Shown here: in pieces, positions 1 to 64,000 of the stretch
Numbering within the stretch: the stretch's first letter is position 1
How the letters are laid out: each line of letters opens with the position of its first letter
DNA from: Streptomyces hiroshimensis
GTDB taxonomy: Bacteria > Actinomycetota > Actinomycetes > Streptomycetales > Streptomycetaceae
Direction: 5' to 3'
Length of the DNA stretch: 64,000 nt
NCBI RefSeq assembly: GCF_014650335.1
Contig: NZ_BMUT01000001.1
Coordinates: 673,037-737,036, forward strand
Translations under genes and position numbers: made by a program
The notes under the pieces: model-generated
Told to the model about the DNA's origin: nothing
The model's database searches: none
The model's input: only the letters and a program-made list of their open reading frames with translations

Positions 1-3005
<3,005 letters not shown>

Positions 3006-3006
<1 letters not shown>

Positions 3007-3731
3007 TGCGCGTGAGCGACGGGCCGGGCAGCACCACCGTGCCCCGGGTCCTCGGCGAGGACCCGCTGCCCGGGCTGTGGACGCCCGGCCCGCCGCACGT
3101 GTGGCTCCTGCGGACCGACGGCTCCCTGCCCGGGCCCGTGCAGAACCCCGAGCGGGTCCTCGACGCCGGGGAGCGGGCGCGCGCCGCCGCGTTCGTACGG
3201 GAGCTGCACCGCGAGCGCTACGTCGCCTCGCACATCGGGCTGCGGCTGCTCCTCGGCGCCTATCTGGGCACCGACCCGGCCGCGGTCGCGCTGGTGCGTG
3301 AGCCCTGTCCCGGCTGCGGCGGGCCGCACGGCCGGCCGGCCGCCGCCGGTGCACCCCTGCACTTCAACCTCTCGCACGCGGGCGACCTCGCGCTCTTCGC
3401 CTTCGCGGACACGCCCGTCGGCGCGGACGTGGAGGAGGTGCAGCCCGCCGAGACGGCCCGGGAGCTGGCGGGCGTCCTGCACCCGGCCGAGACCGCCGAG
3501 CTGGCCGCGCTGCCCGCGGCGCGGCTCCCGGAGGCCTTCGCGCGCTGCTGGACGCGCAAGGAGGCCTATCTGAAGGGCACCGGCACGGGCCTGTCGGAGA
3601 ACCCGTCGGTGACGTACGTCGGCACGGGGCCCGCTCCGGCCTCGCCCGCGGGGTGGGCACTGGAGGACGTGCCCGCCGTGCCCGGGTATGCGGCGGCGAT
3701 TGCGGTCGCGGTCATGAACGCCCCGCGCTGA
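3006..3731 (+). CDS. 4'-phosphopantetheinyl transferase (Sfp/EntD type)
   Basis: Protein of 241 aa. Members of this family transfer phosphopantetheine from CoA to the serine of carrier domains, which converts an NRPS from apo to holo form. Visible hallmarks are HFNLSHAGDLAL, the Mg-binding VGADVEEV (GxDxE type) and the late WTRKEAYLKGTGTGL (KEAxxK). The ATG shares its A with the NRPS stop (TGATG), so the two are translationally coupled and this enzyme very probably activates the carrier domain of that NRPS, as EntD does for EntF. An inverted repeat, CGCCCCG (3719-3725) and CGGGGCG (3733-3739), spans the stop codon and probably ends the transcript. Confidence 0.93.
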
Positions 3732-3739
3732 ACGGGGCG
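3719..3739 (+). terminator. Hairpin at the end of the NRPS-PPTase operon
   Basis: A perfect 7-bp GC stem with a 7-base loop contains the PPTase stop codon. No U tract follows, which is usual for Streptomyces terminators. Confidence 0.55.
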
Positions 3740-3867
3740 CGGAGCGCATTCCAGGGGCGTGCAGTGGTGAACGGCTGAATAAGCGGCGCACGACCCGAGG
3801 GCAGGCATCTGAATTACCTATAACCTGACTGTTCCGCGGAGGGTCATGTCGCGCGTCGGGGGGAACC

Positions 3868-4692
3868 ATGCCGACCTCTGCTTCGATCATCTTATTCGTC
3901 TTCGGGGGCCTCATGGTCCTCATCTCCCTGCTCGGCAGCGGATTTTCGGTCAGGGAAATCTCCTTTCCCCGGATCAGTCCCGTGATCCGCTCCACGGCGG
4001 CCCTGCTCGGGGCCGTGCTCGTGGTGACGAGCATTGTCCTGCTGACCAACGGCAATTCCGGCGAGGGGCCGCCCGGGCCCGTGGTGGTGACGACGCAGCC
4101 GTCGTCCTCGGCACCGTCCTCGCAGCCGTCCTCGCAGCCCTCCGCGCCACCCTCCGCGCCGCCCTCTTCGGCGCCGGTCGTACCGCCTACCTCGGCGCCG
4201 GTCGTGCCGCCCACGACGCCGGCTCCCGGTCCCGCCCGCACTCCGGCGACGGCCGCCCTGCTCGACCGCGTACCCGACGCCATCCGCCCCAGCTGCTCCG
4301 ACGGCGACATGTCCAGGTTCCCGCCGTCCGTCACCGCCGTCGTCGCCTGCACACCGCCCGGCGGATTTCCCGTGATCTACGCCCAGTTCGTGGACAACAT
4401 CAGCATGAGCGGCGGATTCGACAGGCTGCTGAGCGGTGGCGAGATCACGCACAACGCGTGCGATCCCTCGGTCCCGCTCGGCGGACGGCAGAAGTACAAA
4501 GTCGGCGGAAAGACCGTCGGTGATCTCGCCTGTTACGAGACTTCCGACGGCGACGTCTATCTCACCTGGTCCAGTGAGGACTTGAACATCGTCGCGGAGG
4601 CGCATGCCCCCTTCGCTTCCTACGGGCGGCTGTGTGCCTGGTGGGTGACGGCCGGCCCGCTGCACGGCAGGGACACGGGCACGGCCGCCTGA
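3868..4692 (+). CDS. Membrane-anchored protein with extracellular Cys-containing domain; TTA codon
   Basis: Protein of 274 aa, function unknown. Two hydrophobic segments (about residues 7-24 and 42-60) are followed by a Pro/Ser-rich linker (about 70-120) and a C-terminal domain with cysteines (PSCSDG, VVACTPP, HNACDP, LACYET) ending near LCAWWV. The ACY...WSSEDLNI...WW pattern recalls the extracytoplasmic sensor domains of actinomycete Ser/Thr kinases, but no kinase is present. Leu9 is encoded by TTA (3892-3894), so translation should need the bldA tRNA and the gene is probably late or developmental. The start ATG has a GGGGGAA ribosome site. It stands alone between the siderophore operon and the CHAT gene. 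Confidence 0.75.
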   Translation: MPTSASIILFVFGGLMVLISLLGSGFSVREISFPRISPVIRSTAALLGAVLVVTSIVLLTNGNSGEGPPGPVVVTTQPSSSAPSSQPSSQPSAPPSAPPSSAPVVPPTSAPVVPPTTPAPGPARTPATAALLDRVPDAIRPSCSDGDMSRFPPSVTAVVACTPPGGFPVIYAQFVDNISMSGGFDRLLSGGEITHNACDPSVPLGGRQKYKVGGKTVGDLACYETSDGDVYLTWSSEDLNIVAEAHAPFASYGRLCAWWVTAGPLHGRDTGTAA

Positions 4693-4763
4693 GAAAGCGA
4701 CGACCGCCCGGGAAAGCGAGAAAGCAGAATGGTGAATTCTTCCCGTGCATTCCGGGAGCCGTG

Positions 4764-6882
4764 ATGCACGGAGCCGCCGATTTCGTGCTGGAGGTCAGCG
4801 GCGGGCCCGGCGGGCAGTACACGGTGGCCGTCTCCTCACCGGCCGGCGAAGGCAGTCTCTCCGTCGCCCTGGACACCGACGCCATCGGCGCCCGCCTCGC
4901 CGACCTCCAGCGGGCCGTCCTCGCCTCCTCCGTGACACCGCGCGCGGCGGCGCTCGGCCTGGAGCGGCCCGTGCGGGAGGTCGGGGAACGGCTCTTCCGC
5001 ACCGTGTTCGGCGGACACCTGCGCGGTCTCTACCTCGCCAGCCGCCAGCGCGCCGGCGAGCGCGACGAGGCACTGCGCGTGGTCCTGCGCATCCGCGCCC
5101 CCGAACTCGCCTCCCTGCCCTGGGAGCTGCTCTACGACGAGGACCTCGGCGAGTACCTGTGCCTGCACCGGCCCCTCGTCCGCTACGTCGACCTCCCCGA
5201 GCCCCTCGCCCCGCTGCGCTCCGACCCGCCCCTGAGAGTGCTCGGCATGACCTCGCTGCCCCGCTCCCGCGCTCCCCTGGACGCCGAGAGCGAGCGGGCC
5301 GCGCTCGCCGTCGCGCTGGGCCCGCTGACCGAGCGCGGGCTGGTCGACCTCGACTGGGTGCCCGGCAGGACCGCGGACGACCTCTCCCGCAGGCTGCTGC
5401 GGGGCTGCCACGTCCTGCACTTCATCGGGCACGGCGCGTACGACCCCGAGCGCCACGAGGGCATGATCACCCTGGCCGACGCCGACGGGCGCGAGCACCA
5501 CCTGCACGCCTCCGCCCTCGCCTCGCTCCTCAGCGTGGCCCGGCCCAGGCCCCAGCTGGTGATCCTCAACAGCTGCCAGAGCGGCATGGGCAACGCCGAG
5601 GACCTCTTCTCCAGCACCGCCGCCGTGCTCGTGCGGACCGTACCGGCCGTCGTCGCCATGCAGTTCGCCGTCACCGACAAGGCGGCCACCCGCTTCGCCG
5701 CCTCCTTCTACCAGGCGCTGGCCCAGGGCCGCACCGTCGACGAGGCCGTGCGGGTCGGCCGGATCGCCCTCGTCGTCGACAAGGACGACAGCCTGGAGTG
5801 GGCGACCCCGGTGCTCTACCTGCGCGGCGGGGACGCCCGCCTCTTCGAGATGCCCGCGGCCTGGGCGGACGCGGGCCCGGCGGTGCCGCTGCCCGGCCCG
5901 TACGGCGCGGACGGTCCGGACGGTCCGGACAGCCCGGACGGCCCGTCCGCCGCCCTCCCGCCGAAGCCGCGCGCGGCCCCCACGGCGCCCGCGGCGCCCG
6001 GCGCGGTGATCACCTCGCGCGTCCTCGACACCCGTCAATGGGTGCACGCGCTCGCCTTCCACCCCGACGGCAGGCGCCTGGCCACCGGGTCCCGCAACCG
6101 GGTCCGGGTCTGGGACGCCCTGACCGGCAACCGGATCTGGGAGCAGCCGGTGGGCGGCTGGCTCTCGTCCGTCTTCGCCGCCGGCTTCAGCCCCGGCGGC
6201 CGCCGCCTCGTCACCGGGGGGCGCCGACAACACCGTCCGCGTCTGGGCCTCCTCCAACGGCGAGGAGCTGCTGCGCCTGCGCCACGACCACGTCGTCTTC
6301 GGCGTGGCCTTCAGCCCCGACGGCTTCCGCGTCGCCTCCGCCTCCGCCGACCGCACCGTCCGGCTGTGGGACTCCACCAGCGGCGACCCCATGCTGCGCA
6401 TCACCCACGACCAGGTCGTGACGGACGTGGCCTTCAGCCCGGACGGCGCGCGCCTCGTCTCGGCCTCGGCGGACCGCTCGGTACGGGTGTGGTCGCTCGG
6501 CGGCGATGCGCTGCTGCGCCTGCGCCACGACCACGCGGTCAAGGCCGTCGCGTTCAGCCCCGACGGCGCCCGGCTGGCGACCGCCGGTGACGACGGCTGC
6601 GTCCGCGTGTGGGACGCGGACAGCGGCCATCAGCTCCTGCTCGTGCGGCACGGGGACGCCGTGAAGGACGTGGCGTTCAGCCCCGGCGGCCACTGGCTCG
6701 CGACCGCCTCCGCGGACCGCACGGCGGGCGTGTGGGCCGTCGCGGACGGCACCCGCGCCTTGCGCGTGCAGCACCATCACACCGTCTTCTGCGTGGCGTT
6801 CGGCCCGGACGGCGGCTGGCTGGCCAGCGGCAGCGAGGACAAGACGGTGAAGCTGACGGCGGTGCCGGGGGCGTGCGAATGA
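4764..6882 (+). CDS. CHAT-domain (caspase-like) protease with seven WD40 repeats, frameshifted
   Basis: N-terminal CHAT peptidase with catalytic His223 (LHFIGHGAYD) and Cys271 (LNSCQSG), then an Ala/Pro/Asp-Gly linker and WD40 repeats with repeated VAFSPDG...VRVW. The first two blades are in the frame of the ATG at 4764. The remaining five continue in the +1 frame from about 6222 to 6882. The break lies in six G residues at 6216-6221; with five G the protein reads straight through (VTGGADNTVRVW) and gives seven blades, one full propeller. As read, the first frame runs on as nonsense to 6590. This is either a sequencing or assembly error, a recent null mutation, or a phase-variable tract. CHAT proteases with WD40 sensors are known parts of bacterial conflict systems. 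The ATG at 4764 is preferred over upstream starts because the CHAT fold begins there. A strong hairpin follows the stop. Confidence 0.85.
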
Positions 6883-6906
6883 GCCCGGCGGGGGCGCGCC
6901 GGGCTC
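6881..6906 (+). terminator. Hairpin terminator after the CHAT-WD40 gene
   Basis: Perfect 10-bp stem GAGCCCGGCG / CGCCGGGCTC with a 6-base loop starting in the stop codon. It also faces the 3' end of the convergent secreted-protein gene, so it could serve both. Confidence 0.7.
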
Positions 6907-6932
6907 ATCGCAAGGGGACCCCTGCAGGGGGA

Positions 6933-7331
6933 TCAGCGCGGGGCGGTGCAGACGACGACCGCTCTGATCGTTTCGGTGGCTCCGCCCACGGGATTGGTGT
7001 TCGTGCCGCGGATCACCCAGCCGTTGCCCTCGGGGAAGGAGTCGGTGAAGAAGATGCGGATGCCGCTGGTCTTCCCGCCGCCTCCGCTGGGCACCCGGCC
7101 GGCCGGGCAGGCCACGAAGGCGCGGCCGTTGGTCTGCGGTGCCACGTTCAGGGCCGCGCCCTCCACCGGGTCGAAGCCGCCGATCTCCGGTCCGTCCTCG
7201 GCGAACTCCCGTGCCTTGTCGGTGGCGGCGACGGGCTTGTCGTCGGCGGCGTTCTCCGCCGAGGCGGTGGTGACCACGCCGCCGGTGAGGGCCGCGACCG
7301 CCGCCATGGCGAGGATGATGGTGCGCTTCAT
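6933..7331 (-). CDS. Small secreted protein of unknown function
   Basis: Protein of 132 aa. A Sec signal peptide (MKRTIILAMAAVAALTGG, cleavage probably after TASA) is followed by a mature region of about 107 aa with two cysteines (VACPAG and VVVCTAPR, the latter at the C-terminus), which may form one disulfide. I chose the ATG at 7331 because it has GGAGGTCGG just upstream and starts the signal peptide; an upstream in-frame ATG at 7397 would put 22 extra residues before it. I do not recognise the mature domain. Its 3' end faces the CHAT-WD40 gene. Confidence 0.75.
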   Translation of the reverse strand: MKRTIILAMAAVAALTGGVVTTASAENAADDKPVAATDKAREFAEDGPEIGGFDPVEGAALNVAPQTNGRAFVACPAGRVPSGGGGKTSGIRIFFTDSFPEGNGWVIRGTNTNPVGGATETIRAVVVCTAPR

Positions 7332-7691
7332 GCCGACCTCCTGTGTCGTGAAGCTGTGGGCGGCTTCCCGGGGGATGCGGAAGCTCCGGATCCACAAGCT
7401 ACGGAGGAAGGAGTGATCGAGTGCAGGGAGCGATGGTGGGTACCGCGGGGGCGTGCGGAAGTGAAGCCGCTTCCGTGGAGTGGCTGACGCCCGGGAGCGG
7501 TGGGGCTCCCGGTACGCATGGGTGAACTGCTTGCTGCCGTAGGCCTGTTTCCGGGGCGCGGCTCTTGCATCGATGCGCCCGGCACGTCACCCCCGCGCCC
7601 CTCGTACGGTGGATGCCCTGCTTGTCCGGTTCGCGGGCACTGTGGACCGAGCAGTGTGCCCATCGGGTGACATCAGGCAGAGGGGGCTTCC
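7332..7691. other. 360-bp divergent intergenic region
   Basis: This lies between the secreted-protein gene (leftward) and the amine-oxidase-like gene (rightward). Apart from the two ribosome sites at its ends I see no convincing gene, repeat or clear promoter pair; overlapping short reading frames here have no family signature. Confidence 0.5.
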
Positions 7692-9221
7692 GTGCCCGAC
7701 CCGATCACGATCACCATCGAACCGTACCAAGAGGGCACGGCGACGGCCGCGTCCCTCGCCGGGGACCTCATCGCCCTCCCCGCCGTCCGCGAGCGCATCT
7801 GCGGACCCCGGCTGTGCGTCGCCGACTTCCGGCTCCTGGAGAAGGATCCGGGGGCCGACGCGCCGTTCCGCGCCGTCGTCCACGACCCGGACGCCTACCG
7901 CTCGGTCGAGGTCACCGGCCGGCTCGGCGACCTGGCGGGGGCGACCGCGCGCTCGGTGCGGTTTAGTCCCCTGCCCGGCCGGGAGGAGTTCGACCGGGCG
8001 GTCGAAGCCGTCCGCGGACACGACGAGTTCGGGCCGCAGCTGGCGACCGACGGCGCCCTCGCGTACCGCCCCATGCCGCCGCTCGCGGACATCACCCACG
8101 CCGACGGCACCGTGGACCGCGTCGTCACCGTGGGCCTGCGCACCCCCGGAGGCGAGATCAAGCACCGCATCGTCGGCGTCCGTACGAAGGACGGCACGGT
8201 GATCCCCGCCCCGGAAGGGGTGTCCGCCCCCTCCGTCCTGGACTGCCTGACCACCCCGCCCGACGACAACTGCCCCGACCCGTCCGGCGGTCCGCGGGCC
8301 GTCCGGGTCAGGGTGCGCCGCGGGAGCACCGAGCTGTGGAACCTGGTGGTCAACCGGCCCAGGACCTCCTCCGGCGTCAACGGCTCCGGCGCCGAGCTGC
8401 GTTTCGTCGACTACAAGGGCGAACGCGTCCTCTACCAGGCCCATGCGCCGATCCTGAACGTGCGCTACAGGGGCGACCTGTGCGGCCCCTTCCGCGACTG
8501 GGCGAACCAGGAGGTGTGCTTCAACGCGACCGGAGCGGACCCCGTCGGCCCCGGCTACCGCCTGTGCACCTCCGCGCCGCGCACGATCCTCGACACCGGC
8601 AGCGACCGGGGCAACTTTCGCGGCGTCGCCTTCTTCCACGACGGCACCGGGCTGCGCATCGTCAGCGAACTCGCCGCCGGCTGGTACCGCTACGTCACCG
8701 AGTGGCGGCTCGCCGACGACGGGGTGATCCGGCCGCGCTTCGGCTTCGCCGCCGTCACCAACCCCTGCACCTGCCTGGCCCACACGCACCACGTGTACTG
8801 GCGGCTGGACCTGGACGTGGGAGGCTCGACCGCCAACCGGGTGGACGAGTTCGACGACGCCACCGGCTGGACGCCCGTCCGCCTGGAGACCCGGCGCACC
8901 CGCAACCCCGCCGGCCACCGGCAGTGGCGCGTCGTCGCCCCGGCGACGGGGCGGGGCTACGCCCTGGTGCCGGGTGCCCACGACGGCACGGCGGACGCCT
9001 ACGGCGTGGCCGACTTGTGGGTGCTGCGCTACCGCGGCACGGAGATCGACGACGGGCGGCCCTCGGACACCCGCGCCCACCTCGGCGACTTCGTGGGCGG
9101 CGAGTCCGTGGACGGCCAGGACCTCGTCGTCTGGTACGGGGCCCACTTCTTCCACGACGAGGCCGGCCCGCCGCCCCCGTCGCACGTCGTCGGCCCGGAC
9201 CTCCGCCCGGTGGTGGTGTGA
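7692..9221 (+). CDS. Copper amine oxidase-like protein with altered cofactor motif
   Basis: Protein of 509 aa. The C-terminal two thirds resemble the catalytic domain of copper amine oxidases: a D-T-G-S-D-R-G-N-F segment, VSELAAGWYRYVTEWRL, a His-x-His copper pair (H364 and H366 in LAHTHHVYWRLDLDV) and a late DLVVWYGAHFFH, where a third copper His is expected. The residue that becomes topaquinone is the first Tyr of N-Y-D/E-Y. Here the motif is W-Y-R-Y (Tyr332), so Tyr is kept but the strictly conserved Asn and acidic residue are lost. The spacing from that Tyr to the HxH is shorter than in Arthrobacter enzymes. Cofactor formation is therefore doubtful. No signal peptide is seen. The GTG start follows GAGGGGG. 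The family assignment is from recalled motifs. Confidence 0.65.
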   Translation: MPDPITITIEPYQEGTATAASLAGDLIALPAVRERICGPRLCVADFRLLEKDPGADAPFRAVVHDPDAYRSVEVTGRLGDLAGATARSVRFSPLPGREEFDRAVEAVRGHDEFGPQLATDGALAYRPMPPLADITHADGTVDRVVTVGLRTPGGEIKHRIVGVRTKDGTVIPAPEGVSAPSVLDCLTTPPDDNCPDPSGGPRAVRVRVRRGSTELWNLVVNRPRTSSGVNGSGAELRFVDYKGERVLYQAHAPILNVRYRGDLCGPFRDWANQEVCFNATGADPVGPGYRLCTSAPRTILDTGSDRGNFRGVAFFHDGTGLRIVSELAAGWYRYVTEWRLADDGVIRPRFGFAAVTNPCTCLAHTHHVYWRLDLDVGGSTANRVDEFDDATGWTPVRLETRRTRNPAGHRQWRVVAPATGRGYALVPGAHDGTADAYGVADLWVLRYRGTEIDDGRPSDTRAHLGDFVGGESVDGQDLVVWYGAHFFHDEAGPPPPSHVVGPDLRPVVV

Positions 9222-9266
9222 TCACGGCTCCTCCCCGCGGCGCCGCCCGGACCGTACGATGAAGCG

Positions 9267-9917
9267 GTGCCCGACCACGAGACGACCGACGCCGACGCCC
9301 GCCCTCTCGCCGAGGGGCCGCGGGTCGCCATCCGGGCCGTCACGCCGCAGGACGGCCCGGAGTTCACCCGTCTGGTGCGGGCCAGCGCCGGCCTGCACCA
9401 CCCGTGGCTGTCCATGCCCGCCACCGAGGAGCGCTTCGCGCAGTACGCCGCCCGGCTCGACGGCGAGCAGCGGGCGGGCTTCCTCGTGTGCCTGCGGGAC
9501 TCCGGCCGCCCGGCGGGCTTCGTCAACATCAACAACATCGTGCGCGGCGCCTTCCAGTGCGGCGCGCTCGGCTACGGCGCGTTCGCGCCGTCCGCCGGCC
9601 GCGGCCTGATGAGCGAGGGCCTCGGGCTCGTCCTGCGCCACGCCTTCGGCCCGCTGGGCCTGCACCGCCTGGAGGCGAACATCCAGCCGGGCAACACGGC
9701 GTCGCTCGCGCTGGTGAAGCGGCACGGCTTCCGGCTGGAGGGCTTCTCCCCGGAGTTCCTCTTCATCGGCGGGGCGTGGCGCGACCACGAACGCTGGGCG
9801 ATCACCGCGGACATGCTGCCGGACCACCGGGAAGCGGACATGCTGCCGGACCACCGGGAAGCGGACATGCTGCCGGACCACCGGGAAGCGGACATGCTGC
9901 CGGACCACCGGGAATGA
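9267..9917 (+). CDS. GNAT acetyltransferase (RimJ/RimL type) with repeat-encoded tail
   Basis: Protein of 216 aa. Residues about 10-178 form a GNAT domain of the ribosomal-protein N-acetyltransferase type (GFVNINNI, LGYGAFAPSAGRGLMSEG, LHRLEANIQPGNTASLALVKRHGF). It would acetylate an N-terminal or amino group with acetyl-CoA; the substrate is unknown. The last 36 residues are four identical copies of ADMLPDHRE, encoded by a 27-bp tandem repeat that ends at the stop codon. The tail is outside the usual family length and probably not catalytic. The GTG start is chosen because it directly precedes the domain; it lies 45 bp after the amine-oxidase-like gene and may be cotranscribed with it. Confidence 0.88.
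   Translation: MPDHETTDADARPLAEGPRVAIRAVTPQDGPEFTRLVRASAGLHHPWLSMPATEERFAQYAARLDGEQRAGFLVCLRDSGRPAGFVNINNIVRGAFQCGALGYGAFAPSAGRGLMSEGLGLVLRHAFGPLGLHRLEANIQPGNTASLALVKRHGFRLEGFSPEFLFIGGAWRDHERWAITADMLPDHREADMLPDHREADMLPDHREADMLPDHRE
9807..9914 (+). repeat. 27-bp x 4 tandem repeat at the 3' end of a GNAT gene
   Basis: Four identical head-to-tail copies (9807-9833, 9834-9860, 9861-9887, 9888-9914), each encoding ADMLPDHRE. A decayed partial copy (GACCGGACCACCAGGG) continues past the stop. Perfect identity between copies implies recent expansion or ongoing homogenisation. Confidence 0.97.
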
Positions 9918-9948
9918 GACCGGACCACCAGGGTTGAGAGAGGTTGCC

Positions 9949-11964
9949 GTGCCCACGACCATCCGACGCGCCGTGCTGTCCCTGCCCGCCGCCCCGCTCG
10001 GCGCGGAGGATCCGCTGCCGTCCCTGCGCACGGCCGCCGACGTCCACCGCATCGGCGCGGAGCAGCGCCGGGCCCTGCCCGCGGACATGGCCCGCCAGGC
10101 CGGCCACGCGCCCCTGCGGTCCCTGCTGCCCGTGCGCCGCCGCGACGGCTACACCCGCAGGCGCGCGCTCACCGACCTCGACGCGATCGTCATCGAGAAC
10201 GACCGGCTGCGCGCCACCGTCCTGCCCGGCCTCGGCGGCCGCGTCCACTCCCTGGAGCACAAGCCGACGGGCCGCCGACTGCTCTACTCCAACCCCGTCC
10301 TGCAGCCCGCCCACTTCGCGCTCAACGGCGCCTGGTTCTCCGGCGGCATCGAGTGGAACATCGGCGCGACCGGCCACACGACGCTGTCCGTGGCCCCGCT
10401 GCACGCGGCCCGCGTGCCCGCCCCCGACGGCGGGCAGATGCTGCGCCTGTGGGAGTGGGAGCGGCTGCGCGACCTGCCGTTCCAGGTCGACCTGTGGCTG
10501 CCCGACGGCTCGGACTTCCTCTACGTGGGCGTGCGCATCCGCAACCCCCACGACCGGCCCGCCCCCGTGTACTGGTGGTCCAACATCGCCGTCCCCGAGG
10601 AGGCGGGCACGCGCGTGCTCGCGCCCGCGGAGGCGGCCTGGCGGTTCGGCTACGAGCGCAGCCTGAGCCGGATCCCGGTGCCCGAGTGGGACGGCGCCGA
10701 CCGCACGTATCCCCCGAACAGCACGCACGCCTCCGACTTCTTCTACGACGTGCCCGGCGCGGAGCGCCGCTGGATCGCCTCCCTCGACGCCGGCGGCCAC
10801 GGCCTCGTGCAGACCTCGACCGACCTGCTGCGCGGCCGCAAGCTCTTCGTCTGGGGCTCGGGCCGCGGTGGCCGGCGCTGGCAGGAGTGGCTCACGCAGC
10901 CCGGCACCGGCGGCTACGCCGAGATCCAGGCCGGGCTCGCCCGTACCCAGCTGGAGCACGTGCCGCTGGAGGCGGGCGGCGCGTTCGCCTGGCTGGAGGC
11001 CTACGGCCCGCTGGCCGCGGACCCCGCCGCCGTGCACGGCGCCGACTGGGCGGCGGCCCGCGGCGAGGTGGCCGCCCGGCTCGAAGCGGCCCTGCCCCGC
11101 GCCGACGTGGACGCGGCGTACGCGGCGTGGCGCCCGTACGCCGACGCCGAGCCGAAGGAGAGCCTGCACACCGGCTCCGGCTGGGGCGCCCTGGAGGCCG
11201 AGCGCGGGCACTACGACCTGCCGGGCACGCCCTTCGGCCCGCAGACGCCGGGGGAGGAGCAGGAGCCCTGGCTGGAGTTCCTGCGCCGGGGGGAGTTCCC
11301 GCGGCCCGTCCGGGGCCTGCCGCCCGGCCCCTCGCTCGTGTCGGCCCGCTGGCGCGAGCTGCTGGAGACGATCGGCGACGACGACCCCTGCGGCGCCTAC
11401 CACCTCGGGGTCGCCCGCTGGCACACCGGCGACCGCTCGCAGGCCGTCCGCGCCTGGGAGGCGGCGGGCCGCCTGTGGTGGGCGAAGCGCTGCCTGGCCT
11501 TCGCCGACGCCGAGGACGGCCATCCCGAGCGCGCCGCCGACCGCTATCTGGAGGCGTTCGAGGCGGCCCGCGAGGAGCAGCGCGAGAGCGCCTCGTGGAC
11601 GGCGGCCATGGCCTCGCTCGGCCGCGAGGCGGTGGAGGCCCTGCTGGCCGCCGGCCGGGCGGACGACGCCGGGGCCGTGCTGGACGGCCTGCGCCCGGGC
11701 ATCCGCGAGCGGGGCCGCTTCCGGCTGCTGCGGGCCCGGGTGCTGCTCGCGCAGGGCGATGCCACGGCCGCGCGGGAGATCTTCGACCGCGGCTTCGAGG
11801 TGGAGGACCTGCGCGAGGGCGACGAGTCCCTCGGCGAGACCTGGTACGCGATCGAGGCGCGGCTGCTGGCGGGCGAGGGTCCCGTCACGGAGGAGATCCG
11901 TGCACGCGCGCGTGCACAGCGGCTGCCCCGGCAGTACGACTTCAGGATGCGGCCGGCTCCGTAG
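9949..11964 (+). CDS. DUF5107-type protein with aldose-epimerase-like fold and TPR C-terminus
   Basis: Protein of 671 aa. The N-terminal 370 residues look like the DUF5107 family: an internal galactose-mutarotase-like beta-sandwich (VLPGLGGRVHSLEHKPTGRRLLYSN, FSGGIEWNIGATGHT, PVYWWSNIAVPEE). The C-terminal part is helical with TPR-like repeats (YHLGVARWHTGDRSQAVRAW, AAGRADDAGAVLDGL). Such proteins are thought to act on sugars or glycans; no substrate can be read from the sequence. The GTG at 9949 is preferred to the TTG at 9934 because GAGAGAGG sits six bases before it. It lies 31 bp after the GNAT gene. Confidence 0.8.
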   Translation: MPTTIRRAVLSLPAAPLGAEDPLPSLRTAADVHRIGAEQRRALPADMARQAGHAPLRSLLPVRRRDGYTRRRALTDLDAIVIENDRLRATVLPGLGGRVHSLEHKPTGRRLLYSNPVLQPAHFALNGAWFSGGIEWNIGATGHTTLSVAPLHAARVPAPDGGQMLRLWEWERLRDLPFQVDLWLPDGSDFLYVGVRIRNPHDRPAPVYWWSNIAVPEEAGTRVLAPAEAAWRFGYERSLSRIPVPEWDGADRTYPPNSTHASDFFYDVPGAERRWIASLDAGGHGLVQTSTDLLRGRKLFVWGSGRGGRRWQEWLTQPGTGGYAEIQAGLARTQLEHVPLEAGGAFAWLEAYGPLAADPAAVHGADWAAARGEVAARLEAALPRADVDAAYAAWRPYADAEPKESLHTGSGWGALEAERGHYDLPGTPFGPQTPGEEQEPWLEFLRRGEFPRPVRGLPPGPSLVSARWRELLETIGDDDPCGAYHLGVARWHTGDRSQAVRAWEAAGRLWWAKRCLAFADAEDGHPERAADRYLEAFEAAREEQRESASWTAAMASLGREAVEALLAAGRADDAGAVLDGLRPGIRERGRFRLLRARVLLAQGDATAAREIFDRGFEVEDLREGDESLGETWYAIEARLLAGEGPVTEEIRARARAQRLPRQYDFRMRPAP

Positions 11965-12030
11965 GCCTCCTGCCTCCTCCCGGACATTTCGGTCGCCCCT
12001 CCCGGTCGTCCTTCCCGGCCGCGCTTTCTG

Positions 12031-12078
12031 GACCGTTCATTCTTGACCGACCGTTCTCGAATCGGCTACGGTCAACAC
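12031..12078 (+). promoter_or_regulatory. Leaderless promoter and likely operator of the TetR gene
   Basis: TTGACC (12043-12048), an 18-bp spacer and TACGGT (12067-12072) place transcription start at the ATG itself. GACCGTTC occurs at 12031 and again at 12049, an 18-bp direct repeat flanking the -35 box, a good place for autorepression. Confidence 0.65.
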
Positions 12079-12660
12079 ATGGCCAGGACCAAGGAATTCG
12101 ATCCGGATGCCGCGCTCCAGTCGGCCGTCGAGCTGTTCTGGCGGCGCGGCTACGAAGCGACGTCGATGGCCGACCTCGTCGGCCACCTGGGCATCGCACG
12201 GGCCAGCCTGTACGCGACGTTCGGCAGCAAGCACGAGCTCTACCTCAAGGCGCTGCAGCGCTACAGCGAGCAGCACAGCCCGCGCGTCGCCGAGGAGCTC
12301 TCGCGCCCCGGCCCGGCCCTGCCGGCCGTGCGGGCGCTGGTGACCCGCTTCGCCGACGAGTCGGCCGACGACGAGCTGCGGCGCGGCTGCTTCGTCACCA
12401 ACACCGCCGTCGAGCTGGCCCCGCACGACCCCGCCGCGGCACGTGGGGTCGAGGAGAGCTGGCTCGCCCTGGAAGCGGCGCTCACCGCCGCGCTGACGCG
12501 GGCCCGGGAGCAGGGCGAACTGCCCGCCGGGCGCGACCCCGTGGCCCTCGCACGGATGCTGCTCGTCCTGATGCAGGGCATGCGGGTGGTCGGCAAGGCC
12601 GTCCCCGGCCGGGCCCGGCTGCAGGGCGCGGCGGCACAGGCCCTCGCGCTGCTGGACTGA
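12079..12660 (+). CDS. TetR-family transcriptional regulator
   Basis: Protein of 193 aa. An N-terminal helix-turn-helix (AVELFWRRGYEATSMADLVGHLGIARASLYATFGSKHELYLKAL) is followed by a ligand-binding region with a C-terminal MLLVLMQGMRVVGKA typical of the AcrR/NemR subgroup. The ATG at 12079 is chosen over an upstream in-frame start because the -10 box lies just before it. The SDR gene follows 119 bp downstream in the same direction and is the most likely target along with its own promoter. Confidence 0.93.
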   Translation: MARTKEFDPDAALQSAVELFWRRGYEATSMADLVGHLGIARASLYATFGSKHELYLKALQRYSEQHSPRVAEELSRPGPALPAVRALVTRFADESADDELRRGCFVTNTAVELAPHDPAAARGVEESWLALEAALTAALTRAREQGELPAGRDPVALARMLLVLMQGMRVVGKAVPGRARLQGAAAQALALLD

Positions 12661-12779
12661 ACTCGCCCTGCCGGACCGGAGATGACGGACTCCTGCTCCA
12701 TTTCCGGACCGCTGCCGCCGTCACGGCATCTCATGCAACGAACCCGCCTTCACTCGCCCTCTTGCTTAGGAGTGTCGAC

Positions 12780-13541
12780 ATGACCGCACGTTTCACCGGC
12801 CGGACCGTCCTCGTCACCGGCGGCGGTACGGGCATCGGCCAGGCCATCGCCCTCGCCTTCGCCCGGGAGGGCGCGCGGGTCGTGGTCGCGGGCCGCAGGG
12901 AGGAGCCGCTGAAGGAGACCGTGGCCTTCGTGGAGGCGGAGGGCGGCGAGGCCGTCGCCGTCACCGCGGACGTGACCCGGGCCGCGGACGTCCAGGCCCT
13001 CGTGGAGCAGACCGTCGCGCGCTTCGGCAGCCTCGACGTCGCCGTCAACAACGTGGGTCTGGCCGTGCCCCCGGCCAAGGTGGCGGACGTCCCCGAGGAG
13101 GACTGGGACCGGATCATCCGGACCAACCTCAAGGGCGTCTGGCTGTCCATGAAGTACGAGATCGGGCACATGCGTGCCCACGGCGGCGGCGCCATCGTGA
13201 ACATCGCGTCCAACGTCGGCGCCCACCGCAGGAAGCCCGGCTTCGGTGCGTACACGGCCACGAAGGCGGCCGTCTCGGCCCTGACGCGCAACGCCGCGCT
13301 GGACCACATCGGCGAGGGGGTGCGGATCAACGCCGTGAGCCCCGGGCCGGTCGAGACGCCGATGTCCTCGCGCCCCGGCGAGACCTCGCTCGACAAGGCC
13401 GAGCGCATGCGCCGTGAGGTGCCGGTCGGCCGCGCGGGCACCCCCGACGAGATCGCGGCGGCCGTGCTCCACCTCGCCTCGGACGAGGCCGGCTACACCG
13501 TCGGCGCCGACCTCGTCCTCGACGGCGGCGTCACGGCCTGA
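12780..13541 (+). CDS. Short-chain dehydrogenase/reductase
   Basis: Protein of 253 aa, classical SDR length. Visible are the NAD(P) motif TGGGTGIG near residue 14, NNVG, the catalytic Ser in NIASNVG, YTATK (Tyr-x-x-x-Lys) and the SPGPVETPM loop. It reduces or oxidises an alcohol/carbonyl pair; the substrate is unknown. AGGAGTGT is the ribosome site. The 3' end overlaps that of the convergent permease by 11 bp. Its position behind a TetR gene suggests inducible expression by the substrate or a related toxic compound. Confidence 0.92.
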   Translation: MTARFTGRTVLVTGGGTGIGQAIALAFAREGARVVVAGRREEPLKETVAFVEAEGGEAVAVTADVTRAADVQALVEQTVARFGSLDVAVNNVGLAVPPAKVADVPEEDWDRIIRTNLKGVWLSMKYEIGHMRAHGGGAIVNIASNVGAHRRKPGFGAYTATKAAVSALTRNAALDHIGEGVRINAVSPGPVETPMSSRPGETSLDKAERMRREVPVGRAGTPDEIAAAVLHLASDEAGYTVGADLVLDGGVTA

Positions 13542-14919
13542 CGGCCGCCTTCTCCGGCGCTTCCTGCGCCTCCTCCGTGGCGGCGGCCGGCGCACCGGCC
13601 TCCGCCACGGGGCGGCGGGCCGTCAGCCACACGTAGACGAGGATGCCCGCGAAGAGGAACAGCACGCCCTGGTAGACGGCCGCGTACCCGGCGCCCGCCA
13701 CCAGCCAGAAGGAGAAGGCGAAGGCGCCCAGCGCGAGCGCCATGTCACGGACGAACCGGCCGGTGCGGACCTTGTCGCGCTGCCCCGTCAGCAGGAAGTA
13801 CACCTGCGCGGCGGCGGCCAGCAGGTAGGGGACCGTCGCGGAGAACGTCGTGATGAGGACGAGGATCTCGAAGACCCCGCCCACGCCCGACGTGTAGTTG
13901 ACGACGGTCAGGCCCGTGGCGAGGACCGCGGCGGCGAGCACGCCGAAGGTGGGCACCCCGCGCTTCTTCTTCCCGAACGCGGCCGGGAACAGCCCGTCCT
14001 TCGCGGCGGCGTACGGGGCCTGGGCGCTCATCAGCGTCCAGCCGTTGAGCGCGCCCACGATGGAGATCACGGCGCACGCGGCGATCAGCATGCCGCCCCA
14101 GTGGCCGCCGAACATCACGTCGACGGCGTCGGAGAACGGGGCCGTCGACTCGACCAGCTTGTCGTGCCGGACGGTCCCGAAGACCGAGACGGTGCCCAGC
14201 AGGTAGACCAGCGCCGCGCCGATGGTGCCCAGGACGCTCGCGCGCCCCACGTTGCGCTCCGGGTCGCGCACCTCGCCCGCGCTCATCGCGGCGGACTCCA
14301 CGCCCACGTAGGAGTAGAGCAGGATCGCGGCCGACGCCGTCAGGCCGCCGGTCCAGTCGCCGTCGGCCGTCGTGAACGAGCCGAGGTTGTCCGGGTCGAA
14401 GAAGAACAGGCCGATCACCGCGACGAACAGCAGCGGCACGAACTTCATCACCGTGGAGATCATCTGGACGGCGCCCACCCAGCGGGTACCGGCCAGGTTC
14501 GCGAGCGCCGGCAGCCACAGCATGGCCAGCGCCATGGCCAGGTCCCCCGCCATGGAGCCCTTGCCGGTCATGACGTGCATGTAGCCGACGCCGGCCACGG
14601 CGAGGGCGGCGTTGCTCACCCACGTCATGGTCCAGAACGACCAGGCGGACAGGAAGCCGGCGAAGTCGCCGAAGGCCTCGCGCGCGTAGACGTACGGGCC
14701 GCCGGTGCGCGGATGGCGCTTCGCCAGGCGCCCGAAGACGAGCGCCAGGGCGATGGCGCCGATGGTCAGGACGCCGAACGCCAGCAGGCTGACCGTGCCG
14801 AAGGGGGCGACGGAAGCCGGCAGCAGGAAGATGCCGCCGCCGATGATGTTGCCCATGACCAGGGCAGTGGCGGTCGGGAGGCCGAAACGGCGGGTGTGCG
14901 TGCCGTCGGTGTCGTGCAT
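13531..14919 (-). CDS. APC-superfamily amino acid permease
   Basis: Protein of 462 aa with about 12 hydrophobic segments. It starts with the APC signature near TALVMGNIIGGGIFLLPAS and contains RHPRTGGPYVYAREAFG and ALNGWTLMSAQAPYAAAKDG. It resembles basic amino acid/polyamine antiporters of the APA type, so it would exchange or import an amino acid across the cell membrane. The ATG at 14919 is chosen because it directly precedes the first membrane helix; longer upstream reading has no family support. It is transcribed divergently from the aminotransferase-fold gene at 15305. Confidence 0.9.
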   Translation of the reverse strand: MHDTDGTHTRRFGLPTATALVMGNIIGGGIFLLPASVAPFGTVSLLAFGVLTIGAIALALVFGRLAKRHPRTGGPYVYAREAFGDFAGFLSAWSFWTMTWVSNAALAVAGVGYMHVMTGKGSMAGDLAMALAMLWLPALANLAGTRWVGAVQMISTVMKFVPLLFVAVIGLFFFDPDNLGSFTTADGDWTGGLTASAAILLYSYVGVESAAMSAGEVRDPERNVGRASVLGTIGAALVYLLGTVSVFGTVRHDKLVESTAPFSDAVDVMFGGHWGGMLIAACAVISIVGALNGWTLMSAQAPYAAAKDGLFPAAFGKKKRGVPTFGVLAAAVLATGLTVVNYTSGVGGVFEILVLITTFSATVPYLLAAAAQVYFLLTGQRDKVRTGRFVRDMALALGAFAFSFWLVAGAGYAAVYQGVLFLFAGILVYVWLTARRPVAEAGAPAAATEEAQEAPEKAAVRP

Positions 14920-15304
14920 GAGGGGGTGTGCCTCTCGGTCCAGCGGGCAGGTTCGCCAGGATGTGCGACACGACATGGTGACCGGAGCTGGGCAGTCCGC
15001 AAAATCCTTTGTTTTTGTCCCGCCGCCCCCGCCCGGCGGCGCAAATGGTGCTGCGATACGGCCCCCGGGCCGTGATTCGTCCAGCCGCCGCCGGACCGCC
15101 GGGCCCGGACCGGCCGCCGCCCCGGCCCCGCGGGCCCGGCACCCGCTCTCCGGCAGCCGAACGCCGTCACCCGGTACGCCCGTGTCGTCCCGCTCCGCAC
15201 CCCCTGATCTGCCAAGGTGGACCGGGGGCGGCGGCAGGCGGCCCCGGTGCCGTACAGGTGCTGCCGCCCGGTGCGGACGGCGCGGCGGTCGGAGGTAGGC
15301 ACGG
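14920..15304. other. 385-bp divergent intergenic region
   Basis: This lies between the permease and the aminotransferase-fold gene. The only striking feature is an AT-rich island at about 15000-15020 (AAAATCCTTTGTTTTTGT) in otherwise very GC-rich DNA, probably a permease promoter or an activator site. No gene is supported here. Confidence 0.5.
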
Positions 15305-16513
15305 ATGCAGGTCAGCTTTCCCGCGCTCCCGGCCGGCACCGCGCCCGAGCGCGGCCTGCCCGTGCTGCCGGAGCTCGCCGCGCGCCTCGCGCAGGCCGCC
15401 CGGGACAGCGCGCCCGAACCGGTCGGCGGCGGGGACGCCCTGAGGGCCGCCGCCTGCGGCTACTGGGCACGGCGCGGCCTGCCGACGGCCCCCGAGCACG
15501 TGATCGCCGCGCCCGGGGCCCAGCCCCTGCTGCTCGCGGTCCTCGCGGGGGCCGGCGGCGACGTCCTGCTCACGCGCCCGTGCGCCGCCTGGTACCCGCC
15601 GCTCGCCCGGCTCGCCGGGCGCCCCACCTACCACGTGCCGGTGCCCGCCGAGTGCGGCGGCGTGCCCGACCCCTTCGCCCTGCTGGAGACCGTGCGCCGG
15701 ATCCGCGCCGAGGGCGGCAGGCCGCGCGTCCTCGTCCTGTCGGTCGCCGACGACCCCACGGGCTCGGTCACCCCGCCCGAGCTCCTGCACGAGGTGTGCG
15801 AGGCGGCCGCCGGCGAGGAGCTGACGATCGTCAGCGACGAGACGTGGCGCGACATGCGCCACGACCCCGGCGGGACGGTCTTCTTCGGCCCCGCCGAAAT
15901 GTGGCCCGACCACGTCGTCGTCCTCACCGACCTGGCCGGCGGCCTCTTCCCCACGGCCTGGCCCGCAGCGGTCGCCCGCTTCCCGGCCGGCGGGCGCGGC
16001 CCGGTCCTGCGCGCCCGCGTCACCTCCGCGCTCGCCGCCGTACGGGCCGAGCTGCCCCCGCCCGTCGCCGCGGCCGCCGCCTACGCCCTCGACGAGCCCG
16101 GGCCCGTACGCGCCCGGGCCGCCGCCGCGGTCCGGCTCTATGGCGCGCTCGCCCGCGCCGCGCACGAGCGCCTCACCGCCGCCGGCGTGCTCAGCCGCCC
16201 CCCGCAGGCCGGGCCCTACCTCTACGCCGACCTCGGCGAGCTGCGCGCCGCGCTCGCCGGCCGCGCCATCACCGACTCCGTCGAGCTGGAGGCGCACCTC
16301 AGCGCCGCGCTCGGCCGCCCCGTGCCCGGCGGCCACCGCTTCGGCGACGCCCCCGACGCCCTGCGGGTGCGCATCTCCACCCCGCCCCTCCTCGGCACCA
16401 CCGACGACGAGCGGCAGCGCGCCCTGGACGCCCCGGACCCGCTGGCCGCGCCGGGCGTCGACGCGGCACTGACCAGTTTCGGATCGGCCTTCGGCCGGCT
16501 CGCCGGCGGCTGA
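15305..16513 (+). CDS. Aminotransferase-fold protein lacking all lysine; probable pseudoenzyme
   Basis: Protein of 402 aa with the layout of fold-type I class I/II aminotransferases: GYWARRGLPTAPEHVIAAPGAQ near residue 50, a DPTGS segment where NPTG is expected, SDETWRDM where D-E-x-Y is expected, and a C-terminal LRVRISTPP that carries the carboxylate-binding Arg. The segment that should hold the PLP lysine (SLSK) reads VLTDLAGGLFPTAW. I find no lysine anywhere in the protein, so an internal aldimine with PLP cannot form. It is probably a ligand-binding or structural relative, not a transaminase. The frame is intact with normal codon use, so it is not simply decaying. An MBL-fold gene follows 93 bp downstream. 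Confidence 0.8.
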   Translation: MQVSFPALPAGTAPERGLPVLPELAARLAQAARDSAPEPVGGGDALRAAACGYWARRGLPTAPEHVIAAPGAQPLLLAVLAGAGGDVLLTRPCAAWYPPLARLAGRPTYHVPVPAECGGVPDPFALLETVRRIRAEGGRPRVLVLSVADDPTGSVTPPELLHEVCEAAAGEELTIVSDETWRDMRHDPGGTVFFGPAEMWPDHVVVLTDLAGGLFPTAWPAAVARFPAGGRGPVLRARVTSALAAVRAELPPPVAAAAAYALDEPGPVRARAAAAVRLYGALARAAHERLTAAGVLSRPPQAGPYLYADLGELRAALAGRAITDSVELEAHLSAALGRPVPGGHRFGDAPDALRVRISTPPLLGTTDDERQRALDAPDPLAAPGVDAALTSFGSAFGRLAGG

Positions 16514-16606
16514 CCTACCGTCGATGCCGATCGCGTCCGACCCGGCGCTCCTCGCGCCGGACGCGCGCCGCACCGCCCCGGTTCCCCAGCGATTGGAGCC
16601 CCCTCG

Positions 16607-17713
16607 ATGACCGAACAGACCGAGCGCCCTCTCGCCGAGCCGCGCCCGCTCGGCGAGATCCGCATCTGGCCCAAGTCGTTCGCCGACCGCCTCACCGCGC
16701 CCCTGCCCGGCGTGCGCGCGCTCGCGCGGCTGGCCCGCGAGGGGCGGCTGCGCCCCGGCGCCGAGGCCCTGCGGGAGATCGCCGCGCTGCCGGTCGAGCC
16801 CGGTCCGCTGCCGGTCGCCGACCCCGCCACGACCGCGGTCACCTGGGCCGGGCACGCCAGCTGGGTCGTGCGCATCGGCGGTCTCACGGTGCTCACCGAC
16901 CCCGTCTGGTCGCGCAGGATCCTCGGCACGCCGCCCCGGCTCACCCCGGTCGGGGTCCGCTGGGAGGACCTGCCGCCCGTCGACGCGGTCGTCATCAGCC
17001 ACAACCACTACGACCACCTCGACGCGCCCACCCTCAAACGGCTGCCCCGCCACACCCCGCTGCTCCTGCCGGCCGGACTGGCCCGCTGGGCCCGCCGGCG
17101 CCGCTTCACCCACGTCACCGAGCTCGACTGGTGGGAGGCCGTCGAACTGCCCGGCCCGGGCGGCCCCGTCCGCTTCGACTTCGTCCCGGCCCACCACTGG
17201 AGCAAGCGCACCCTGACCGACACCTGCCGCTCGCTGTGGGGCGGCTGGGTGATGACCGCGCCGGGCGGGCAGCGCGTCTACTTCGCGGGCGACACCGGCT
17301 ACGGCCACTGGTTCGAGCGCATCGGCCGCCGCTTCGGCGGCATCGACCTCGCCCTGCTGCCGATCGGCGCGTACGACCCGCGCTGGCTCCTGGGCACGGT
17401 CCACACCGACCCGGAGGAGGCCGTCGTCGCCTGCCGGGACCTGGGCGCCCGGGCGATGGCCCCCATGCACTGGTCGACCTTCGTCCTCTCGGCCGAGCCC
17501 CCGCTGGAGCCCCTGCGCCGCGTCCGCGCCGCCTGGGAGGCGGCGGGACGCCCGCGCGAGGACCTCTGGGACCTGCCGATCGGCGGCTCCCGGATCCTCC
17601 CCGGGTGGTCGGGTCCGGCCCTCGCCGCGCGGGGCGACCAGCTTCCCCTGACCCTGCCCGGCAGCGACCCGGCGGGGGGCGCGCCAGGGGGGCCTACGGC
17701 CGCGCCTCGATGA
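16607..17713 (+). CDS. MBL-fold metallohydrolase (UlaG/NAPE-PLD type)
   Basis: Protein of 368 aa. Metal ligands are seen in SHNHYDHLD (HxHxDH), a later His in VPAHHWSKR, Asp in YFAGDTGYG and His in APMHWSTF. TWAGHASWVVRIGG and LLPIGAYDPRW are typical of the NAPE-phospholipase D-like / L-ascorbate-6-phosphate lactonase branch, which acts on phosphodiesters or lactones. The substrate is not predictable. Clear ATG start. The 3' end overlaps the convergent GNAT gene by 20 bp. Confidence 0.9.
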   Translation: MTEQTERPLAEPRPLGEIRIWPKSFADRLTAPLPGVRALARLAREGRLRPGAEALREIAALPVEPGPLPVADPATTAVTWAGHASWVVRIGGLTVLTDPVWSRRILGTPPRLTPVGVRWEDLPPVDAVVISHNHYDHLDAPTLKRLPRHTPLLLPAGLARWARRRRFTHVTELDWWEAVELPGPGGPVRFDFVPAHHWSKRTLTDTCRSLWGGWVMTAPGGQRVYFAGDTGYGHWFERIGRRFGGIDLALLPIGAYDPRWLLGTVHTDPEEAVVACRDLGARAMAPMHWSTFVLSAEPPLEPLRRVRAAWEAAGRPREDLWDLPIGGSRILPGWSGPALAARGDQLPLTLPGSDPAGGAPGGPTAAPR

Positions 17714-18227
17714 CGTGGACGCAGACCGGAACGCCATACTCCGGGTGGGTCGTCTCCCGGTCGTGCCGCATCCCCAGCTTGCGCATGACCGCCGCGGGGG
17801 CGTCGTGGCCGGTGCGGTGCACGCCGACGACCCTGGCGAGCCCGCGGTCGCGGAGCGCGAAGTCCAGGACGGCGCGGGCGGCTTCGGTGGCCAGGCCGTG
17901 GTCCCAGAAGGGGCGGCCGAGCCGCCAGCCGATCTCCACGGCCGGGCGCAGCTCCGGCAGCTCGGCAGGCACGGACAGTCCCGCGAAACCGGCCAGCCGG
18001 CGGGACTGGCGGACCTCGACGGCGAACAGGCCCACCCCGCGCTCGTCCCACTCCCGCTCCCACGCGGCCATCGCCGCCGAGGTGCCCTCCCGGTCCTGCA
18101 CCGAGCCGTCGCCGATCCAGCGCATCACCTCCGGGTCGGCATTGATGGCGGCCAGCGGCTCAAGGTCGTCGGCGCGCCAGCGGCGCAGGGTCAGACGGGG
18201 AGTCAGAAGCGTGAGTGGGGAGGCCAT
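17694..18227 (-). CDS. GNAT acetyltransferase (RimL-like)
   Basis: Protein of 177 aa: LLTPRLTLRRWRADDLEPLAAINADPEVMRWIG at the N-terminus, EIGWRLGRPFWDHGLATEAARAVLDFA (acetyl-CoA loop) and ARVVGVHRTGHDAPAAVMRKLGM, all standard for the ribosomal-protein/antibiotic acetyltransferase group. The HRTG.D..A segment replaces the usual xxNxxS. The substrate is unknown. It is convergent with the MBL gene and overlaps it by 20 bp. Confidence 0.92.
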   Translation of the reverse strand: MASPLTLLTPRLTLRRWRADDLEPLAAINADPEVMRWIGDGSVQDREGTSAAMAAWEREWDERGVGLFAVEVRQSRRLAGFAGLSVPAELPELRPAVEIGWRLGRPFWDHGLATEAARAVLDFALRDRGLARVVGVHRTGHDAPAAVMRKLGMRHDRETTHPEYGVPVCVHVIEARP

Positions 18228-18300
18228 GCCGGCATCCTGCCCAGCGCGGTGCCGATTACCCGGCGCCTGCCTGCCGGCCGTCTGTCATCCGCCCCTCGCC

Positions 18301-18378
18301 GGACCCGGCTCGCCGGACCCGGATGGTCAGACCCGGATGGTCAGACCCGGCTCGTCGAGCCCGGCTTGTCAGACCCGG
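18301..18378. repeat. 14-15-bp tandem repeats at the 3' end of the DinB-like gene
   Basis: Five to six imperfect units built on GACCCGGATGGTCA. The last unit contains the stop codon of the minus-strand gene at 18369. Each full unit contributes a TGA on the minus strand. Confidence 0.8.
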
Positions 18379-18941
18379 CGCCCGAGCTGCGCGAGCAGCA
18401 CCGTCTGGGCGTCGGCGCCGGGCGGCGGCTCCACCGGCTCGGCGAACAGGCCCGTGCTCGCCAGGCTGTCGGCGTACGGCTCGACCTCGCGCCGCGTGAG
18501 GTCCACCAGCGGCTTGGGCAGCCGCTCGTCCGCGCCGATCGCGCGGGCGAGGTCCCACGCGTGCACGACCGCGTCCGCCGTCATCTGCGAGCAGTACCCG
18601 CGGGCGTCCGACGGCCCGGAGGACAGCTCCACCGTCCGCTCCAGGGCGCCGGGCGCGGCGAACGCCTCGCGCGCGGCGGCCTCGGCCGCGTCCCAGACGG
18701 CCACCGGGTCGTCCCCCAGCCGGTCGCCGTCGAATGCGTCACCGACGTCGTCGATGGACTGCCCGTCCAGCAGCGGCGGCACCCACAGCTGCTCGACGGC
18801 CAGATGGTTGACGAGGTCGCGCACGGACCACTCGGTGCAGGGCGTCGGATCGTCCCACTGGCCGGGGCGGACGGCGTGCACGCGCTCGGTGAACAGCGCG
18901 AGCGCCTCCCGGTGCCGGCTCAGCAGCGTCGCATCGGTCAT
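18369..18941 (-). CDS. TIGR03086-type metal-binding DinB-like protein
   Basis: Protein of 190 aa of the maleylpyruvate-isomerase/DinB-like four-helix family common in actinobacteria. Signature parts are W-D-D-P-T-P-C-T-E-W-S-V-R-D-L-V-N-H (metal His) near residue 40 and the later MTADAVVHAWDLARAIGAD with the HxxD ligands. Relatives use mycothiol or a divalent metal for thiol transfer or isomerisation, but most members, including this one, have no known substrate. The gene is monocistronic. Confidence 0.87.
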   Translation of the reverse strand: MTDATLLSRHREALALFTERVHAVRPGQWDDPTPCTEWSVRDLVNHLAVEQLWVPPLLDGQSIDDVGDAFDGDRLGDDPVAVWDAAEAAAREAFAAPGALERTVELSSGPSDARGYCSQMTADAVVHAWDLARAIGADERLPKPLVDLTRREVEPYADSLASTGLFAEPVEPPPGADAQTVLLAQLGRRV

Positions 18942-19066
18942 GGGGCCATTGTCCGCGCGCAGCGCCCCGGGCGCCCGCCCGGGGCGTCCGGGCGGTGCCT
19001 CCGGGTGGCGGGTCCGGGTGGCGGTCCGGGCGGCGTCGGACCGCTTCGGCGGGGTACACGTGGGCC

Positions 19067-20563
19067 ATGCGGAAGATCGTGAGTTCCTGGGACCGGGCGG
19101 CCTTCCTCGCCGTGGCGGCCCGGCACTGGCCCGGCGGCGACCGCGTCCTGCCGCGCCTGTCGCGCAGCGCGGACCACGGGCTGCTGTGGTTCGGCGTGGC
19201 GGCGGGCGCGGCCCTGGCCGGCGGGCGGCCCGCGCGCCGCGCCGCCCTGCGCGGGGTGGCGTCGCTGGCCGTCGCCTCGGTGACCGTGAACACCGTGGGC
19301 AAGCGGTCGGTGCGGCGGATGCGCCCGCTGCTGGACGCGGTCCCGCTCGTCCGGCAGCTGTCCCGGCAGCCCTTCACCACCTCGTTCCCCTCGGGGCACT
19401 CGGCGTCGGCGGTCGCCTTCACGGCGGGCGTCGCGCTGGAGAACCCCGCGTGGGGGCTGGCCCTCGCCCCGCTGGCGGCCTCGGTGTGCTTCTCGCGCGT
19501 CTACACCGGCGTCCACTATCCGGGTGACGTGCTGGCGGGCGCGGCGCTGGGCGCGGGTGCCGCGTTCGCCGTGCGCGGGATCGCGCCCACCCGCGCCCAG
19601 CTGGCGCCCCCGGCCCGGCCCCGGGCGGACGCCCCGGCCCTGCCGCGCGGCGAGGGGCTGGTGGCGGTCGTGAACGCCGGGTCCGGGCAGCGGGCGGCGG
19701 GGGTGCGCACCGATCCGGTGCAGGAGGTGCGCTCGGCGCTGCCCCTCGCGGAGGTCGTCGCGTTCGGGCAGGAGGGAGAGGGAGGGGAAGGGGGAGACCT
19801 CGGGAAGGCCCTGGAGTCGGCGGCGCTGCGGGCCCGGGAACTGGACGGCGCCCTCGGCGTGTTCGGCGGCGACGGCACCGTCAACGCGGCCGCCGCCGTG
19901 GCCCGTCGCCACCGGCTGCCGCTCGCCGTCCTGCCGGGCGGGACGTACAACCACTTCGCCTACGACCTGGGCATCGAATCCCTCGGCGACGCCTGCCGGG
20001 CCGTGGAGGCCGGGGAGGCCGTGGCGGTCGACATGGTGCGCATGCGCGGAGGCGGCGGCGAGGGGACGGGCTGGTTCCTCAACACCTTCAGCATCGGCGC
20101 GTACCCGGAGCTGGTGCGGGTGCGCGAGCGCTGGGCCCCGCGCATCGGCGCCTGGCCCGCGGGCGTGCTGGCGGCGGTGCACGTGCTGCGCACGGCGCGG
20201 CCGGTCCGCCTGGAGGTGGACGGCAGGCGGCGCCGGCTGTGGATGCTGTTCGCGGGCAACTGCACCTACCGCGGGCTGGGCCTCGCACCGGTGCGGCGGC
20301 ACGACCTGGCGGACGGCGTGCTCGACGTCCGTACGGTCTCGGGCGGCCCGCTGGCCCGCACACGGCTGCTCGCCGCGGCGCTGGGCGGCGGCCTGAAGCA
20401 CTCACCGGTGCTCAGGACGGCCCGGGTGCGGGGGCTGCGGATCAGCGGCATCCGCGGGGGGACGCACCTGGCGTACGACGGCGAAGTCGCGCCCGTGCAG
20501 GGCGAGCTGACGCTGCGGAAGGAGAACGAGGCGCTGGTGGTGTACCGCCTGCCCACGGAGTGA
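19067..20563 (+). CDS. PAP2 phosphatase - diacylglycerol kinase fusion
   Basis: Protein of 498 aa. Residues about 1-180 are a PAP2 membrane phosphatase with all three motifs (KRSVRRMRP, FPSGHS, SRVYTGVHYPGD) and several hydrophobic helices. Residues about 200-498 are a DAGK/sphingosine-kinase catalytic domain (VNAGSG, FGGDGTVNAA, LPGGTYNHFAYDLG, and a C-terminal HLAYDGE). The two halves carry opposite chemistry, removing phosphate from and adding phosphate to lipids, and are linked by an Ala/Pro-rich stretch. It probably works on phosphatidic acid/diacylglycerol or prenyl lipid phosphates at the membrane. The fusion recurs in actinobacteria. The ATG at 19067 is preferred over upstream frame extension. 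Confidence 0.92.
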   Translation: MRKIVSSWDRAAFLAVAARHWPGGDRVLPRLSRSADHGLLWFGVAAGAALAGGRPARRAALRGVASLAVASVTVNTVGKRSVRRMRPLLDAVPLVRQLSRQPFTTSFPSGHSASAVAFTAGVALENPAWGLALAPLAASVCFSRVYTGVHYPGDVLAGAALGAGAAFAVRGIAPTRAQLAPPARPRADAPALPRGEGLVAVVNAGSGQRAAGVRTDPVQEVRSALPLAEVVAFGQEGEGGEGGDLGKALESAALRARELDGALGVFGGDGTVNAAAAVARRHRLPLAVLPGGTYNHFAYDLGIESLGDACRAVEAGEAVAVDMVRMRGGGGEGTGWFLNTFSIGAYPELVRVRERWAPRIGAWPAGVLAAVHVLRTARPVRLEVDGRRRRLWMLFAGNCTYRGLGLAPVRRHDLADGVLDVRTVSGGPLARTRLLAAALGGGLKHSPVLRTARVRGLRISGIRGGTHLAYDGEVAPVQGELTLRKENEALVVYRLPTE

Positions 20564-20580
20564 GACGGCAAAGGTGGACG

Positions 20581-20635
20581 TCTGGAATATGAGACGGCAC
20601 TCTCGGAATTCGAGACGAGCGCCTACGGTGCTGTC
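20581..20635 (+). promoter_or_regulatory. Leaderless promoter with two operator-like inverted repeats
   Basis: TACGGT (20624-20629) lies seven bases before the methyltransferase ATG. Upstream are TCTGGAATATGAGAC (20581-20595) and TCTCGGAATTCGAGAC (20601-20616), two related sites whose starts are 20 bp apart, so they face the same side of the helix. The second has arms TCTCG/CGAGA and overlaps the -35 region. Confidence 0.6.
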
Positions 20636-21463
20636 ATGGCTGACGAAACCACCGGAACCACTGGAACCGTCGTGTACACCCATGGCCACCACGAGTCGGT
20701 CCTGCGCTCGCACACCTGGCGCACGGCCGCCAACTCCGCCGCGTACCTGCTGCCGGAGCTGGAGCCGCACCTGGAGATCCTCGACGTCGGCTGCGGGCCG
20801 GGCACCATCACCGCCGACCTGGCCGCGCTGGTCCCGCAGGGCCGGGTCACCGGCCTGGACGCCGCCGAAGAGGTGCTCGACGCGGCCCGCGCGGCCGCCG
20901 CCGCCCGCGGGCTGACCAACGCCGGCTTCACCGTGGGCGACGTCTTGGCCCTGGACTTCCCCGACGGATCCTTCGACGTCGTCCACGCCCACCAGGTCCT
21001 CCAGCACGTCGGCGACCCCGTGGGCGCGCTGCGCGAGATGCGCCGCGTCTGCCGGCCCGGCGGTCTCATAGCCGTCCGCGACGCGGACTACGCCGCCATG
21101 ACCTGGTACCCGGCCGTCCCGGGCCTGGACGACTGGCAGGACCTCTACCGGCGTGTCGCCCGCGCCGCCGGCGGCGAGCCCGACGCCGGGCGCCGCCTGC
21201 TGTCCTGGGCGCGGCAGGCCGGGCTCACCCGGGTCACGGCCACGGCGAGCGCCTGGTGCTACGCGACCGAGGAGGAACGCTCCTGGTGGAGCGGGCTGTG
21301 GGCGGACCGCACGACCGCCTCGGCCTACGCCCGCCTCGCCGTGGACGGCGGGCACGCGGACCGGGCCGCCCTCGACCGGATCGCCGCCGCCTGGCGGGAG
21401 TGGGGCCGGCGCGAGGACGCCTGGTTCGCCGTGCTGAACGGCGAACTCCTGTGCCGCGTCTGA
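20636..21463 (+). CDS. Class I SAM-dependent methyltransferase
   Basis: Protein of 275 aa of the UbiE/Methyltransf_11 type: LEILDVGCGPGTITADLA (SAM motif I near residue 45), VTGLDAAEEVLDAA, FDVVHAHQVLQHVGDP and RRVCRPGGLIAVRDADY. It methylates a small molecule of unknown identity. The C-terminal 80 residues, rich in Trp and Ala, probably form the acceptor site. Transcript is probably leaderless. Confidence 0.92.
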   Translation: MADETTGTTGTVVYTHGHHESVLRSHTWRTAANSAAYLLPELEPHLEILDVGCGPGTITADLAALVPQGRVTGLDAAEEVLDAARAAAAARGLTNAGFTVGDVLALDFPDGSFDVVHAHQVLQHVGDPVGALREMRRVCRPGGLIAVRDADYAAMTWYPAVPGLDDWQDLYRRVARAAGGEPDAGRRLLSWARQAGLTRVTATASAWCYATEEERSWWSGLWADRTTASAYARLAVDGGHADRAALDRIAAAWREWGRREDAWFAVLNGELLCRV

Positions 21464-21505
21464 ACCGCCCCGCACCGCACCGCGCGGCCAACTAGCCTTG
21501 CTTCC

Positions 21506-21856
21506 ATGAACATTCTGGGGACCTCGCTACGGGTGTGCGTCGATGATCTGGAGCACGCGATCGGTGTCTACGAACGTCTGACCGGCGCGGAAGCGCTGCG
21601 CTTCCACCGCGGTGGCGTCGCGGTGGCCGCGGTCGGCTGCTTCTTCCTCATGAGCGGTCCGGAGAGGGAGCTGTCCATCCTGCGCAGGATCACCGCCACG
21701 ATCGCGGTGACGGACGTCGAGGAGGCGCTCGGCGACCTGGAGGCGGTGGGCGCCGAGATCATCGCCGGCCCGGTACCCACCCCGATCGGCCGCAACCTGG
21801 TGGCCCGGCACCCGGACGGCTCGGTCTTCGAATACGTGGACCGCAAGCAAGGCTGA
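21506..21856 (+). CDS. VOC (glyoxalase-fold) protein
   Basis: Protein of 116 aa, one glyoxalase/bleomycin-resistance type domain: ILGTSLRVCVDDLEHAIGVYERLTG at the start, ATIAVTDVEEALGDLEAVGAEI, and RHPDGSVFEYVD at the end with the metal-ligand-type Glu. Such proteins bind or isomerise small molecules; the specificity is open. TAGCCT at 21493-21498 is a -10 box that puts the transcript start at the ATG (leaderless). Confidence 0.88.
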   Translation: MNILGTSLRVCVDDLEHAIGVYERLTGAEALRFHRGGVAVAAVGCFFLMSGPERELSILRRITATIAVTDVEEALGDLEAVGAEIIAGPVPTPIGRNLVARHPDGSVFEYVDRKQG

Positions 21857-21994
21857 CCAGGGCTCCATTACTTGTGCGGTAATCGACCCTCCTTGCCGCA
21901 CCCGGCATCGTAAGGGCCAACGCACTCCCGGGCCGGCGCACTCCGGCCCGGGAGGGCGTGACACCCCTCGTGATGCCTACTCAGGGAGTTCGCC

Positions 21995-22363
21995 ATGTCG
22001 TCGTACGAGACCGCCGTCGCCCGTTACTTCACCGCCTGGAACGCCGCCGGTGCGGAGGCCGTGACCGCGGCCGTCGCCGCCGCCTGGGTCGAGGGCGGGT
22101 CGTACACCGACCCGCTGGCCGACGTCCGCGGGCACGAGGGCATCGCGGCCGTCATAGCCGGGGCGCAGCAGCAGTTCCCCGGGTTCGAGTTCCGGCAGAC
22201 GGGGGCGGTCGAGGGGCACCACGACGTCGCGCGCTTCCGGTGGGAACTGGTGTCCCTCGCCGACGGGTCCGCGCCCGTGGCGGGCTCCGACGTGATCACC
22301 CTGGACGGGGAGGGCCGGATCCGGACCGTGACCGGCTTCCTCGACCGCATGCCTACGGCGTGA
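21995..22363 (+). CDS. SnoaL-like / NTF2-fold protein
   Basis: Protein of 122 aa with the cone-shaped NTF2 fold of SnoaL-type cyclases and related binding proteins (AVARYFTAWNA, WVEGGSYTDPLADVRGHEGI, GEGRIRTVTGFLDRM). The catalytic role is not predictable. CAGGGAGTT precedes the ATG. Its 3' end overlaps that of the convergent XRE regulator gene by 11 bp, so the two may affect each other's mRNA ends. Confidence 0.85.
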   Translation: MSSYETAVARYFTAWNAAGAEAVTAAVAAAWVEGGSYTDPLADVRGHEGIAAVIAGAQQQFPGFEFRQTGAVEGHHDVARFRWELVSLADGSAPVAGSDVITLDGEGRIRTVTGFLDRMPTA

Positions 22364-23153
22364 GGGCGGTCAGCAGGCGCGCGGTCTCCGGATCGGCCGG
22401 CAGGAACGTTTCGACCGCCAGCTCCGAGACCGTCACGTCCATCGGCGTGTTGAACGTCGCGATGGTCGAGACGAAGGAGAGGGTGTGCCCGGCGTGATCG
22501 ATCACCAAGGGGAGGGCGAAGGGGACTTCGCCCTCCCGGCGGGCCCGCTCCCGGCCGGAGTCGGGGAGGGGATAGGCGCTGACCTCGTCGTAGAGGGCGC
22601 GCAGGGCGGGGGAGCGCATCAGGGCCAGCTGGCGTTCCATCTGGTGCAGCAGGTGGGCGCGCCACTCGTGGTAGTTGCGGATGCGGGGGGCCAGGCCCGC
22701 GGGGTGCATGGTCAGGCGCATGGCGTTCAGCGGGGGCACGAGGAGGGACGGGGCGACGCCGTCCAGGAGCATCGCGATGCCCCGGTTGGCGGCCAGCACC
22801 TCGTACGTGCCGTTCACCACGAGCGCCGGGAACGGCTCGTAGCTCGTCAGCAGCCGCTCCAGGCCCTCGCGCAGCCCCTCCATGGCCGGGTCGTCCAGCG
22901 GCCGCTCCGGATAGGCCGGGGCGTAACCCGCCGCGACCAGCAGGGCGTTGCGCTCCCGGACGGGCACGTCGAGGTGGTCCGCCAGGCGCTGGACCATCTC
23001 CTGGCTGGGCCGGGAGCGGCCGGTCTCGATGAAGCTGATGTGCCGGGCGGAGGAGTCGGCGCGCAGGGCGAGCTCCAGCTGGCTGATCCGGCGCCGCTCC
23101 CGCCACTCCCGCAGCAGCGGACCCACCCCGGGGGCGTCCACGACAGTCGTCAT
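22353..23153 (-). CDS. XRE-family regulator with MmyB-like ligand-binding domain
   Basis: Protein of 266 aa. Residues about 10-70 form a lambda-repressor-type helix-turn-helix (LLREWRERRRISQLELALRADSSARHISFIETGRSRPSQEM). The remainder is the PAS-like MmyB ligand-binding domain (YEPFPALVVNGTYEVLAANRG, RNYHEWRAHLLHQMERQL), which in related proteins binds fatty acids or similar ligands. It usually controls a neighbouring oxidoreductase or SnoaL/SDR gene; here the SnoaL-like gene is the convergent neighbour. Confidence 0.93.
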   Translation of the reverse strand: MTTVVDAPGVGPLLREWRERRRISQLELALRADSSARHISFIETGRSRPSQEMVQRLADHLDVPVRERNALLVAAGYAPAYPERPLDDPAMEGLREGLERLLTSYEPFPALVVNGTYEVLAANRGIAMLLDGVAPSLLVPPLNAMRLTMHPAGLAPRIRNYHEWRAHLLHQMERQLALMRSPALRALYDEVSAYPLPDSGRERARREGEVPFALPLVIDHAGHTLSFVSTIATFNTPMDVTVSELAVETFLPADPETARLLTALTP

Positions 23154-23187
23154 GACCCGACCGTAACGCGTCGCCCCCGGGGCGCCT

Positions 23188-23249
23188 CAGCCCGGTCGGG
23201 TCAGCCCGGTCGGGAACCCTGGCCGGGTCACCCCGGTCGGGTCACCCCA
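23188..23249. repeat. 13-14-bp tandem repeats at the 3' end of the FAD oxidoreductase gene
   Basis: Four to five units of the type CAGCCCGGTCGGGT / CACCCCGGTCGGGT. The stop codon of the minus-strand gene (23242-23244) lies in the last unit. Confidence 0.8.
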
Positions 23250-25044
23250 GGTCGAGGGCGTTGGGCAGCCCCATCCGGTAGCGGATCGCGTCCTCGGCCT
23301 TGAACAGTTCGAGTTCCGGGGCCCGGTACAGCGGGGTGATCGTGCAGCGCTCCGCCCGCGAACCCGTCTCGTCCAGCAGGGCGTTGACCGCGGCGCGTGC
23401 CGCGGCGTTCGCGCCCTCCATGGTCGCGAGGTCGATGTCGGTGGCCACGTAGTCCCCGCACAGGAAGAGGTTGGGGATCGCCGTGCGCGCCGCGGGGCGG
23501 TTGTACCAGGTGCCGGCGGGGTGGATGAGGAGCTGCTCGTCGTTGACGGGGCGGGGGCCGCCGATCTCCACGGCCGGGTCCAGGAACCAGGAGTGGAGCT
23601 TCGCGTCGCTCAGGACCGTCCGCCCGGTGTCGTTGAGCCCGGCCTTCATCTGCGCCCACACCTCGCGCGCGACCTCCTCGCGCGTGCACTGCTTGGCGGT
23701 CTTGCCGTAGAGGATGCCGGGCTTGTCCCACTCCGAGACGTCCACCGACAGGCAGTCCGCGGCCGCACCGTCCCCGTAGTCGCGCCGGAAGTCCCGGTCC
23801 GGCCAGTACTGCGCCTGCCCGACGGAGGTGATCGACCAGGGGGAGTCGATGTGGTTGACGTGCCCGTGCAGGACGGGCGTGGGCTCCGTCAGATAGAACT
23901 GGATGCCCGTCATCCAGTCCGTCTGCAGCTTGTCGCAGCGCGCCAGCTGCGGGTCGGCCGCCCGCACCTGGGCGTTCCAGGTGGTACGGGCGTGCTCGAC
24001 GGGCATCGCCGAGACGAAGTGGTCGGCCGTCACCGACTGTTTGGCGCCGGAGGCGTCCTGCACGACCGCCTCGGTGATCCGGCCGCGCGCGATCCGCAGG
24101 TCCCGCACGGCCCAGCCGATGCGGAACGTGACGCCCAGGGAGCGGAGATGGGCCACCCAAGGGTCGATCCACGCCTCGTTGGTGGGGGCGTTGAGCACCC
24201 GGTCGGGCTCGCCGTCCGCGCCCCGCCCCAGGGCGTTGAAGAGGAACGCCTCGATGCACGTGGACACCGTCTTGGTGCTGGCCACCTCGGCCTTGGTGGC
24301 CACGATGTTGCGGGTGATGCCGATGGCCAGCAGCCGCTGGTAGTTCGGCGACATCTTCGCGGCGCGGATGAACTCCCACCACGGCACCCGCTCCCAGGCG
24401 CCGGTCCGCCGCTCGTCGCAGCTGGTGAGCCAGACGAGCAGCCTGCTCGCGAAGTAGACCGTCTCGTGGACGGGGATGTTGCCGAAGGCGTCGAGGAAGC
24501 CGGTCAGCGCGCGGCGCAGGGCGTCCGGGGTGAGCAGCGGCGGCGGCTTGCCGACCGTGCGGAACGGCAGCCGGATGTCCTCGTGGCCGGTGCGGGCCAG
24601 CATCACCTCGGTCGAGGCCACGATGTTGTCGTGGCAGCCGCCCGGGTTGCCGGGGAAGGGGATGCGGCGCATGGTGTCCGGCAGGTTCCGGTAGAAGCCG
24701 GGGAAGAAGCGGAAGCCGTGCTCGCCGGGCAGGGCCTTGCGGCCGCCCCGCGCGCTGCCGGGCACGTCCATGCTGCGGGCCTTGCCGCCGGGCGCCTTCT
24801 TCTCGTACACCGTCACCTGGAAGCCCCGCTCGGCGAGCTCGTGCGCGGCCGTCAGGCCCGCGACGCCGCCGCCGAGGACGGCGACGGTCTGTGCGCCGGA
24901 CCCGCGGGCGCGGCCCGTCCCGGCGGGTCTGGCGCGGGGGGCCGCTGCCGCGGCCGGTCCGCCGAGCGCCGCCGTGCCCGCCGTCGCGGCGACGGCCGCG
25001 GCCCCGCCGATGAATCCCCTGCGCGTGCTGCCCGTACCGTCCAT
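23242..25044 (-). CDS. Tat-exported FAD-dependent oxidoreductase (amine oxidase / phytoene desaturase type)
   Basis: Protein of 600 aa. A twin-arginine signal (STRRGFIGG, then an Ala/Gly-rich hydrophobic run to about residue 40) precedes an FAD dinucleotide fold (TVAVLGGGVAGLTAAHELAERGF with acidic E at VYEKK). The GEHGFRFFPGFYRNLPDTM segment and the C-terminal FLCGDYVATDIDLATMEGANAA close the FAD site, as in hydroxysqualene dehydroxylase, zeta-carotene desaturase and NAD(P)-binding desaturase relatives. It oxidises or desaturates a lipid-like or amine substrate outside the membrane; the substrate is unknown. The ATG at 25044 is chosen because it starts the Tat signal. Confidence 0.88.
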   Translation of the reverse strand: MDGTGSTRRGFIGGAAAVAATAGTAALGGPAAAAAPRARPAGTGRARGSGAQTVAVLGGGVAGLTAAHELAERGFQVTVYEKKAPGGKARSMDVPGSARGGRKALPGEHGFRFFPGFYRNLPDTMRRIPFPGNPGGCHDNIVASTEVMLARTGHEDIRLPFRTVGKPPPLLTPDALRRALTGFLDAFGNIPVHETVYFASRLLVWLTSCDERRTGAWERVPWWEFIRAAKMSPNYQRLLAIGITRNIVATKAEVASTKTVSTCIEAFLFNALGRGADGEPDRVLNAPTNEAWIDPWVAHLRSLGVTFRIGWAVRDLRIARGRITEAVVQDASGAKQSVTADHFVSAMPVEHARTTWNAQVRAADPQLARCDKLQTDWMTGIQFYLTEPTPVLHGHVNHIDSPWSITSVGQAQYWPDRDFRRDYGDGAAADCLSVDVSEWDKPGILYGKTAKQCTREEVAREVWAQMKAGLNDTGRTVLSDAKLHSWFLDPAVEIGGPRPVNDEQLLIHPAGTWYNRPAARTAIPNLFLCGDYVATDIDLATMEGANAAARAAVNALLDETGSRAERCTITPLYRAPELELFKAEDAIRYRMGLPNALDLG

Positions 25045-25280
25045 GCCCGGCCCCCTGGCGTCGGTGACGTGTACACGTTCGGCGCAGGAGCATAGGAGCG
25101 GCACCTACGACCCGGTAGCACTTGTCCGGCGCGCGGAGCCCCGTACCGCACATTGGCGCGAAAGCACCCCTGCCCCGTGGGACGCTTGAGTCACCGGCAC
25201 CCGGCGCGGGCACACCCCGGGCAACCATCACGGCATCCACCACGGCACCCACACGGCACCCACCCACGAAGGGGACAGTC

Positions 25281-25586
25281 ATGGCCGTCGAACCGCTCTC
25301 GCAGAAGGACGTCGAGGAGCGCCTCCAGGAGCTGCCCGGCTGGACCACGGACGGCGAGCGCATCAGCCGTACCTACCGCTTCGACGGGCACTTCCAGGCC
25401 GCCGCCATGGTGATCCACCTCGCCCAGATCCAGGAGGAGCTCGGTCACCACTCGGATGCGACGCTGGGCTACAACACCGTGTCGCTCAGCGTGAACACGC
25501 ACAGTGCGGGCGGCAAGGTCACCGGCCTGGACGTCGAGCTGGCGCGCCGCATCGAGGCCGTGGCACCGGGCCACGGGGCGCGCTGA
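25281..25586 (+). CDS. 4a-hydroxytetrahydrobiopterin dehydratase (PCD/DCoH)
   Basis: Protein of 101 aa, full length for the family. LQELPGWTTDG, FDGHFQAAAMVIHLAQIQEELGHH and YNTVSLSVNTHSAGGKVTGLD supply the conserved His-His...Tyr...His...Asp pattern. The enzyme dehydrates the 4a-carbinolamine of pterins and so recycles tetrahydropterin cofactor, or it may act in molybdopterin-related metabolism. No aromatic amino acid hydroxylase is seen nearby. Start ATG follows GAAGGGGACAG. Confidence 0.93.
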   Translation: MAVEPLSQKDVEERLQELPGWTTDGERISRTYRFDGHFQAAAMVIHLAQIQEELGHHSDATLGYNTVSLSVNTHSAGGKVTGLDVELARRIEAVAPGHGAR

Positions 25587-25650
25587 CGGCCGCTCAGGCG
25601 GCGTCTCGGGCGTCTCGGGCGGCCGTTCCGGCGACGGCTCGGGCGGCCGT

Positions 25651-27066
25651 TCAGGTGAGCCCGCGCGCCTGCCGGAACCGGGTCAGGCCCTCCTCCAGCG
25701 AGACGACCGGTTCCGGGTAGTCCAGGCGCGCCCGCTCCCGCGCCGGCAGCCGCCACGGCCGGTGGACGGCCCGGCCCGGCACGCCGGCCAGCTCGGGCAC
25801 CCAGCGGCGCACGTAGGCGCCGTCGGGATCGAAGCGGTCGGCCTGGGCCAGGGGGTTGAGGACCCGGTGGGGGCGGGTGTCGCTGCCGGTGCCCGCCACC
25901 CACTGCCAGTTGAGCTGGTTGTCGGCCACGTCCCCGTCCACGAGCAGGTCCAGGAAGTGCCGGGCGCCGTCCCGCCAGTCCAGGTAGAGCGTCTTCGTCA
26001 GGAAGCTCGCGGCGATCAGCCGGGCGCGGTTGTGCATCCAGCCCTCGTGGGCGAGCCGGCGCATCGCCGCGTCGACGAGCGGGTAGCCGGTCAGGCCCGA
26101 TCGCCAGGCGGCGAGCTCCGCGGGCGCCTCGCGCCAGCGGTCGTGCCGTGGCCGGTAGTCGCGGTGGGCCGCGTCCGGCCGGGCGGCCAGCATCTGATGG
26201 TGGAAATCGCGCCAGGCCAGCTGCCGTACGAACGCCGCGGCGCCCGCGCAGCCCGCCGCGGCCCGCTCCCGCGCCGATGCCACGAGCTCCACCGGCGAGA
26301 GGCTGCCGAAGTGGAGGTGGGGGGAGAGGCGTGAGGTCGCGTCGCCCGCCAGGTCGTCGTGGCGGTCGGCGTAGCGTGCGAGTCCGCCGCGCTGCCAGGC
26401 GGCGAGCCGGCGGCGCCCCTCGCTCTCGCCGCCGCGTGGCAGCGCGGGCGACGCCGTGCCCCGGGCCAGGGCCGCCGCCGCGGGCAGCGGCTCGGAGTCC
26501 ACCCCGGGCAGCCGGACCGCGCGCGGGGCCGGCAGCACGGGCCGCAGCGGCTCGGCCGACCAGCGGCGGAAGTACGGGGTGAACACCGCGAAGTGGTCCT
26601 TGCCGGCGGGCAGGACGGCCCCGGGAGGCACGGCCGTGACCACCGCGTCGTGCACCCGCAGCCGCCGTCCGTCCGCCGCCAGCGCGCTCCGCAGCCGCTC
26701 CTCGCGGCGCAGCGCGTACCCGCTCACACCCGCGGCGACGTGCACCTCGCCCGCGCCGGTCGCGGCGGCCACCCGGCAGGTCTCCGCCACGACCTCGCCG
26801 CTGCGGACGACGAGCCGCCCGCCGCGGGCCCGCAGCCCCTCGTCGAGCGAGGCGAGGCAGTCGGCCAGGAACGCCGCACGGTTGGGCACGGCGAAGCCTG
26901 CGGCGGCGATGCCCGAGTCCACGACGAACAGCGGTACGACGCGCGGCGCGCTCCGCAGGGCCGCGGTGAGCACGGGGTTGTCGTGCAGCCGGAGGTCGGA
27001 GGTGAAGAGGACGACGGACACGCCGTCAGGTTCCGACGGTGGCCCGGGGTCGGTTGGTACGCCCAT
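25651..27066 (-). CDS. phr: Deoxyribodipyrimidine photolyase (class I CPD)
   Basis: Protein of 471 aa. An N-terminal photolyase alpha/beta antenna domain (VVLFTSDLRLHDNPVLTAAL) is followed by the FAD domain: TSRLSPHLHFGSLSP, RQLAWRDFHHQM, GLTGYPLVDAAMRRLAHEGWMHNRARLIAASFLTK, the DVADNQLNWQWVAGTGSD loop and YVRRWVPELA. These mark a light-driven cyclobutane pyrimidine dimer repair enzyme. All main FAD-binding segments are intact. The antenna chromophore is not clear from sequence. Monocistronic, convergent with the pterin dehydratase gene. Confidence 0.96.
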   Translation of the reverse strand: MGVPTDPGPPSEPDGVSVVLFTSDLRLHDNPVLTAALRSAPRVVPLFVVDSGIAAAGFAVPNRAAFLADCLASLDEGLRARGGRLVVRSGEVVAETCRVAAATGAGEVHVAAGVSGYALRREERLRSALAADGRRLRVHDAVVTAVPPGAVLPAGKDHFAVFTPYFRRWSAEPLRPVLPAPRAVRLPGVDSEPLPAAAALARGTASPALPRGGESEGRRRLAAWQRGGLARYADRHDDLAGDATSRLSPHLHFGSLSPVELVASARERAAAGCAGAAAFVRQLAWRDFHHQMLAARPDAAHRDYRPRHDRWREAPAELAAWRSGLTGYPLVDAAMRRLAHEGWMHNRARLIAASFLTKTLYLDWRDGARHFLDLLVDGDVADNQLNWQWVAGTGSDTRPHRVLNPLAQADRFDPDGAYVRRWVPELAGVPGRAVHRPWRLPARERARLDYPEPVVSLEEGLTRFRQARGLT

Positions 27067-27114
27067 CCCGCGATTGTGCGGCCCCGCCCCGCCGGGGCCC
27101 GGGCGGCGGGGCCG

Positions 27115-28281
27115 TCACGACCAGGGGATGTTGGCCCAGGGGCTCGCGGGGTCGGCGGTGAGGACGCGGTGGGCGAGCAGCACGGGGTCGCCGGAGCCGC
27201 CGGCACGCGGGTCGGCGGCGCCGCCCGGCCCCAGGGCCCGGCCCAGCAGGAAGCCGGCGGCGAATGCGGACCACGACCCGTACGTCCTGCGGGCGGCCTC
27301 TCCGGCGGACAGCACGACCCGTTCCGCGTCGGCGGGACCGCACAGCCGCGCGGCGAGGCCGAGCCGGGCGACGGCCACGGCGCTCGCGAGGTCGTGGGCG
27401 GCGGCCGAGGCGATGCGCTGTCCGGGCTGCAGTACCGCCTCGCCCCGCAGCCGCTCCTCGGCCTCGGCGATACGGGTGACGACGGCGTCCATGGCCCGGA
27501 CCTCGGCCTCGGGCGCGGCACGGTGCACGAGGACGTGGTGGACGGCCTGACGCCACTCCTCGGTCGCCGGGGGCGCGCCGGCGGAGCCTGCGTGCTCGGC
27601 GAGGCCCTCGCGGGCCCGCAGTGCGAACTCCGCGTCGCGCCCGGCCCCGGCCCCCGCCAGCAGCCGCTGCGTCAGGTGCCACCAGCCGGCGGGGTCGGCG
27701 ACGCCCCACGTGTCCCGCAGGACGGCGCGGTCCTCGTCGTAGTCGCGGTAGACGCCGCCGAGCTCGTTCCAGGGCACGCCGTCGCGCACGGCGAGGGGGG
27801 CGCCGCAGGCGAGACCGTGGGCGAGCGGGCCGTGCAGGGGGCCCGTGTACAGGGACAGCAGCCGGCCGGACGCGGGCGGCGGCGCCTCGGCGTAGACCTC
27901 CAGCCAGGCCTCGCGGTTGAGCGGGGTGGCGGGGAGGACGGCCGCGGAGGGCTGCCCGGGGTTCACCGCCAGGTGCCACTTGTCGTGCGGCCATTCCAGG
28001 GCCAGTTCGTCCAGCGTCGTGCGCTGGAAGACCCGGTCGGGGCGCCAGGGCGGCAGCGCGCCGCGGGTGAGGACGGGCAGACAGCGCTTCCCCGAGGCGG
28101 GGTCGCGGTACGGCACGAGCGGCGCGGGCGGCACCAGCCCGTCGGCCTCGGCCCTGTCCGCATCCACGTACAGCTCGGCCACCGCGAGGGCGCCGATCTG
28201 GCCGTCCCAGTCCCCGTGCGCCGTCGCGGCCTGCAACTGCGCCTCGATGTCGGTCGGCGGGGTCCAGGGCGTGAAGAACAT
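27115..28281 (-). CDS. SseB-DUF1266 fusion protein
   Basis: Protein of 388 aa. The N-terminal half resembles the SseB fold (GALAVAELYVDADRAE, LPVLTRGALPPWRPDRVFQRTTLDELA, WHLAVNPGQPSAAVLP). The C-terminal half matches DUF1266 (DPAGWWHLTQRLLAG, AYDLASAVAVARLGLAARLC-like helices, YGSWSAFAAGFLLGRALG). Both families are linked to toxin or secretion-associated loci but have no firm function. The start at 28281 is chosen because a -10 like TATAGA on the minus strand sits 11 bases upstream, near-leaderless; an upstream in-frame ATG at 28314 would lie within that promoter. Confidence 0.72.
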   Translation of the reverse strand: MFFTPWTPPTDIEAQLQAATAHGDWDGQIGALAVAELYVDADRAEADGLVPPAPLVPYRDPASGKRCLPVLTRGALPPWRPDRVFQRTTLDELALEWPHDKWHLAVNPGQPSAAVLPATPLNREAWLEVYAEAPPPASGRLLSLYTGPLHGPLAHGLACGAPLAVRDGVPWNELGGVYRDYDEDRAVLRDTWGVADPAGWWHLTQRLLAGAGAGRDAEFALRAREGLAEHAGSAGAPPATEEWRQAVHHVLVHRAAPEAEVRAMDAVVTRIAEAEERLRGEAVLQPGQRIASAAAHDLASAVAVARLGLAARLCGPADAERVVLSAGEAARRTYGSWSAFAAGFLLGRALGPGGAADPRAGGSGDPVLLAHRVLTADPASPWANIPWS

Positions 28282-28408
28282 GTGCGTGACTCTATAGCCG
28301 CCGTAGGACCGCATTCCCAGGGGCTTCCGGGCCCCCTTCCGGCCCCCTCCGGGCCTCCTTCCGGCGGGCGCCGACGCCCTGGGGAGTCCGGAGGGTCCTA
28401 GGAAGGTC

Positions 28409-29293
28409 CTAGAGGTCGAACTCCTCCGGGTCCGGGCCCAGGCGGGTGCCGCTGTCGAGGGCCGCGATCGCCGCGAGGTCCTCGGCGTCGAGGGCGAAGC
28501 CGAAGACGTCGATGTTCTCGCGGATGCGGGACGGCGTCACGGACTTGGGGATCGCCACGTTGCCCAGCTGCAGGTGCCAACGCAGCACGACCTGCGCCGG
28601 GGTGCGGCCGTGCTTCTCCGCGATCCCCGCGATGACGGGGGCGTTCAGCAGGCCCTTGCCCTGGCCGAGCGGCGACCACGCCTCGGTGGTGATGCCGTGG
28701 CGCTCGTGGAAGGCGCGCAGCTCGGACTGGGCCAGGAGCGGGTGCAGCTCGATCTGGTTGACGGCCGGGACGACGGAGGTCTCGGCCAGCAGCCGCTCCA
28801 GGTGGGCGGGGTGGAAGTTGGAGACGCCGATCGCCCGGGCGCGGCCGCTCGCGGCGATCTCCTCGAACGTGCGGTAGATGGTGAGGTAGTCGTCGCGGAA
28901 GGCGCGCGGCCAGTGGATGAGGTAGAGGTCCACGTAGTCGAGGCCGAGCCGCTCCAGCGAGGCGTCGAACTCGCGCAGGACGCCGTCGCGCGTCCAGGTC
29001 TCGGCGGCGTGGTTCCACAGCTTCGTCGTCACGAACAGCTCGTCGCGCGCGATGCCCGAGCCGGTGAGGGCCTTGCCCGTGCCGGCTTCGTTCTCGTACA
29101 CCGCCGCCGTGTCGATGCTGCGGTATCCGGCGGCCAGGGCCGTCTCGACGGCGGCCGCCGCCTCCGCGTCGGGAATCTGCCACACGCCGAAGCCGAGCCG
29201 CGGCATCTCGACGCCGTTGTTCAGCGTGACGGTGGCGGGGAAGGCGGAGGAAGAGGAGGAACCAGAGGGACCAGAGGAAGGGGCCTTGCTCAC
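28409..29293 (-). CDS. Aldo-keto reductase (2,5-diketo-D-gluconate reductase type)
   Basis: Protein of 294 aa with a Ser-rich N-terminal tail of about 18 residues. Catalytic residues are visible: Asp in RSIDTAAVY, Tyr in VYENE, Lys in VTTKLW and His in LIHWP. The NADPH site follows at IPKSVTPSRIRENIDVF. It reduces aldehydes or keto-sugars with NADPH. Upstream on the minus strand is a perfect TTGACA near 29350, probably its -35 box, with TAATACGTA close by; spacing to a -10 is not clear. Confidence 0.94.
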   Translation of the reverse strand: MSKAPSSGPSGSSSSSAFPATVTLNNGVEMPRLGFGVWQIPDAEAAAAVETALAAGYRSIDTAAVYENEAGTGKALTGSGIARDELFVTTKLWNHAAETWTRDGVLREFDASLERLGLDYVDLYLIHWPRAFRDDYLTIYRTFEEIAASGRARAIGVSNFHPAHLERLLAETSVVPAVNQIELHPLLAQSELRAFHERHGITTEAWSPLGQGKGLLNAPVIAGIAEKHGRTPAQVVLRWHLQLGNVAIPKSVTPSRIRENIDVFGFALDAEDLAAIAALDSGTRLGPDPEEFDL

Positions 29294-29422
29294 GGGTGCT
29301 CGTTCCTTACGTCTCGGAGAAAGCGGTACGTATTACTCCAATTGTCAACGGGTGCAACCGCCACACCATTCCCGGAAGTCACGGCAGTTTTACCCGTTTA
29401 CCCGCGGGGGCATTCCGTGGTG

Positions 29423-31249
29423 TTACCCGCGGTACAGCGCATCGACCTCGCGCGCGTACGCCACCTCGATGGCCTTCCGCCGGAGCTTCAGCGACGGGGT
29501 CAGCAGGCCGTCCTCCTCGGTGAACCGGGCGCTGAGGATCCGGAACGTCCGGATGGACTCGGCCTGCGAGACGAGCGTGTTCGCGGCCACCACGGCCCGC
29601 CGGATCTCGGCCTCCAGATCCGCGTCGCGCAGCAGCCCCACGGGGCCCGCCGGCTCCTTGCCGTGCGTGTGCAGCCAGTGCGCGACCGCCTCCTCGTCCA
29701 GCGTCACCAGGGCGGCCACGTACGGGCGGTCGTTGCCCACCACGACACAGTGGGCGACGAGCGGGTGCGCCCGTACGCGCTCCTCCAGCACCACCGGCGA
29801 CAGGCTCTTGCCGCCCGAGGTCACCAGGATCTCCTTCTTCCGCCCGGTGATCGTCAGATAGCCGTCCCCGTCCAGCCGTCCCAGGTCGCCGGTCGCGAAC
29901 CAGCCCTGCTGCAGCACCGCGCCCGTCGCCTTCGCATCGCCCAGGTAGCCGGCGAAGACCTGGCCGCCGCGCAGCCAGACCTCGCCGTCCCCGGCGATGC
30001 GCACGGTCGTGCCGGGGACCGGCTGCCCGACCGTGCCGCAGCGGGGCCGCTCGGGCGGGTTGGCGGTCGCGGCGCCGGTGGTCTCCGTCAGCCCGTACCC
30101 CTCCAGGACCGTCACGCCCGCGCCCGCGAAGAACAGCCCCAGCCGCCGGTCCATCGCCGAGCCGCCCGACATCGCGTGCCGCACCCGGCCGCCCAGCGCC
30201 TCCCGCACCTTGGCGTAGACGAGCCGGTCGAAGACCTGGTGCTGGATCCGCAGCGCGGCCCCGGGCCCCGCGCCCGTGCCGAACGCCCGGTGCTCCAGCG
30301 CCTCCGCGTACCGCACCGCGACGTCGACGGCCCGCTCGAACGGTGCGGCCCGGCCCTCGGTCTCCGCCGCGCGCCGGGCCAGCGCGAAGATCTTCTCCAG
30401 GACGTAGGGGACGGCGAGGACGAACGTCGGCCGGAACGCCCGCAGGTCCGGCAGGAGCGCGGCGGCGGCCAGCTGCGGCTGGTGGCCGAGCTTGACCCTC
30501 CCGCGCACCGCCGCGACCTGCACCATCCGCCCGAACACATGGGCCAGCGGCAGGAACAGCAGCGTCGCCGCCTCGTCGCCCGGGCGGGAGCGGAAGACCT
30601 GCTCGTAGCGTCTGACGACGTTGTCGGCCTCGGCCATGAAGTTGGCGTGGGTCAGCACGCAGCCCTTGGGGCGGCCCGTGGTGCCGGAGGTGTAGACGAC
30701 GGTGGCCGGCGTCGCCGGGGTGAGCGCCATCCGGTGCCGCTGCACCACCTCGTCGCCGATCCGGGCCCCGGCGGCGCTCAGCGCCTCGACGGCCCCCGCG
30801 TCCAGCTGCCACAGCCGGTTCAGCCCCGGCAGCCGGTCGACGACGGAGCCGACCGTCATCGCGTGGTCCCCGTGCTCGACGACGCAGGCCGTCACGCCCG
30901 CGTCGCGCAGGATCCAGCCGACCTGCTCGGGGGAGGCCGTGGGGTACAGCGGTACGGGCTGGGCGCCGATCGACCACAGCGCGAAGTCGAAGAGCGTCCA
31001 CTCGTAGCGCGTACGGGACATGACGGCGACCCGGTCGCCGAACCGCACCCCTTCGGCGAGCAGGCCTTTGGCCAAGGCCAGTACCTCGTCCCGGAACGCG
31101 GCGGCCGTCACGTCCCGCCAGCAGCCGTCCGGCCCCTTGCGGCCGAAGGCCGCCTGCCCGGGGTCCTCCGCGGCCCGGTCGAAGACGACATCCGCCAGAC
31201 CTCCGGCGGGGGGCGCCGTCACCAGCGGCGGAACGGTGATCTCGCGCAA
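29423..31249 (-). CDS. Long-chain acyl-CoA synthetase (AMP-forming)
   Basis: Protein of 608 aa. ATP/AMP motif YTSGTTGRPKG, then LFLPLAHVFGRMVQ, MSGGSAMDRRLGLFF, VLEGYGLTETTGA, TGDLGRLDGDGYLTITGRKKEILVTSGGK and the C-terminal LKLRRKAIEVAY. It activates a fatty acid to acyl-AMP and then acyl-CoA. I choose a TTG start at 31249 (giving M-R-E-I-T-V-P-P-L) because AAGGAG lies seven bases upstream and the family begins like this; in-frame ATGs at 31276 and 31267 precede that ribosome site. Confidence 0.93.
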   Translation of the reverse strand: MREITVPPLVTAPPAGGLADVVFDRAAEDPGQAAFGRKGPDGCWRDVTAAAFRDEVLALAKGLLAEGVRFGDRVAVMSRTRYEWTLFDFALWSIGAQPVPLYPTASPEQVGWILRDAGVTACVVEHGDHAMTVGSVVDRLPGLNRLWQLDAGAVEALSAAGARIGDEVVQRHRMALTPATPATVVYTSGTTGRPKGCVLTHANFMAEADNVVRRYEQVFRSRPGDEAATLLFLPLAHVFGRMVQVAAVRGRVKLGHQPQLAAAALLPDLRAFRPTFVLAVPYVLEKIFALARRAAETEGRAAPFERAVDVAVRYAEALEHRAFGTGAGPGAALRIQHQVFDRLVYAKVREALGGRVRHAMSGGSAMDRRLGLFFAGAGVTVLEGYGLTETTGAATANPPERPRCGTVGQPVPGTTVRIAGDGEVWLRGGQVFAGYLGDAKATGAVLQQGWFATGDLGRLDGDGYLTITGRKKEILVTSGGKSLSPVVLEERVRAHPLVAHCVVVGNDRPYVAALVTLDEEAVAHWLHTHGKEPAGPVGLLRDADLEAEIRRAVVAANTLVSQAESIRTFRILSARFTEEDGLLTPSLKLRRKAIEVAYAREVDALYRG

Positions 31250-32064
31250 CGGGCAGCTCCTTGTCATGCTCCGCACAGCGCGATGCCTCTACCCGGCCCT
31301 CGGGGTCCTCAACCTCCTCGAAAGGGTGGCCTGTTGCAGCGGCTACCCGAGCGCGCCCGGATTCCGGACCCGCCCGAACTCCGGACGCCCGCAAAGCGCG
31401 GAGGGGCACGGGCGGTCGGGCATGCGGGGGCGCTCCGTACGGCCCCGCCGGCCACCTCCACGGCGGCAGCCGGAGCGCCGCTCCGGCTATCCCCTTCCGC
31501 CGCGACGGCGAGCAACCCCCTGCGACGTATCCGGCGGTGCCGAACGGCCTATCCGGCGGCGCCGAGACCACCTGCCGCGCGCCCTCGCGGCGGCGGCGCG
31601 GAGGGGCCTCGCGTCGCCGAGGCGCCTCGCGGGCGGCGTGCGGAGGCCCGTACGGCACCGCTGGTCGCCTCCGCGGGAGTAGCGGGAGTGCCGCTCCGGC
31701 CAAGTCCCTTCCGCCGCGACGGCGAGCAACCCCCTGCGACGTATCCGGCGGTGCCGAACGACCTATCCGGCGGTGCGGAGGCCACCCGCCGCGCGCCTTC
31801 GCGGCCGCCGTGCGCGACGGTCTCGCGTCGCCGAGGCGCCTTGTGGCGGCGTGCGGAGGCCCGTACGGCACCGCTGGTCGCCTCCGCGGGAGTAGCGGGA
31901 GTGCCGCTCCGGCCAAGTCCCTTCCGCCGCGACGGCGAGCAACCCCCTGCGACGTATCCGGCGGTGCCGAACGACCTGTCCGGCGGTGCGGAGGCCACCC
32001 TCCGCGCGCCCCCGCGGACCGCCGCCCGGAGCGGCCCCGCCCCTCCCGACCCCCGCGCGGAGCG
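31250..32064. other. 815-bp gene-free region holding the repeat array
   Basis: Apart from the array at 31435-32012, the first 185 bp should hold the promoter of the acyl-CoA ligase gene and the last 50 bp follow the LysR gene. No protein-coding gene with recognisable composition is seen. Confidence 0.6.
31435..32012. repeat. 213-bp tandem repeat array (about 2.7 copies)
   Basis: The block starting CCGTACGG recurs at 31435, 31648 and 31861, exactly 213 bp apart. Copies two and three are nearly identical over most of their length; copy one is more diverged; copy three is truncated near 32012. Each unit carries two closely spaced TATCCGGCGGTGC-type sub-repeats and a CTTCCGCCGCGACGGCGAGC segment. 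It fills most of the 815-bp gap between the acyl-CoA ligase start and the LysR stop. All six frames give only Ala/Arg/Pro/Gly-rich shadow peptides, so I regard it as non-coding. Confidence 0.93.
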
Positions 32065-32922
32065 CTACCGCAGGCGGTCGCCCGCCGCAAGGACGGCCTG
32101 GGCCAGTGCCTCCGCAGGCCCCGCCGCGCTGTCCGGCGCGGCGCCGTGCAGCAGCACCACGTCGACCCCTCCCAGCTCGGGCAGGCCCGGGCCGGAAGGG
32201 AGGTGAACCAGGCCCGGAGGGATCATGCCCAGGGTGTGCGCCATGACGCCGAGGCCCGCGCGGGCGGCGGCCACCAGGCCGCTGAGGCTGCCGCTCGTGC
32301 AGACCACCCGCCAGGACCGTCCGCTGCGCTCCAGCACCTCCAGGGCGCGCGCCCGGGTGAGCGCGGGCGACGGGAAGGAGATCAGGGGCAGCGGCCGGTG
32401 GGGGTCCGGGCGCACCCGCTCGCTCCCGATCCACACGAGCCGGTCCCGCCACACGAGCCGGCCGTGCGGCTCGCCGGGGCGGCGCTTGGCGAGCACCAGG
32501 TCCAGCCGCCCTGCCGCCAGCCGCCGGTGCAGCGTCTCCGACAGGTCGACGGTCAGCTCCAGGTCCACTTCCGGGTGCTCGCGCCGGAACCCCTCCAGGA
32601 CCTCGGGGAGCCGGGTCAGCACGAAGTCCTCCGACGCCCCGAACCGCAGCCGCCCGCGCAGCCGCGTGCCCGCGAACCAGTGCGCGGCGCGCTCGTTCGC
32701 CTCCAGGATCGTCCGGGCGAAGCCCAGCATCGCCTCGCCGTCCTCGGTGAGCCGCACGCTGTGCGTGTCGCGGGTGAACAGCTGCCGCCCGGCCGCCGCC
32801 TCCAGCCTGCGGACCTGCTGGCTCACGGTGGACTGCCGGACGCCCAGGCGCCCGGCGGCCTGGGTGAAGCTGAGCGTCTGCGCGACGGCCAGGAACGTAC
32901 GGAGCTGCGCGGGATCGAACAT
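32065..32922 (-). CDS. LysR-type transcriptional regulator
   Basis: Protein of 285 aa. Winged helix at residues 1-62 (LRTFLAVAQTLSFTQAAGRLGVRQSTVSQQVRRLEAAAG), then a substrate-binding domain of two lobes (GRLRFGASEDFVLTRLPEVLEGF and the AARAGLGVMAHTL segment). The divergent transporter gene starts 93 bp away, the usual arrangement for a LysR regulator and its target. Confidence 0.95.
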   Translation of the reverse strand: MFDPAQLRTFLAVAQTLSFTQAAGRLGVRQSTVSQQVRRLEAAAGRQLFTRDTHSVRLTEDGEAMLGFARTILEANERAAHWFAGTRLRGRLRFGASEDFVLTRLPEVLEGFRREHPEVDLELTVDLSETLHRRLAAGRLDLVLAKRRPGEPHGRLVWRDRLVWIGSERVRPDPHRPLPLISFPSPALTRARALEVLERSGRSWRVVCTSGSLSGLVAAARAGLGVMAHTLGMIPPGLVHLPSGPGLPELGGVDVVLLHGAAPDSAAGPAEALAQAVLAAGDRLR

Positions 32923-32942
32923 GGCACCAGCGTAGGCCGCCT

Positions 32943-32957
32943 ATCGCGATCCGTGAT
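32943..32957. promoter_or_regulatory. Candidate LysR binding site
   Basis: ATCGCGATCCGTGAT is an ATC-N9-GAT dyad fitting the T-N11-A rule, 20 bp upstream of the LysR start and inside the divergent promoter region. A second dyad with arms CTATC (32941) and GATAG (32984) spans the same region. Confidence 0.5.
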
Positions 32958-33015
32958 GACAGTCAGAGCGGCAAACGGGGTTCCGGATAGCCGTGCCGGG
33001 CGGCAGGCTGGGCCC

Positions 33016-34041
33016 ATGCCCCCCGTGCCCCTGCCGCGCCTTCGCGTACGCGTACGTGTTCCCGTCGACCCCTACATAGCGGCCCTCCTGGCCACCGTGG
33101 CCCTCGCCGCCCTCCTGCCCGCCCGGGGCCAGGCGGCGACCGTCGCGGGCGGCGCTTCCACCGGCGCCGTGGCGCTCCTGTTCTTCCTCTACGGCGCCCG
33201 GCTCTCCACCCGCGAGGCGATGGACGGCCTGCGCCACTGGCGGCTGCACCTGACCGTCCTCGCCTGCACGTTCGTGCTCTTCCCTCTCCTCGGCCTCGCC
33301 GCCCGAGGCCTGGTCCCCCTGGTCCTGACCCCGCAGCTGTACTCCGGGCTGCTGTTCCTGTGCCTGGTGCCCTCGACCATCCAGTCCTCGATCGCCTTCA
33401 CGTCCATCGCGCGCGGCAACGTGGCGGCGGCGGTGTGCGCCGGATCGTTCTCCAGCATCGTGGGCATCGCCCTCACCCCGCTGCTCGCCGCCCTCCTCCT
33501 GGGCAACAGCGGCGGCGGCTTCTCCTCCCGCTCGCTGCTGTCGATCGTGCTGCAGCTCCTCGTGCCCTTCCTTGCGGGCCAGCTCCTGCGCCGCCGCGTG
33601 GGCGGCTTCCTCACCCGGCACAAGAAGGTGCTCGGCTACGTGGACCGCGGCTCGATCCTCCTGGTCGTCTACACGGCCTTCAGCGCGGGCATGGTCCGCG
33701 GCATCTGGCACCAGGTCACCCCGCTGCGGCTGCTGGCCCTCGTGGGCGTGGAGGCCGTCCTCCTGGGGCTGATGCTCACGGTCACCACCTACGGATCGCG
33801 CCGGCTCGGCTTCAGCCGCGAGGACCGGCTGGCCATCGTCTTCTGCGGCTCGAAGAAGAGCCTGGCGGCGGGCCTTCCGATGGCGGGCGTGCTGTTCGGG
33901 GCCCAGGCGAGCCTGGCCGTACTGCCCCTGATGCTGTTCCACCAGATGCAGCTGATGGTGGGGGCGGTCCTCGCGAAGAGGTACGGGCGCCGGGCGGCAC
34001 CGGAGCCTGCCGCCGCAGTGCCCGCACCCGTCCGCACCTGA
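33016..34041 (+). CDS. SBF-like (bile acid:sodium symporter family, SLC10A7 type) transporter
   Basis: Protein of 341 aa with about ten membrane helices. Diagnostic segments are FFLYGARLSTREAMDGLRHWRLH, CLVPSTIQSSIAFTSIARGNVAAAVCAGSFSSIVGIALTP and VFCGSKKSLAAGLPMAGVLF, typical of the SBF_like group. It probably moves an organic anion with sodium or protons; the ligand may also be the coinducer of the divergent LysR protein. The ATG at 33016 is chosen as the only start before the first helix; longer upstream reading would run back through the regulator gene. Confidence 0.9.
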   Translation: MPPVPLPRLRVRVRVPVDPYIAALLATVALAALLPARGQAATVAGGASTGAVALLFFLYGARLSTREAMDGLRHWRLHLTVLACTFVLFPLLGLAARGLVPLVLTPQLYSGLLFLCLVPSTIQSSIAFTSIARGNVAAAVCAGSFSSIVGIALTPLLAALLLGNSGGGFSSRSLLSIVLQLLVPFLAGQLLRRRVGGFLTRHKKVLGYVDRGSILLVVYTAFSAGMVRGIWHQVTPLRLLALVGVEAVLLGLMLTVTTYGSRRLGFSREDRLAIVFCGSKKSLAAGLPMAGVLFGAQASLAVLPLMLFHQMQLMVGAVLAKRYGRRAAPEPAAAVPAPVRT

Positions 34042-34114
34042 CGCCCTGGCCGCGACCGGCGGGCCCTGGGCCGTAACCGGCGCTCCCCGGCGCTCAACCG
34101 GTGCCCCCGGGGGC

Positions 34115-36190
34115 TCAACCGGCGCGGTCCAGCGGCAGCCACAGCACGAGGTCACGGAGGTCACGGAGGTCACGAGGGGAGCCCGGCCGGCCGGCCCCGC
34201 GCAGCCGCGCCACCTCACCGTCCGTCAGCGCCCGCCCGTACACCCGTACGTCGTCCAGCTCCCCGGCCAGGTACTCCCGGCCGTCCGGGCGCTGCCCCAG
34301 GTGCACCCCGAACGTCGAGTTGCGGCTCACCGCCCCCGCCACGCCGGCCGCCGACACCGCTGCGCCGTCCACGGTGAGGACGATCCGCCCCCGGCCGCGC
34401 CGCAGCACCGCCTGGTGCCACAGCCCGTCCCCGTACGTGGCCGAGGACCGCACGACCACCGTGCGGGCGGGCCCCGCCCCGGCGACCGCCGTCACCTGCC
34501 CGGTGACCCGCCCGCCGGGCGCGAGCCGGAGCGTCGCCTGGGGCGCCCCGCCCATCCCGCCCATCCACAGCAACGGCTGCTCGCCCCGCGCGGCCGCGGG
34601 CCGGGAGCGGAACCACAGCACCGCCGTGAAGTCCCGTTCCCCCAGCGGCAGGGAGGGCCGGTAGGGAAGCCGCACGGCGTCGTCCACGCCGTCGAAGGCG
34701 AGGGCGCCGCCGGAACGGCCGCCGAAGCCGCCGGCGAAGCGGTCGGCGACCCGGCGCGGGCCTCCCAGGACGAGCGCGCCCGGCGCTCCCGGAGCCCGGT
34801 CCGGCGTCACGGGCGAGGGCGCGGGGCGGGGGCCCAGCCACTCCTCCGTGAAGCGGGCGAAGCGGATCTCGTCGCGCGCGTCGCGCTTGCCCGCCTCATA
34901 GAGCAGGCCGGTCGTGGCGCCGCTGCCGCCGTGGTCGTCGTCCGCAGAGCCCCCGGCTCCGGACCCCTCGACGACCGCCATGTCGGAGTAGCCCGCCCAG
35001 TCGGCCGTGACGAGCCGACCGTGCTCCACGCCCTCCCAGGTGCGCCCCTCGTCGTAGGAGGAGCGGATCGCCATCGAGCGCCGCCGGTCGGGGTCGGCGG
35101 GCGAGGCGAAGAGCCAGCGCCCGGGGCGCGGCACGGCCACCGAGCCCTGCACCATGGGCGTGTAGAGGTCCGGAACCGCCCGGAAGGGCCCGGCGAACCG
35201 CGTGCCCCCGTCGGTGCTGACGGCGAAGTCGCGGTTGCCGAGCTCGGTGCCGTCCTGCTCGCGCCCGCCCGCGTACACCGAGCCGTCGGCCCGCTCGGCG
35301 AGCGTCAGCTCGGACGGCTTCTGCGCGTACGTGCCCTCCGGAGTGATCTCGTGGGTGTCCACCGCCCCCAGCCGCCAGTGCGCGCCCCCGTCGTCGCTCA
35401 GCGCGAGCGCCGCGTGGTTGGCGCGGACGCGGGTGCCGTCGTGGCTCTCGGCGTTGAGCCCGACGACCAGACGGCCGCGGTGCGGCCCGTGGGCGAGCCG
35501 GAGCCCGTGGCCGGGGCCGGTGGCGTACCAGGAGTTCCAGCCGGGCGGCCGCAGATCCCGGCTGACGTCCTCCGGCGCGGACCAGTGCGCGCCGTCGTCG
35601 TCGCTGAACTGCAGGTGCGGGGTGCGGTCGCAGGGCACGTCGCAGTTCCCGCCGCCGGGACGGCCCTTGTTGTACGTGGTGAGGAGCGCGATCCGGCCGC
35701 TGCGCCCGTCGACGACGGGGGCGGGGTTGCCGTGCGTGTCGCCGAGGCCCGCGTCCACCACCTGCAGCGGGCTCCATGTGCGGCCGGCGTCGGCCGAGCG
35801 CTTGACCACGACGTCGATGTCGGTGGCGTCGCTGCAGTCGCCTTTCCTGCCCTCGGCGAAGGCGAGGACGGTGCCGTGGGCGGTCGTCACCAGCGCCGGG
35901 ATCCGGAAGCAGGCGTAGGCGCCGTCGTCGGCCTCCTGCCCGGCCTTGAACAGGACCTGCTCCTCGAACCCGGCGGACGGGGTGCCTGTGAACGCGGCGG
36001 ACGGGGTGCCCGTGGCGCGGGCCTGCTGCGCCGCCACGACGGGCGGCAGGAGGAGGAGCGAGCCCGCCAGCGCGGCGGCGGCGATCGTGTTCCTGATGGG
36101 ACGTCGGGAACGTCGGGAACACCGGGAACATCGGGAATGTCGGGGGCGTCGGGGAACGGCGGGACCAGAGCGGACGTGCGGCGGCGCCAT
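34115..36190 (-). CDS. Secreted exo-alpha-sialidase with LamG-type C-terminal domain
   Basis: Protein of 691 aa. A very Arg-rich N-terminal region (about 1-30) precedes a hydrophobic export helix (TIAAAALAGSLLLLPPVVAA). The six-blade sialidase follows, with the FRIP motif (YACFRIPALV) and five Asp boxes (SADAGRTW, SDDDGAHW, SDDGGAHW, STDGGTRF, SYDEGRTW). A C-terminal concanavalin/LamG domain begins near FAGGFGGRSGGALAFDGVDD. It would release terminal sialic acid from host or environmental glycans outside the cell. A 9-bp repeat at 36101-36163 encodes the Arg/Ser-rich leader and another at 34150-34178 encodes the C-terminal Arg-Asp-Leu repeats; a duplicated TGTPSA(A/G)F follows the signal peptide. 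No sialate transport or catabolism genes are near. Confidence 0.92.
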   Translation of the reverse strand: MAPPHVRSGPAVPRRPRHSRCSRCSRRSRRPIRNTIAAAALAGSLLLLPPVVAAQQARATGTPSAAFTGTPSAGFEEQVLFKAGQEADDGAYACFRIPALVTTAHGTVLAFAEGRKGDCSDATDIDVVVKRSADAGRTWSPLQVVDAGLGDTHGNPAPVVDGRSGRIALLTTYNKGRPGGGNCDVPCDRTPHLQFSDDDGAHWSAPEDVSRDLRPPGWNSWYATGPGHGLRLAHGPHRGRLVVGLNAESHDGTRVRANHAALALSDDGGAHWRLGAVDTHEITPEGTYAQKPSELTLAERADGSVYAGGREQDGTELGNRDFAVSTDGGTRFAGPFRAVPDLYTPMVQGSVAVPRPGRWLFASPADPDRRRSMAIRSSYDEGRTWEGVEHGRLVTADWAGYSDMAVVEGSGAGGSADDDHGGSGATTGLLYEAGKRDARDEIRFARFTEEWLGPRPAPSPVTPDRAPGAPGALVLGGPRRVADRFAGGFGGRSGGALAFDGVDDAVRLPYRPSLPLGERDFTAVLWFRSRPAAARGEQPLLWMGGMGGAPQATLRLAPGGRVTGQVTAVAGAGPARTVVVRSSATYGDGLWHQAVLRRGRGRIVLTVDGAAVSAAGVAGAVSRNSTFGVHLGQRPDGREYLAGELDDVRVYGRALTDGEVARLRGAGRPGSPRDLRDLRDLVLWLPLDRAG
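34150..34178. repeat. 9-bp tandem repeat at the sialidase C-terminus
   Basis: Three copies of GGTCACGGA/G encode Arg-Asp-Leu repeats about ten residues before the stop. Confidence 0.85.
36101..36163. repeat. 9-bp tandem repeat in the sialidase leader
   Basis: Seven imperfect units of the ACGTCGGGA type code for a Ser/Arg/Cys-rich run before the export helix. Variation in copy number would change the positive charge of the signal peptide n-region. Confidence 0.85.
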
Positions 36191-36256
36191 GAGGCCGAAC
36201 GTAGGTGCCGTACGACTGTCACACAAGGCGGACTCGGCCGAAGAGCCCATACGGGT

Positions 36257-37216
36257 TCACGCAGGGCGCAGCACCACCTTGCCCAGGTTGACGCGCGACT
36301 CGATGATCTCGTGCGCCTGCGCGGCGGCCTCCAGGGGCAGCTCGGCGTGCACGCGCGGACGCAGCCGCCCGGCGGCGAACAGCTCCCACAGCTCCTGCCG
36401 CCACTGTTCCATCAGCTCCGGCTGGTGGCGGGCGATCAGCGCCATCTGGAAACCGATCGCGGACTTCGCGCCGACGAGCAGGTCGTACGCCTCGATCGTG
36501 CCGCCGCCCGAGCTGTACGCGACGAGCCGGCCGCCGGGCGCCAGGGCGGCGACGGCGGGGGAGAGGAGGTCGCCGCCGACGGCGTCCAGGACGATGTCGA
36601 CCGGCCCGCCCCAGCGGCCGGCCTCCTCACCTGCGAGGTTGTCGTACGTCACGACGTGGTCCGCACCCAGCTCCCGCAGGAAGCCGGCCTTGGCCTCCGC
36701 CGCCGCGGAGCTGACCGCGGCCACGACCCGCCCGGCGCCGAGCGCCCTGGCGAGCTGTACGGCGAGGTGGCCGGCACCGCTCGCGGCGGCCGTCACCAGC
36801 ACCGACTCGCCTGCGGCCGGCCGGGCCGCCGCGTAGGCGCCGCGGGCCACCAGGCCGCAGCGGACCAGCGCCACGGCGTCCGTGGCGCTCACGCCGTCGG
36901 GTACGGGCGAGGCCATCGCGGTGTTCAGCAGGGAGTGGTCGGCGTAACCGTCGGCGAAGCACAGGCCGGTGACGCGGTCGCCGACCGCGAAGCCGGTGAC
37001 ACCGGGGCCGGTCGCCACGACCTCCCCGGCGACCTCGCCGCCCAGGCTCGCGGGCAGCGGAAGGCCGCCGCCGCGCACCTTCCGCACGACCGGCAGGGTG
37101 ACGCCGACGGCCTCGGTGCGCAGCAGCAGTTCGCCGGGGCCGGGGCGGGGGACGTCGGTCTCCTCCAGCCGCAGGACCTCGGGGCCGCCGTTCTGGTGAT
37201 AGCGGACACGGCGCAT
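36257..37216 (-). CDS. MDR-family quinone oxidoreductase / zinc-type alcohol dehydrogenase-like
   Basis: Protein of 319 aa: MRRVRYHQNGGPEVLRLEETDVPRPGPGELLLRTEAVGV, GGEVAGEVVATGPGVTGFAVGDRV, the NADPH-binding AAASGAGHLAVQLARALGA, and the C-terminal IIESRVNLGKVVLRP, as in quinone reductases without structural zinc. It reduces quinones or enals with NADPH. The start at 37216 has a GGAGGTGCG ribosome site. The divergent MarR gene and four matching inverted repeats between them strongly suggest that it is induced by the MarR ligand, probably an electrophile. Confidence 0.93.
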   Translation of the reverse strand: MRRVRYHQNGGPEVLRLEETDVPRPGPGELLLRTEAVGVTLPVVRKVRGGGLPLPASLGGEVAGEVVATGPGVTGFAVGDRVTGLCFADGYADHSLLNTAMASPVPDGVSATDAVALVRCGLVARGAYAAARPAAGESVLVTAAASGAGHLAVQLARALGAGRVVAAVSSAAAEAKAGFLRELGADHVVTYDNLAGEEAGRWGGPVDIVLDAVGGDLLSPAVAALAPGGRLVAYSSGGGTIEAYDLLVGAKSAIGFQMALIARHQPELMEQWRQELWELFAAGRLRPRVHAELPLEAAAQAHEIIESRVNLGKVVLRPA

Positions 37217-37237
37217 GGGGCGCACCTCCGGGGTGTC

Positions 37238-37327
37238 ATTGGGACTCCCAACGGGTTTCGTTGGGAGTCCCAACGATAAGCCCATCTTCATTGGGGTGTC
37301 CAACGTTTTTTATTGGGAACCCCAACG
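37238..37327. promoter_or_regulatory. Four MarR operators in the divergent promoter
   Basis: Four copies of a TTGGGA-TCCCAA type dyad: ATTGGGACTCCCAACG (37238-37253), CGTTGGGAGTCCCAACG (37259-37275), ATTGGGGTGTCCAACG (37290-37305) and ATTGGGAACCCCAACG (37312-37327). Centres are about 21.5, 30.5 and 22 bp apart, so they form two pairs, one near each gene. The last overlaps the -35 region of the MarR promoter, whose -10 TAGGGT (37338-37343) gives a leaderless transcript. Confidence 0.9.
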
Positions 37328-37349
37328 GATGTGTCGGTAGGGTCGCACC

Positions 37350-37820
37350 ATGACAGAGCCTCAAGGACCCGAAGAGCCCGCGCTCGACCACATCCGCGCC
37401 CTCCCCAGCTGGCTCCTGAACCGTGCCTCCGCGCGCGGCCGCCGCCTGCTCGGCGAGGCACTCGCCCGCGAGGACCTGCGCATGCCGCACCACGCCGTCC
37501 TCGCAGCCGTCGCCGACTCCGGCCCCGTCGCCCAGGCGGCTCTGGGGCGGATGACCGGCTTCGACCCCAAGGACATGGTCGGCATCCTCAACCACCTCCA
37601 GCGGTCCGGGCTCGTCACCCGTACCCCCGACCCCGGCGACCGCCGCAAGAACGCCATCGCCCTCACCGCCGAGGGCCGCAGTTGCCTGCAGCGGCTCGCG
37701 CGCCTGGGCGACGAGGCCAACGAGGCGCTGCTGGCCGCGCTGACGCCCGCGGAGCGGGAACAGTTCGTCGCGCTGCTCGCGCGCGTGGCGGAGGAGCGGG
37801 AGGAAGGCCCGGTGGTCTGA
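37350..37820 (+). CDS. MarR-family regulator
   Basis: Protein of 156 aa. Winged helix with AQAALGRMTGFDPKDMVGILNHLQRSGLVTRTPDPGDRRKNAIALTAEG, the full MarR recognition helix and wing. Helical dimer ends flank it. It probably represses itself and the divergent quinone reductase through the four operators between them. Transcript probably begins at the ATG. Confidence 0.95.
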   Translation: MTEPQGPEEPALDHIRALPSWLLNRASARGRRLLGEALAREDLRMPHHAVLAAVADSGPVAQAALGRMTGFDPKDMVGILNHLQRSGLVTRTPDPGDRRKNAIALTAEGRSCLQRLARLGDEANEALLAALTPAEREQFVALLARVAEEREEGPVV

Positions 37821-37895
37821 CCGCCGCTGGTCCGACCGCTGCTGGCCTGGCCGCCGCCGGTCCGGCCACCGCTGATCTGACCACCGACGGCCTGA
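37821..37895. repeat. 15-bp tandem repeats after the MarR stop codon
   Basis: Five imperfect 15-base units (CCGCCGCTGGTCCGA type) start directly after the MarR stop and run to just before the fdhD stop at 37903. They fill the whole convergent gap. Confidence 0.8.
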
Positions 37896-37902
37896 CGCGA
37901 CG

Positions 37903-38757
37903 TCAGTCGTTCGCCGCCCGCTCCCGGAGGACGATCCGCTGCTCTCCCGCGTACACGTTCATCGACGCCCCGCGCAGGAAGCCCACCAGCGTCAGCCCCG
38001 TCTCCGCCGCGAGGTCCACGGCCAGCGACGAGGGCGCCGAGACCGCCGCGAGCACCGGGATCCCGGCCATCACCGCCTTCTGCGCCAGCTCGAACGAGGC
38101 CCGCCCGGAGACCATCAGCACCGTCCCGGACAGCGGCAGGAGGCCCTGCTGGAGCGCACGGCCGACGATCTTGTCGACGGCGTTGTGCCGGCCCACGTCC
38201 TCGCGCGCGTCCAGCAGCTCGCCGTCCGCGGAGAACAGCGCTGCGGCGTGCAGCCCGCCCGTGCGGTCGAAGACCCGCTGGGCCTCCCGCAGCCGGTCGG
38301 GGAGCGAGGCCAGCAGCGCCGGTTCGAGCCGCATCGGCCCCGCCGGCCCGTCGGACAGGGGGTGCCGCGCCGTGGTCCGTACGGCATCCAGGCTCGCCTT
38401 CCCGCACAGCCCGCACGAGGACGTCGTATAGACGTTGCGCTCCAGGGTGACGTCGGGGACGGGCACGCCGGGCGCGAGGCGCACGTCGACGACGTTGTAC
38501 GTGTTCCTTCCGTCCTCCGTGGCCCCCGCGCAGTAGACGATGTTGGCCAGCTCGTCCGCGCTGCCCAGCACGCCCTCGCTCACCAGGAATCCGGCCGCGA
38601 GCGCGAAGTCGTCGCCCGGTGTGCGCATGGTGACGGCGAGCGGCTTGCCGTTCAGCCGGATCTCCATGGGCTCCTCGGCCACGAGCGTGTCGGGGCGGGC
38701 GCTGACCGCCCCGTCCCGGATGCGGATGACGCGGCGGCGTTCGGTGACCCGTCCCAT
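37903..38757 (-). CDS. fdhD: Formate dehydrogenase accessory sulfurtransferase FdhD
   Basis: Protein of 284 aa. FdhD moves sulfur from cysteine desulfurase to the molybdenum cofactor of formate dehydrogenase. Seen here are the catalytic pair in SSCGLCGKAS (CxxC), TPGDDFALAAGFLVSEGV, DVGRHNAVDKIVGRAL and VLMVSGRASFELAQKA with nucleotide-like cofactor binding residues. No formate dehydrogenase subunit gene is in the window, so it acts in trans. Confidence 0.96.
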   Translation of the reverse strand: MGRVTERRRVIRIRDGAVSARPDTLVAEEPMEIRLNGKPLAVTMRTPGDDFALAAGFLVSEGVLGSADELANIVYCAGATEDGRNTYNVVDVRLAPGVPVPDVTLERNVYTTSSCGLCGKASLDAVRTTARHPLSDGPAGPMRLEPALLASLPDRLREAQRVFDRTGGLHAAALFSADGELLDAREDVGRHNAVDKIVGRALQQGLLPLSGTVLMVSGRASFELAQKAVMAGIPVLAAVSAPSSLAVDLAAETGLTLVGFLRGASMNVYAGEQRIVLRERAAND

Positions 38758-38990
38758 GAGCGATCAGTCCCGGCGGTGGTGGGGTTGCTGGACGCTCCAT
38801 TGTGCCCGGGCGTGGGTTGGGCTCCATCGGCGGCCGGGGCGCCTCCCGGCCCCGCGGCCGTGGCCACCGGTCCGTACGACTACCGTCCGGTACGGCCACC
38901 GACCGCCGGCTCCCGGGGAACCTCCCGGACTACCACTCGATGCCCTCGACGGCCGGTCGCCGCTGCCGCCGCAGTGAGGCCGAGACGTCG
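38758..38990. other. 233-bp intergenic region
   Basis: This lies between the fdhD start and the end of the DUF2254 gene. It should hold the fdhD promoter on the minus strand; I see no other feature. Confidence 0.4.
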
Positions 38991-40322
38991 TTAACCGATC
39001 CCCTGCCGGTCGGGCAGCAGCGCGAACTCGCGGTCCGCCGCGTCCGGCGCCGCGCGCGCCACGGCGTGCTCCAGCAGCGCGCGGTGCCGCTCCAGCGGCG
39101 GGCGCCGGTCCTCGGGGACCAGCCACCACAGGTCCCCCAGGGCCGCCATCAGCCGCCGGGTCACCTGCGGGCTGCCGGTGGCGCAGCCGCGGATCTCCGC
39201 GAACCCCAGGTCGACCAGGTCCGCCCAGCCGGGCACGTCCTGCACCAGGCGCACCGCGCCCCTGCGGTCGCAGTGGTGCAGCGCCCCCAGCGGCCGGCGG
39301 GCCAGGGCCGCGAGAAACTGGGTGATCCGGTCCAGGCACTGCACGGCCGTCGTCGGATCGTTCACGGCGGGGGACAGGGCCCGCTGCGCGATGTCCGACA
39401 GCTGCCGCAGCCCGAAGCCCGGATCCTGGTGGAACGTCCGCTCCACGCCCACAGACACGGTGTACCGCAGGGCCCGCGGCGGCGGCGCGGCCCCGCCGTG
39501 CACCGCCAGCACCGGCGTCCCGGGCACCACGAAGTCCCCGATCCGCGGGATCAGCCGCAGGACGACGCCGTGCCGCCGCGCCACCCGCACCAGCCGGGCG
39601 ATGTGCACGTCCCGCAGCACGCCGGCCCGGCCCGTGTGCACGACTTCCGCGCCCGGCTCCGCGAGCACGGGCCGCACGTCGTCCGCGACCCCGTACCTGC
39701 CCAGCACCCGGAACGACTCCCGCGTGATCCGGTCGATCACATGGCTCACCCGCATCAGCCGCAGCGTGGAGTTCACGTAGGCGACGAACAGCCCCAGGCT
39801 CACCAGCACCAGCAGGACGCACACGATGCTGGAGAAGACCGGGACGGTGGAGACGGTGCGCGGGTTCTCGTCGCCCTCGTACGAGGCCTGCACCAGCAGG
39901 GCGAACAGGAACGTCGCCAGGAAGACGGCGAACGTGCACTTGGTGATCCGGCTGCGGACGTACAGCCGCACCACCCGCGGGGAGAACTGCCCGCTGGCCA
40001 TCTGCAGCGCGACCAGGGAGATCGAGAAGACCACGCCGATGAAGGTCAGCATCGCCGAGCCGACGGTGGTGATGATCGTCTTGGTGTCGTCGGCGATCCC
40101 GATCAGGGACTCGACGGTCGCGTACTCCCCGTCCTCCTGCAGCGCCCCGACGACGAGCCGGTCCACCTCCAGCACCCCGGCGGCCAGCGCCGCGGCACCG
40201 GCGAGCCCCACGGTGGGCGCGAACCAGAAGGTGTCCCGCAGGTGCTCCCGCAGCGGGGACAGCGGCCGCGGCCGCCGCCGCGCGCCCCCACCCGTCGCCC
40301 AGGTTTGCCCCGTATTGCCCAT
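38991..40322 (-). CDS. DUF2254 membrane protein
   Basis: Protein of 443 aa. Four hydrophobic segments in the first half (WFAPTVGLAGAAALAAGVL, ITTVGSAMLTFIGVVFSIS, CTFAVFLATFLFALLVQ, IVCVLLVLVSLGLFVAYVN), then a cytosolic half with RTFHQDPGFGLRQLSDIAQRALSPAVNDPTTAVQCLDRI, the DUF2254 hallmark. Function unknown; membership of an ion-channel-like group is only a guess. It ends with TAA. Confidence 0.87.
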   Translation of the reverse strand: MGNTGQTWATGGGARRRPRPLSPLREHLRDTFWFAPTVGLAGAAALAAGVLEVDRLVVGALQEDGEYATVESLIGIADDTKTIITTVGSAMLTFIGVVFSISLVALQMASGQFSPRVVRLYVRSRITKCTFAVFLATFLFALLVQASYEGDENPRTVSTVPVFSSIVCVLLVLVSLGLFVAYVNSTLRLMRVSHVIDRITRESFRVLGRYGVADDVRPVLAEPGAEVVHTGRAGVLRDVHIARLVRVARRHGVVLRLIPRIGDFVVPGTPVLAVHGGAAPPPRALRYTVSVGVERTFHQDPGFGLRQLSDIAQRALSPAVNDPTTAVQCLDRITQFLAALARRPLGALHHCDRRGAVRLVQDVPGWADLVDLGFAEIRGCATGSPQVTRRLMAALGDLWWLVPEDRRPPLERHRALLEHAVARAAPDAADREFALLPDRQGIG

Positions 40323-40360
40323 AAGGGGAGCTTATGTCCCGTGCGGATACCCAGGTGAAA

Positions 40361-40384
40361 GGCACTCCGAAACCTTGGTATTGT
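40361..40384 (+). promoter_or_regulatory. Promoter of first tRNA-Leu gene
   Basis: GGCACTCCGAAACCTTGG followed by TATTGT (40379-40384) is conserved exactly before both tRNA copies while nearby bases differ. TATTGT is a good -10 box and places the start about 38 bases before the mature tRNA. The -35 box is not obvious. Confidence 0.55.
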
Positions 40385-40428
40385 TATCCATGTCGCCGCG
40401 GGGAACACCCCGCTGGAGATGACACCTG

Positions 40429-40516
40429 GTCCGGGTGGCGGAATGGCAGACGCGCTAGCTTGAGGTGCTAGTGCCCTTTATCGGGCGTGGGGGTTCAAGT
40501 CCCCCCTCGGACACCA
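40429..40516 (+). tRNA. tRNA-Leu (anticodon GAG), copy 1
   Basis: Class II tRNA of 88 bases including an encoded CCA. Acceptor GTCCGGG pairs with CTCGGAC. The anticodon stem CTAGC/GCTAG encloses TTGAGGT, so the anticodon is GAG and reads CUC/CUU. There is a long variable arm (GCCC...GGGC) and a T arm GGGGG-TTCAAGT-CCCCC. An identical gene lies 337 bp downstream. Confidence 0.96.
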
Positions 40517-40521
40517 GTAGG

Positions 40522-40547
40522 AACCCCAGTTGACCTGGGGTTTTTCT
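40522..40547 (+). terminator. Intrinsic terminator after tRNA copy 1
   Basis: Stem AACCCCAG/CTGGGGTT with a 5-base loop and a T run, a classical rho-independent terminator and unusually U-rich for this genome. Confidence 0.92.
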
Positions 40548-40697
40548 GTTTTTCCGGGCTGGTTCGGGCGCCGGTCGGCCCGGCGCGGCGTACGGCCTCT
40601 CGTCGTACGGTTTCTCATCCTGCTCCACTTCACCGACACCGCGCAGGCGGCAGGCCGTTCCCTTCGGGCGGGTGTTTGTGCAGGACAGAGGCCTAAA

Positions 40698-40721
40698 GGC
40701 ACTCCGAAACCTTGGTATTGT
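40698..40721 (+). promoter_or_regulatory. Promoter of second tRNA-Leu gene
   Basis: Identical copy of the first promoter core with TATTGT at 40716-40721; it diverges just downstream (TTGTCCCTG here, TTATCCATG in copy 1). Confidence 0.55.
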
Positions 40722-40765
40722 TGTCCCTGTCGCCGCGGGGAACGCCCCGCTGGAGATGACACCTG

Positions 40766-40853
40766 GTCCGGGTGGCGGAATGGCAGACGCGCTAGCTTGA
40801 GGTGCTAGTGCCCTTTATCGGGCGTGGGGGTTCAAGTCCCCCCTCGGACACCA
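40766..40853 (+). tRNA. tRNA-Leu (anticodon GAG), copy 2
   Basis: Same sequence as copy 1, offset by exactly 337 bp, with CCA encoded. Both copies should be functional. Confidence 0.96.
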
Positions 40854-40858
40854 GTAGG

Positions 40859-40884
40859 AACCCCAGTTGACCTGGGGTTTTTCT
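40859..40884 (+). terminator. Intrinsic terminator after tRNA copy 2
   Basis: Same stem, loop and T run as after copy 1. Confidence 0.92.
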
Positions 40885-40962
40885 GTTTTCCCGGGCTGAG
40901 GCGGACCTCGGTGCAAGTATCGCGTGACCAGTAGGGCCCGCCCGGCGCACTGTCTCCCCGGC

Positions 40963-40986
40963 CCGGCGTACATACCGGCGTACATA
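40963..40986. repeat. Two 12-bp direct repeats upstream of the SDR gene
   Basis: CCGGCGTACATA occurs twice head to tail, about 65 bp before the SDR start. It could be a regulator site; no dedicated regulator is adjacent. Confidence 0.7.
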
Positions 40987-41049
40987 TGCGCTTCAGCCAC
41001 TCGCATTCCACAATGCAACGAGGGGGATCGTCGTCCGGAGGAGACCCTC

Positions 41050-41817
41050 ATGGCCGCTGACCGTGTGCTGGAGGGCAGGACCGCCCTCGTGACCGGTGGT
41101 TCCGCGAACCTCGGCAAGGCGTTCGCCACCGCCCTCGCGGAGGACGGCGCCAACGTGATGGTGCACTACAACAGCGACTCCAAACGCGACCAGGCCGAGC
41201 AGGTCGCCCAGGAGCTGGCCGGCAAGGGTGTGAAGACGGCGACGCACCAGGGGGACCTGACCCGGGTCCGGGAGGTCACCGGGCTCGTCGACGAGACGAT
41301 CGCGCATTTCGGGCAGTGGGACATCCTGGTCAACACGGCCGGGATGATCGTCCGCAAGCCCATCGAGGAGTTCACCGAGGGCGAGTGGGACCGGATGTTC
41401 GCCATCAACGCGAAGATCCCGTTCTTCCTCATGCGCGAGGCCGCGACGAAGATGGCCGACCACGGCCGCGTCCTCAACCTCATCACGACCATCGTCGCCG
41501 TCACCGCCCCCACCTACGGCGGCTACGCCGGTAGCAAGAGCCCGGTGGAGCACTACACCAAGGCGTTCGCCAAGGAGGTCGGAGGCCGGGGGATCACGGT
41601 CAACTGTGTGGCTCCCGGGCCCCTCAAGACCAGCTTCTTCTACCCCGCGGAAACCGACGAGAACATCGCCTGGCTCAAGAGCATGAGCATCAACGGCGAC
41701 ATCGGCGACCCGGTGGACGTCGTCCCCGTCGTCCGCTTCCTGGCCTCGCCGGCGGCGAAGTGGGTGACGGCCCAGACGGTGTACGTCAACGGTGGCCTGG
41801 TCGGCCCCGCCAGCTGA
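41050..41817 (+). CDS. Short-chain dehydrogenase/reductase
   Basis: Protein of 255 aa. Cofactor motif TGGSANLG (a variant of TGxxxGxG), NTAG, catalytic YAGSK (Tyr-x-x-x-Lys) and APGPLKTSFFYPAETDEN in the substrate loop. The SYK triad Ser is displaced: the strand reads LITTIVAVTAPTYGGYAGSK, with Thr where Ser is usual, so activity may be altered. GGAGGAG precedes the ATG at 41050; upstream in-frame starts lack a ribosome site. Monocistronic. Confidence 0.9.
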   Translation: MAADRVLEGRTALVTGGSANLGKAFATALAEDGANVMVHYNSDSKRDQAEQVAQELAGKGVKTATHQGDLTRVREVTGLVDETIAHFGQWDILVNTAGMIVRKPIEEFTEGEWDRMFAINAKIPFFLMREAATKMADHGRVLNLITTIVAVTAPTYGGYAGSKSPVEHYTKAFAKEVGGRGITVNCVAPGPLKTSFFYPAETDENIAWLKSMSINGDIGDPVDVVPVVRFLASPAAKWVTAQTVYVNGGLVGPAS

Positions 41818-41868
41818 CCGTCAGCCGGGCTGGTCGCAGGCCGCGCGGGGGCCGGGTGCGGGGCGGGT

Positions 41869-42558
41869 TCAGCGGAGGGCGGGGAGGCGGATGGCGGCGA
41901 TGCGGCCGGATGCGTCGAAGTCGATTTCTGCTGTGGTGCCGCCGGGGAGCTGAGCGCGGACCTGGTGGTCGTCCCCTCGCCACGGGACACCGTGGTGCTC
42001 GAAGTACCCGGTCACCACCTGGCGGGCCGAGTGCCCGAGGAGGGACACACCCGTCATCAGCGTCCTCGGCAGCGCGACGGGGTCCAGGCCGACGCGGGGA
42101 ACCTGCGGGTCGTCGTCGGGCAGGAAGTACACCTGGGTGGTGGGGCCGGCGGGCATGCCGATGTAGCCGAGGGCGCCGGTGACACCCATCCCCGCGAAGG
42201 CCAGGGTTTCGGCCGCGCGCCGCGGATCGGCGAAGCCGGACAGATCGAGCGTCCCGGCGGTGAACTCGGCTATGCCATGGCACCGTCCGAAGCCCTCGAT
42301 CTCCTCGGTGAGCGCGACGACCGGGGTGCCGCGCAGCCCGGCGTTGGCCCAGCCCCACATCCACGAGTGGTCTTCCGCGTCGTAGGTGCCGAGTACGGCG
42401 ATGCGCAGCTCCACCTCGCCCTGCCGGTACAGGCACGCGGGCAGGTCCGCGGTCCACGGGCCCTGGGGCAGGAAGCCGGTCAGGGCCTGCAATTGCGCGG
42501 CGCCCCACGCCGCGTGCCGCTCCGCCTCGGACAAGAACGCATCGCTGAATTCGCTCAT
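41869..42558 (-). CDS. DUF6882-like cytosolic protein
   Basis: Protein of 229 aa of unknown function: FSDAFLSEAERHAAWGAAQLQ, LRIAVLGTYDAEDHSWMWGWAN, and PRTLMTGVSLLGHSARQVVTGYFEHH. It matches my recollection of the DUF6882 family of actinobacteria (moderate certainty). No signal peptide or membrane segment. The ATG at 42558 is chosen because the conserved region starts there; the upstream extension is Arg/Pro-rich shadow sequence. Confidence 0.7.
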   Translation of the reverse strand: MSEFSDAFLSEAERHAAWGAAQLQALTGFLPQGPWTADLPACLYRQGEVELRIAVLGTYDAEDHSWMWGWANAGLRGTPVVALTEEIEGFGRCHGIAEFTAGTLDLSGFADPRRAAETLAFAGMGVTGALGYIGMPAGPTTQVYFLPDDDPQVPRVGLDPVALPRTLMTGVSLLGHSARQVVTGYFEHHGVPWRGDDHQVRAQLPGGTTAEIDFDASGRIAAIRLPALR

Positions 42559-42679
42559 GGGTCCGGACCTTAGCGTTCTCCGTGCGCCACACGACGGGCG
42601 GCCTGCGCGGCGCGCGCCCGTGCCGGACCACAACACGGCCGCCGGAGGCCGGGCGTCCCGCCCGAAAGGGCTCGGGGCG

Positions 42680-43216
42680 TCACTTCTTCCAGGTGGCGAG
42701 GGTCTTGCTGCGGCGCGTCCACGCCACGCTCGAAGGTTCCCCGGTCTTGTCGTCTGCGAGGAAGATCGCACAGCCCTCGGCGCTCTGTCCCTCGGCAGCC
42801 TCTTTGTACGTGGTGTGACTGACACCTTCGCACCGGTCGAAGCGGCGGGTGACCAGAGGATTCGACGGATCGCCCGTGGCGTCGAAGGAGGAGAAGACGA
42901 TCAGTTCCGACAGCGGTTGTCCGTCTTTCGACACCTCGAAGTGCGAGGTCTCGTCATCGTCGTTGCCCTCGGCGGTCTTGGTGAGCTTGAAGTGCACGTA
43001 ATAGGGCGTCTTACCCTTGTACTTGGAGGCGTCCTTCAGCCCGGAGAGATCGGCGCTGCTGCCCTCCTCCACGCGCACGACGGTCACGCCGACGGAGCCG
43101 GTCCTGTCACCGGAAACGTTTGCCGTCTCGCCGAATTTCAGGGACTGACCGGTGTCGGAGCACCCGGTCAGGACAAGCGCCCCGACAGCAGTAGTGCACA
43201 GTGCCCGGCGTTTCAT
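42680..43216 (-). CDS. Secreted lipoprotein of unknown function
   Basis: Protein of 178 aa. Signal MKRRALCTTAVGALVLTGC with lipobox VLTGC (Cys19) for lipid attachment. The mature part is hydrophilic and beta-rich (SVGVTVVRVEEGSSADLSGL, YYVHFKLTKTAEG), with two more cysteines (RCEG and GCAIF) that may pair. Start at 43216 is favoured by GGGGGA five bases upstream over an in-frame ATG at 43240. Confidence 0.78.
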   Translation of the reverse strand: MKRRALCTTAVGALVLTGCSDTGQSLKFGETANVSGDRTGSVGVTVVRVEEGSSADLSGLKDASKYKGKTPYYVHFKLTKTAEGNDDDETSHFEVSKDGQPLSELIVFSSFDATGDPSNPLVTRRFDRCEGVSHTTYKEAAEGQSAEGCAIFLADDKTGEPSSVAWTRRSKTLATWKK

Positions 43217-43316
43217 AGCGTCCCCCAGCGAAGTCTTCATTGCCGGGGGAGCCTACCGCCCGGCTGATCGGGACCCGGACCATGGGCGGGGAGTGCGATG
43301 ACCCGAGCCGGGCCGG

Positions 43317-44306
43317 TCAGCTCGGGTCGCGGTCGGCCGCGGCGAGCAGGACTTCGGCCGCCTCGGTGCGCCGGTACAGCACCTGGCGGCCGGCCCGGGC
43401 GGACGCGACCAGTCCCGCGGCGCGCAGCGCGCCGAGGTGCTGGGAGACGCCGCCCGCCGTGATCCCGGTCCGGCGGGCCAGCTCCGCGGTGGCCGCCGGG
43501 GCGTCCAGCTCGGTCAGCAGCCGGGCCCGGGAGCGCCCCAGCACCGCCGCCAGCGCCTGCGCGGGCTCGCGTTCGCGCCGCTCCCAGAGGGCGGCCACTC
43601 CGCGCGGCGGGTAGCGCAGGGTCGGCTGGCGGCCGGGGACGGTCACCGAGAACAGCCGCGGCCAGACGAACGCCGAGGGGATCAGCAGCAGTCCCCGCCC
43701 GTCCAGCCGGCGCCCACCGCCCCCGTAGCGGTGCTCGACCGAGAGCCGCTCGCCGGTCCAGCTCACCCGTGGATCCAGGTCGGTGAAGAGGTGCTGGATG
43801 CCGCCCTGGGCGAGCAGCCGGGCCCGGTGCAGCACGTCCCCCTCCAGCAGGGCGCGCAGCCGCGGCCAGTACGGTGCCAGCGCGAGCTCCCAGTACGCCG
43901 CCACGGTGTCGGCCAGCCGCGCCAGTCCGGCCTCCGGGTCCTGGCGCAGCGCCTCGGTCCGCTCGGTGCGCGGCGCCCGCGGCCCGTCCAGCTCGGCCCG
44001 GACCTGCTCGGGCGGGGTGGCGCGCAGCGCCGCCAGCTCCACCCCGAGATCCGGCACCGAGGAGGTCGGCGGCGGCGCCACGAAGACCGGGATGGCCAGC
44101 GGCCCCTCCGGAACCAGGTCGGCGAGCAGCCGCCAGTCCAGCCGGGCTGCGGCCAGCCGGGGGCGGACCGCCGTCAGCCATGCCCGGTGCAGCGGATGCT
44201 CGTCCGGCCGTCGCAGCACCCGGACGCTGGCCACCACCTCCCACAGCGGGGAGACGGCGAACCGGGTGTGGGCCAGGTCGCGGGCGGTGAACTCCAGCTC
44301 CAGCAA
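43317..44306 (-). CDS. ArsR-type regulator with DUF5937 N-terminal domain
   Basis: Protein of 329 aa. The first 240 residues fit DUF5937 (LEFTARDLAHTRFAVSPLWEVVASVRVLRRP, LLLIPSAFVWPRLFSVTVPG). The C-terminus is a winged helix (TELARRTGITAGGVSQHLGALRAAGLVASARAGRQVLYRRT). Divergent to an MFS exporter gene (115 bp apart), which it probably represses. The gap holds TTGAGCTCAGACTAAATT, a candidate operator. Confidence 0.9.
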   Translation of the reverse strand: MLELEFTARDLAHTRFAVSPLWEVVASVRVLRRPDEHPLHRAWLTAVRPRLAAARLDWRLLADLVPEGPLAIPVFVAPPPTSSVPDLGVELAALRATPPEQVRAELDGPRAPRTERTEALRQDPEAGLARLADTVAAYWELALAPYWPRLRALLEGDVLHRARLLAQGGIQHLFTDLDPRVSWTGERLSVEHRYGGGGRRLDGRGLLLIPSAFVWPRLFSVTVPGRQPTLRYPPRGVAALWERREREPAQALAAVLGRSRARLLTELDAPAATAELARRTGITAGGVSQHLGALRAAGLVASARAGRQVLYRRTEAAEVLLAAADRDPS

Positions 44307-44421
44307 GGGACAGGTCCTCCTCGGTGGACGGCGGGCGGCGGCCGCGCGGCGATCGCCCCGTCGATTGAGCTCAGACTAAATTCATGGCCGGGGTCCCTGA
44401 CCGCGGCCAGGCTTGCGCTCC

Positions 44422-45708
44422 ATGACCACCGACTTGCGGGCCGGCCTGCCCGCCCCCTCCACCTCATCCACCTCACCCGATGCGGAATTCCGGCTGCTCC
44501 TCGCCGCCTCCGCCGTCAGTAAGCTCGGCACCGCCGTCAGTTCGCTCGCCCTGCCCCTGGTCGCGGTGCTCGCGCTGCACTGCTCGGCCGGACAGGTGGG
44601 TCTGCTGGCGACGCTCAGCACGGTCGCCTTCCTGCTGATCGGGCTGCCGGCCGGCGCCTGGGTGGACCGGCTGCCGAAGCGCCCGGTGATGATCGCCGCC
44701 GACCTGGTCCGGGCCGTGCTCTTCGGCTCGGTCCCGGTGGCCTGGCTGCTCGGCTGCCTGACCTTCACCCAACTCGCCCTGGTGGTGCTGCTCACGGGTG
44801 CGGCGACCGTCTTCTTCGACGTGGCCGCGCTGAGCAACCTGCCGGCGGTAGTGGGCCGGCCCGGCCTCACCCGGGCCAACGCGCACCTGGTCACGGTGGA
44901 CGCGGTCACCCAGGTGGGCGGGCGCGGGGCAGGCGGCTTCCTGGTGGCGCTGGTATCGGCGCCCGTGGCAGTGCTGGTGGACGCGTTCAGCTACCTGGGC
45001 TCGGCCGTGCTGCTGCTACGGATCCGCCGTCCGGAGCCGGCGGCATCCCCCAGGCCGGCCGGCGGTACCGGGCGGGGGCTGGCGGGTGAGGTGCGGGACG
45101 GGCTGCGCTTCGTGCTGGGAGACCCGTTGCTGCGCCCGATCGCGCTGGCCGGCGCCTGCACCAACCTGTCCCTCCAGCTCTGCCAGACCGTGCTCCCGGT
45201 GCTCTTCACCCGATCCCTGAACCTGCCGGACTACGTGCTCGGCCTCTTCTTCGCGCTCGGCGGGGTCGGCGTCTTCCTCGGCTCGCTGCTCGCCCGCCCG
45301 CTGGCCCGCCGGCTCGGCGCGGGGCGGGTGCTCTGGCTGATGGGCCTGGCGGTCGCGCCACTCGGTGCCCTGGTCGCACTGGCCGACCGCGGCCCGCTGC
45401 TGTGGTGCGCCGCCGGGGCCTGGCTGCTGACCACGCTCAAGATCGGCGTCGACAACGTCATCAAGGTGAGCTTCCGCCAGCACGCCACCCCCGACCACCT
45501 GCTCGGCCGCATGAACGCCACCATGCGCTTCCTGCTCACCGGCGCACTCACCGTCGGCGCCGCCCTCGCCGGCCTGCTGGCCACCGTCGCCTCCCTCCGC
45601 ACCGCCCTCTGGGCCGGTGCGCTGGGGCTGGCCCTGGTGTGGGTCCCGATCTACCGCTCACCGCTGCGCGGCATGCGGGACCTGCCGGGGACGGCGGACG
45701 GACGCTAG
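44422..45708 (+). CDS. MFS transporter (drug-efflux type)
   Basis: Protein of 428 aa with 12 predicted helices. GLPAGAWVDRLPKRPVMIAADLVRAVL is the loop 2-3 motif A, followed by TRANAHLVTVDAVTQVGGRGAGGFLV. It resembles macrolide/tetracenomycin-type exporters of the MFS_3 group and probably exports a small compound by proton exchange. The ATG at 44422 is chosen over a TTG at 44413. Coupled by position to the divergent DUF5937 regulator. Confidence 0.92.
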   Translation: MTTDLRAGLPAPSTSSTSPDAEFRLLLAASAVSKLGTAVSSLALPLVAVLALHCSAGQVGLLATLSTVAFLLIGLPAGAWVDRLPKRPVMIAADLVRAVLFGSVPVAWLLGCLTFTQLALVVLLTGAATVFFDVAALSNLPAVVGRPGLTRANAHLVTVDAVTQVGGRGAGGFLVALVSAPVAVLVDAFSYLGSAVLLLRIRRPEPAASPRPAGGTGRGLAGEVRDGLRFVLGDPLLRPIALAGACTNLSLQLCQTVLPVLFTRSLNLPDYVLGLFFALGGVGVFLGSLLARPLARRLGAGRVLWLMGLAVAPLGALVALADRGPLLWCAAGAWLLTTLKIGVDNVIKVSFRQHATPDHLLGRMNATMRFLLTGALTVGAALAGLLATVASLRTALWAGALGLALVWVPIYRSPLRGMRDLPGTADGR

Positions 45709-45844
45709 CCGATTCCGATGGCGGCACACGGCGCAGGACCGGCTGGTTCGTTCATGGGTTTATGCTGCTCGCCGGTCGGAGATGCGGCACTCCTCGCCCT
45801 CGGACCACAAGTGTTCCGTAAGAGGGCCGTTCGGAGTTTCGGCA

Positions 45845-46471
45845 GTGCTTTTCGACGTCACCCGCGGCGAACTCGCCGGCATCTTCGGCGAGGGCCGGAT
45901 CGCGACGCTGCCCGCCACCGCTTTCCCGCCGGCCGCGGCGGACACCGAGGGCGTCCGCCTCCTGCAGACCGTCGGCGTCCCCACCGGGACGCTCCTGCTG
46001 CGTCAGCCCGACGAGCACGACGGCCTGCTGCCCCTCGTCCAGGACGTCGTCTGCATCGAGGACTTCGAGGGCGCCGCGGAGGGCGCGGGTGACTGGCCCG
46101 TCATCGGCTGGCTGCTCAACGCGCACCTCGCCCTCGACCCCATATCCGGCAAGGTGCACGCATTCGACCCCGACGAGGAGACCGTGCAGGAAATCCACAC
46201 GGACGTCTCCTCCCTCGTCCAGGTCACCCTCCGGTTCCAGCGCCTGCTCGACGAGTTCACCTTCAGCGGCGACGAGGGCGACGAAGGCGACGAGGAGGCC
46301 GACTTCGAGCGCCTGGACGGCGCGGTCGATCGCATCCGTGAGGAGACGAGCAGCATCGACCCGCTCCCCTTCCAGGACGACGAGACCGTCTGGTCGGTGG
46401 TGGGCGATGAAATCGCCATGGGCCAGCGCTTCAAGGGCAACAGCGCGGGAGCCCGCTCGGTCTACGGGTGA
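45845..46471 (+). CDS. SUKH-4-like immunity protein
   Basis: Protein of 208 aa. The N-terminus (VLFDVTRGELAGIFGEGRIATLP) and the middle (WPVIGWLLNAHLALDPISGKVHAFDP, then LVQVTLRFQRLLDEF) match the SUKH-4 layout of immunity proteins that bind and neutralise nuclease or deaminase toxins. An acidic repeat (GDEGDEGDEE) lies in the C-terminal part, which is variable in the family. The GTG start is set by the beginning of the fold with GGAG about ten bases upstream. No toxin gene is adjacent, so it is an orphan, perhaps protecting against toxins of kin strains. Confidence 0.75.
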   Translation: MLFDVTRGELAGIFGEGRIATLPATAFPPAAADTEGVRLLQTVGVPTGTLLLRQPDEHDGLLPLVQDVVCIEDFEGAAEGAGDWPVIGWLLNAHLALDPISGKVHAFDPDEETVQEIHTDVSSLVQVTLRFQRLLDEFTFSGDEGDEGDEEADFERLDGAVDRIREETSSIDPLPFQDDETVWSVVGDEIAMGQRFKGNSAGARSVYG

Positions 46472-46504
46472 TCGCCGTGCCCGGCCCTGTCTACGTCACA
46501 ACCA

Positions 46505-46702
46505 TTAGCCGGAAACCCTCTGGCCATCGAAAATGCCACCGACGCAGACTTTCAGGGAGGGGGAGATCACGACAACCCGTCCGCCCCCCAGCATGCATTG
46601 GTTGGCCGTGACGGTTGTGGGTGCGGCCACAGCTGTTCCCGCAGATCCCGCTAGGGAGATACCGAGAAGAGCCGCGCAGACAGCGACAGCAATGCGACGC
46701 AT
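46505..46702 (-). CDS. Very small secreted protein
   Basis: 65 aa: a signal peptide (MRRIAVAVCAALLGISLAG, cleavage near AVAA) and a mature peptide of about 38 aa with two cysteines (NQCMLGGG and KVCVGG), possibly one disulfide. AAGGGG precedes the ATG. Function unknown. Confidence 0.65.
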   Translation of the reverse strand: MRRIAVAVCAALLGISLAGSAGTAVAAPTTVTANQCMLGGGRVVVISPSLKVCVGGIFDGQRVSG

Positions 46703-46844
46703 ATCGACCCCTTTTGGCCGGGGAGTGAAGTGAACTCAGCTCCGGTAATGCCTGTGAAGTCTTTGTCTCACTCCTGCTCTTTTCGGTCCATACTCATTGA
46801 CGGGCCACCCTCGTGTGAGTGACTGCCTTCACTCGATCGGAGCA

Positions 46845-47525
46845 TCAGCGAGGCGGCGTGACGAGTCCCGTCTCGTAGGCGGTGATGACGAGTTGGACAC
46901 GGTCCCGGGCGTTCAATTTGGTGAGCAGGCGTGACACGTGCGACTTGGCGGTGGCCACCGTGATGAAGAGGTCCTCGGCGATCTCGGTGTTCGACCGGCC
47001 GCGTCCGACCAGGGTCAGCACTTCACGTTCCCGCTCGGTGATGCCCTCGACCGGTCGTGGGGAGCGATCCGGGGCAGCCGTGGGGCGTCCGATGAAGTCC
47101 GCCAGCAGGCGGCGCGTCACGCCTGGCGCGATCAGTGCGTCGCCGGCGGCGACCACGCGGATCGCCGCGAGGATGTCGTCCAGCGCCATGTCCTTGACCA
47201 CGAAGCCGCTCGCGCCGGCCCGGAGCGCGCCGTAGACGTGGTCGTCCTCGTCGAAGGTGGTCAGGACGAGGACGCGGGTGGTCGCCGGACCGGCCGTGAT
47301 CAGGCGGGTGGCCTCGATCCCGTCCATGCCGGGCATCCGGATGTCCATCACCACGACGTCGGGACCGAGGTCGCCGACGAGCCGGACCGCTTCGGCGCCG
47401 GTGGCGGCTTCACCGACGACCTCCAGGTCGGGGTGGTCGGCCATGAGCACACGGAGGCCGGACCGGACCAGCGGCTGGTCGTCGGCGAGCAGGACTCGTA
47501 CGGGTCGTACGGGGCTGCCGGTCAC
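46845..47525 (-). CDS. NarL/LuxR-family response regulator
   Basis: Protein of 226 aa. Receiver domain with acidic pocket (DD15-16), phospho-acceptor Asp61 in VVVMDIRMPGMDG and Lys in VVKDM; C-terminal helix-turn-helix (ITEREREVLTLVGRGRSNTEIAEDLFITVATAKSHVSRLLTKL). It overlaps the kinase gene by 4 bp (ATGA). It probably controls the ABC exporter genes to its right or its own operon. Confidence 0.96.
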   Translation of the reverse strand: MTGSPVRPVRVLLADDQPLVRSGLRVLMADHPDLEVVGEAATGAEAVRLVGDLGPDVVVMDIRMPGMDGIEATRLITAGPATTRVLVLTTFDEDDHVYGALRAGASGFVVKDMALDDILAAIRVVAAGDALIAPGVTRRLLADFIGRPTAAPDRSPRPVEGITEREREVLTLVGRGRSNTEIAEDLFITVATAKSHVSRLLTKLNARDRVQLVITAYETGLVTPPR

Positions 47526-48709
47526 CGGGCCCCCACCGGAACCCCGGCGGGCGCGGGCGCGGGCAGCGGCAGCCCGGCCGCCACCCGGAAGCCGCCCTCG
47601 GGGCGCGGCCCGGCGCTGAACCGGCCGTGCAGCAGGCCGGCCCGCTCGCGCATCCCGATGATGCCGAAGCCGTGGGCCGAGCCGTTCCCGGTACCGCCGG
47701 TGCCACGCCCCTCGTCGACGACCTCCACGGACAGCTCCTCGTCCCCGTAGCCGATGGTCACCCGGCAGCGCCCGGTGCCCGCGTGGCGGACCACGTTGGT
47801 CAGCGCCTCCTGCACGATGCGGTAGGCGGACAGGTCGATGTCGGCCGGCACAGGACGCTGTTCCCCGCTGCGGCGCAGCTCGACACGTACGCCCGCGTCC
47901 GCGGTCGCTGCCGCCAGCTGTTCGAGGTCCGCCAGCCCCGGCGAGGGCGCGAGCGGTGACGGCTCAGAGGGGGTCGCGCCCCGGTCTGCCTGACGGAGCG
48001 AGACCAGCGTGCGCCGAAGGCCCGACAGGGTCTCCCGGCTGGTGGCCTCGATGGCGCGCAGGGCCTCGCGCGCTTCCTCCGGCTGGGTCCGGATGACCCG
48101 GCCGCCCACACCGGCCTGGATGGCGATGATGCCGATGCTGTGCGCGACCATGTCGTGCAGTTCCCGTGCGATCCGCAGCCGTTCGGCGGTCACGGCCTCG
48201 CCCACCTCCTGTGCACGCAGCGCCACCGCGTGCTCGCGGCGCTCGCGGATCAGCAGGCCGGCCATGCCGGATGCAGCCGTCGCCAAGAGGGCGATCACCG
48301 CGTTGACGGTCATGGCGTCCCCGTGCGCGAAGCCGCCGATCACCAGGAGCTGCACGGCGAAAGACACGGCCACGGCGATGACCGAAGCACGCCGTGCGCA
48401 GGTGGCGACGAGGAAGCCCAGGACGAGGTCCACCGCCAGATACGCCAGGAACTGGCCCTGGTACGACGCCGCCAGGCTCTCCTGGGCGGGGCTCGGACGG
48501 CCCACCACCACAGCGGTGGATCCGAAGAGCGCCATGGCCAGAGCCGCCGGCGGCATCCGTCGCACCATGCCCGCGAGCAGGCTCACGGCCAGCAGCGCCC
48601 CGACACCGTGCACCGTGCCCGACGCCCGCGGCGCGGCGCCTACCAGCACACTCACCATGAGGAGGTAGCAGGCACCCCCCACCCAGGCCGCGGCCTTCGT
48701 TCTCGTCAT
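47522..48709 (-). CDS. Sensor histidine kinase (HisKA_3 / NarX-like)
   Basis: Protein of 395 aa. Five or six hydrophobic helices in the first 150 residues with almost no extracytoplasmic loop, then HisKA_3 with the phospho-His in RIARELHDMVAHSIG, and an HATPase with VQEALTNVVRHAGTG and GFGIIGMRERAGLLHG. It probably senses a membrane or intramembrane signal, as is typical for systems next to ABC-2 exporters. Translationally coupled to the regulator. Confidence 0.95.
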   Translation of the reverse strand: MTRTKAAAWVGGACYLLMVSVLVGAAPRASGTVHGVGALLAVSLLAGMVRRMPPAALAMALFGSTAVVVGRPSPAQESLAASYQGQFLAYLAVDLVLGFLVATCARRASVIAVAVSFAVQLLVIGGFAHGDAMTVNAVIALLATAASGMAGLLIRERREHAVALRAQEVGEAVTAERLRIARELHDMVAHSIGIIAIQAGVGGRVIRTQPEEAREALRAIEATSRETLSGLRRTLVSLRQADRGATPSEPSPLAPSPGLADLEQLAAATADAGVRVELRRSGEQRPVPADIDLSAYRIVQEALTNVVRHAGTGRCRVTIGYGDEELSVEVVDEGRGTGGTGNGSAHGFGIIGMRERAGLLHGRFSAGPRPEGGFRVAAGLPLPAPAPAGVPVGAR

Positions 48710-48917
48710 CGGCGGCGTGCCCTCCCGGGAACAAGGCCGCGGTGCGCGACGTGCGCAGGCGACGAGGTGATCATTACGGGGTCCATGGCGCGAGATTAAC
48801 CGGCTGCCGCCCGCGCGGCATCAGCCCGGGGGCGTACGCCCACGGGCGAACCCCGCCGCACGATTGCCGCCCACGGCCCCATGCCAGGACAGGGGGCCTC
48901 CCGGCAGTGTGGGCGCC

Positions 48918-49838
48918 GTGATCGAAGTCAACGAACTCACCAAGCGATACGGCGGCAAGACCGCCGTCGACCATCTGTCCTTCACCGTGCGGCCGGGCCA
49001 GGTCACCGGATTTCTCGGCCCCAACGGAGCCGGCAAGTCCACCACCCTGCGGATGATCCTCGGTCTGGACGCGCCCACCACCGGTGCCGCCACCGTCGGC
49101 GGCGTCCCCTTCCACCGCCACCCGCGCGGACTGCGGCACGTCGGCGCCCTCCTCGACGCCGGACAGGTCCACGGCGGCCGCAGCGCCGCGGCCCATCTGT
49201 CCGCTCTGGCCCGCAGCAACGGCATCCCGCGGCGCCGGGTGGGCGAGGTGTTGCAGGAGGTGGGGCTGGCCGAGGCGGCGAACCGCCGCATCGGCGGATT
49301 CTCCCTCGGCATGAAGCAGCGGCTGGGCATCGCCTCCGCCCTGCTCGGCGACCCGCCCGTGCTCATGTTCGACGAGCCGATCAACGGCATGGACCCGGAG
49401 GGCGTGCTCTGGGTACGCCGGCTCTTCCGGCGCCTGGCCGCCGAGGGGCGCACGGTCTTCCTCTCCAGCCACCTGATGTCGGAGATGGAGAACACCGCCG
49501 ACCAGCTGGTCGTCATCGGCCGGGGCCGGCTCATCGCCGCCGAGCCACTACGGGACTTCGCGGCCCGCGGCACCCGTCGCAGCGTCGTGGTCGGGACACC
49601 TCAGGCCGCCGAGCTGGCGGCCGTCCTGACCGCGGCGGGCGCCTCGGTCGAGCCGGAGGGCTCGGCGGGCGCCGAGAGGCTCGCCGTGACCGGGCTCCCC
49701 GCGGGCCGGATCGGAGCGCTCGCCCACGAGAACGGCATCCGGCTGGACGAGCTGACCACCCGTACCGCCTCGCTGGAGGCGGCCTTCATGGAACTCACCG
49801 CTGACAGCACCGAATACGTGGCAGGACAGCCCCGATGA
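48918..49838 (+). CDS. ABC-2 type exporter, ATP-binding subunit
   Basis: Protein of 306 aa from a GTG at 48918 (M-I-E-V-N-E-L-T-K-R-Y). Walker A GPNGAGKST, signature FSLGMKQRLGIASALLG (SLGMK in place of LSGGQ, common in this DrrA/CcmA branch), Walker B VLMFDEPINGMDPEG and switch His in SSHLMSEMEN. It drives export with the permease encoded next. The preceding two-component system is divergent and probably its regulator. Confidence 0.94.
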   Translation: MIEVNELTKRYGGKTAVDHLSFTVRPGQVTGFLGPNGAGKSTTLRMILGLDAPTTGAATVGGVPFHRHPRGLRHVGALLDAGQVHGGRSAAAHLSALARSNGIPRRRVGEVLQEVGLAEAANRRIGGFSLGMKQRLGIASALLGDPPVLMFDEPINGMDPEGVLWVRRLFRRLAAEGRTVFLSSHLMSEMENTADQLVVIGRGRLIAAEPLRDFAARGTRRSVVVGTPQAAELAAVLTAAGASVEPEGSAGAERLAVTGLPAGRIGALAHENGIRLDELTTRTASLEAAFMELTADSTEYVAGQPR

Positions 49839-50716
49839 CCTCTACGGCTCCCATGACCTCTACGACTCCTAAGACCCCTATGACCACGCTCGCCTCCGCC
49901 ACCCCGGCCGCCCGTGTCGCCGCGCCGCCCGCCCGCTTCCGTGACCTGCTCGCCTCCGAGTGGATCAAGATGCGGTCCCTGCGCTCCACCCCGTGGGCGA
50001 TCGCCCTCACCGTCCTGTTCGTCATCGGATCCGCCGCCGTGGCCACGCTGACGGACAAGGCCGCGGGCTCCGGCCCCGGCCCCGGCCCCGCCGAATTCCT
50101 GCCCTACGACGCCTGCCCGGCGGCCGGCTACTGGACGCTGATGCTCGTCGCGAGCAGCATGGGCGCCCTCACCGTCGTGAGCGAGTACAGCAGCGGGCTG
50201 ATCCGCACCACCACCGCGGCCGTCCCGGCCCGCGGCTCGGTCGTGCTGGCCAAGGCGGCCGTCACCGCCGCGCTGTGGACCGCGGTCGGCACGGTCGCCT
50301 CCACCGGTTCCTTCCTGGTCTCCCAGGCCGTCCTGAACGGGCACCACGCCGGCGTTCCGATCACCCACCCCGGGGTCCTCCGGGTACTGGTGGCGTCCGC
50401 GTTGCTGGCTCCGGTCTGTGCGCTGGTCGGCCTGGGCCTCGGCGTTCTGCTCCGGCATGCCGCCGCGACCATGGTCACCGGCGTCTTCACCCTGCTGATG
50501 CTGCCCACCATGTTCTCGGAGAGCAACCGCTGGTCGGCGGACGTCAAACACGCGCTGGTGTCGGCCGCCTGGAACCGCCTGGTCCAGACCTGGGAGCCGG
50601 ATCCCGGATCCCTGGGCTACACCGCCACGATCACCGGTTCCTGGATCGTGTACGCGCTCTGGCCGCTGATCACGGTCGCACTCGCCGTGCTCGTCGTGAG
50701 ACGCCGTGACGTGTGA
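49835..50716 (+). CDS. ABC-2 type exporter, membrane subunit
   Basis: Protein of 293 aa with about six hydrophobic helices (WAIALTVLFVIGSAAVATL, YWTLMLVASSMGALTVVSEY, VLVASALLAPVCALVGLGLGVLL, WIVYALWPLITVALAVLVV). The N-terminal 18 residues come from an 18-bp duplication (M-T-S-T-A-P-M-T-S-T-T-P). ATGA overlap with the ATPase gene. The substrate is unknown; BcrB-like proteins confer peptide-antibiotic resistance. It ends two bases before the convergent HExxH gene. Confidence 0.92.
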   Translation: MTSTAPMTSTTPKTPMTTLASATPAARVAAPPARFRDLLASEWIKMRSLRSTPWAIALTVLFVIGSAAVATLTDKAAGSGPGPGPAEFLPYDACPAAGYWTLMLVASSMGALTVVSEYSSGLIRTTTAAVPARGSVVLAKAAVTAALWTAVGTVASTGSFLVSQAVLNGHHAGVPITHPGVLRVLVASALLAPVCALVGLGLGVLLRHAAATMVTGVFTLLMLPTMFSESNRWSADVKHALVSAAWNRLVQTWEPDPGSLGYTATITGSWIVYALWPLITVALAVLVVRRRDV

Positions 50717-50718
50717 GG

Positions 50719-52434
50719 TCACCGCATGAGGTGCGCGGCCCGTTCCGGTAGGCGTAGGGCCGGGCGTAAGCGGGGGTGCAGGGCGGCTGTCGCCAGGAGC
50801 CGGCCTGCTCGGGCGTGGGCGTCTTCGGGGTTGCGGCGCAGGGCTTCCGCGTAGCGGGGGAGCGCGGCGGCGGGGTTTCCCGCGCACAGGTGTTCGTCGG
50901 CGGTCTGCGGGTCGGTGAGCAGGGCGGGCGGGAGGCCGTAGAGCCGGACGCGGTCGTCGTGCCAGATGCCCTGCCGGAGGCTGCCGGTGATCTGCGTGGT
51001 GCCGGTGGCGGGGTCCCAGCGCAGGTTGCGCAGCCGCCATTCGACGAGGTGGCTGCGGGCCGCGGCGCGTGCCCGGCGGACGACGGAGGCGTCCAGGGGG
51101 TGCCTGAGCCACGTGTCGAGTGTCGCCGCCAGGCCGTGCACCAGGCGGCGGCCGACGGGGGTCAGCCGGGCGTGGTGCAGCAAGGTGGACACGGCGTGGC
51201 GGCAGTGGAGGCGGCGCAGGGCGAACTGGAAGGCGGCCGTGGCGTGGTGGGGCCCGCCGAGCCGGTCGTGCCAGAAGCCGGCGACGCCGGTGAAGGCGTA
51301 GGCGCCGTGCAGCAGGCCGGTGAGGTGACGGGGATCCGGGCGCCACGGGCTGTAGTACAGCTCGGCCCGGTCGTCGTCGAGGAGGGGGAAGAGGTGCATG
51401 ATCGCCCCGAGCTTGCTGTGCTGGAGTTCGTGCACGAGCGTCTCGGCGAGGGCCAGGCCGTCCGGGGGACGGGACAGCACCATGGAGCCGTAGGCATCCG
51501 CGGTGGAGGCGCTGCGGACGGGGATCCGCTCGCCCCCGGCCGAGGCGAGAGCCGCTCCCCAGGGGACGAGGCAGCGTATGTCGGTGAGGACCGGTCGGCC
51601 CGGACCCGGGGTGGTGTGGCCGGCCAGGATCTCCACCGCCTCGTCGAAGACCGCTCGCCAGGCTTCGAACGCGGTGCTGTCGAGGGGCTCCGGCGGCACC
51701 GGGTCGTCGAGGTTGCGGTACGGGTCGAGGTCGTCGAGCGGCACCCGGCCGTGGCGGTCCACGGTCCGCAGGGGGAGCCAGCCGGCCGATCGGCCGGCTC
51801 GCAGCGGTTCGACGGTGAGGGACTGCGCGCCGCCGGTGAGGTGGAGCGTGCCGTTACGGACTTCCGCCCGTGCTGTGGTGTACGGCGATGCGGACGCACA
51901 GCCGGGCAGCCGGGCCAGGCCGAGCGTCGGCAGTGCGATCTCCCCGTTCCGGACCGGGACTTCGGTGGACCCGTCCACGCCGGCCCGCAGACAGGCCACC
52001 ACGGACAGGGCGTGCAGGTGCCCGGTGTCCACCCACAGCGGCGGCCCGCCGGCCGTGCCGTGCAGGCGGCGCAGGGCATGGGCGATCCAGTTGCCCACCT
52101 GGGGCGCGCTCAGCAGCTCTTCCACCACCGGTGGCCGGTGGCGGGCGGCACTGCTGATGGCCTCCCAGGCGGTCGCCGCCGGGGGGAGCGGCTCCAGCGT
52201 CCCCGGCTGTTCCTCCAGCAGGTCCAGGAGTTCACCGAGGAGCAGCAACCGGCGGGAGCGCTCGCCCCTGGCCAGGAACGCGGACTCCCGCGCGGATCCG
52301 CCTCCGGAGGCCAGGGCGTCGAAGCTCGCGCCGGGCAGGGTGAGCGACGGCTGCGGCTGCTGTCCGGTGCCGGGCGGCGTCACCCGGCCTTTCCCGGGCG
52401 GCGTCACCGGGCCCACCCCGGAAGGCGGTGTCAC
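50719..52434 (-). CDS. HExxH-motif peptide-modification protein (TIGR04267-like); TTA codon
   Basis: Protein of 571 aa. The N-terminal segment (LTLPGASFDALASGGGS...) and the metal motif HELQH (H335, E336, H339 in ETLVHELQHSKLGAIM) mark the mod_HExxH family, which accompanies FxSxx-COOH peptides and radical-SAM/SPASM proteins and is linked to post-translational modification, not proteolysis. The C-terminal 90 residues are TPR-like (CAGNPAAALPRYAEALRRNPEDAHARA). Leu556 is a TTA codon (50767-50769), a bldA mark. The GTG start overlaps the FxsA-like stop (GTGA). The first 25 residues (repeated V-T-P-P-G) come from a 24-bp tandem repeat. No FxsB-type radical-SAM gene is in the window. Confidence 0.82.
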   Translation of the reverse strand: MTPPSGVGPVTPPGKGRVTPPGTGQQPQPSLTLPGASFDALASGGGSARESAFLARGERSRRLLLLGELLDLLEEQPGTLEPLPPAATAWEAISSAARHRPPVVEELLSAPQVGNWIAHALRRLHGTAGGPPLWVDTGHLHALSVVACLRAGVDGSTEVPVRNGEIALPTLGLARLPGCASASPYTTARAEVRNGTLHLTGGAQSLTVEPLRAGRSAGWLPLRTVDRHGRVPLDDLDPYRNLDDPVPPEPLDSTAFEAWRAVFDEAVEILAGHTTPGPGRPVLTDIRCLVPWGAALASAGGERIPVRSASTADAYGSMVLSRPPDGLALAETLVHELQHSKLGAIMHLFPLLDDDRAELYYSPWRPDPRHLTGLLHGAYAFTGVAGFWHDRLGGPHHATAAFQFALRRLHCRHAVSTLLHHARLTPVGRRLVHGLAATLDTWLRHPLDASVVRRARAAARSHLVEWRLRNLRWDPATGTTQITGSLRQGIWHDDRVRLYGLPPALLTDPQTADEHLCAGNPAAALPRYAEALRRNPEDAHARAGRLLATAALHPRLRPALRLPERAAHLMR

Positions 52435-52458
52435 TCGGCCCTTCCCGGAGGGGTGTCC
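52371..52458. repeat. 24-27-bp tandem repeat across the FxsA-like/HExxH gene junction
   Basis: Units start at 52371, 52395, 52419 and 52446 (24, 24, 27 and a partial). They encode the N-terminus of the HExxH protein and, in another frame, the last residues and stop codon of the FxsA-like peptide. Confidence 0.85.
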
Positions 52459-52607
52459 ACGGAGGCCCGCCCGCGCGCCCGCCGCACCTCCTCGAGCAGG
52501 CGGCCGGCCCGTAAGGACCGCGGTACGGACCGCAGGGCGGTGATGTCCACGCGGTCCAGGTCGGCCAGGTCCGACGTCAAGCGGTCGGCGCGCGCGGGCT
52601 CGTCCAC
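52431..52607 (-). CDS. FxsA-like small peptide (candidate modified precursor); TTA codon
   Basis: 58 aa from a GTG at 52607 that has GGGGGAC seven bases upstream; an in-frame ATG at 52700 lacks a ribosome site. The core DLADLDRVDITALRSVPRS and the following LRAGRLLEEV have the length, position and D-L-x-x-L pattern of FxSxx-COOH precursors, which are always encoded next to the HExxH gene. The family's C-terminal Phe-x-Ser-x-x is absent: the peptide ends in S-V-D-T-P-P-G-R-A-E, encoded by the tandem repeat. One leucine is a TTA codon (52512-52514). It overlaps the HExxH start by 4 bp (GTGA). The identification is an inference from context plus weak sequence pattern. Confidence 0.55.
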   Translation of the reverse strand: MDEPARADRLTSDLADLDRVDITALRSVPRSLRAGRLLEEVRRARGRASVDTPPGRAE

Positions 52608-52737
52608 TGAGCGTCCCCCATTTCGTGCACGGATCGCGGGTCGTAGCCCATCCCGAGCGTTCCGTTCATCCCTGAATTCGTCCCTGAACGTGGTACCCAT
52701 GATGGCGACGTCGAACCGGTGTTGGAAGCCCGTACGA

Positions 52738-53844
52738 TCATCGCAGACCGCTTTCCTGCAGGGCGATGCAGGCGAGGACGGCCGATTCCAGCCGGGCGGC
52801 GAGCTCCTCGTCCGGGTCCAGCAGGGTCACGGCGTCGTAGAGCAGCCACAGGCCGCCGGGGACCCGCCGGAGGCCCAGGTAGACCGCCGTGGCGTCGGAG
52901 CGGGGGTCGCTGCCCCGGTTCATGGTCTGGACGGCGGGCGTGTCCAGGAGGCGGACCATGATCTGCCGCTGTGCCGGATCCGCCATGAACGGGTAGGCGA
53001 GCAGGGAGTCGATCAGGTGTGCCCTGACCCGCCCGGGCCGCACGGCGGCCGGCTCGGGCCGCACGGTCTCCGTGCGGTCCGCTCCGTGCAGCACGATCCG
53101 CGGCAACTGCCCTGTGTGTCCGGCCAGTCGGAGCTCCGCGATCCGTTCGCGCACCCGGCGGAACAGGTTCTCGACCTTGGCCGGACCGGCGGCCTCCCCG
53201 GCGTCCGTCTCCTCCTGGAGGATGTCGAGCACCGCGGCCGAGAACAGGCCGGTGGCGCGCGCAGGGTCGTTCGCGGCGCGCTGGCCCCGGTCGGCGGCGA
53301 GCATGAGCACCTGCTGGTGGACGTTCTCCCGCTTGCCGAGGGGGAATTGCTCCCCGGGCAGCGCCTGCAGGTGGCCGTGCTCCTCGGCGAAGGTCTGGCA
53401 GGCGTCCACGACCCAGATCTGGCGGGTCAGCCCGGGGACGGCGTCGCTGGCCAGATGCCTGCGAGCGGTCTCCAGGTCGAGATTGCGCTTGTCGGAGACG
53501 GTGGCGTCGGCCGTGAACAGCCGGATGTGCTCGTCCTCGGCGAGCATGCCGTGGCCGCCCCACCAGACCCACAGCACATCGCCGTCCAGGCGGGGCAGCC
53601 GGGTGACCAACCGGTGGCGGAGGGAGGCGTGATCGGCGCGCTCGTACGCCACCTGCGGGGTGAACCCGGCGGCCGGCGCGAGATGCAGCATGATGTTCTG
53701 CTCGGGGACGCCGCGCGTGCGCAGCCAGTCCCGGAAGCGCAAGGCGTCCCGGGCGGGGCCGGGCAGGTCCCACGAGGGGCCGGCGGCGTACTGCTCGATA
53801 CCGACGACAAGGGCGAAGACCCGTTCGGGCGGCGGAGTGGTCAT
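52738..53844 (-). CDS. Caspase-like protease with C-terminal effector-associated domain
   Basis: Protein of 368 aa. Residues about 8-240 are a C14 caspase/metacaspase-like domain with catalytic His98 (VWWGGHGM) and Cys149 (VVDACQT). Residues about 275-365 are a small helical domain (PFMADPAQRQIMVRLL ... RSDATAVYL ... GGLWLLYDAVTLL) of the effector-associated type. The same pattern is seen at the N-terminus of the VMAP protein at 62270-63742, so the two probably bind each other. On activation it would cleave cellular proteins and kill or arrest the cell. Its ATG overlaps the hydrolase stop (ATGA). Confidence 0.88.
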   Translation of the reverse strand: MTTPPPERVFALVVGIEQYAAGPSWDLPGPARDALRFRDWLRTRGVPEQNIMLHLAPAAGFTPQVAYERADHASLRHRLVTRLPRLDGDVLWVWWGGHGMLAEDEHIRLFTADATVSDKRNLDLETARRHLASDAVPGLTRQIWVVDACQTFAEEHGHLQALPGEQFPLGKRENVHQQVLMLAADRGQRAANDPARATGLFSAAVLDILQEETDAGEAAGPAKVENLFRRVRERIAELRLAGHTGQLPRIVLHGADRTETVRPEPAAVRPGRVRAHLIDSLLAYPFMADPAQRQIMVRLLDTPAVQTMNRGSDPRSDATAVYLGLRRVPGGLWLLYDAVTLLDPDEELAARLESAVLACIALQESGLR

Positions 53845-55112
53845 GTGAGTTCCCCGGCGATGGCCGCGTACACGGCCGGGTTGGTCCAGTAGGCGCTGTG
53901 CGAGGCGGGAAAGGGCTGGCGGTTGTCGACGGCGACGTCCCGGACCCTGCCGGGGAAGAGCGGGCCGCCGACGTGGGAGAGGAGATCGCGGCGGTCGTAG
54001 AGGTTGAGCCAGGGCGGGAAGTGCCCCGGAAGCCCGGCGGGGTGGCGGAGACTCGGCAGCGCGCCGATCTCGTAGAGGAACGGCGCCTGGGATCCCACGG
54101 TGACCAGCAGCCGTACGGCCGGGTGGGCACGCCCGGCCAGGGTGTCGAAGGCGATGATGCCGCCCAGGCTGTGCCCCATGACGGTGACCGGGCCTTCGAG
54201 GCCGTCCAGCACCGCACGCAGCCCCTGCCGTACGGCTTCGCCGTGGGCGAGATAGCGCAGGACGTCCCCGGCGGCGGGGTGCGCGGCCTCGGTGAGGGCA
54301 CGGCGACGGCGCACCGCGTACCGGAACCCGGCCCGCGCGAAGGGGCGCAGCAGGAACGCACCGGGACCGCGATCGGTGCCGGCCGGCGGTGCCCCCATGG
54401 CCGCGGCGAGCGCTTCGACGGCCCTGTCACGCTGTTCCCCGTCGGGTATGACCGGGGCGTCCGCGTCGAGGAGCGAGCGCAGACAGGTCGCGGCCACGGC
54501 GCGGGCCAGGAGGTGCTCCAGTGCGCCGCTCCCGGGGCCGGTCCCGGTCCCGGTGCCGCCGGACGCGAGGGCCCGGGCCGCCGGGCCCAGCAGCGGGCTG
54601 CGCGAGACGTCCCCGGCGGCGCGGCGGAGACCGGGCAGCAGCGCCTCGTTCACCTCGGGCGAGGACGCCAGGCGGGCGAGGAGGAGCCGGGGGGCCTCGG
54701 CGGGATGCGGGGCGCCGGGCGGGAGTTCGGCGCGGGGTACGGCGCCCGAGGGGGCCGAGGCAGCCGCCTCCCTGAGCTCCGCCAGCGGGTCCTCGTACAG
54801 CAGCTCCCACCGGTCGGTCTCGCCGTCGGAGGCCGCGCTGTCCCTACCCCCGTCCCGGCCACCGCCCCCGTCCCTGCCCCAGCCTCCGTCCCCTTCTGCC
54901 GCCCCGGCGCCGGGCACGCCGCGCGCGGTGCCCTCGGGGGGCAGGCTGGCGCCGCCCGCGGCGAGGCGCGCCCCGTGCTCCGTACCCCAGTAGTACGGGA
55001 TGACCGTCACCCCGGGCGTTCTCTGCGCCAGTCCGTCGCCGACCCGTTGGAAGAGCTCCTCGAACCGAGGCTCCCGGACCCCCGTTCCGTGGACGAAGAC
55101 CACTGCGACCAT
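53841..55112 (-). CDS. Alpha/beta hydrolase (lipase/esterase-like), probable effector
   Basis: Protein of 423 aa. VVFVHGTGVREPRFEELFQRV at the start (oxyanion HG), nucleophile Ser315 in VTVMGHSLGGIIAFD, an Asp in WLNLYDRRDLLSHVG and a His in FPASHSAYW complete a plausible triad. A low-complexity Gly/Asp/Ala insert lies at about residues 66-95. No signal peptide, so it acts in the cytosol, possibly on membrane lipids or acylated partners. Encoded first in the caspase operon, so it may be a second effector. GAAGAAGG precedes the ATG. Confidence 0.85.
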   Translation of the reverse strand: MVAVVFVHGTGVREPRFEELFQRVGDGLAQRTPGVTVIPYYWGTEHGARLAAGGASLPPEGTARGVPGAGAAEGDGGWGRDGGGGRDGGRDSAASDGETDRWELLYEDPLAELREAAASAPSGAVPRAELPPGAPHPAEAPRLLLARLASSPEVNEALLPGLRRAAGDVSRSPLLGPAARALASGGTGTGTGPGSGALEHLLARAVAATCLRSLLDADAPVIPDGEQRDRAVEALAAAMGAPPAGTDRGPGAFLLRPFARAGFRYAVRRRRALTEAAHPAAGDVLRYLAHGEAVRQGLRAVLDGLEGPVTVMGHSLGGIIAFDTLAGRAHPAVRLLVTVGSQAPFLYEIGALPSLRHPAGLPGHFPPWLNLYDRRDLLSHVGGPLFPGRVRDVAVDNRQPFPASHSAYWTNPAVYAAIAGELT

Positions 55113-55121
55113 GCGTACCTT

Positions 55122-55173
55122 CTTCCCCGTGCGATAACGCGCCGTATGTCTTCCCCATGCGATAACTCGCCGT
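55122..55173. promoter_or_regulatory. 24-bp direct repeat in the hydrolase/antiporter divergent region
   Basis: Two near-identical 24-base copies (55122-55145 and 55150-55173), 28 bp apart, share the core TTATCGCA followed by GGGGAAG on the minus strand. They lie between the divergent hydrolase and antiporter starts, so one regulator could control both. The GGGGAAG of the proximal copy is next to the hydrolase ribosome site. Confidence 0.6.
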
Positions 55174-55242
55174 CAGTTTCCTCGTATTCTGGACAAGCTA
55201 CTTCGCTCGGACTTCGTCCGTACCCGACTCCGGAGGGGTCCC

Positions 55243-56562
55243 ATGAGCCCGGATGCGATGCTCACGCATTTCGTCGGCGCAGCGGCCGTCGTGATCGTGG
55301 TCGCCCATGGTGCCGGCCGGCTGGCGCGGTGGCTGCGCCAACCCGTGATCGTGGGGCAGCTGGTCGCCGGAATCGCCCTGGGGCCGACGCTGCTCGGCGC
55401 CGTGGCCCCCGCCGCGGCACGGCAGCTCTTCCCGTCCGAGATCGAACCGATGCTCAACGCGCTCTCCCAGCTCGCGCTGATCGTCTTCCTCTTCGCGGTG
55501 GGGTACGAGCTCGACCTCTCGATCCTCAAGCAGCGCGCGCGGACGGTGGTGACGGTGTCGCTCGCGGCCTTCCTCGTGCCCATGGCCACGGGCACCGGAG
55601 CAGCGCTGCTCTTCCGCGACGAACTGACGCGGCTCGGTGCGCCCGCCGGCATGCCGGTCTCCGCCGTGCTGTTCCTGGGCGTGGCGCTCTCGATCACCGC
55701 GGTGCCGGTCCTGACCGCCATAGTCCGGGAGAACGGGCTGGCCGGAACGCTGCCCGGCGTGATCGCCGTGTCCGCTGCCGGACTCATCGACGTGATGGGC
55801 TGGACGGTGCTCGTCGGCGCCCTGCTCGACGCCGGCGGGCACGGCGGTGAGCCCCGTGGCGCACTGCAATTGGTGCTCGGGCTGCTCTACGCCGCGGTGA
55901 TGCTGCTCGGAGCGCGACCGCTGCTGCGCCGGTTGCTGTGGGGCCGTCATCTGGATGCCTCGTACCGTCTGGCGGTGCTGGTGGGTTTCGCCTGTGCCTC
56001 GGCCTGGGCGACCAGTGCCCTGGGCCTGCACGTGATCTTCGGTGCCCTGCTGGCCGGCGTGGTGGTCCCACGGGAGGCCGACGGGACCCTCGACGCCGAG
56101 CTGGTGCGGCCGCTCAACGACGTCTCAGGTCTGCTGCTGCCGTTCTTCTTCGTCATCTCGGGCAGCCGGGTATCGGTCGGCTCGCTGAACGAAGCGGGTC
56201 TCGTCGCCCTGGTGGTGGCCACCTCGCTCGCGGTGCTGGCCAAGGTGGGCAGCGGACTGGGTGCTGCGAGGCTCTGCGGAGTGGGGCGCGACGACGCCCG
56301 CACCATCGGCGTGCTGCTGAGCGCCCGGGGCCTCACCGAGCTGATCGCGCTCAACGCCGGCCTGCAAGCCGGGCTGATCACCGGGCGGCTGTACGCGGTG
56401 TTCGTCCTCATGGCCCTGGTCACCACGGTCGCGACGCAGCCGCTGCTCGCCCTGGTGCGGTGGCTGGCCGGCCGCACCCGGCCGCCCGCGAGGGACGGGG
56501 GGTACGGGGACAGCCCCGACCGGGCCGGGCCGGTCACGGCCCCCAGTCCGGGTTCCGGCTGA
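55243..56562 (+). CDS. Cation/proton antiporter (CPA2, Kef type)
   Basis: Protein of 439 aa with about 12 hydrophobic helices. QPVIVGQLVAGIALGPTLLG, FLFAVGYELDLSILKQ, VLFLGVALSITAVPVLTAIV and LLPFFFVISGSRVSVGSL are typical of Na+(K+)/H+ exchangers of the CPA2 group; no RCK/TrkA-N domain follows. It exchanges monovalent cations for protons. It sits between the two halves of the conflict locus on the opposite strand; it could be an unrelated insertion or a membrane component tied to them by the shared repeat region. Confidence 0.92.
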   Translation: MSPDAMLTHFVGAAAVVIVVAHGAGRLARWLRQPVIVGQLVAGIALGPTLLGAVAPAAARQLFPSEIEPMLNALSQLALIVFLFAVGYELDLSILKQRARTVVTVSLAAFLVPMATGTGAALLFRDELTRLGAPAGMPVSAVLFLGVALSITAVPVLTAIVRENGLAGTLPGVIAVSAAGLIDVMGWTVLVGALLDAGGHGGEPRGALQLVLGLLYAAVMLLGARPLLRRLLWGRHLDASYRLAVLVGFACASAWATSALGLHVIFGALLAGVVVPREADGTLDAELVRPLNDVSGLLLPFFFVISGSRVSVGSLNEAGLVALVVATSLAVLAKVGSGLGAARLCGVGRDDARTIGVLLSARGLTELIALNAGLQAGLITGRLYAVFVLMALVTTVATQPLLALVRWLAGRTRPPARDGGYGDSPDRAGPVTAPSPGSG

Positions 56563-56644
56563 CCGGGGGCCTCCCGGCGGTCCCGGGGCCGGGCCCGATC
56601 CTGGTCCCGGTCCCGGGACCGCCCGGCCCTGCGGACGCGGGAGC

Positions 56645-56707
56645 CACACCAGTCATACCAGTCACACCAGCTACAGCGGCTACGCCAGCTACACCGTCTA
56701 CAGCGGC
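56645..56707. repeat. 9-bp tandem repeat spanning the FxsT-like gene stop
   Basis: Seven imperfect units (CACACCAGT, CATACCAGT, TACAGCGGC and similar). The TAG stop of the minus-strand gene (56698-56700) lies inside. Confidence 0.8.
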
Positions 56708-59700
56708 ATCGGCGCGATATCGCATTCGATGCGCCGGTGTGCCTTGACGGCCTCCAGCCAGTAGTGCCCGGCCCGGACGCATCGCGACAGCGTGTCCACC
56801 GCCTTCGTGTGCAGTGCGTCGGCCTCCTGGGTCCGCCCCAGAGCCCGCAGGTCCAGCGCGAGATTGGCCCGGCAGCACTGGGTGACCGGATGGTCCGGCC
56901 CGCAGACCTCCTCCAACTCCCCGAGTGCGGCGGAATCCACGGCATGCGCGGCGGCGAAGTCGAGGCGTGCGTAGTGGTTGTTGGCCACACCGAGGTCACC
57001 GATCAGCGTGGTGACGTGCCGGTCGCCCAGGGTGGCACGCAACCGCCTGCCCGCCTCGCCGTCCAGTTCCTCGGCCTTCGCGTGACGCCCCAGGGCCCGC
57101 TCCGTCCCCGCCAGGTTGAGCATGGCGGCGAGGGCGAAGGGGTGGTTCTCGCCGAGCGTGGCGCGGTACCGGCGGACGGTGTCCTCGCCGAGCTCCTGCG
57201 CGGACTCCAGATCTCCCTGGAGCCGCCGGTCGACGGATACGTTCATCGCCGTGGCGAGGGTGTCCCGGAAGTCCAGGCCGTACCGGTCGGTGAACCGCTT
57301 GAGAGTCTCCTCGCTCAGCTCGGCGGCCTCCGCCAGCGATCCGTCACGACGACGGCACACGGCCAGATTGCGTGCCGCACGCACGGTGGCGGCGTTGTCG
57401 ACGCCGTTGACCGAGGCCATCACCCGGTAGGTCTCCTCCTGGAGCTTGCGGGCGGCGGGATAGTCGCCGCTCTCACGGATGTCGATGGCCAGTCCGTTGA
57501 GCGTGTTGAGGGTGAGGCCGCTGTTGGGCCCGTACAGCAGCTCCCACTGCCGCACGGTCTCCTCGTCCAGCTCCCTGGCCTTGGCGAACTCGCCGCAGAG
57601 CCGCAGCGACACCCCGTAGCTGTGAGCGGCCTGGAGCGCCCCGGGGTCCTCCGGGCCGAACAGGTCCAGGGCCCGGCCGGTGGCCTCGACGTCGAGGTCA
57701 CGTGCGGCGTGGAAGTCCCCGCGGTAGCGCAGCGCACCCGCCATCTGCCACATGGAGTCGATGAGCTCCTCCTCGGGCACCCCGGGGCGCCGGGAGATCT
57801 CCAGCGCCTGCTCGTTGAGCGTGTGCGCCTCCTCGCCGATGCCCAGCAACCGCAGGAAATAGGCCAGGAGTTTGCCCATCTGCAGGACCTGGGTGTCCTC
57901 CTCGCCCGACTGGCCGAGCCAGGCGGTCCACGCCTCGCGGGCGAGCGACGCACCGGTCTCGTGCGCACCCCAGTAGTAGAGGTAGAAGACGATGTCGTTG
58001 ATGAGCTCGCGGACCCACGGATCCTCGCTGTGGACGGCCCCGGAGACGATGACGTGCGGCAGCAGGCTCTGGTACGCGCCCCACTGGTCGGAAGCGTGCG
58101 GAGCACCCGGTTTGGCCGCCGCGAGCAGGACGTGCGCGGCGTGGCGCGTTTGGGCGGCCTTCTCCGGGGTCATGGCCTCCAGCAGGACGGCCTGCATCAG
58201 CCGGTGCATCTGCAGGGTGCCCGTACCGTGGTCGAGTTTGATGAGCGAGAGCCGGTTGAGGTCGCGGGTGGCGCGGCCGATGAGCACGGGGTTGCGCAGC
58301 ACCGGGTCGAGTTCCGGCGAGATCTCGATGGCGCGGGAGGCGCGCAACGCCGAGATCGGGATCGGCTCCGGCGACATGCAGGCGCAGATGTCCAGCAACT
58401 GGCGGGAGGCGGGGTTCGACCCGGCGAGGCTCTCCAGCGAGATGTTCCAGGCCGCGGCCACCGAGACCGGATAGTCGGGTGCGGGATCGAGGTGGAGGAT
58501 GCCCGGGGTGCGTTGCTCCAGCAGCTCGACGTACTCGGCCACCGGCATGCCCGTGGCGGCGATCCAGGCGCCGGCCTGCTCCACGGCCAGCGGCAGGTCC
58601 CCGAGCGCCTCGGCCAGCCGGTCGGCGTCCTGCGCGTTCATGGAGCGGGCCCGCCGCTGGAGCAGCGCCACGCTCTCCGCCCGGGTGAACACGTCCACGC
58701 TGAGCGGGGGGACGATCCGCTCCCACTCGCGGTTGCGCGAGGTGATCAGGATCTTGCCGGGGCCGTCGGTGGGGAAATAGCGGCGTACGACGTCGATGTC
58801 CTCGGCGTTGTCGAACACCAGGAGCCAGTTGTCGTACGGCTTTCCGCTGCGCAGCGCCTCACGGACCGCCGGGACGGTGGTGTTGGCCTGCGGGCCGACC
58901 TCGAGACCGAGACGCCGGGCGAGCTGCGAGAGGGCCCCGAGGATCAGGCTCTCCTGCTCCGCGGGAATCCACCAGACGACGTTGTACTCGTGGCTGTGGC
59001 GGTAGATGTACTCGATGGCCAGCTGGGACTTGCCCACCCCGCCCATGCCGTGCAGCGCCTGCGGCAGCACGGCGGTGGTTCCGTCGCCGCGCAGCTGCTC
59101 CTCGATCTCCCGGAGCAGGCTCTCGCGGCCGGTGAAGTTGGGGTTCTTCTGCGGGACGTTTCCCATGACCGCGGGCCGGCCGGTCCGGGTGATCCAGGTC
59201 TCCGAAGTGTCGCGCTCCATCTGTGGCTCAGCCTTCCGGTCCTCGGTGATCTGGGATGTCGGGTGCACAACGTCTCCTGGAATTTCAGGCGTGCCGGAGG
59301 GGTCCGGGTCTTTCGCCTCATGCATGCCCAGCGAAGAATCTTCGTTACCCCCTGAGCGTTCTTCGTTACTCCCCGGGCGCGCGCCCGGTGTGTCCCCGAG
59401 GGAGCCCAGCTCCGCCGCCGCGCGCCGGGCGAGCTCCGCGACGCGCCGGGTGTACGGACCGGACAGCGCGCGCAGCACGGCCATCTCCACCCGGAGCCAG
59501 GCCTGTCCGGCCTCGGAGACCTCGGGCAGGGCGACCGAGTCCGGTGCGCGCAGGACGGCCTTGAGCCGCCCGCCCCGTTCGCGGCCGTCCCGCAGTTCCG
59601 CGAAGTTCGCGACGACCCGGGCGAGCTGGCTCCTGGTGTCGAGGGCGAGCAGGGCCTCGCGGATGCCGTTCGCGAAGTCGGGACCGCCCTGATCAGGGGT

Positions 59701-61149
59701 GCGCCAGTCGATCAGCCCGCCCATGAGGATCTCCGAGAGGTGATCGGGCGACGCCTGCGGCAGCATGCGGTGCCGCAGTTGTTCGATCAGGTTGAACTCG
59801 AAGGGCAGGGCGGCGATATGGGTGGCGAGCTGCCGCGCCGTCGGGGTGGCCAGGGAGGCGAACCGGCGCACGGCGCGGGCCGCCGCGGCGGGTGAGTCGG
59901 TCCGGGGGGTGCGCAGGCCGGGGGCCGCGGCGGCGGTCGGCAGTTCATCGGGGAAGATCACCGGCAGTTGCCGGACCAGCCCCGACTCCCCGGTCACCAG
60001 CTCGGCCCAGAGTTCGAAGGCGGCCGGATTCAGGCTCAGGACGGGGACGGGGAGCATCCGGCCGGGGCCGGCCGCGGACGGCATGGGGCGGGTCGGATCG
60101 CCGCCGACGGACGGATCCCCGTAGCCCATGGCCCGGTTGGACGCGCCGAAGCCGCCCGACTCCAGCCGGCCCGGGCGGGGGCGGACGGAGGAGCGGTGCC
60201 AGAGGTAGGTGGGCAGCAGATGCACCAGTGCGGTGGGACCCGCCTCGGATAACCGGTGCAGGAGCCGCTGCGCTCCGGCTGCCGTCCACTCCGCTCCGAG
60301 GCCGTCGGTCACCAGCAGGAACACCCGGGTGCCCCGGCCGTCGATCAACTCGGCGGGATCCGCCGTGCGATGCCCGGGCAGCCGCAGGGCGGCCCGGTCG
60401 GGCGCGAGGGTCAGGCGGACGGTGCGCACGTCACGGAAGGCACCGCTGCGCTGCGCCTCGGTCGCGATCCGCTCCACTTCCCGGGCCCAGACCGGCATCG
60501 TCGGCCCGTCGTCCGCGAGCACCACCAGATCGAACGCCCGCTCCGGCTCGGGCCGCAGGTACGGCATCCACAGTCCGTCGATGATGCCGTGCCGGGCGGT
60601 GCGTTCCTCGTCCAGCTCCGTCCGGTGCCGGGAGGGGACCCGGTGGCCGAGCCGGTGAAGTGCCTTGGCGAGGAGCGACTGGTTCCGCTGGTTGCGCTGG
60701 TTCCGTACGACGGGGACGGCAGCAGCCGGATCCTCCGGTGGAGCAGAGGAGTCGGCACCCACCGCGACCGGCACCTCGGCCACGTACGGTGCCGGCTCCG
60801 GATCCGCCGGGGGCGCACTGCCGGTCGCAGTCGCCGCCGGAGCCGGTGTCGGTTCCTCGGCCGCGGCAGGGGGCATCACGCTCGCCGGAGCAGGCGCTTG
60901 CGCCGTGCGTGCGCTGCCGCCGGCCGGCGGGTGAGGAGGGTCGTGGGCCGAAGGGCCGACGGGGGAGTGCTCCAGCCAGGCCGCGGTCAGCCAGACGGCA
61001 TCGGCGTATTCCCGCCACTCCGCTTCCTGCCACCCCGGTTCCTGCCACTCCGGCTGCCCGGTGCCGGCGCCCGGGCCGTCCGGACGGGCCGGGCGATCCT
61101 CCTGTGCATCACCGGGGAGGGAGTCTCGCTCTCTGGGCGTCCCGGTCAT
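56698..61149 (-). CDS. fxsT: SAV_2336-type vWA-like + NB-ARC + TPR protein (FxSxx-COOH system TPR protein); TTA codon
   Basis: Protein of 1483 aa. After a Pro/Ala-rich start, residues about 200-560 form the SAV_2336 N-terminal-type domain, with a vWA-like strand VVLADDGPTM (213-217, a degenerate metal site) and LLVTDGLG. Residues about 660-1000 are an NB-ARC STAND ATPase: GMGGVGKSQLA (Lys707), WLLVFDNAED (Walker B), ILITSRNREW and GDLPLAVEQAGAWI. Residues about 1010-1470 are TPR repeats (GRTQEADALH, GRHAKAEELDGEA). STAND proteins of this layout sense a ligand through the repeats, oligomerise with ATP and switch on effectors. Leu300 is TTA (60250-60252). Its ATG shares a base with the MoxR stop (TGATG). 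Confidence 0.88.
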   Translation of the reverse strand: MTGTPRERDSLPGDAQEDRPARPDGPGAGTGQPEWQEPGWQEAEWREYADAVWLTAAWLEHSPVGPSAHDPPHPPAGGSARTAQAPAPASVMPPAAAEEPTPAPAATATGSAPPADPEPAPYVAEVPVAVGADSSAPPEDPAAAVPVVRNQRNQRNQSLLAKALHRLGHRVPSRHRTELDEERTARHGIIDGLWMPYLRPEPERAFDLVVLADDGPTMPVWAREVERIATEAQRSGAFRDVRTVRLTLAPDRAALRLPGHRTADPAELIDGRGTRVFLLVTDGLGAEWTAAGAQRLLHRLSEAGPTALVHLLPTYLWHRSSVRPRPGRLESGGFGASNRAMGYGDPSVGGDPTRPMPSAAGPGRMLPVPVLSLNPAAFELWAELVTGESGLVRQLPVIFPDELPTAAAAPGLRTPRTDSPAAAARAVRRFASLATPTARQLATHIAALPFEFNLIEQLRHRMLPQASPDHLSEILMGGLIDWRTPDQGGPDFANGIREALLALDTRSQLARVVANFAELRDGRERGGRLKAVLRAPDSVALPEVSEAGQAWLRVEMAVLRALSGPYTRRVAELARRAAAELGSLGDTPGARPGSNEERSGGNEDSSLGMHEAKDPDPSGTPEIPGDVVHPTSQITEDRKAEPQMERDTSETWITRTGRPAVMGNVPQKNPNFTGRESLLREIEEQLRGDGTTAVLPQALHGMGGVGKSQLAIEYIYRHSHEYNVVWWIPAEQESLILGALSQLARRLGLEVGPQANTTVPAVREALRSGKPYDNWLLVFDNAEDIDVVRRYFPTDGPGKILITSRNREWERIVPPLSVDVFTRAESVALLQRRARSMNAQDADRLAEALGDLPLAVEQAGAWIAATGMPVAEYVELLEQRTPGILHLDPAPDYPVSVAAAWNISLESLAGSNPASRQLLDICACMSPEPIPISALRASRAIEISPELDPVLRNPVLIGRATRDLNRLSLIKLDHGTGTLQMHRLMQAVLLEAMTPEKAAQTRHAAHVLLAAAKPGAPHASDQWGAYQSLLPHVIVSGAVHSEDPWVRELINDIVFYLYYWGAHETGASLAREAWTAWLGQSGEEDTQVLQMGKLLAYFLRLLGIGEEAHTLNEQALEISRRPGVPEEELIDSMWQMAGALRYRGDFHAARDLDVEATGRALDLFGPEDPGALQAAHSYGVSLRLCGEFAKARELDEETVRQWELLYGPNSGLTLNTLNGLAIDIRESGDYPAARKLQEETYRVMASVNGVDNAATVRAARNLAVCRRRDGSLAEAAELSEETLKRFTDRYGLDFRDTLATAMNVSVDRRLQGDLESAQELGEDTVRRYRATLGENHPFALAAMLNLAGTERALGRHAKAEELDGEAGRRLRATLGDRHVTTLIGDLGVANNHYARLDFAAAHAVDSAALGELEEVCGPDHPVTQCCRANLALDLRALGRTQEADALHTKAVDTLSRCVRAGHYWLEAVKAHRRIECDIAPMPL

Positions 61150-62273
61150 CAGCGGCCTTTCGCGAGGTCGCGCAGGAGTATCTCGATGAGCTTACGCCCG
61201 GCCTCGTCGTCGTGAAAACCGCCCGATGCGATCAACTGCACGGCGTTCAGGAGCTGGTCGACGGTCTGCGTACCACCGGCGGCCACGCTCTTCTCGAAGT
61301 GGTCCAGGAGTCCCTCGATGCCCTCCGGCCTGCGCCGCAGATGACTGACCACAATGGACACCAGCTGCTCACGGCTGGGCGGGCGCAGCTCCAGGGGCAG
61401 GCACCGGCGCCGGAAGGCGGCGGGGAACTCCCGCTCGCCGTTGCTGGTGATGATCACGACGGGGAACTCCCGGCACTCGACCCGGCCGCCGTGGACCACG
61501 GCCCGGCCGCCCGGGTCGTCGGTGACGACCACGGTCTCCCGCTGCGGGCTGCGGACGAGCTCGGGAATGTCGTAGCAGCCGTTCTCCATCACGTGGAGCA
61601 GGTCGTTGGGCAGGTCGATGTCGCTCTTGTCCAGCTCGTCCACCAGCAGCACGCGGGGACGCTCGTAGGCGAGCAGGGCGGTGCCGAGGGGGCCGAGGGT
61701 GACGTAGTCGCCGATTTCGGGGGCCTCCTCCCGCTCCTCGCCCGCCCGCCAGGCCGCGATCGCCTGGGCCCGGCCGATGGAGTCGTAGGCGTAGAGGCCG
61801 TCCTTGAGCGTGGTGCGGCTGACGACGGACCAGGGCAGGACCCGGCCCAGGCCCAGCTCCCGCGCCACCAGATAGGCGAGGGTGGACTTGCCCACGCCCG
61901 GAGGCCCGCTGACCAGGATCGGCCGGCGCAGCAGCAGCGCGGCATTGACCAGGTCGACCTCCTCCTCCCGTAACTGCGGCCTGGCCCCGGCGGTGCCCAG
62001 GCGCCGCTCGGTGGCCCGGGGGTCGTCGCCGGGCGGCGGCTGGAGCGGCTCGCCGCCGAACTCGCGCCAGGGCGGCGGCGCGGGCAGAGGGGCAGGCGTC
62101 CCGGAGGGGGCGTCCCCCGTAGCGTGGAAGATCCGCCAGCCGGGCGGTGCGGACGCCGCGGGCGAGGCGCCGCGGCTCCCGGGCATCCGCAGGGGATCCG
62201 GCATCCGCAGGGGATCCTGCTCGTGCGGGCCCTCCGCCCTGCGGGGATTCCCCGCTGCCCCCGTCTCCGTCAT
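61149..62273 (-). CDS. MoxR-type AAA+ ATPase of a VMAP system; TTA codon
   Basis: Protein of 374 aa. A Pro-rich N-terminal tail (about 90 residues) precedes the AAA+ core: Walker A GPPGVGKS (Lys129), Walker B VLLVDELDKSD, sensor 1 VVIITSNGEREFP and the arginine finger region AFRRRCLPLEL. MoxR ATPases with vWA partners act as chaperone-like switches; in this context it links VMAP sensing to effector activation. Leu101 is TTA (61971-61973). Overlaps the VMAP gene by 4 bp (ATGA) and the FxsT-like gene by 1 bp (TGATG), so the three are coupled. Confidence 0.92.
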   Translation of the reverse strand: MTETGAAGNPRRAEGPHEQDPLRMPDPLRMPGSRGASPAASAPPGWRIFHATGDAPSGTPAPLPAPPPWREFGGEPLQPPPGDDPRATERRLGTAGARPQLREEEVDLVNAALLLRRPILVSGPPGVGKSTLAYLVARELGLGRVLPWSVVSRTTLKDGLYAYDSIGRAQAIAAWRAGEEREEAPEIGDYVTLGPLGTALLAYERPRVLLVDELDKSDIDLPNDLLHVMENGCYDIPELVRSPQRETVVVTDDPGGRAVVHGGRVECREFPVVIITSNGEREFPAAFRRRCLPLELRPPSREQLVSIVVSHLRRRPEGIEGLLDHFEKSVAAGGTQTVDQLLNAVQLIASGGFHDDEAGRKLIEILLRDLAKGR

Positions 62274-63742
62274 GCCGGAACCTCCTCGTCCTCGTGGTCA
62301 TGCACGGCGTCCCGGTCGACGAGCCGGTACGGGTCGTCCCACAGGACCGCTATATGCCTGCCCAGCTGGCCGGCTCCGTCCGCATCGGCCGCCGCGGCGA
62401 TCCGCTCCCGGTACACCTGATACGGCAGCCGGCGGACCGCATGCGACAGCAGCTGCCGGACCGTGGCACCGGTCTCCGCGGGCCAGCTCTCCCTGCGGTC
62501 CCAGATGGCGACACCGATCCCCTCGTACACCGCCTCCCGCAGCGCGGGCAGCGCCTGCCCCTCCACCGCCGCCCCCCGCAGCTCGACCACGGCGATCCTG
62601 CCGTCGGCGCGCAGCCCGGCCAGCCAGTCGGCCCGGCCGGAATCCTGCTGCCGCCAGATCAGACGCTGCGCGATGTCCCCGCTGTGCGCGACCTTCCAGC
62701 GCTCGCGCCACAGCCGCATCTGGCGCGAGCTCGCGTTGCGCATCCGCTCCAGGCTGCGCAGGTGCACGCCGTACGCCAGCCCCAGCGGAAGCGGGGAAGC
62801 GCCGCCCTCCGCCACGTCCAGGGCCGCCATGTCGAGGTTCAGCAGGTGGAACGGAAGGATGAACTCCACGTACGCGGGGATCTCGTGATCCGATTCCGGG
62901 GTCTGCGCCCACAGCGCGTCCCCCCGGGCGAGGGCCTGGCCGACCGCCCGGTGCAGCTGGTGCGGCGCGACGGTCACGCAGTCGCCCTGCCGGGGCGCCC
63001 AGACCCCGGCGACGTCGTTGATCCAGTGCCGCACATGGATCTCGCCGGTGCCGTCGCCGGCGGGCTCGACCATGACCACCAGGCATTTGGGGACCGAGGG
63101 GTCGCTCCGGCCCTCCGCCATCTCGGCGCGGCGCGCGGCGAGGGCGGCGGCCCCGCCCTGCGATCCCGCCCAGTCCTCGCAGGCGGGCCTCAGCCGCTGC
63201 GCCAGCTGTCCGTTCACCTGGGCGGCGCATTCCAGAAGGACCACCGCGGGGGGCACCCCGTCGGGCTGTGCCGCGTGATCCAGGAGCTCGTCGAAGAGCG
63301 CGGGGGCCGCCAGGTCGGCAGGCAGGTCCAGCCCGGTCCACCGGGCCGTGAGGTCCCGGAGCCTCCGGGACTCGGCCTCCGTGAGCTTCCGCAGCACCTC
63401 CCGTACCTGGGCCTCGGTGTGCTCCTCGAAGAGACCGGCCGGCAGCACGGGCGGGGAGAGCGCGCGCAAGAGGTCGTCGGCCGCGGCGTCGCCGCACAGC
63501 AGGCGCACGGCACTGGTGAGCGCGTCGACCCCCCGGGGCTGCGACAGCGCGCCACGGGCGATGCCGAGGAGGTCGGACCGGATGGTCTTGCGAAGGCACT
63601 CGACCGGCTTGGCCAGGCCGTCGCTGACGAGCTCCGCGAACCAGACCCGCTGATCGGGATCGCTCGCGAACTCCAGCTCGGACAGCAGCGTGACCGCACT
63701 GCTCAGGACTGCGACATGGACCGGTGGTGTTCTGTCGTGCAC
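62270..63742 (-). CDS. VMAP protein (vWA-MoxR associated) with N-terminal effector-associated domain
   Basis: Protein of 490 aa from a GTG (ribosome site GGGAAGG). Residues about 10-85 are a small helical domain with F-A-S-D-P-D-Q-R (25-32), a following RSDLLGIARGAL and PRGVDALTSAVRLL, matching the C-terminal domain of the caspase at 52738-53844. The C-terminal half fits VMAP-C (AYVEFILPFHLLNLDMAAL, RRESWPAETGATVRQLLSHAV). VMAP proteins, with MoxR and vWA partners, form ternary conflict systems with protease effectors. It has no TTA codon, unlike the two genes behind it. Confidence 0.82.
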   Translation of the reverse strand: MHDRTPPVHVAVLSSAVTLLSELEFASDPDQRVWFAELVSDGLAKPVECLRKTIRSDLLGIARGALSQPRGVDALTSAVRLLCGDAAADDLLRALSPPVLPAGLFEEHTEAQVREVLRKLTEAESRRLRDLTARWTGLDLPADLAAPALFDELLDHAAQPDGVPPAVVLLECAAQVNGQLAQRLRPACEDWAGSQGGAAALAARRAEMAEGRSDPSVPKCLVVMVEPAGDGTGEIHVRHWINDVAGVWAPRQGDCVTVAPHQLHRAVGQALARGDALWAQTPESDHEIPAYVEFILPFHLLNLDMAALDVAEGGASPLPLGLAYGVHLRSLERMRNASSRQMRLWRERWKVAHSGDIAQRLIWRQQDSGRADWLAGLRADGRIAVVELRGAAVEGQALPALREAVYEGIGVAIWDRRESWPAETGATVRQLLSHAVRRLPYQVYRERIAAAADADGAGQLGRHIAVLWDDPYRLVDRDAVHDHEDEEVPA

Positions 63743-64000
63743 CTTCGACCTTCCCTCCCCCTGGCCTCACCCCGCTCGGTCCGGGGGAGCTGTCCCGTCA
63801 ATTCCCTTCGGCTCACGGGCGCATGATGCACCAGTGAAACAGAGTCCGGCGGTCAGCGCTCCCGTTCGAGTCTGCTCCCCGGCCCCCTCGGGGACCGAAG
63901 GCCACGGCCCTCGTCTGCTGCGTGGCCCATACCCCCGCGACCGCCCCCTCGCACTCGCGCCCTTCCGCCGGTCCCGCACCCTCCTGCCCCGGATCCGCGG
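63743..64000. other. 258-bp region upstream of the VMAP operon
   Basis: This should contain the promoter of the VMAP-MoxR-FxsT operon on the minus strand. I see no convincing gene or promoter hexamers; the window ends here. Confidence 0.4.

Follow-up and report, generated by a model that had tools for sequence, protein, structure and literature searches.

The tandem array between an acyl-CoA ligase gene and a LysR gene in the window (the whole stretch of 64,000 nucleotides analysed here) arose, at a probability of roughly 80%, when half-elements of a dispersed REP/REPIN/BIME-like repeat family, palindromic and non-coding, were amplified locally in tandem. The array is the half-element form of the repeat, with three intact forward cores and decayed reverse arms, and is probably an immobile form. 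The features of the locus are given below, with bit scores from R1, a sequence-only model of the core built from 50 rows, including one duplicate.

29423..31276, minus strand: acyl-CoA ligase (AMP-binding) gene; PF00501 and PF23562, ORF list, codon-model gene caller
31435..32040, no strand: tandem array, period 213-214 bp, 2.8 copies; TRF and repeat search
31440..31486, minus strand: decayed reverse arm 5' of core 1; 10.3 bits, E 8e-4 for 901 bases, filters off
31495..31543, plus strand: intact core (half-element) of unit 1; 56.3 bits
31545..31565, plus strand: second copy of the core's 3' block, unit 1; 9.3 bits
31652..31682, minus strand: decayed reverse arm 5' of core 2; 13.7 bits
31709..31757, plus strand: intact core of unit 2; 56.3 bits
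31759..31776, plus strand: second copy of the core's 3' block, unit 2; 10.2 bits
31865..31895, minus strand: decayed reverse arm 5' of core 3; 13.7 bits
31922..31970, plus strand: intact core of unit 3; 56.3 bits
31972..31989, plus strand: second copy of the core's 3' block, unit 3; 10.6 bits
32065..32922, minus strand: LysR regulator gene; PF00126 and PF03466, ORF list, codon-model gene caller

The first-pass annotation had reported an exact 213-bp period over about 2.7 copies, the second and third nearly identical. TRF recovered the array at 31435-32040 with a period of 213, 2.8 copies and 89% match, and its score of 956 was the highest among the 39 rows for the window. The exact period held for the step from unit 2 to unit 3 (213 bp) but not for that from unit 1 to unit 2 (214 bp), and the remark that the unit length is a multiple of three held and failed for the same steps. 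Units 2 and 3 were indeed nearly identical, differing at 4 of 173 positions, and unit 1 matched unit 2 in 183 of 215 aligned columns. The annotated sub-repeat TATCCGGCGGTGC proved to be the 3' block of the core, repeated just downstream of each core in all three units. Pfam confirmed both flanking genes as annotated. The gap between them was 788 bp, and the array was located behind the LysR stop codon, which lies 25 bp from the array edge and 95 bp from the nearest core; the ligase gene, for which a start at 31222 is also possible, is the next minus-strand gene after the array. Long ORFs cross the array, as everywhere in high-GC DNA, yet our own codon-model caller left 31277-32064 without genes, in agreement with the earlier view that no frame looks coding. 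A coding array was ruled out, in that the spacing of units 2-3 is a multiple of three but that of units 1-2 is 214, and no gene was predicted. Elsewhere in the window, a perfect 27-bp repeat at 9807-9914 (4.0 copies, 100% match) was noted at the end of a predicted gene (9267-9917, plus strand), where it encodes ADMLPDHRE four times just before the stop.

The host genome (G000, 7.76 Mb) is a draft assembly of 37 contigs, which gives some ground for suspecting that the tandem array was created during assembly. However, the array is interior to a 1.28-Mb contig, units 2 and 3 differ at the four positions given above and unit 1 differs more, and the independent assembly of S. klenkii KCTC 29202 (G076) carries a tandem array of the same core in the same place. 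An assembly artefact is thus very improbable.

When the raw array was searched against the host genome, 73 matches were obtained at E<=1e-3, the majority falling in a single stretch of about 50 bp; the family is thus far beyond chance. An iterated profile collected 115 cores from 40 loci of this genome, the R1 search found at least 150 cores, all at E<=1e-8, and with further loci added, 77 loci contained 235 cores. The earlier proposal of a local amplification of a dispersed repeat family was therefore borne out, both by these copies and by array sizes that varied at the same site between species. The core measures 47 bp, and alignment of 226 non-redundant cores showed conservation from about -14 to +54, with sharp edges and values near background outside. 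The core holds two strongly conserved blocks, TCCGCCGCRACGGCG-AGCARCC and TCCGGCGGTGCCG, separated by a variable stretch, and the former contains a 5-bp stem (CGCCG/CGGCG) around a 3-nt loop. Elsewhere in the genome the usual form was an inverted doublet with a loop of 18-22 nt, making a hairpin of 112-113 bp; clusters mixing doublets and singlets were the other arrangement. Of the adjacent core pairs in the host loci, 60 were convergent, with a median loop of 19 (quartiles 18-22), 58 were divergent, with a spacer of 8-360 nt (median 70.5), and 30 were direct. Similarity was 86% between same-orientation cores within one array and 70% between cores from different loci, indicating local duplication and homogenisation. 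A second dispersed motif, approximately GAAACGGTGAAAGGGTGGGACCGGGG, was first spotted by eye at seven host loci (L018, L028, L029, L035, L039, L040, and L047). With four mismatches allowed, it occurred 11 times in the 77 host loci and never in shuffled loci, 10 of the 11 occurrences lying within 60 bp of a core, and it looks like a companion repeat beside the cores.

The divergent pairs raise the alternative of a classical MITE, in which the cores would be outward-facing terminal inverted repeats moved by the cut-and-paste action of a DDE transposase. Many clusters do start with a reverse core and end with a forward one (L011, L018, L035, and L039, for example), in keeping with the 58 divergent neighbour pairs. 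However, the divergent spacer is broad and the convergent loop narrow, so that the hairpin doublet looks like the unit. Moreover, at five loci where clusters neighbour one another, the 10 proteins scanned proved to be ordinary enzymes, transporters and regulators, with neither a transposase nor an autonomous element among them, and no target duplication was seen at site A, where divergence left the borders unreadable. On this evidence a MITE is unlikely.

Structure prediction, which the first-pass annotation had suggested for the array, gave different outcomes for the two forms. All five convergent doublets tested folded with z scores of -4.9 to -10 below shuffles, whereas the window half-unit (z about -0.2 on both strands) had no structure beyond its composition, and the whole window unit reached z -0.36 as RNA and -0.93 as DNA. 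The hairpins had no sense-strand preference, the sense strand being more stable in 17 of 33 tandem contexts, and RNAalifold found almost no covariation. A known RNA family was ruled out, since no Rfam match exceeded the gathering score and the two matches obtained were far below it (22.4 vs 41.2 and 19.1 vs 45). The two arms of a doublet agreed at 8.84 of 21 variable positions compared to 9.94 expected (38 loci; none of 5000 reshuffles as low), with the strongest disagreement at one position (3% agreement vs 27%). Compensatory change between the arms was ruled out, in that they agree less than chance. Selection against perfect palindromes, or the existence of two arm types, would explain the disagreement; heterodimers are reported for some REP families in the available text of PMC3733652.

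The gene context for all core counts was taken from our own codon-model caller. Convergent gaps accounted for 35 of the 81 core-bearing gaps, tandem gaps for 43 and divergent gaps for 3, compared to 12 convergent, 91 tandem and 52 divergent among core-free gaps of at least 60 bp from the same loci and the window (Fisher test, convergent excess p 5e-10, divergent deficit p 3e-8). In 38 of the 43 tandem gaps the cores were nearer the 3' end of the upstream gene (median 73 vs 203 bp). Sixteen of the 235 cores overlapped predicted genes, and Pfam supported three genes with in-frame cores:

L038:866-3775: Ser/Thr kinase with PQQ domain; cores in the linker between domains
L033:1441-2775: CbiM-PDGLE gene; cores in the linker between domains
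L201:1667-3496: NuoC; cores in a C-terminal extension

The CbiM-PDGLE orthologues contained three in-frame cores in the host, six in S. roseoverticillatus NRRL B-3500 (G257; this genome and G076 were assigned to their named strains by the same matches at the same coordinates), two in S. klenkii, and two in a record named Streptosporangium nondiastaticum TBG75A20 (G409). The orthologues in G319, G018, and G052 had a short linker and no cores. By its in-frame copies, the repeat lengthens proteins.

We further compared core-bearing sites among relatives. At the window site S. klenkii carried a tandem array of the same core with a 226-bp unit, and S. roseoverticillatus and G409 had two other ORFs and no core. 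No full core was present at any of 80 named LysR orthologue loci, although at the window site the contig of S. klenkii breaks off within the array. Read by eye, array-free LysR-ligase stretches (L057, L089, L138 of G257) contained two other ORFs. A second site, site A, was filled in the host and S. roseoverticillatus and empty in G409, G410, and G319, its insertion borders being unreadable because the intergenic DNA is too diverged between species. Seven of 20 S. roseoverticillatus and S. klenkii loci matched a fetched core-bearing host site, and core counts differed in five of the seven; orthologous arrays contained 2 vs 5 (L214 and L031), 2 vs 4 (L215 and L194) and 1 vs 4 cores (L212 and L024). 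Since sites are common to these species, the spread of the family could be old.

Copy number did not track relatedness smoothly. Four related genomes had at least 150 cores each, and G235 and G018 had 10 and 9; G319, the relative that comes next after these four, at 84% identity in the ligase gene (a comparison over 392 genomes in which 79 had no score), had no match at E<=1e-6 and serves as a natural control. Further genomes had 49 (G291), 42 (G008), 34 (G779), 33 (G074), and 26 cores (G100). The search of other Streptomyces advised by the first-pass annotation was thus positive: at E<=1e-6, 89 of 392 genomes had at least one core, 8 had at least 15, and 303 had none. In a class-wide survey of 394 genomes, cores were found in six, which all belong to the genus of the window. 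The Streptosporangium nondiastaticum TBG75A20 record (L089) had at least 150 cores and a LysR 91% identical to that of the window; as cores were seen class-wide only in the window's genus, and given this LysR identity, the record probably carries the wrong genus name.

Beyond the window's species group, 19 of 30 fetched loci contained a single core. Among 20 single-core loci from low-copy genomes, picked by model match to the core, four syntenic sites recurred across species (S1 in four genomes, S2 in three, S3 and S4 in two each). In all nine pairs compared, identity was 79-98% in the core and 12-71% across the remainder of the intergenic stretch, a difference that overstates the constraint on the core because the loci were chosen by it. 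These single cores, together with the strong 3'-end bias, speak for a cis-element of the host under selection (either an RNA signal at 3' ends or a binding site for a host protein), of which doublets and arrays would be by-products of recombination and gene conversion, with no transposition. Against such an element stand the upward bias in core identity, the empty sites in close relatives, and the genomes without a core (303 of 392), which indicate that no general function needs it. Moreover, the genes beside single cores in low-copy genomes were unrelated (rplT/SpoU methylase, GntR/DUF5925 AAA, FecCD/ABC, and ABC/NYN), with no common function seen. A cis-element without transposition is therefore a possible, if doubtful, account. 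The half-core may already have had a cis role before multiplying. In a composite history, Streptomyces would have a mobile REPIN-type family of its own that depends on an enzyme unrelated to RAYT. Its doublets would descend from an old single half-core, retained at a few sites where it acts as a 3'-end signal, and would have multiplied repeatedly in separate lineages, namely the group of S. roseoverticillatus and S. klenkii and, to a weaker degree, G291, G008, G779, G074, and G100. The doublet arms would then have been kept from a perfect match, as would be expected if pairing had to be imperfect or the arms had to be of two types. We consider this composite history somewhat unlikely.

For the preferred reading, amplification of half-elements of a REP-like family, the helper enzyme was sought among Y1/RAYT transposases (PF01797). 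The host genome had no match, with a control positive in 5 of 14, and RAYT was therefore ruled out as a helper for the window genome. Among 15 genomes, 10 had no match (G000, G257, G076, G008, G074, G100, G051, and G345 among them), G291, G389, G390, and G235 had matches, and G409 had one weak match of 48 aa. Neither a transposase, a target-site duplication nor a transposition intermediate was found for the core family. We infer that the doublet is a present or past non-autonomous mobile unit, which would have been dispersed in trans by an enzyme other than Y1/RAYT. New copies would survive mostly where they are least harmful, at gene 3' ends and in flexible protein linkers. Once two direct copies are present, unequal recombination or replication slippage could expand, shrink and homogenise arrays, as in the window. 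With its reverse arms decayed, the window array would most likely be a relic that no longer moves and changes only in length. The first-pass annotation had also suggested a binding array for a nucleoid or DNA-bending protein; nothing in our results favours such a reading over an RNA or transposition role.

If REP-like architecture, places and dynamics arise without a host RAYT, either another enzyme makes REPINs or much of REP behaviour is transposase-free. A tractable comparison is offered by the closely related genomes of the window, S. roseoverticillatus and S. klenkii, in which sites are occupied, empty or resized, together with a copy-free relative. In practical terms, core arrays break draft assemblies, as at the S. 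klenkii contig end, and lengthen protein linkers.

In many bacteria few repeats are commoner than REP elements, for which RAYT transposases are given as the explanation. ERIC and Correia elements, imperfect palindromes of about 100-150 bp between genes in other phyla, resemble the present family by description only. No description of the core family was found in the literature searched; subscription papers were outside the search, so that a prior description is possible. Literal core strings occurred only in six papers unrelated by title, and the main text of PMC3733652 and PMC2817692 contains neither 'Streptomyces' nor 'Actinobacteria'. By analogy the family would work like a REPIN, membership of a described REP family being beyond the evidence. 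In the available text of PMC3733652, PMC3116915, and PMC2817692, 3'-end placement, dimers, clusters and intragenic copies are described for REPs, and most cores were likewise extragenic, behind genes and flanked by convergent or co-directional ORFs.

The differences concern tags, stems and enzymes. Compared to REPINs and GTAG REPs as far as the sources cover them, the half-unit here is longer (47-68 bp, with two short palindromes), the GTAG tag was found in none of 234 cores in three edge stretches (CTAC in at most 8), and the RAYT gene is absent from the window genome, S. roseoverticillatus, and S. klenkii. REPINs are reported with a clear gap in conservation between doublets and singlets, whereas in the core family the nominal difference in similarity was small, with 0.712 for doublet arms (39 loci) vs 0.686 for isolated singlets (19). 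Compared to the CGTC REPs in the available text of PMC3733652, CGTC at the palindrome edge is absent from most core copies (at most 30 of 234 cores had CGTC or GACG in an edge stretch), the stem is the 5-bp one with its 3-nt loop instead of 8-9 bp with A/T at the first positions, and arrays are common where clusters are rare in that family. BIMEs are described for proteobacterial REPs in the available text of PMC2817692, which also reports binding of IHF, gyrase and DNA polymerase I.

The likenesses concern architecture, place and copy number. Hairpin doublets with a preferred spacing, as in REPINs, were found in the family (60 convergent pairs, median 19) but not in the window array. With REPINs and GTAG REPs, as described in the available text of PMC3116915, PMC2817692, and PMC3733652, the family shares short palindromic half-units, inverted hairpin doublets, tandem clusters including flanks, a high copy number varying among related species, and an extragenic location with 3'-end bias. 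With CGTC REPs it shares the predominance of inverted dimers, the 3'-end and intragenic copies, and the lack of a known dedicated transposase, so that the absence of a transposase has precedent in what the available text of PMC3733652 reports. With BIMEs, as the accessible part of PMC2817692 describes them, it shares a mosaic of alternating half-units, two kinds of spacer, and an array length varying among relatives.

Follow-up and report, generated by a model that had tools for sequence, protein, structure and literature searches.

An intact RxD-type precursor and its predicted alpha-ketoglutarate-HExxH partner in a VMAP conflict-system operon of Streptomyces hiroshimensis

The locus and its homologues

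The window, by which we mean the whole stretch of 64,000 nucleotides of S. hiroshimensis that was analysed, contains a short gene that overlaps the start of a gene for an HExxH protein. Both belong to the following set of features:

50719-52434, minus strand: predicted alpha-ketoglutarate (alpha-KG)-HExxH enzyme (TIGR04267, 165.9 bits against a cut-off of 40; HELQH and PWRxDxR intact)
52431-52607, minus strand: precursor gene of the RxD type, 58 aa, GTG start (recognised by its ORF, homologues and selection)
52434-52445, minus strand: codons for G-R-A-E, consensus [G/A]RA[D/E]-COOH, a proposed recognition or cleavage tag (69 of 75 precursors)
52738-53844, minus strand: caspase-like peptidase with GGHG and DAC motifs and a C-terminal EAD2 domain
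53841-55112, minus strand: alpha/beta-hydrolase, the caspase's partner in VMAP systems
55243-56562, plus strand: CPA2-type Na+/H+ antiporter, present in 34 of 94 homologous loci
56698-61149, minus strand: protein with a SAV_2336-type N-terminal domain, NB-ARC (AP-ATPase) and TPRs (NF040586 FxSxx_TPR, 841 bits)
61149-62273, minus strand: MoxR-type AAA ATPase
62270-63742, minus strand: VMAP protein with EAD2, VMAP-M0 and VMAP-C (111 bits)

Transcription of the operon follows the minus strand in the order VMAP, MoxR-type ATPase, SAV_2336/NB-ARC/TPR protein, alpha/beta-hydrolase, caspase-EAD2, precursor and HExxH enzyme, and most homologous loci on sufficiently long contigs show the same succession of genes. 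The antiporter gene sits on the opposite strand within the operon, between the SAV_2336/NB-ARC/TPR gene and that of the alpha/beta-hydrolase. By its position, the protein encoded at 56698-61149 is the presumed vWA component, and no Pfam vWA match was reported for it. Judged by these domain assignments, the operon represents a ternary conflict system of the VMAP-MoxR-vWA kind, predicted to serve bacterial immunity, in which the EAD2 domain carried by both VMAP and the caspase suggests that the two proteins may bind each other. PADLOC returned the caspase model and weak ATPase matches only.

Searching 247 genomes of the genus with the window protein gave clear homologues in roughly twelve of them, and an alignment of the HExxH protein (A1) added 80 named loci. 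At 77 of these 80, a profile search located a small precursor gene just before that of the enzyme; at the remaining three, the HExxH protein was matched at the edge of a contig. Counting that of the window, 75 distinct precursors were compared, and flanks were scanned in 94 homologous loci (stored flanks of up to 10 kb, shorter where contigs end). At E 0.001, the A3 profile matched in three of the 396 phylum genomes searched, that of the window among them, so that in this sample the family is largely one of Streptomycetaceae. Plasmids, when searched, yielded fragments only. One homologous locus (L045, 13270-15650, in genome G066) is a degraded copy, in which the caspase is matched in part and the match to HExxH falls into two reading frames.

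The precursor and its C-terminal tail

The sequence-only reading had described a 58-aa gene that overlaps the HExxH start and ends in S-V-D-T-P-P-G-R-A-E, and this gene stands as described: its stop codon, TGA, runs into the GTG start of the HExxH gene in a shared GTGA, and a GGGGGA stretch is found 6 nt 5' of its own GTG. A mechanical list of ORFs gives a longer frame of 89 aa from an ATG at 52700; the GTG start is preferred and the longer frame is ruled out because the equivalent GTG of S. netropsis (L052) is immediately preceded by an in-frame TGA. The HExxH proteins of the two species are 84% identical in their best segment, and the precursor genes differ by 11 synonymous and 5 non-synonymous changes (dN/dS = 0.17). 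The precursor ORF is real and coding, and both copies are under purifying selection. A unit of 24-27 bp, present in about three copies at 52370-52451 of the window, spans the end of the precursor gene and the start of the HExxH gene; it yields VTPP repeats at the N-terminus of the enzyme and is absent in S. netropsis.

The precursor is laid out as a helical leader with the motifs SDLaDL and RLLeEvRRxR, a short linker and the C-terminal GRAE. Its predicted structure, of low confidence (pLDDT 70), has a helix at residues 30-48 and an unstructured tail. The helix ends with RRxR, two arginines of which are invariant in an alignment of 23 precursors.

The family is constrained at its extreme C-terminus. 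Sixty-nine of the 75 distinct precursors end in [G/A]RA[D/E] (GRAE in 29, ARAE in 22, ARAD in 16 and GRAD in 2), an ending found at 4 of 16,922 other ORF ends of the same loci. The tail is conserved in Streptomyces, Kitasatospora and Streptacidiphilus. The final residue is Asp in about a quarter of the family, and the window precursor belongs to those that end in RAE. Position -4 is occupied by Ala in 38 precursors and by Gly in 35 (together 73 of 75), the other two having Ser and His. When the 71 tail-bearing rows are placed on the enzyme tree, parsimony requires at least 12 switches between Ala and Gly at -4, while the terminal Asp/Glu switched at least four times. Six different codons encode the Arg at -3 across the family, which indicates that selection acts on the protein. 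It was also considered that the tail might be conserved merely through its overlap with the next gene; this was rejected, since the spacing between the stop of the precursor and the codons for the enzyme's FDELA stretch ranges from 35 to 190 nt across loci. The tail is altered at five loci where the HExxH motif is intact (SQAH, GGGA, HEAA, GLAD and GWAV), and the precursor of a distant relative (L049) ends in KRFD.

Small ORFs with a similar SDLxDL leader and different C-termini are also found upstream of other HExxH genes, and this pattern, in which the leader stays constant while the ends change, fits a division into leader and substrate. The second VMAP/HExxH locus of the genome (L136, 8754-8993; about 306753-306992 of G000:C9) encodes a 79-aa precursor whose leader, SDLVDLSGVSL, is similar to that of the window. 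It has a two-cysteine end, PLCQSEMTPPCGG..., with the terminus PLCQSEMTPPCGGAARAQSGSRP, and relatives in G087 and G017 keep PLCxxxMxxLCG; such an end falls outside the four published types. Two more precursors with an SDL/ELxDL leader, just upstream of HExxH genes at L198 and L217, end in FNPSYDD and GDPKSSASM and possibly represent the acidic type and another one.

The HExxH enzyme and the question of FxsB

The HExxH protein matches TIGR04267, a family now named alpha-KG-dependent peptide beta-hydroxylase, and shares with two solved relatives both the HExxH motif and the PWRxDxR stretch downstream of it; its C-terminus consists of TPR-like helices. The AlphaFold model (mean pLDDT 79) superposes on SjiH with a Z score of 22.8 (rmsd 4.9 over 378 residues) and on the ChlH domain with a Z score of 16.9 (rmsd 5.6 over 285 residues), the next row having a Z of 9.9. 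Both the family match and the SjiH/ChlH fold make a metallopeptidase label unlikely. On these comparisons of sequence and model the protein belongs to the alpha-KG-HExxH oxygenase family, and oxygenase activity is predicted for it. A third TIGR04267 match of the genome (L137, 9183-10163, on G000:C15) is a short stand-alone HExxH protein near two methyltransferase-like genes, and no RxD precursor was noticed beside it.

FxsB occurs in 154 of the 247 genomes of the genus. The window has none, as the sequence-only reading had stated, and the wider search that it had proposed gave no match above the model cut-off anywhere in the genome (best 83.8 bits, cut-off 370); nor was an FxsB-type radical SAM domain found in the stored flanks, of up to 10 kb, of the 94 homologous loci. 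The same reading had gone too far in giving the gene an FxsA-like core, a likeness for which profile searches offer no support. The window precursor has no NCBIfam match, one of 23 family members matches the FxSxx-COOH model (E 0.0059), and a profile-profile comparison with FxsA gave a probability of 2%, the FxsA profile being built from only three rows; homology of the core with FxsA is at most weak. The other proposal of that reading, a branch whose HExxH enzyme works alone, with no FxsB, and at another residue, has gained support from the family-wide tail and from the absence of FxsB near the 94 loci.

Proposed reaction, alternatives and known systems

A precedent for an enzyme of this family that acts on such a tail is found in Pseudomonas. 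PosC and PflC (PMC12636437) are alpha-ketoglutarate HExxH enzymes that recognise a C-terminal ARMD, hydroxylate their precursor and remove the ARMD, the cut being proposed to proceed via the alpha-carbon of its Ala and to leave an amide behind. With PosC, a first tail residue of Ala allows cleavage, Gly allows it in part, and Ser, Val or Gln prevent it, while Ala in place of the Arg, the Met or the Asp is tolerated (PMC12636437). A position -4 restricted to Ala and Gly, with free exchange between them, is what this chemistry predicts. Given that PosC tolerated Ala at the other three positions, something else, such as docking, must keep RA[D/E] conserved.

An intact and conserved precursor, the constraint on its tail, the absence of FxsB, the family and fold of the enzyme and the operon are directly supported; from these we infer the substrate relationship, the reaction, the release of the peptide and the role of the precursor-enzyme pair. 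Their best explanation, to which we give a probability of roughly one half, is that the gene encodes an RxD precursor whose leader is bound by an alpha-KG/Fe(II) HExxH enzyme working without FxsB, and whose C-terminus becomes amidated by cleavage of the PosC/PflC kind. The enzyme would bind the helical leader (SDLaDL...RLLeEvRRxR) and act on the C-terminal [G/A]RA[D/E], where abstraction of a hydrogen atom at the alpha-carbon of the Gly or Ala at -4, followed by hydroxylation and collapse, would release alpha-keto-acyl-Arg-Ala-Glu/Asp and leave a C-terminally amidated product (...VDTPP-NH2 in the window). The operon caspase may then cut after the conserved RRxR, and the resulting short amidated peptide may feed the AP-ATPase/TPR protein.

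In metacaspases, an Asp two residues before the Cys goes with specificity for Arg or Lys. The DAC motif has an Asp in this place, so the caspase could cut at RRxR. Removal of the leader by the caspase is a suggestion and not more, because the precursor model is of low confidence and about ten loci (L062, L063, L067, L069, L071, L080, L082, L087, L089 and L118) show neither a caspase nor an alpha/beta-hydrolase in their stored flanks, although VMAP, MoxR, the TPR protein, the precursor and HExxH are present. A scan for a GDSG-type motif found no obvious trypsin as a substitute, and the notion of the caspase as an obligatory leader protease is not supported, since several otherwise complete loci (e.g., L063, L069 and L080) show neither of these two genes in the flanks. 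More tentatively, the conflict system, one of immunity or programmed death, may make an amidated signalling or toxic peptide, the lone HExxH enzyme removing the tail oxidatively and the caspase releasing the peptide; the RxD motif would then be a tag for oxidative cleavage, in common with the ARMD precursors of Pseudomonas.

It has to be considered whether the enzyme only beta-hydroxylates a side chain, either that of the terminal Asp/Glu or that of a Pro before the tail, leaving the backbone uncut and using the tail as a binding motif. Asp, His, Gln and Pro are hydroxylated by characterised alpha-KG-HExxH enzymes, in the case of PesO a Pro that precedes a C-terminal R(V/T)DN (PMC13060819), and a Pro is present at -5 to -8 in 53 of the 75 precursors. 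However, it is missing in the other 22, and the restriction of -4 to Ala or Gly is left unexplained. The sequence-only reading had proposed that small genes beside HExxH genes be compared for a conserved acceptor residue; the comparison brought out the tail, kept in 69 of 75, and no conserved D/N/Q/H/P acceptor in the linker of the 75 distinct precursors. An invariant Pro, Asp or Gln was sought there as a hydroxylation site and none was found. With these observations, we regard side-chain hydroxylation without cleavage as rather unlikely.

A zincin metallopeptidase that releases the C-terminal peptide by hydrolysis was proposed by Kaur et al. (PMC7159879), citing Haft and Basu, and PflC does hydrolyse ARMD off a leaderless substrate (PMC12636437). 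Nevertheless, PflC leaves the leader-bearing substrate unhydrolysed even without oxygen (PMC12636437), and the fold and sequence of the window enzyme match solved alpha-KG-HExxH structures, all of which renders simple hydrolysis improbable. An equally improbable role for the small protein is that of a structural adaptor or regulator whose tail docks in the active site of HExxH as an inhibitor and not as a substrate: the protein is indeed small, helical and charged, its extreme C-terminus is fixed, and none of the conserved genes of the 94 homologous loci was recognised as a RiPP-type transporter, but the protein shows the usual layout of a RiPP precursor, with a conserved part resembling a leader, a linker both variable and disordered, and an end under constraint. 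The last alternative, decay of an FxsA precursor with loss of the FxSxx end, could appeal to the lack of an FxsB above cut-off in the genome and to a genuinely decayed precursor at another locus (L093, around 9889, with a premature stop immediately before KEGARAE), and it is refuted for the window gene, an intact precursor, by the purifying selection on it, by a tail kept across three genera and by the absence of an FxSxx end from all 75 distinct precursors. Close relatives with that end and a nearby FxsB, which the sequence-only reading would have taken as a sign of simple decay, were not found; those that were have neither.

Taken together, these observations make of a gene suspected of decay a clean candidate pair of substrate and enzyme, composed of two overlapping genes, a constrained four-residue tail and a published precedent for the reaction. 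If the amidation reading is true, oxidative cleavage to a C-terminal amide would be the first chemistry for the RxD class of VMAP systems and would explain their independence from a radical SAM enzyme, and the amidated peptide would be a candidate for the signal or toxin predicted by Kaur et al. (PMC7159879).

The FxSxx-COOH system (FxsA-FxsB; TIGR04268, TIGR04269) resembles that of the window in having HExxH and FxSxx_TPR genes together with a short precursor; it differs in its FxSxx end and its FxsB, and similarity between the leaders is not supported by profile comparison. The pes cluster of nitrilobacillin (PMC13060819) also has an alpha-KG-HExxH enzyme that acts beside a C-terminus with Arg and Asp, R(V/T)DN, although there the Pro is beta-hydroxylated without cleavage and the cluster includes a nitrile synthetase and an MNIO. 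With PosA/PosC and PflA/PflC (PMC12636437), the likeness lies in the enzyme family, at the level of the shared IPR026337/TIGR04267, and in the precursor end, A-R-x-D in those systems, a small residue opening the tetrapeptide in both. Those systems have an NHLP leader, a Gln run, an MNIO-nitroreductase and transporters, whereas the window has a conflict-system operon and its precursor lacks both the NHLP leader of PosA and the Gln run; the reaction was shown there, while here the parallel is one of motif. Since the text of that preprint mentions neither RxD nor conflict systems, the mechanistic link drawn here between RxD precursors and PosC/PflC, through removal of the tail and amidation, appears to be new.

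The system itself is already known. Kaur et al. (2020; PMC7159879) describe VMAP ternary systems with a peptide-processing unit of the FxSxx, RxD or acidic type, the AP-ATPase being fused to the vWA protein in the last two; the radical SAM-SPASM gene goes with the FxSxx type and the RxD type has no radical SAM. The HExxH protein is called a metallopeptidase there, and the peptide is predicted to be a signal or a toxin. The window fits this "RxD motif type": VMAP lies next to the MoxR ATPase, the protein that is the presumed vWA component by its position carries AP-ATPase/TPR, the alpha/beta-hydrolase accompanies the caspase, and the HExxH gene goes with a small, diverging precursor and without a radical SAM-SPASM gene. 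The divergent branch envisaged at first is accordingly supported but not novel, as those authors had already named it. As for the motif, R-x-D is represented at the level of the family by R-A-[E/D] in 69 of 75 precursors, and that of the window ends in RAE and not in RAD. The second difference from the type concerns the HExxH protein, a metallopeptidase in that account and, by family and fold, a predicted alpha-KG oxygenase in the present one.
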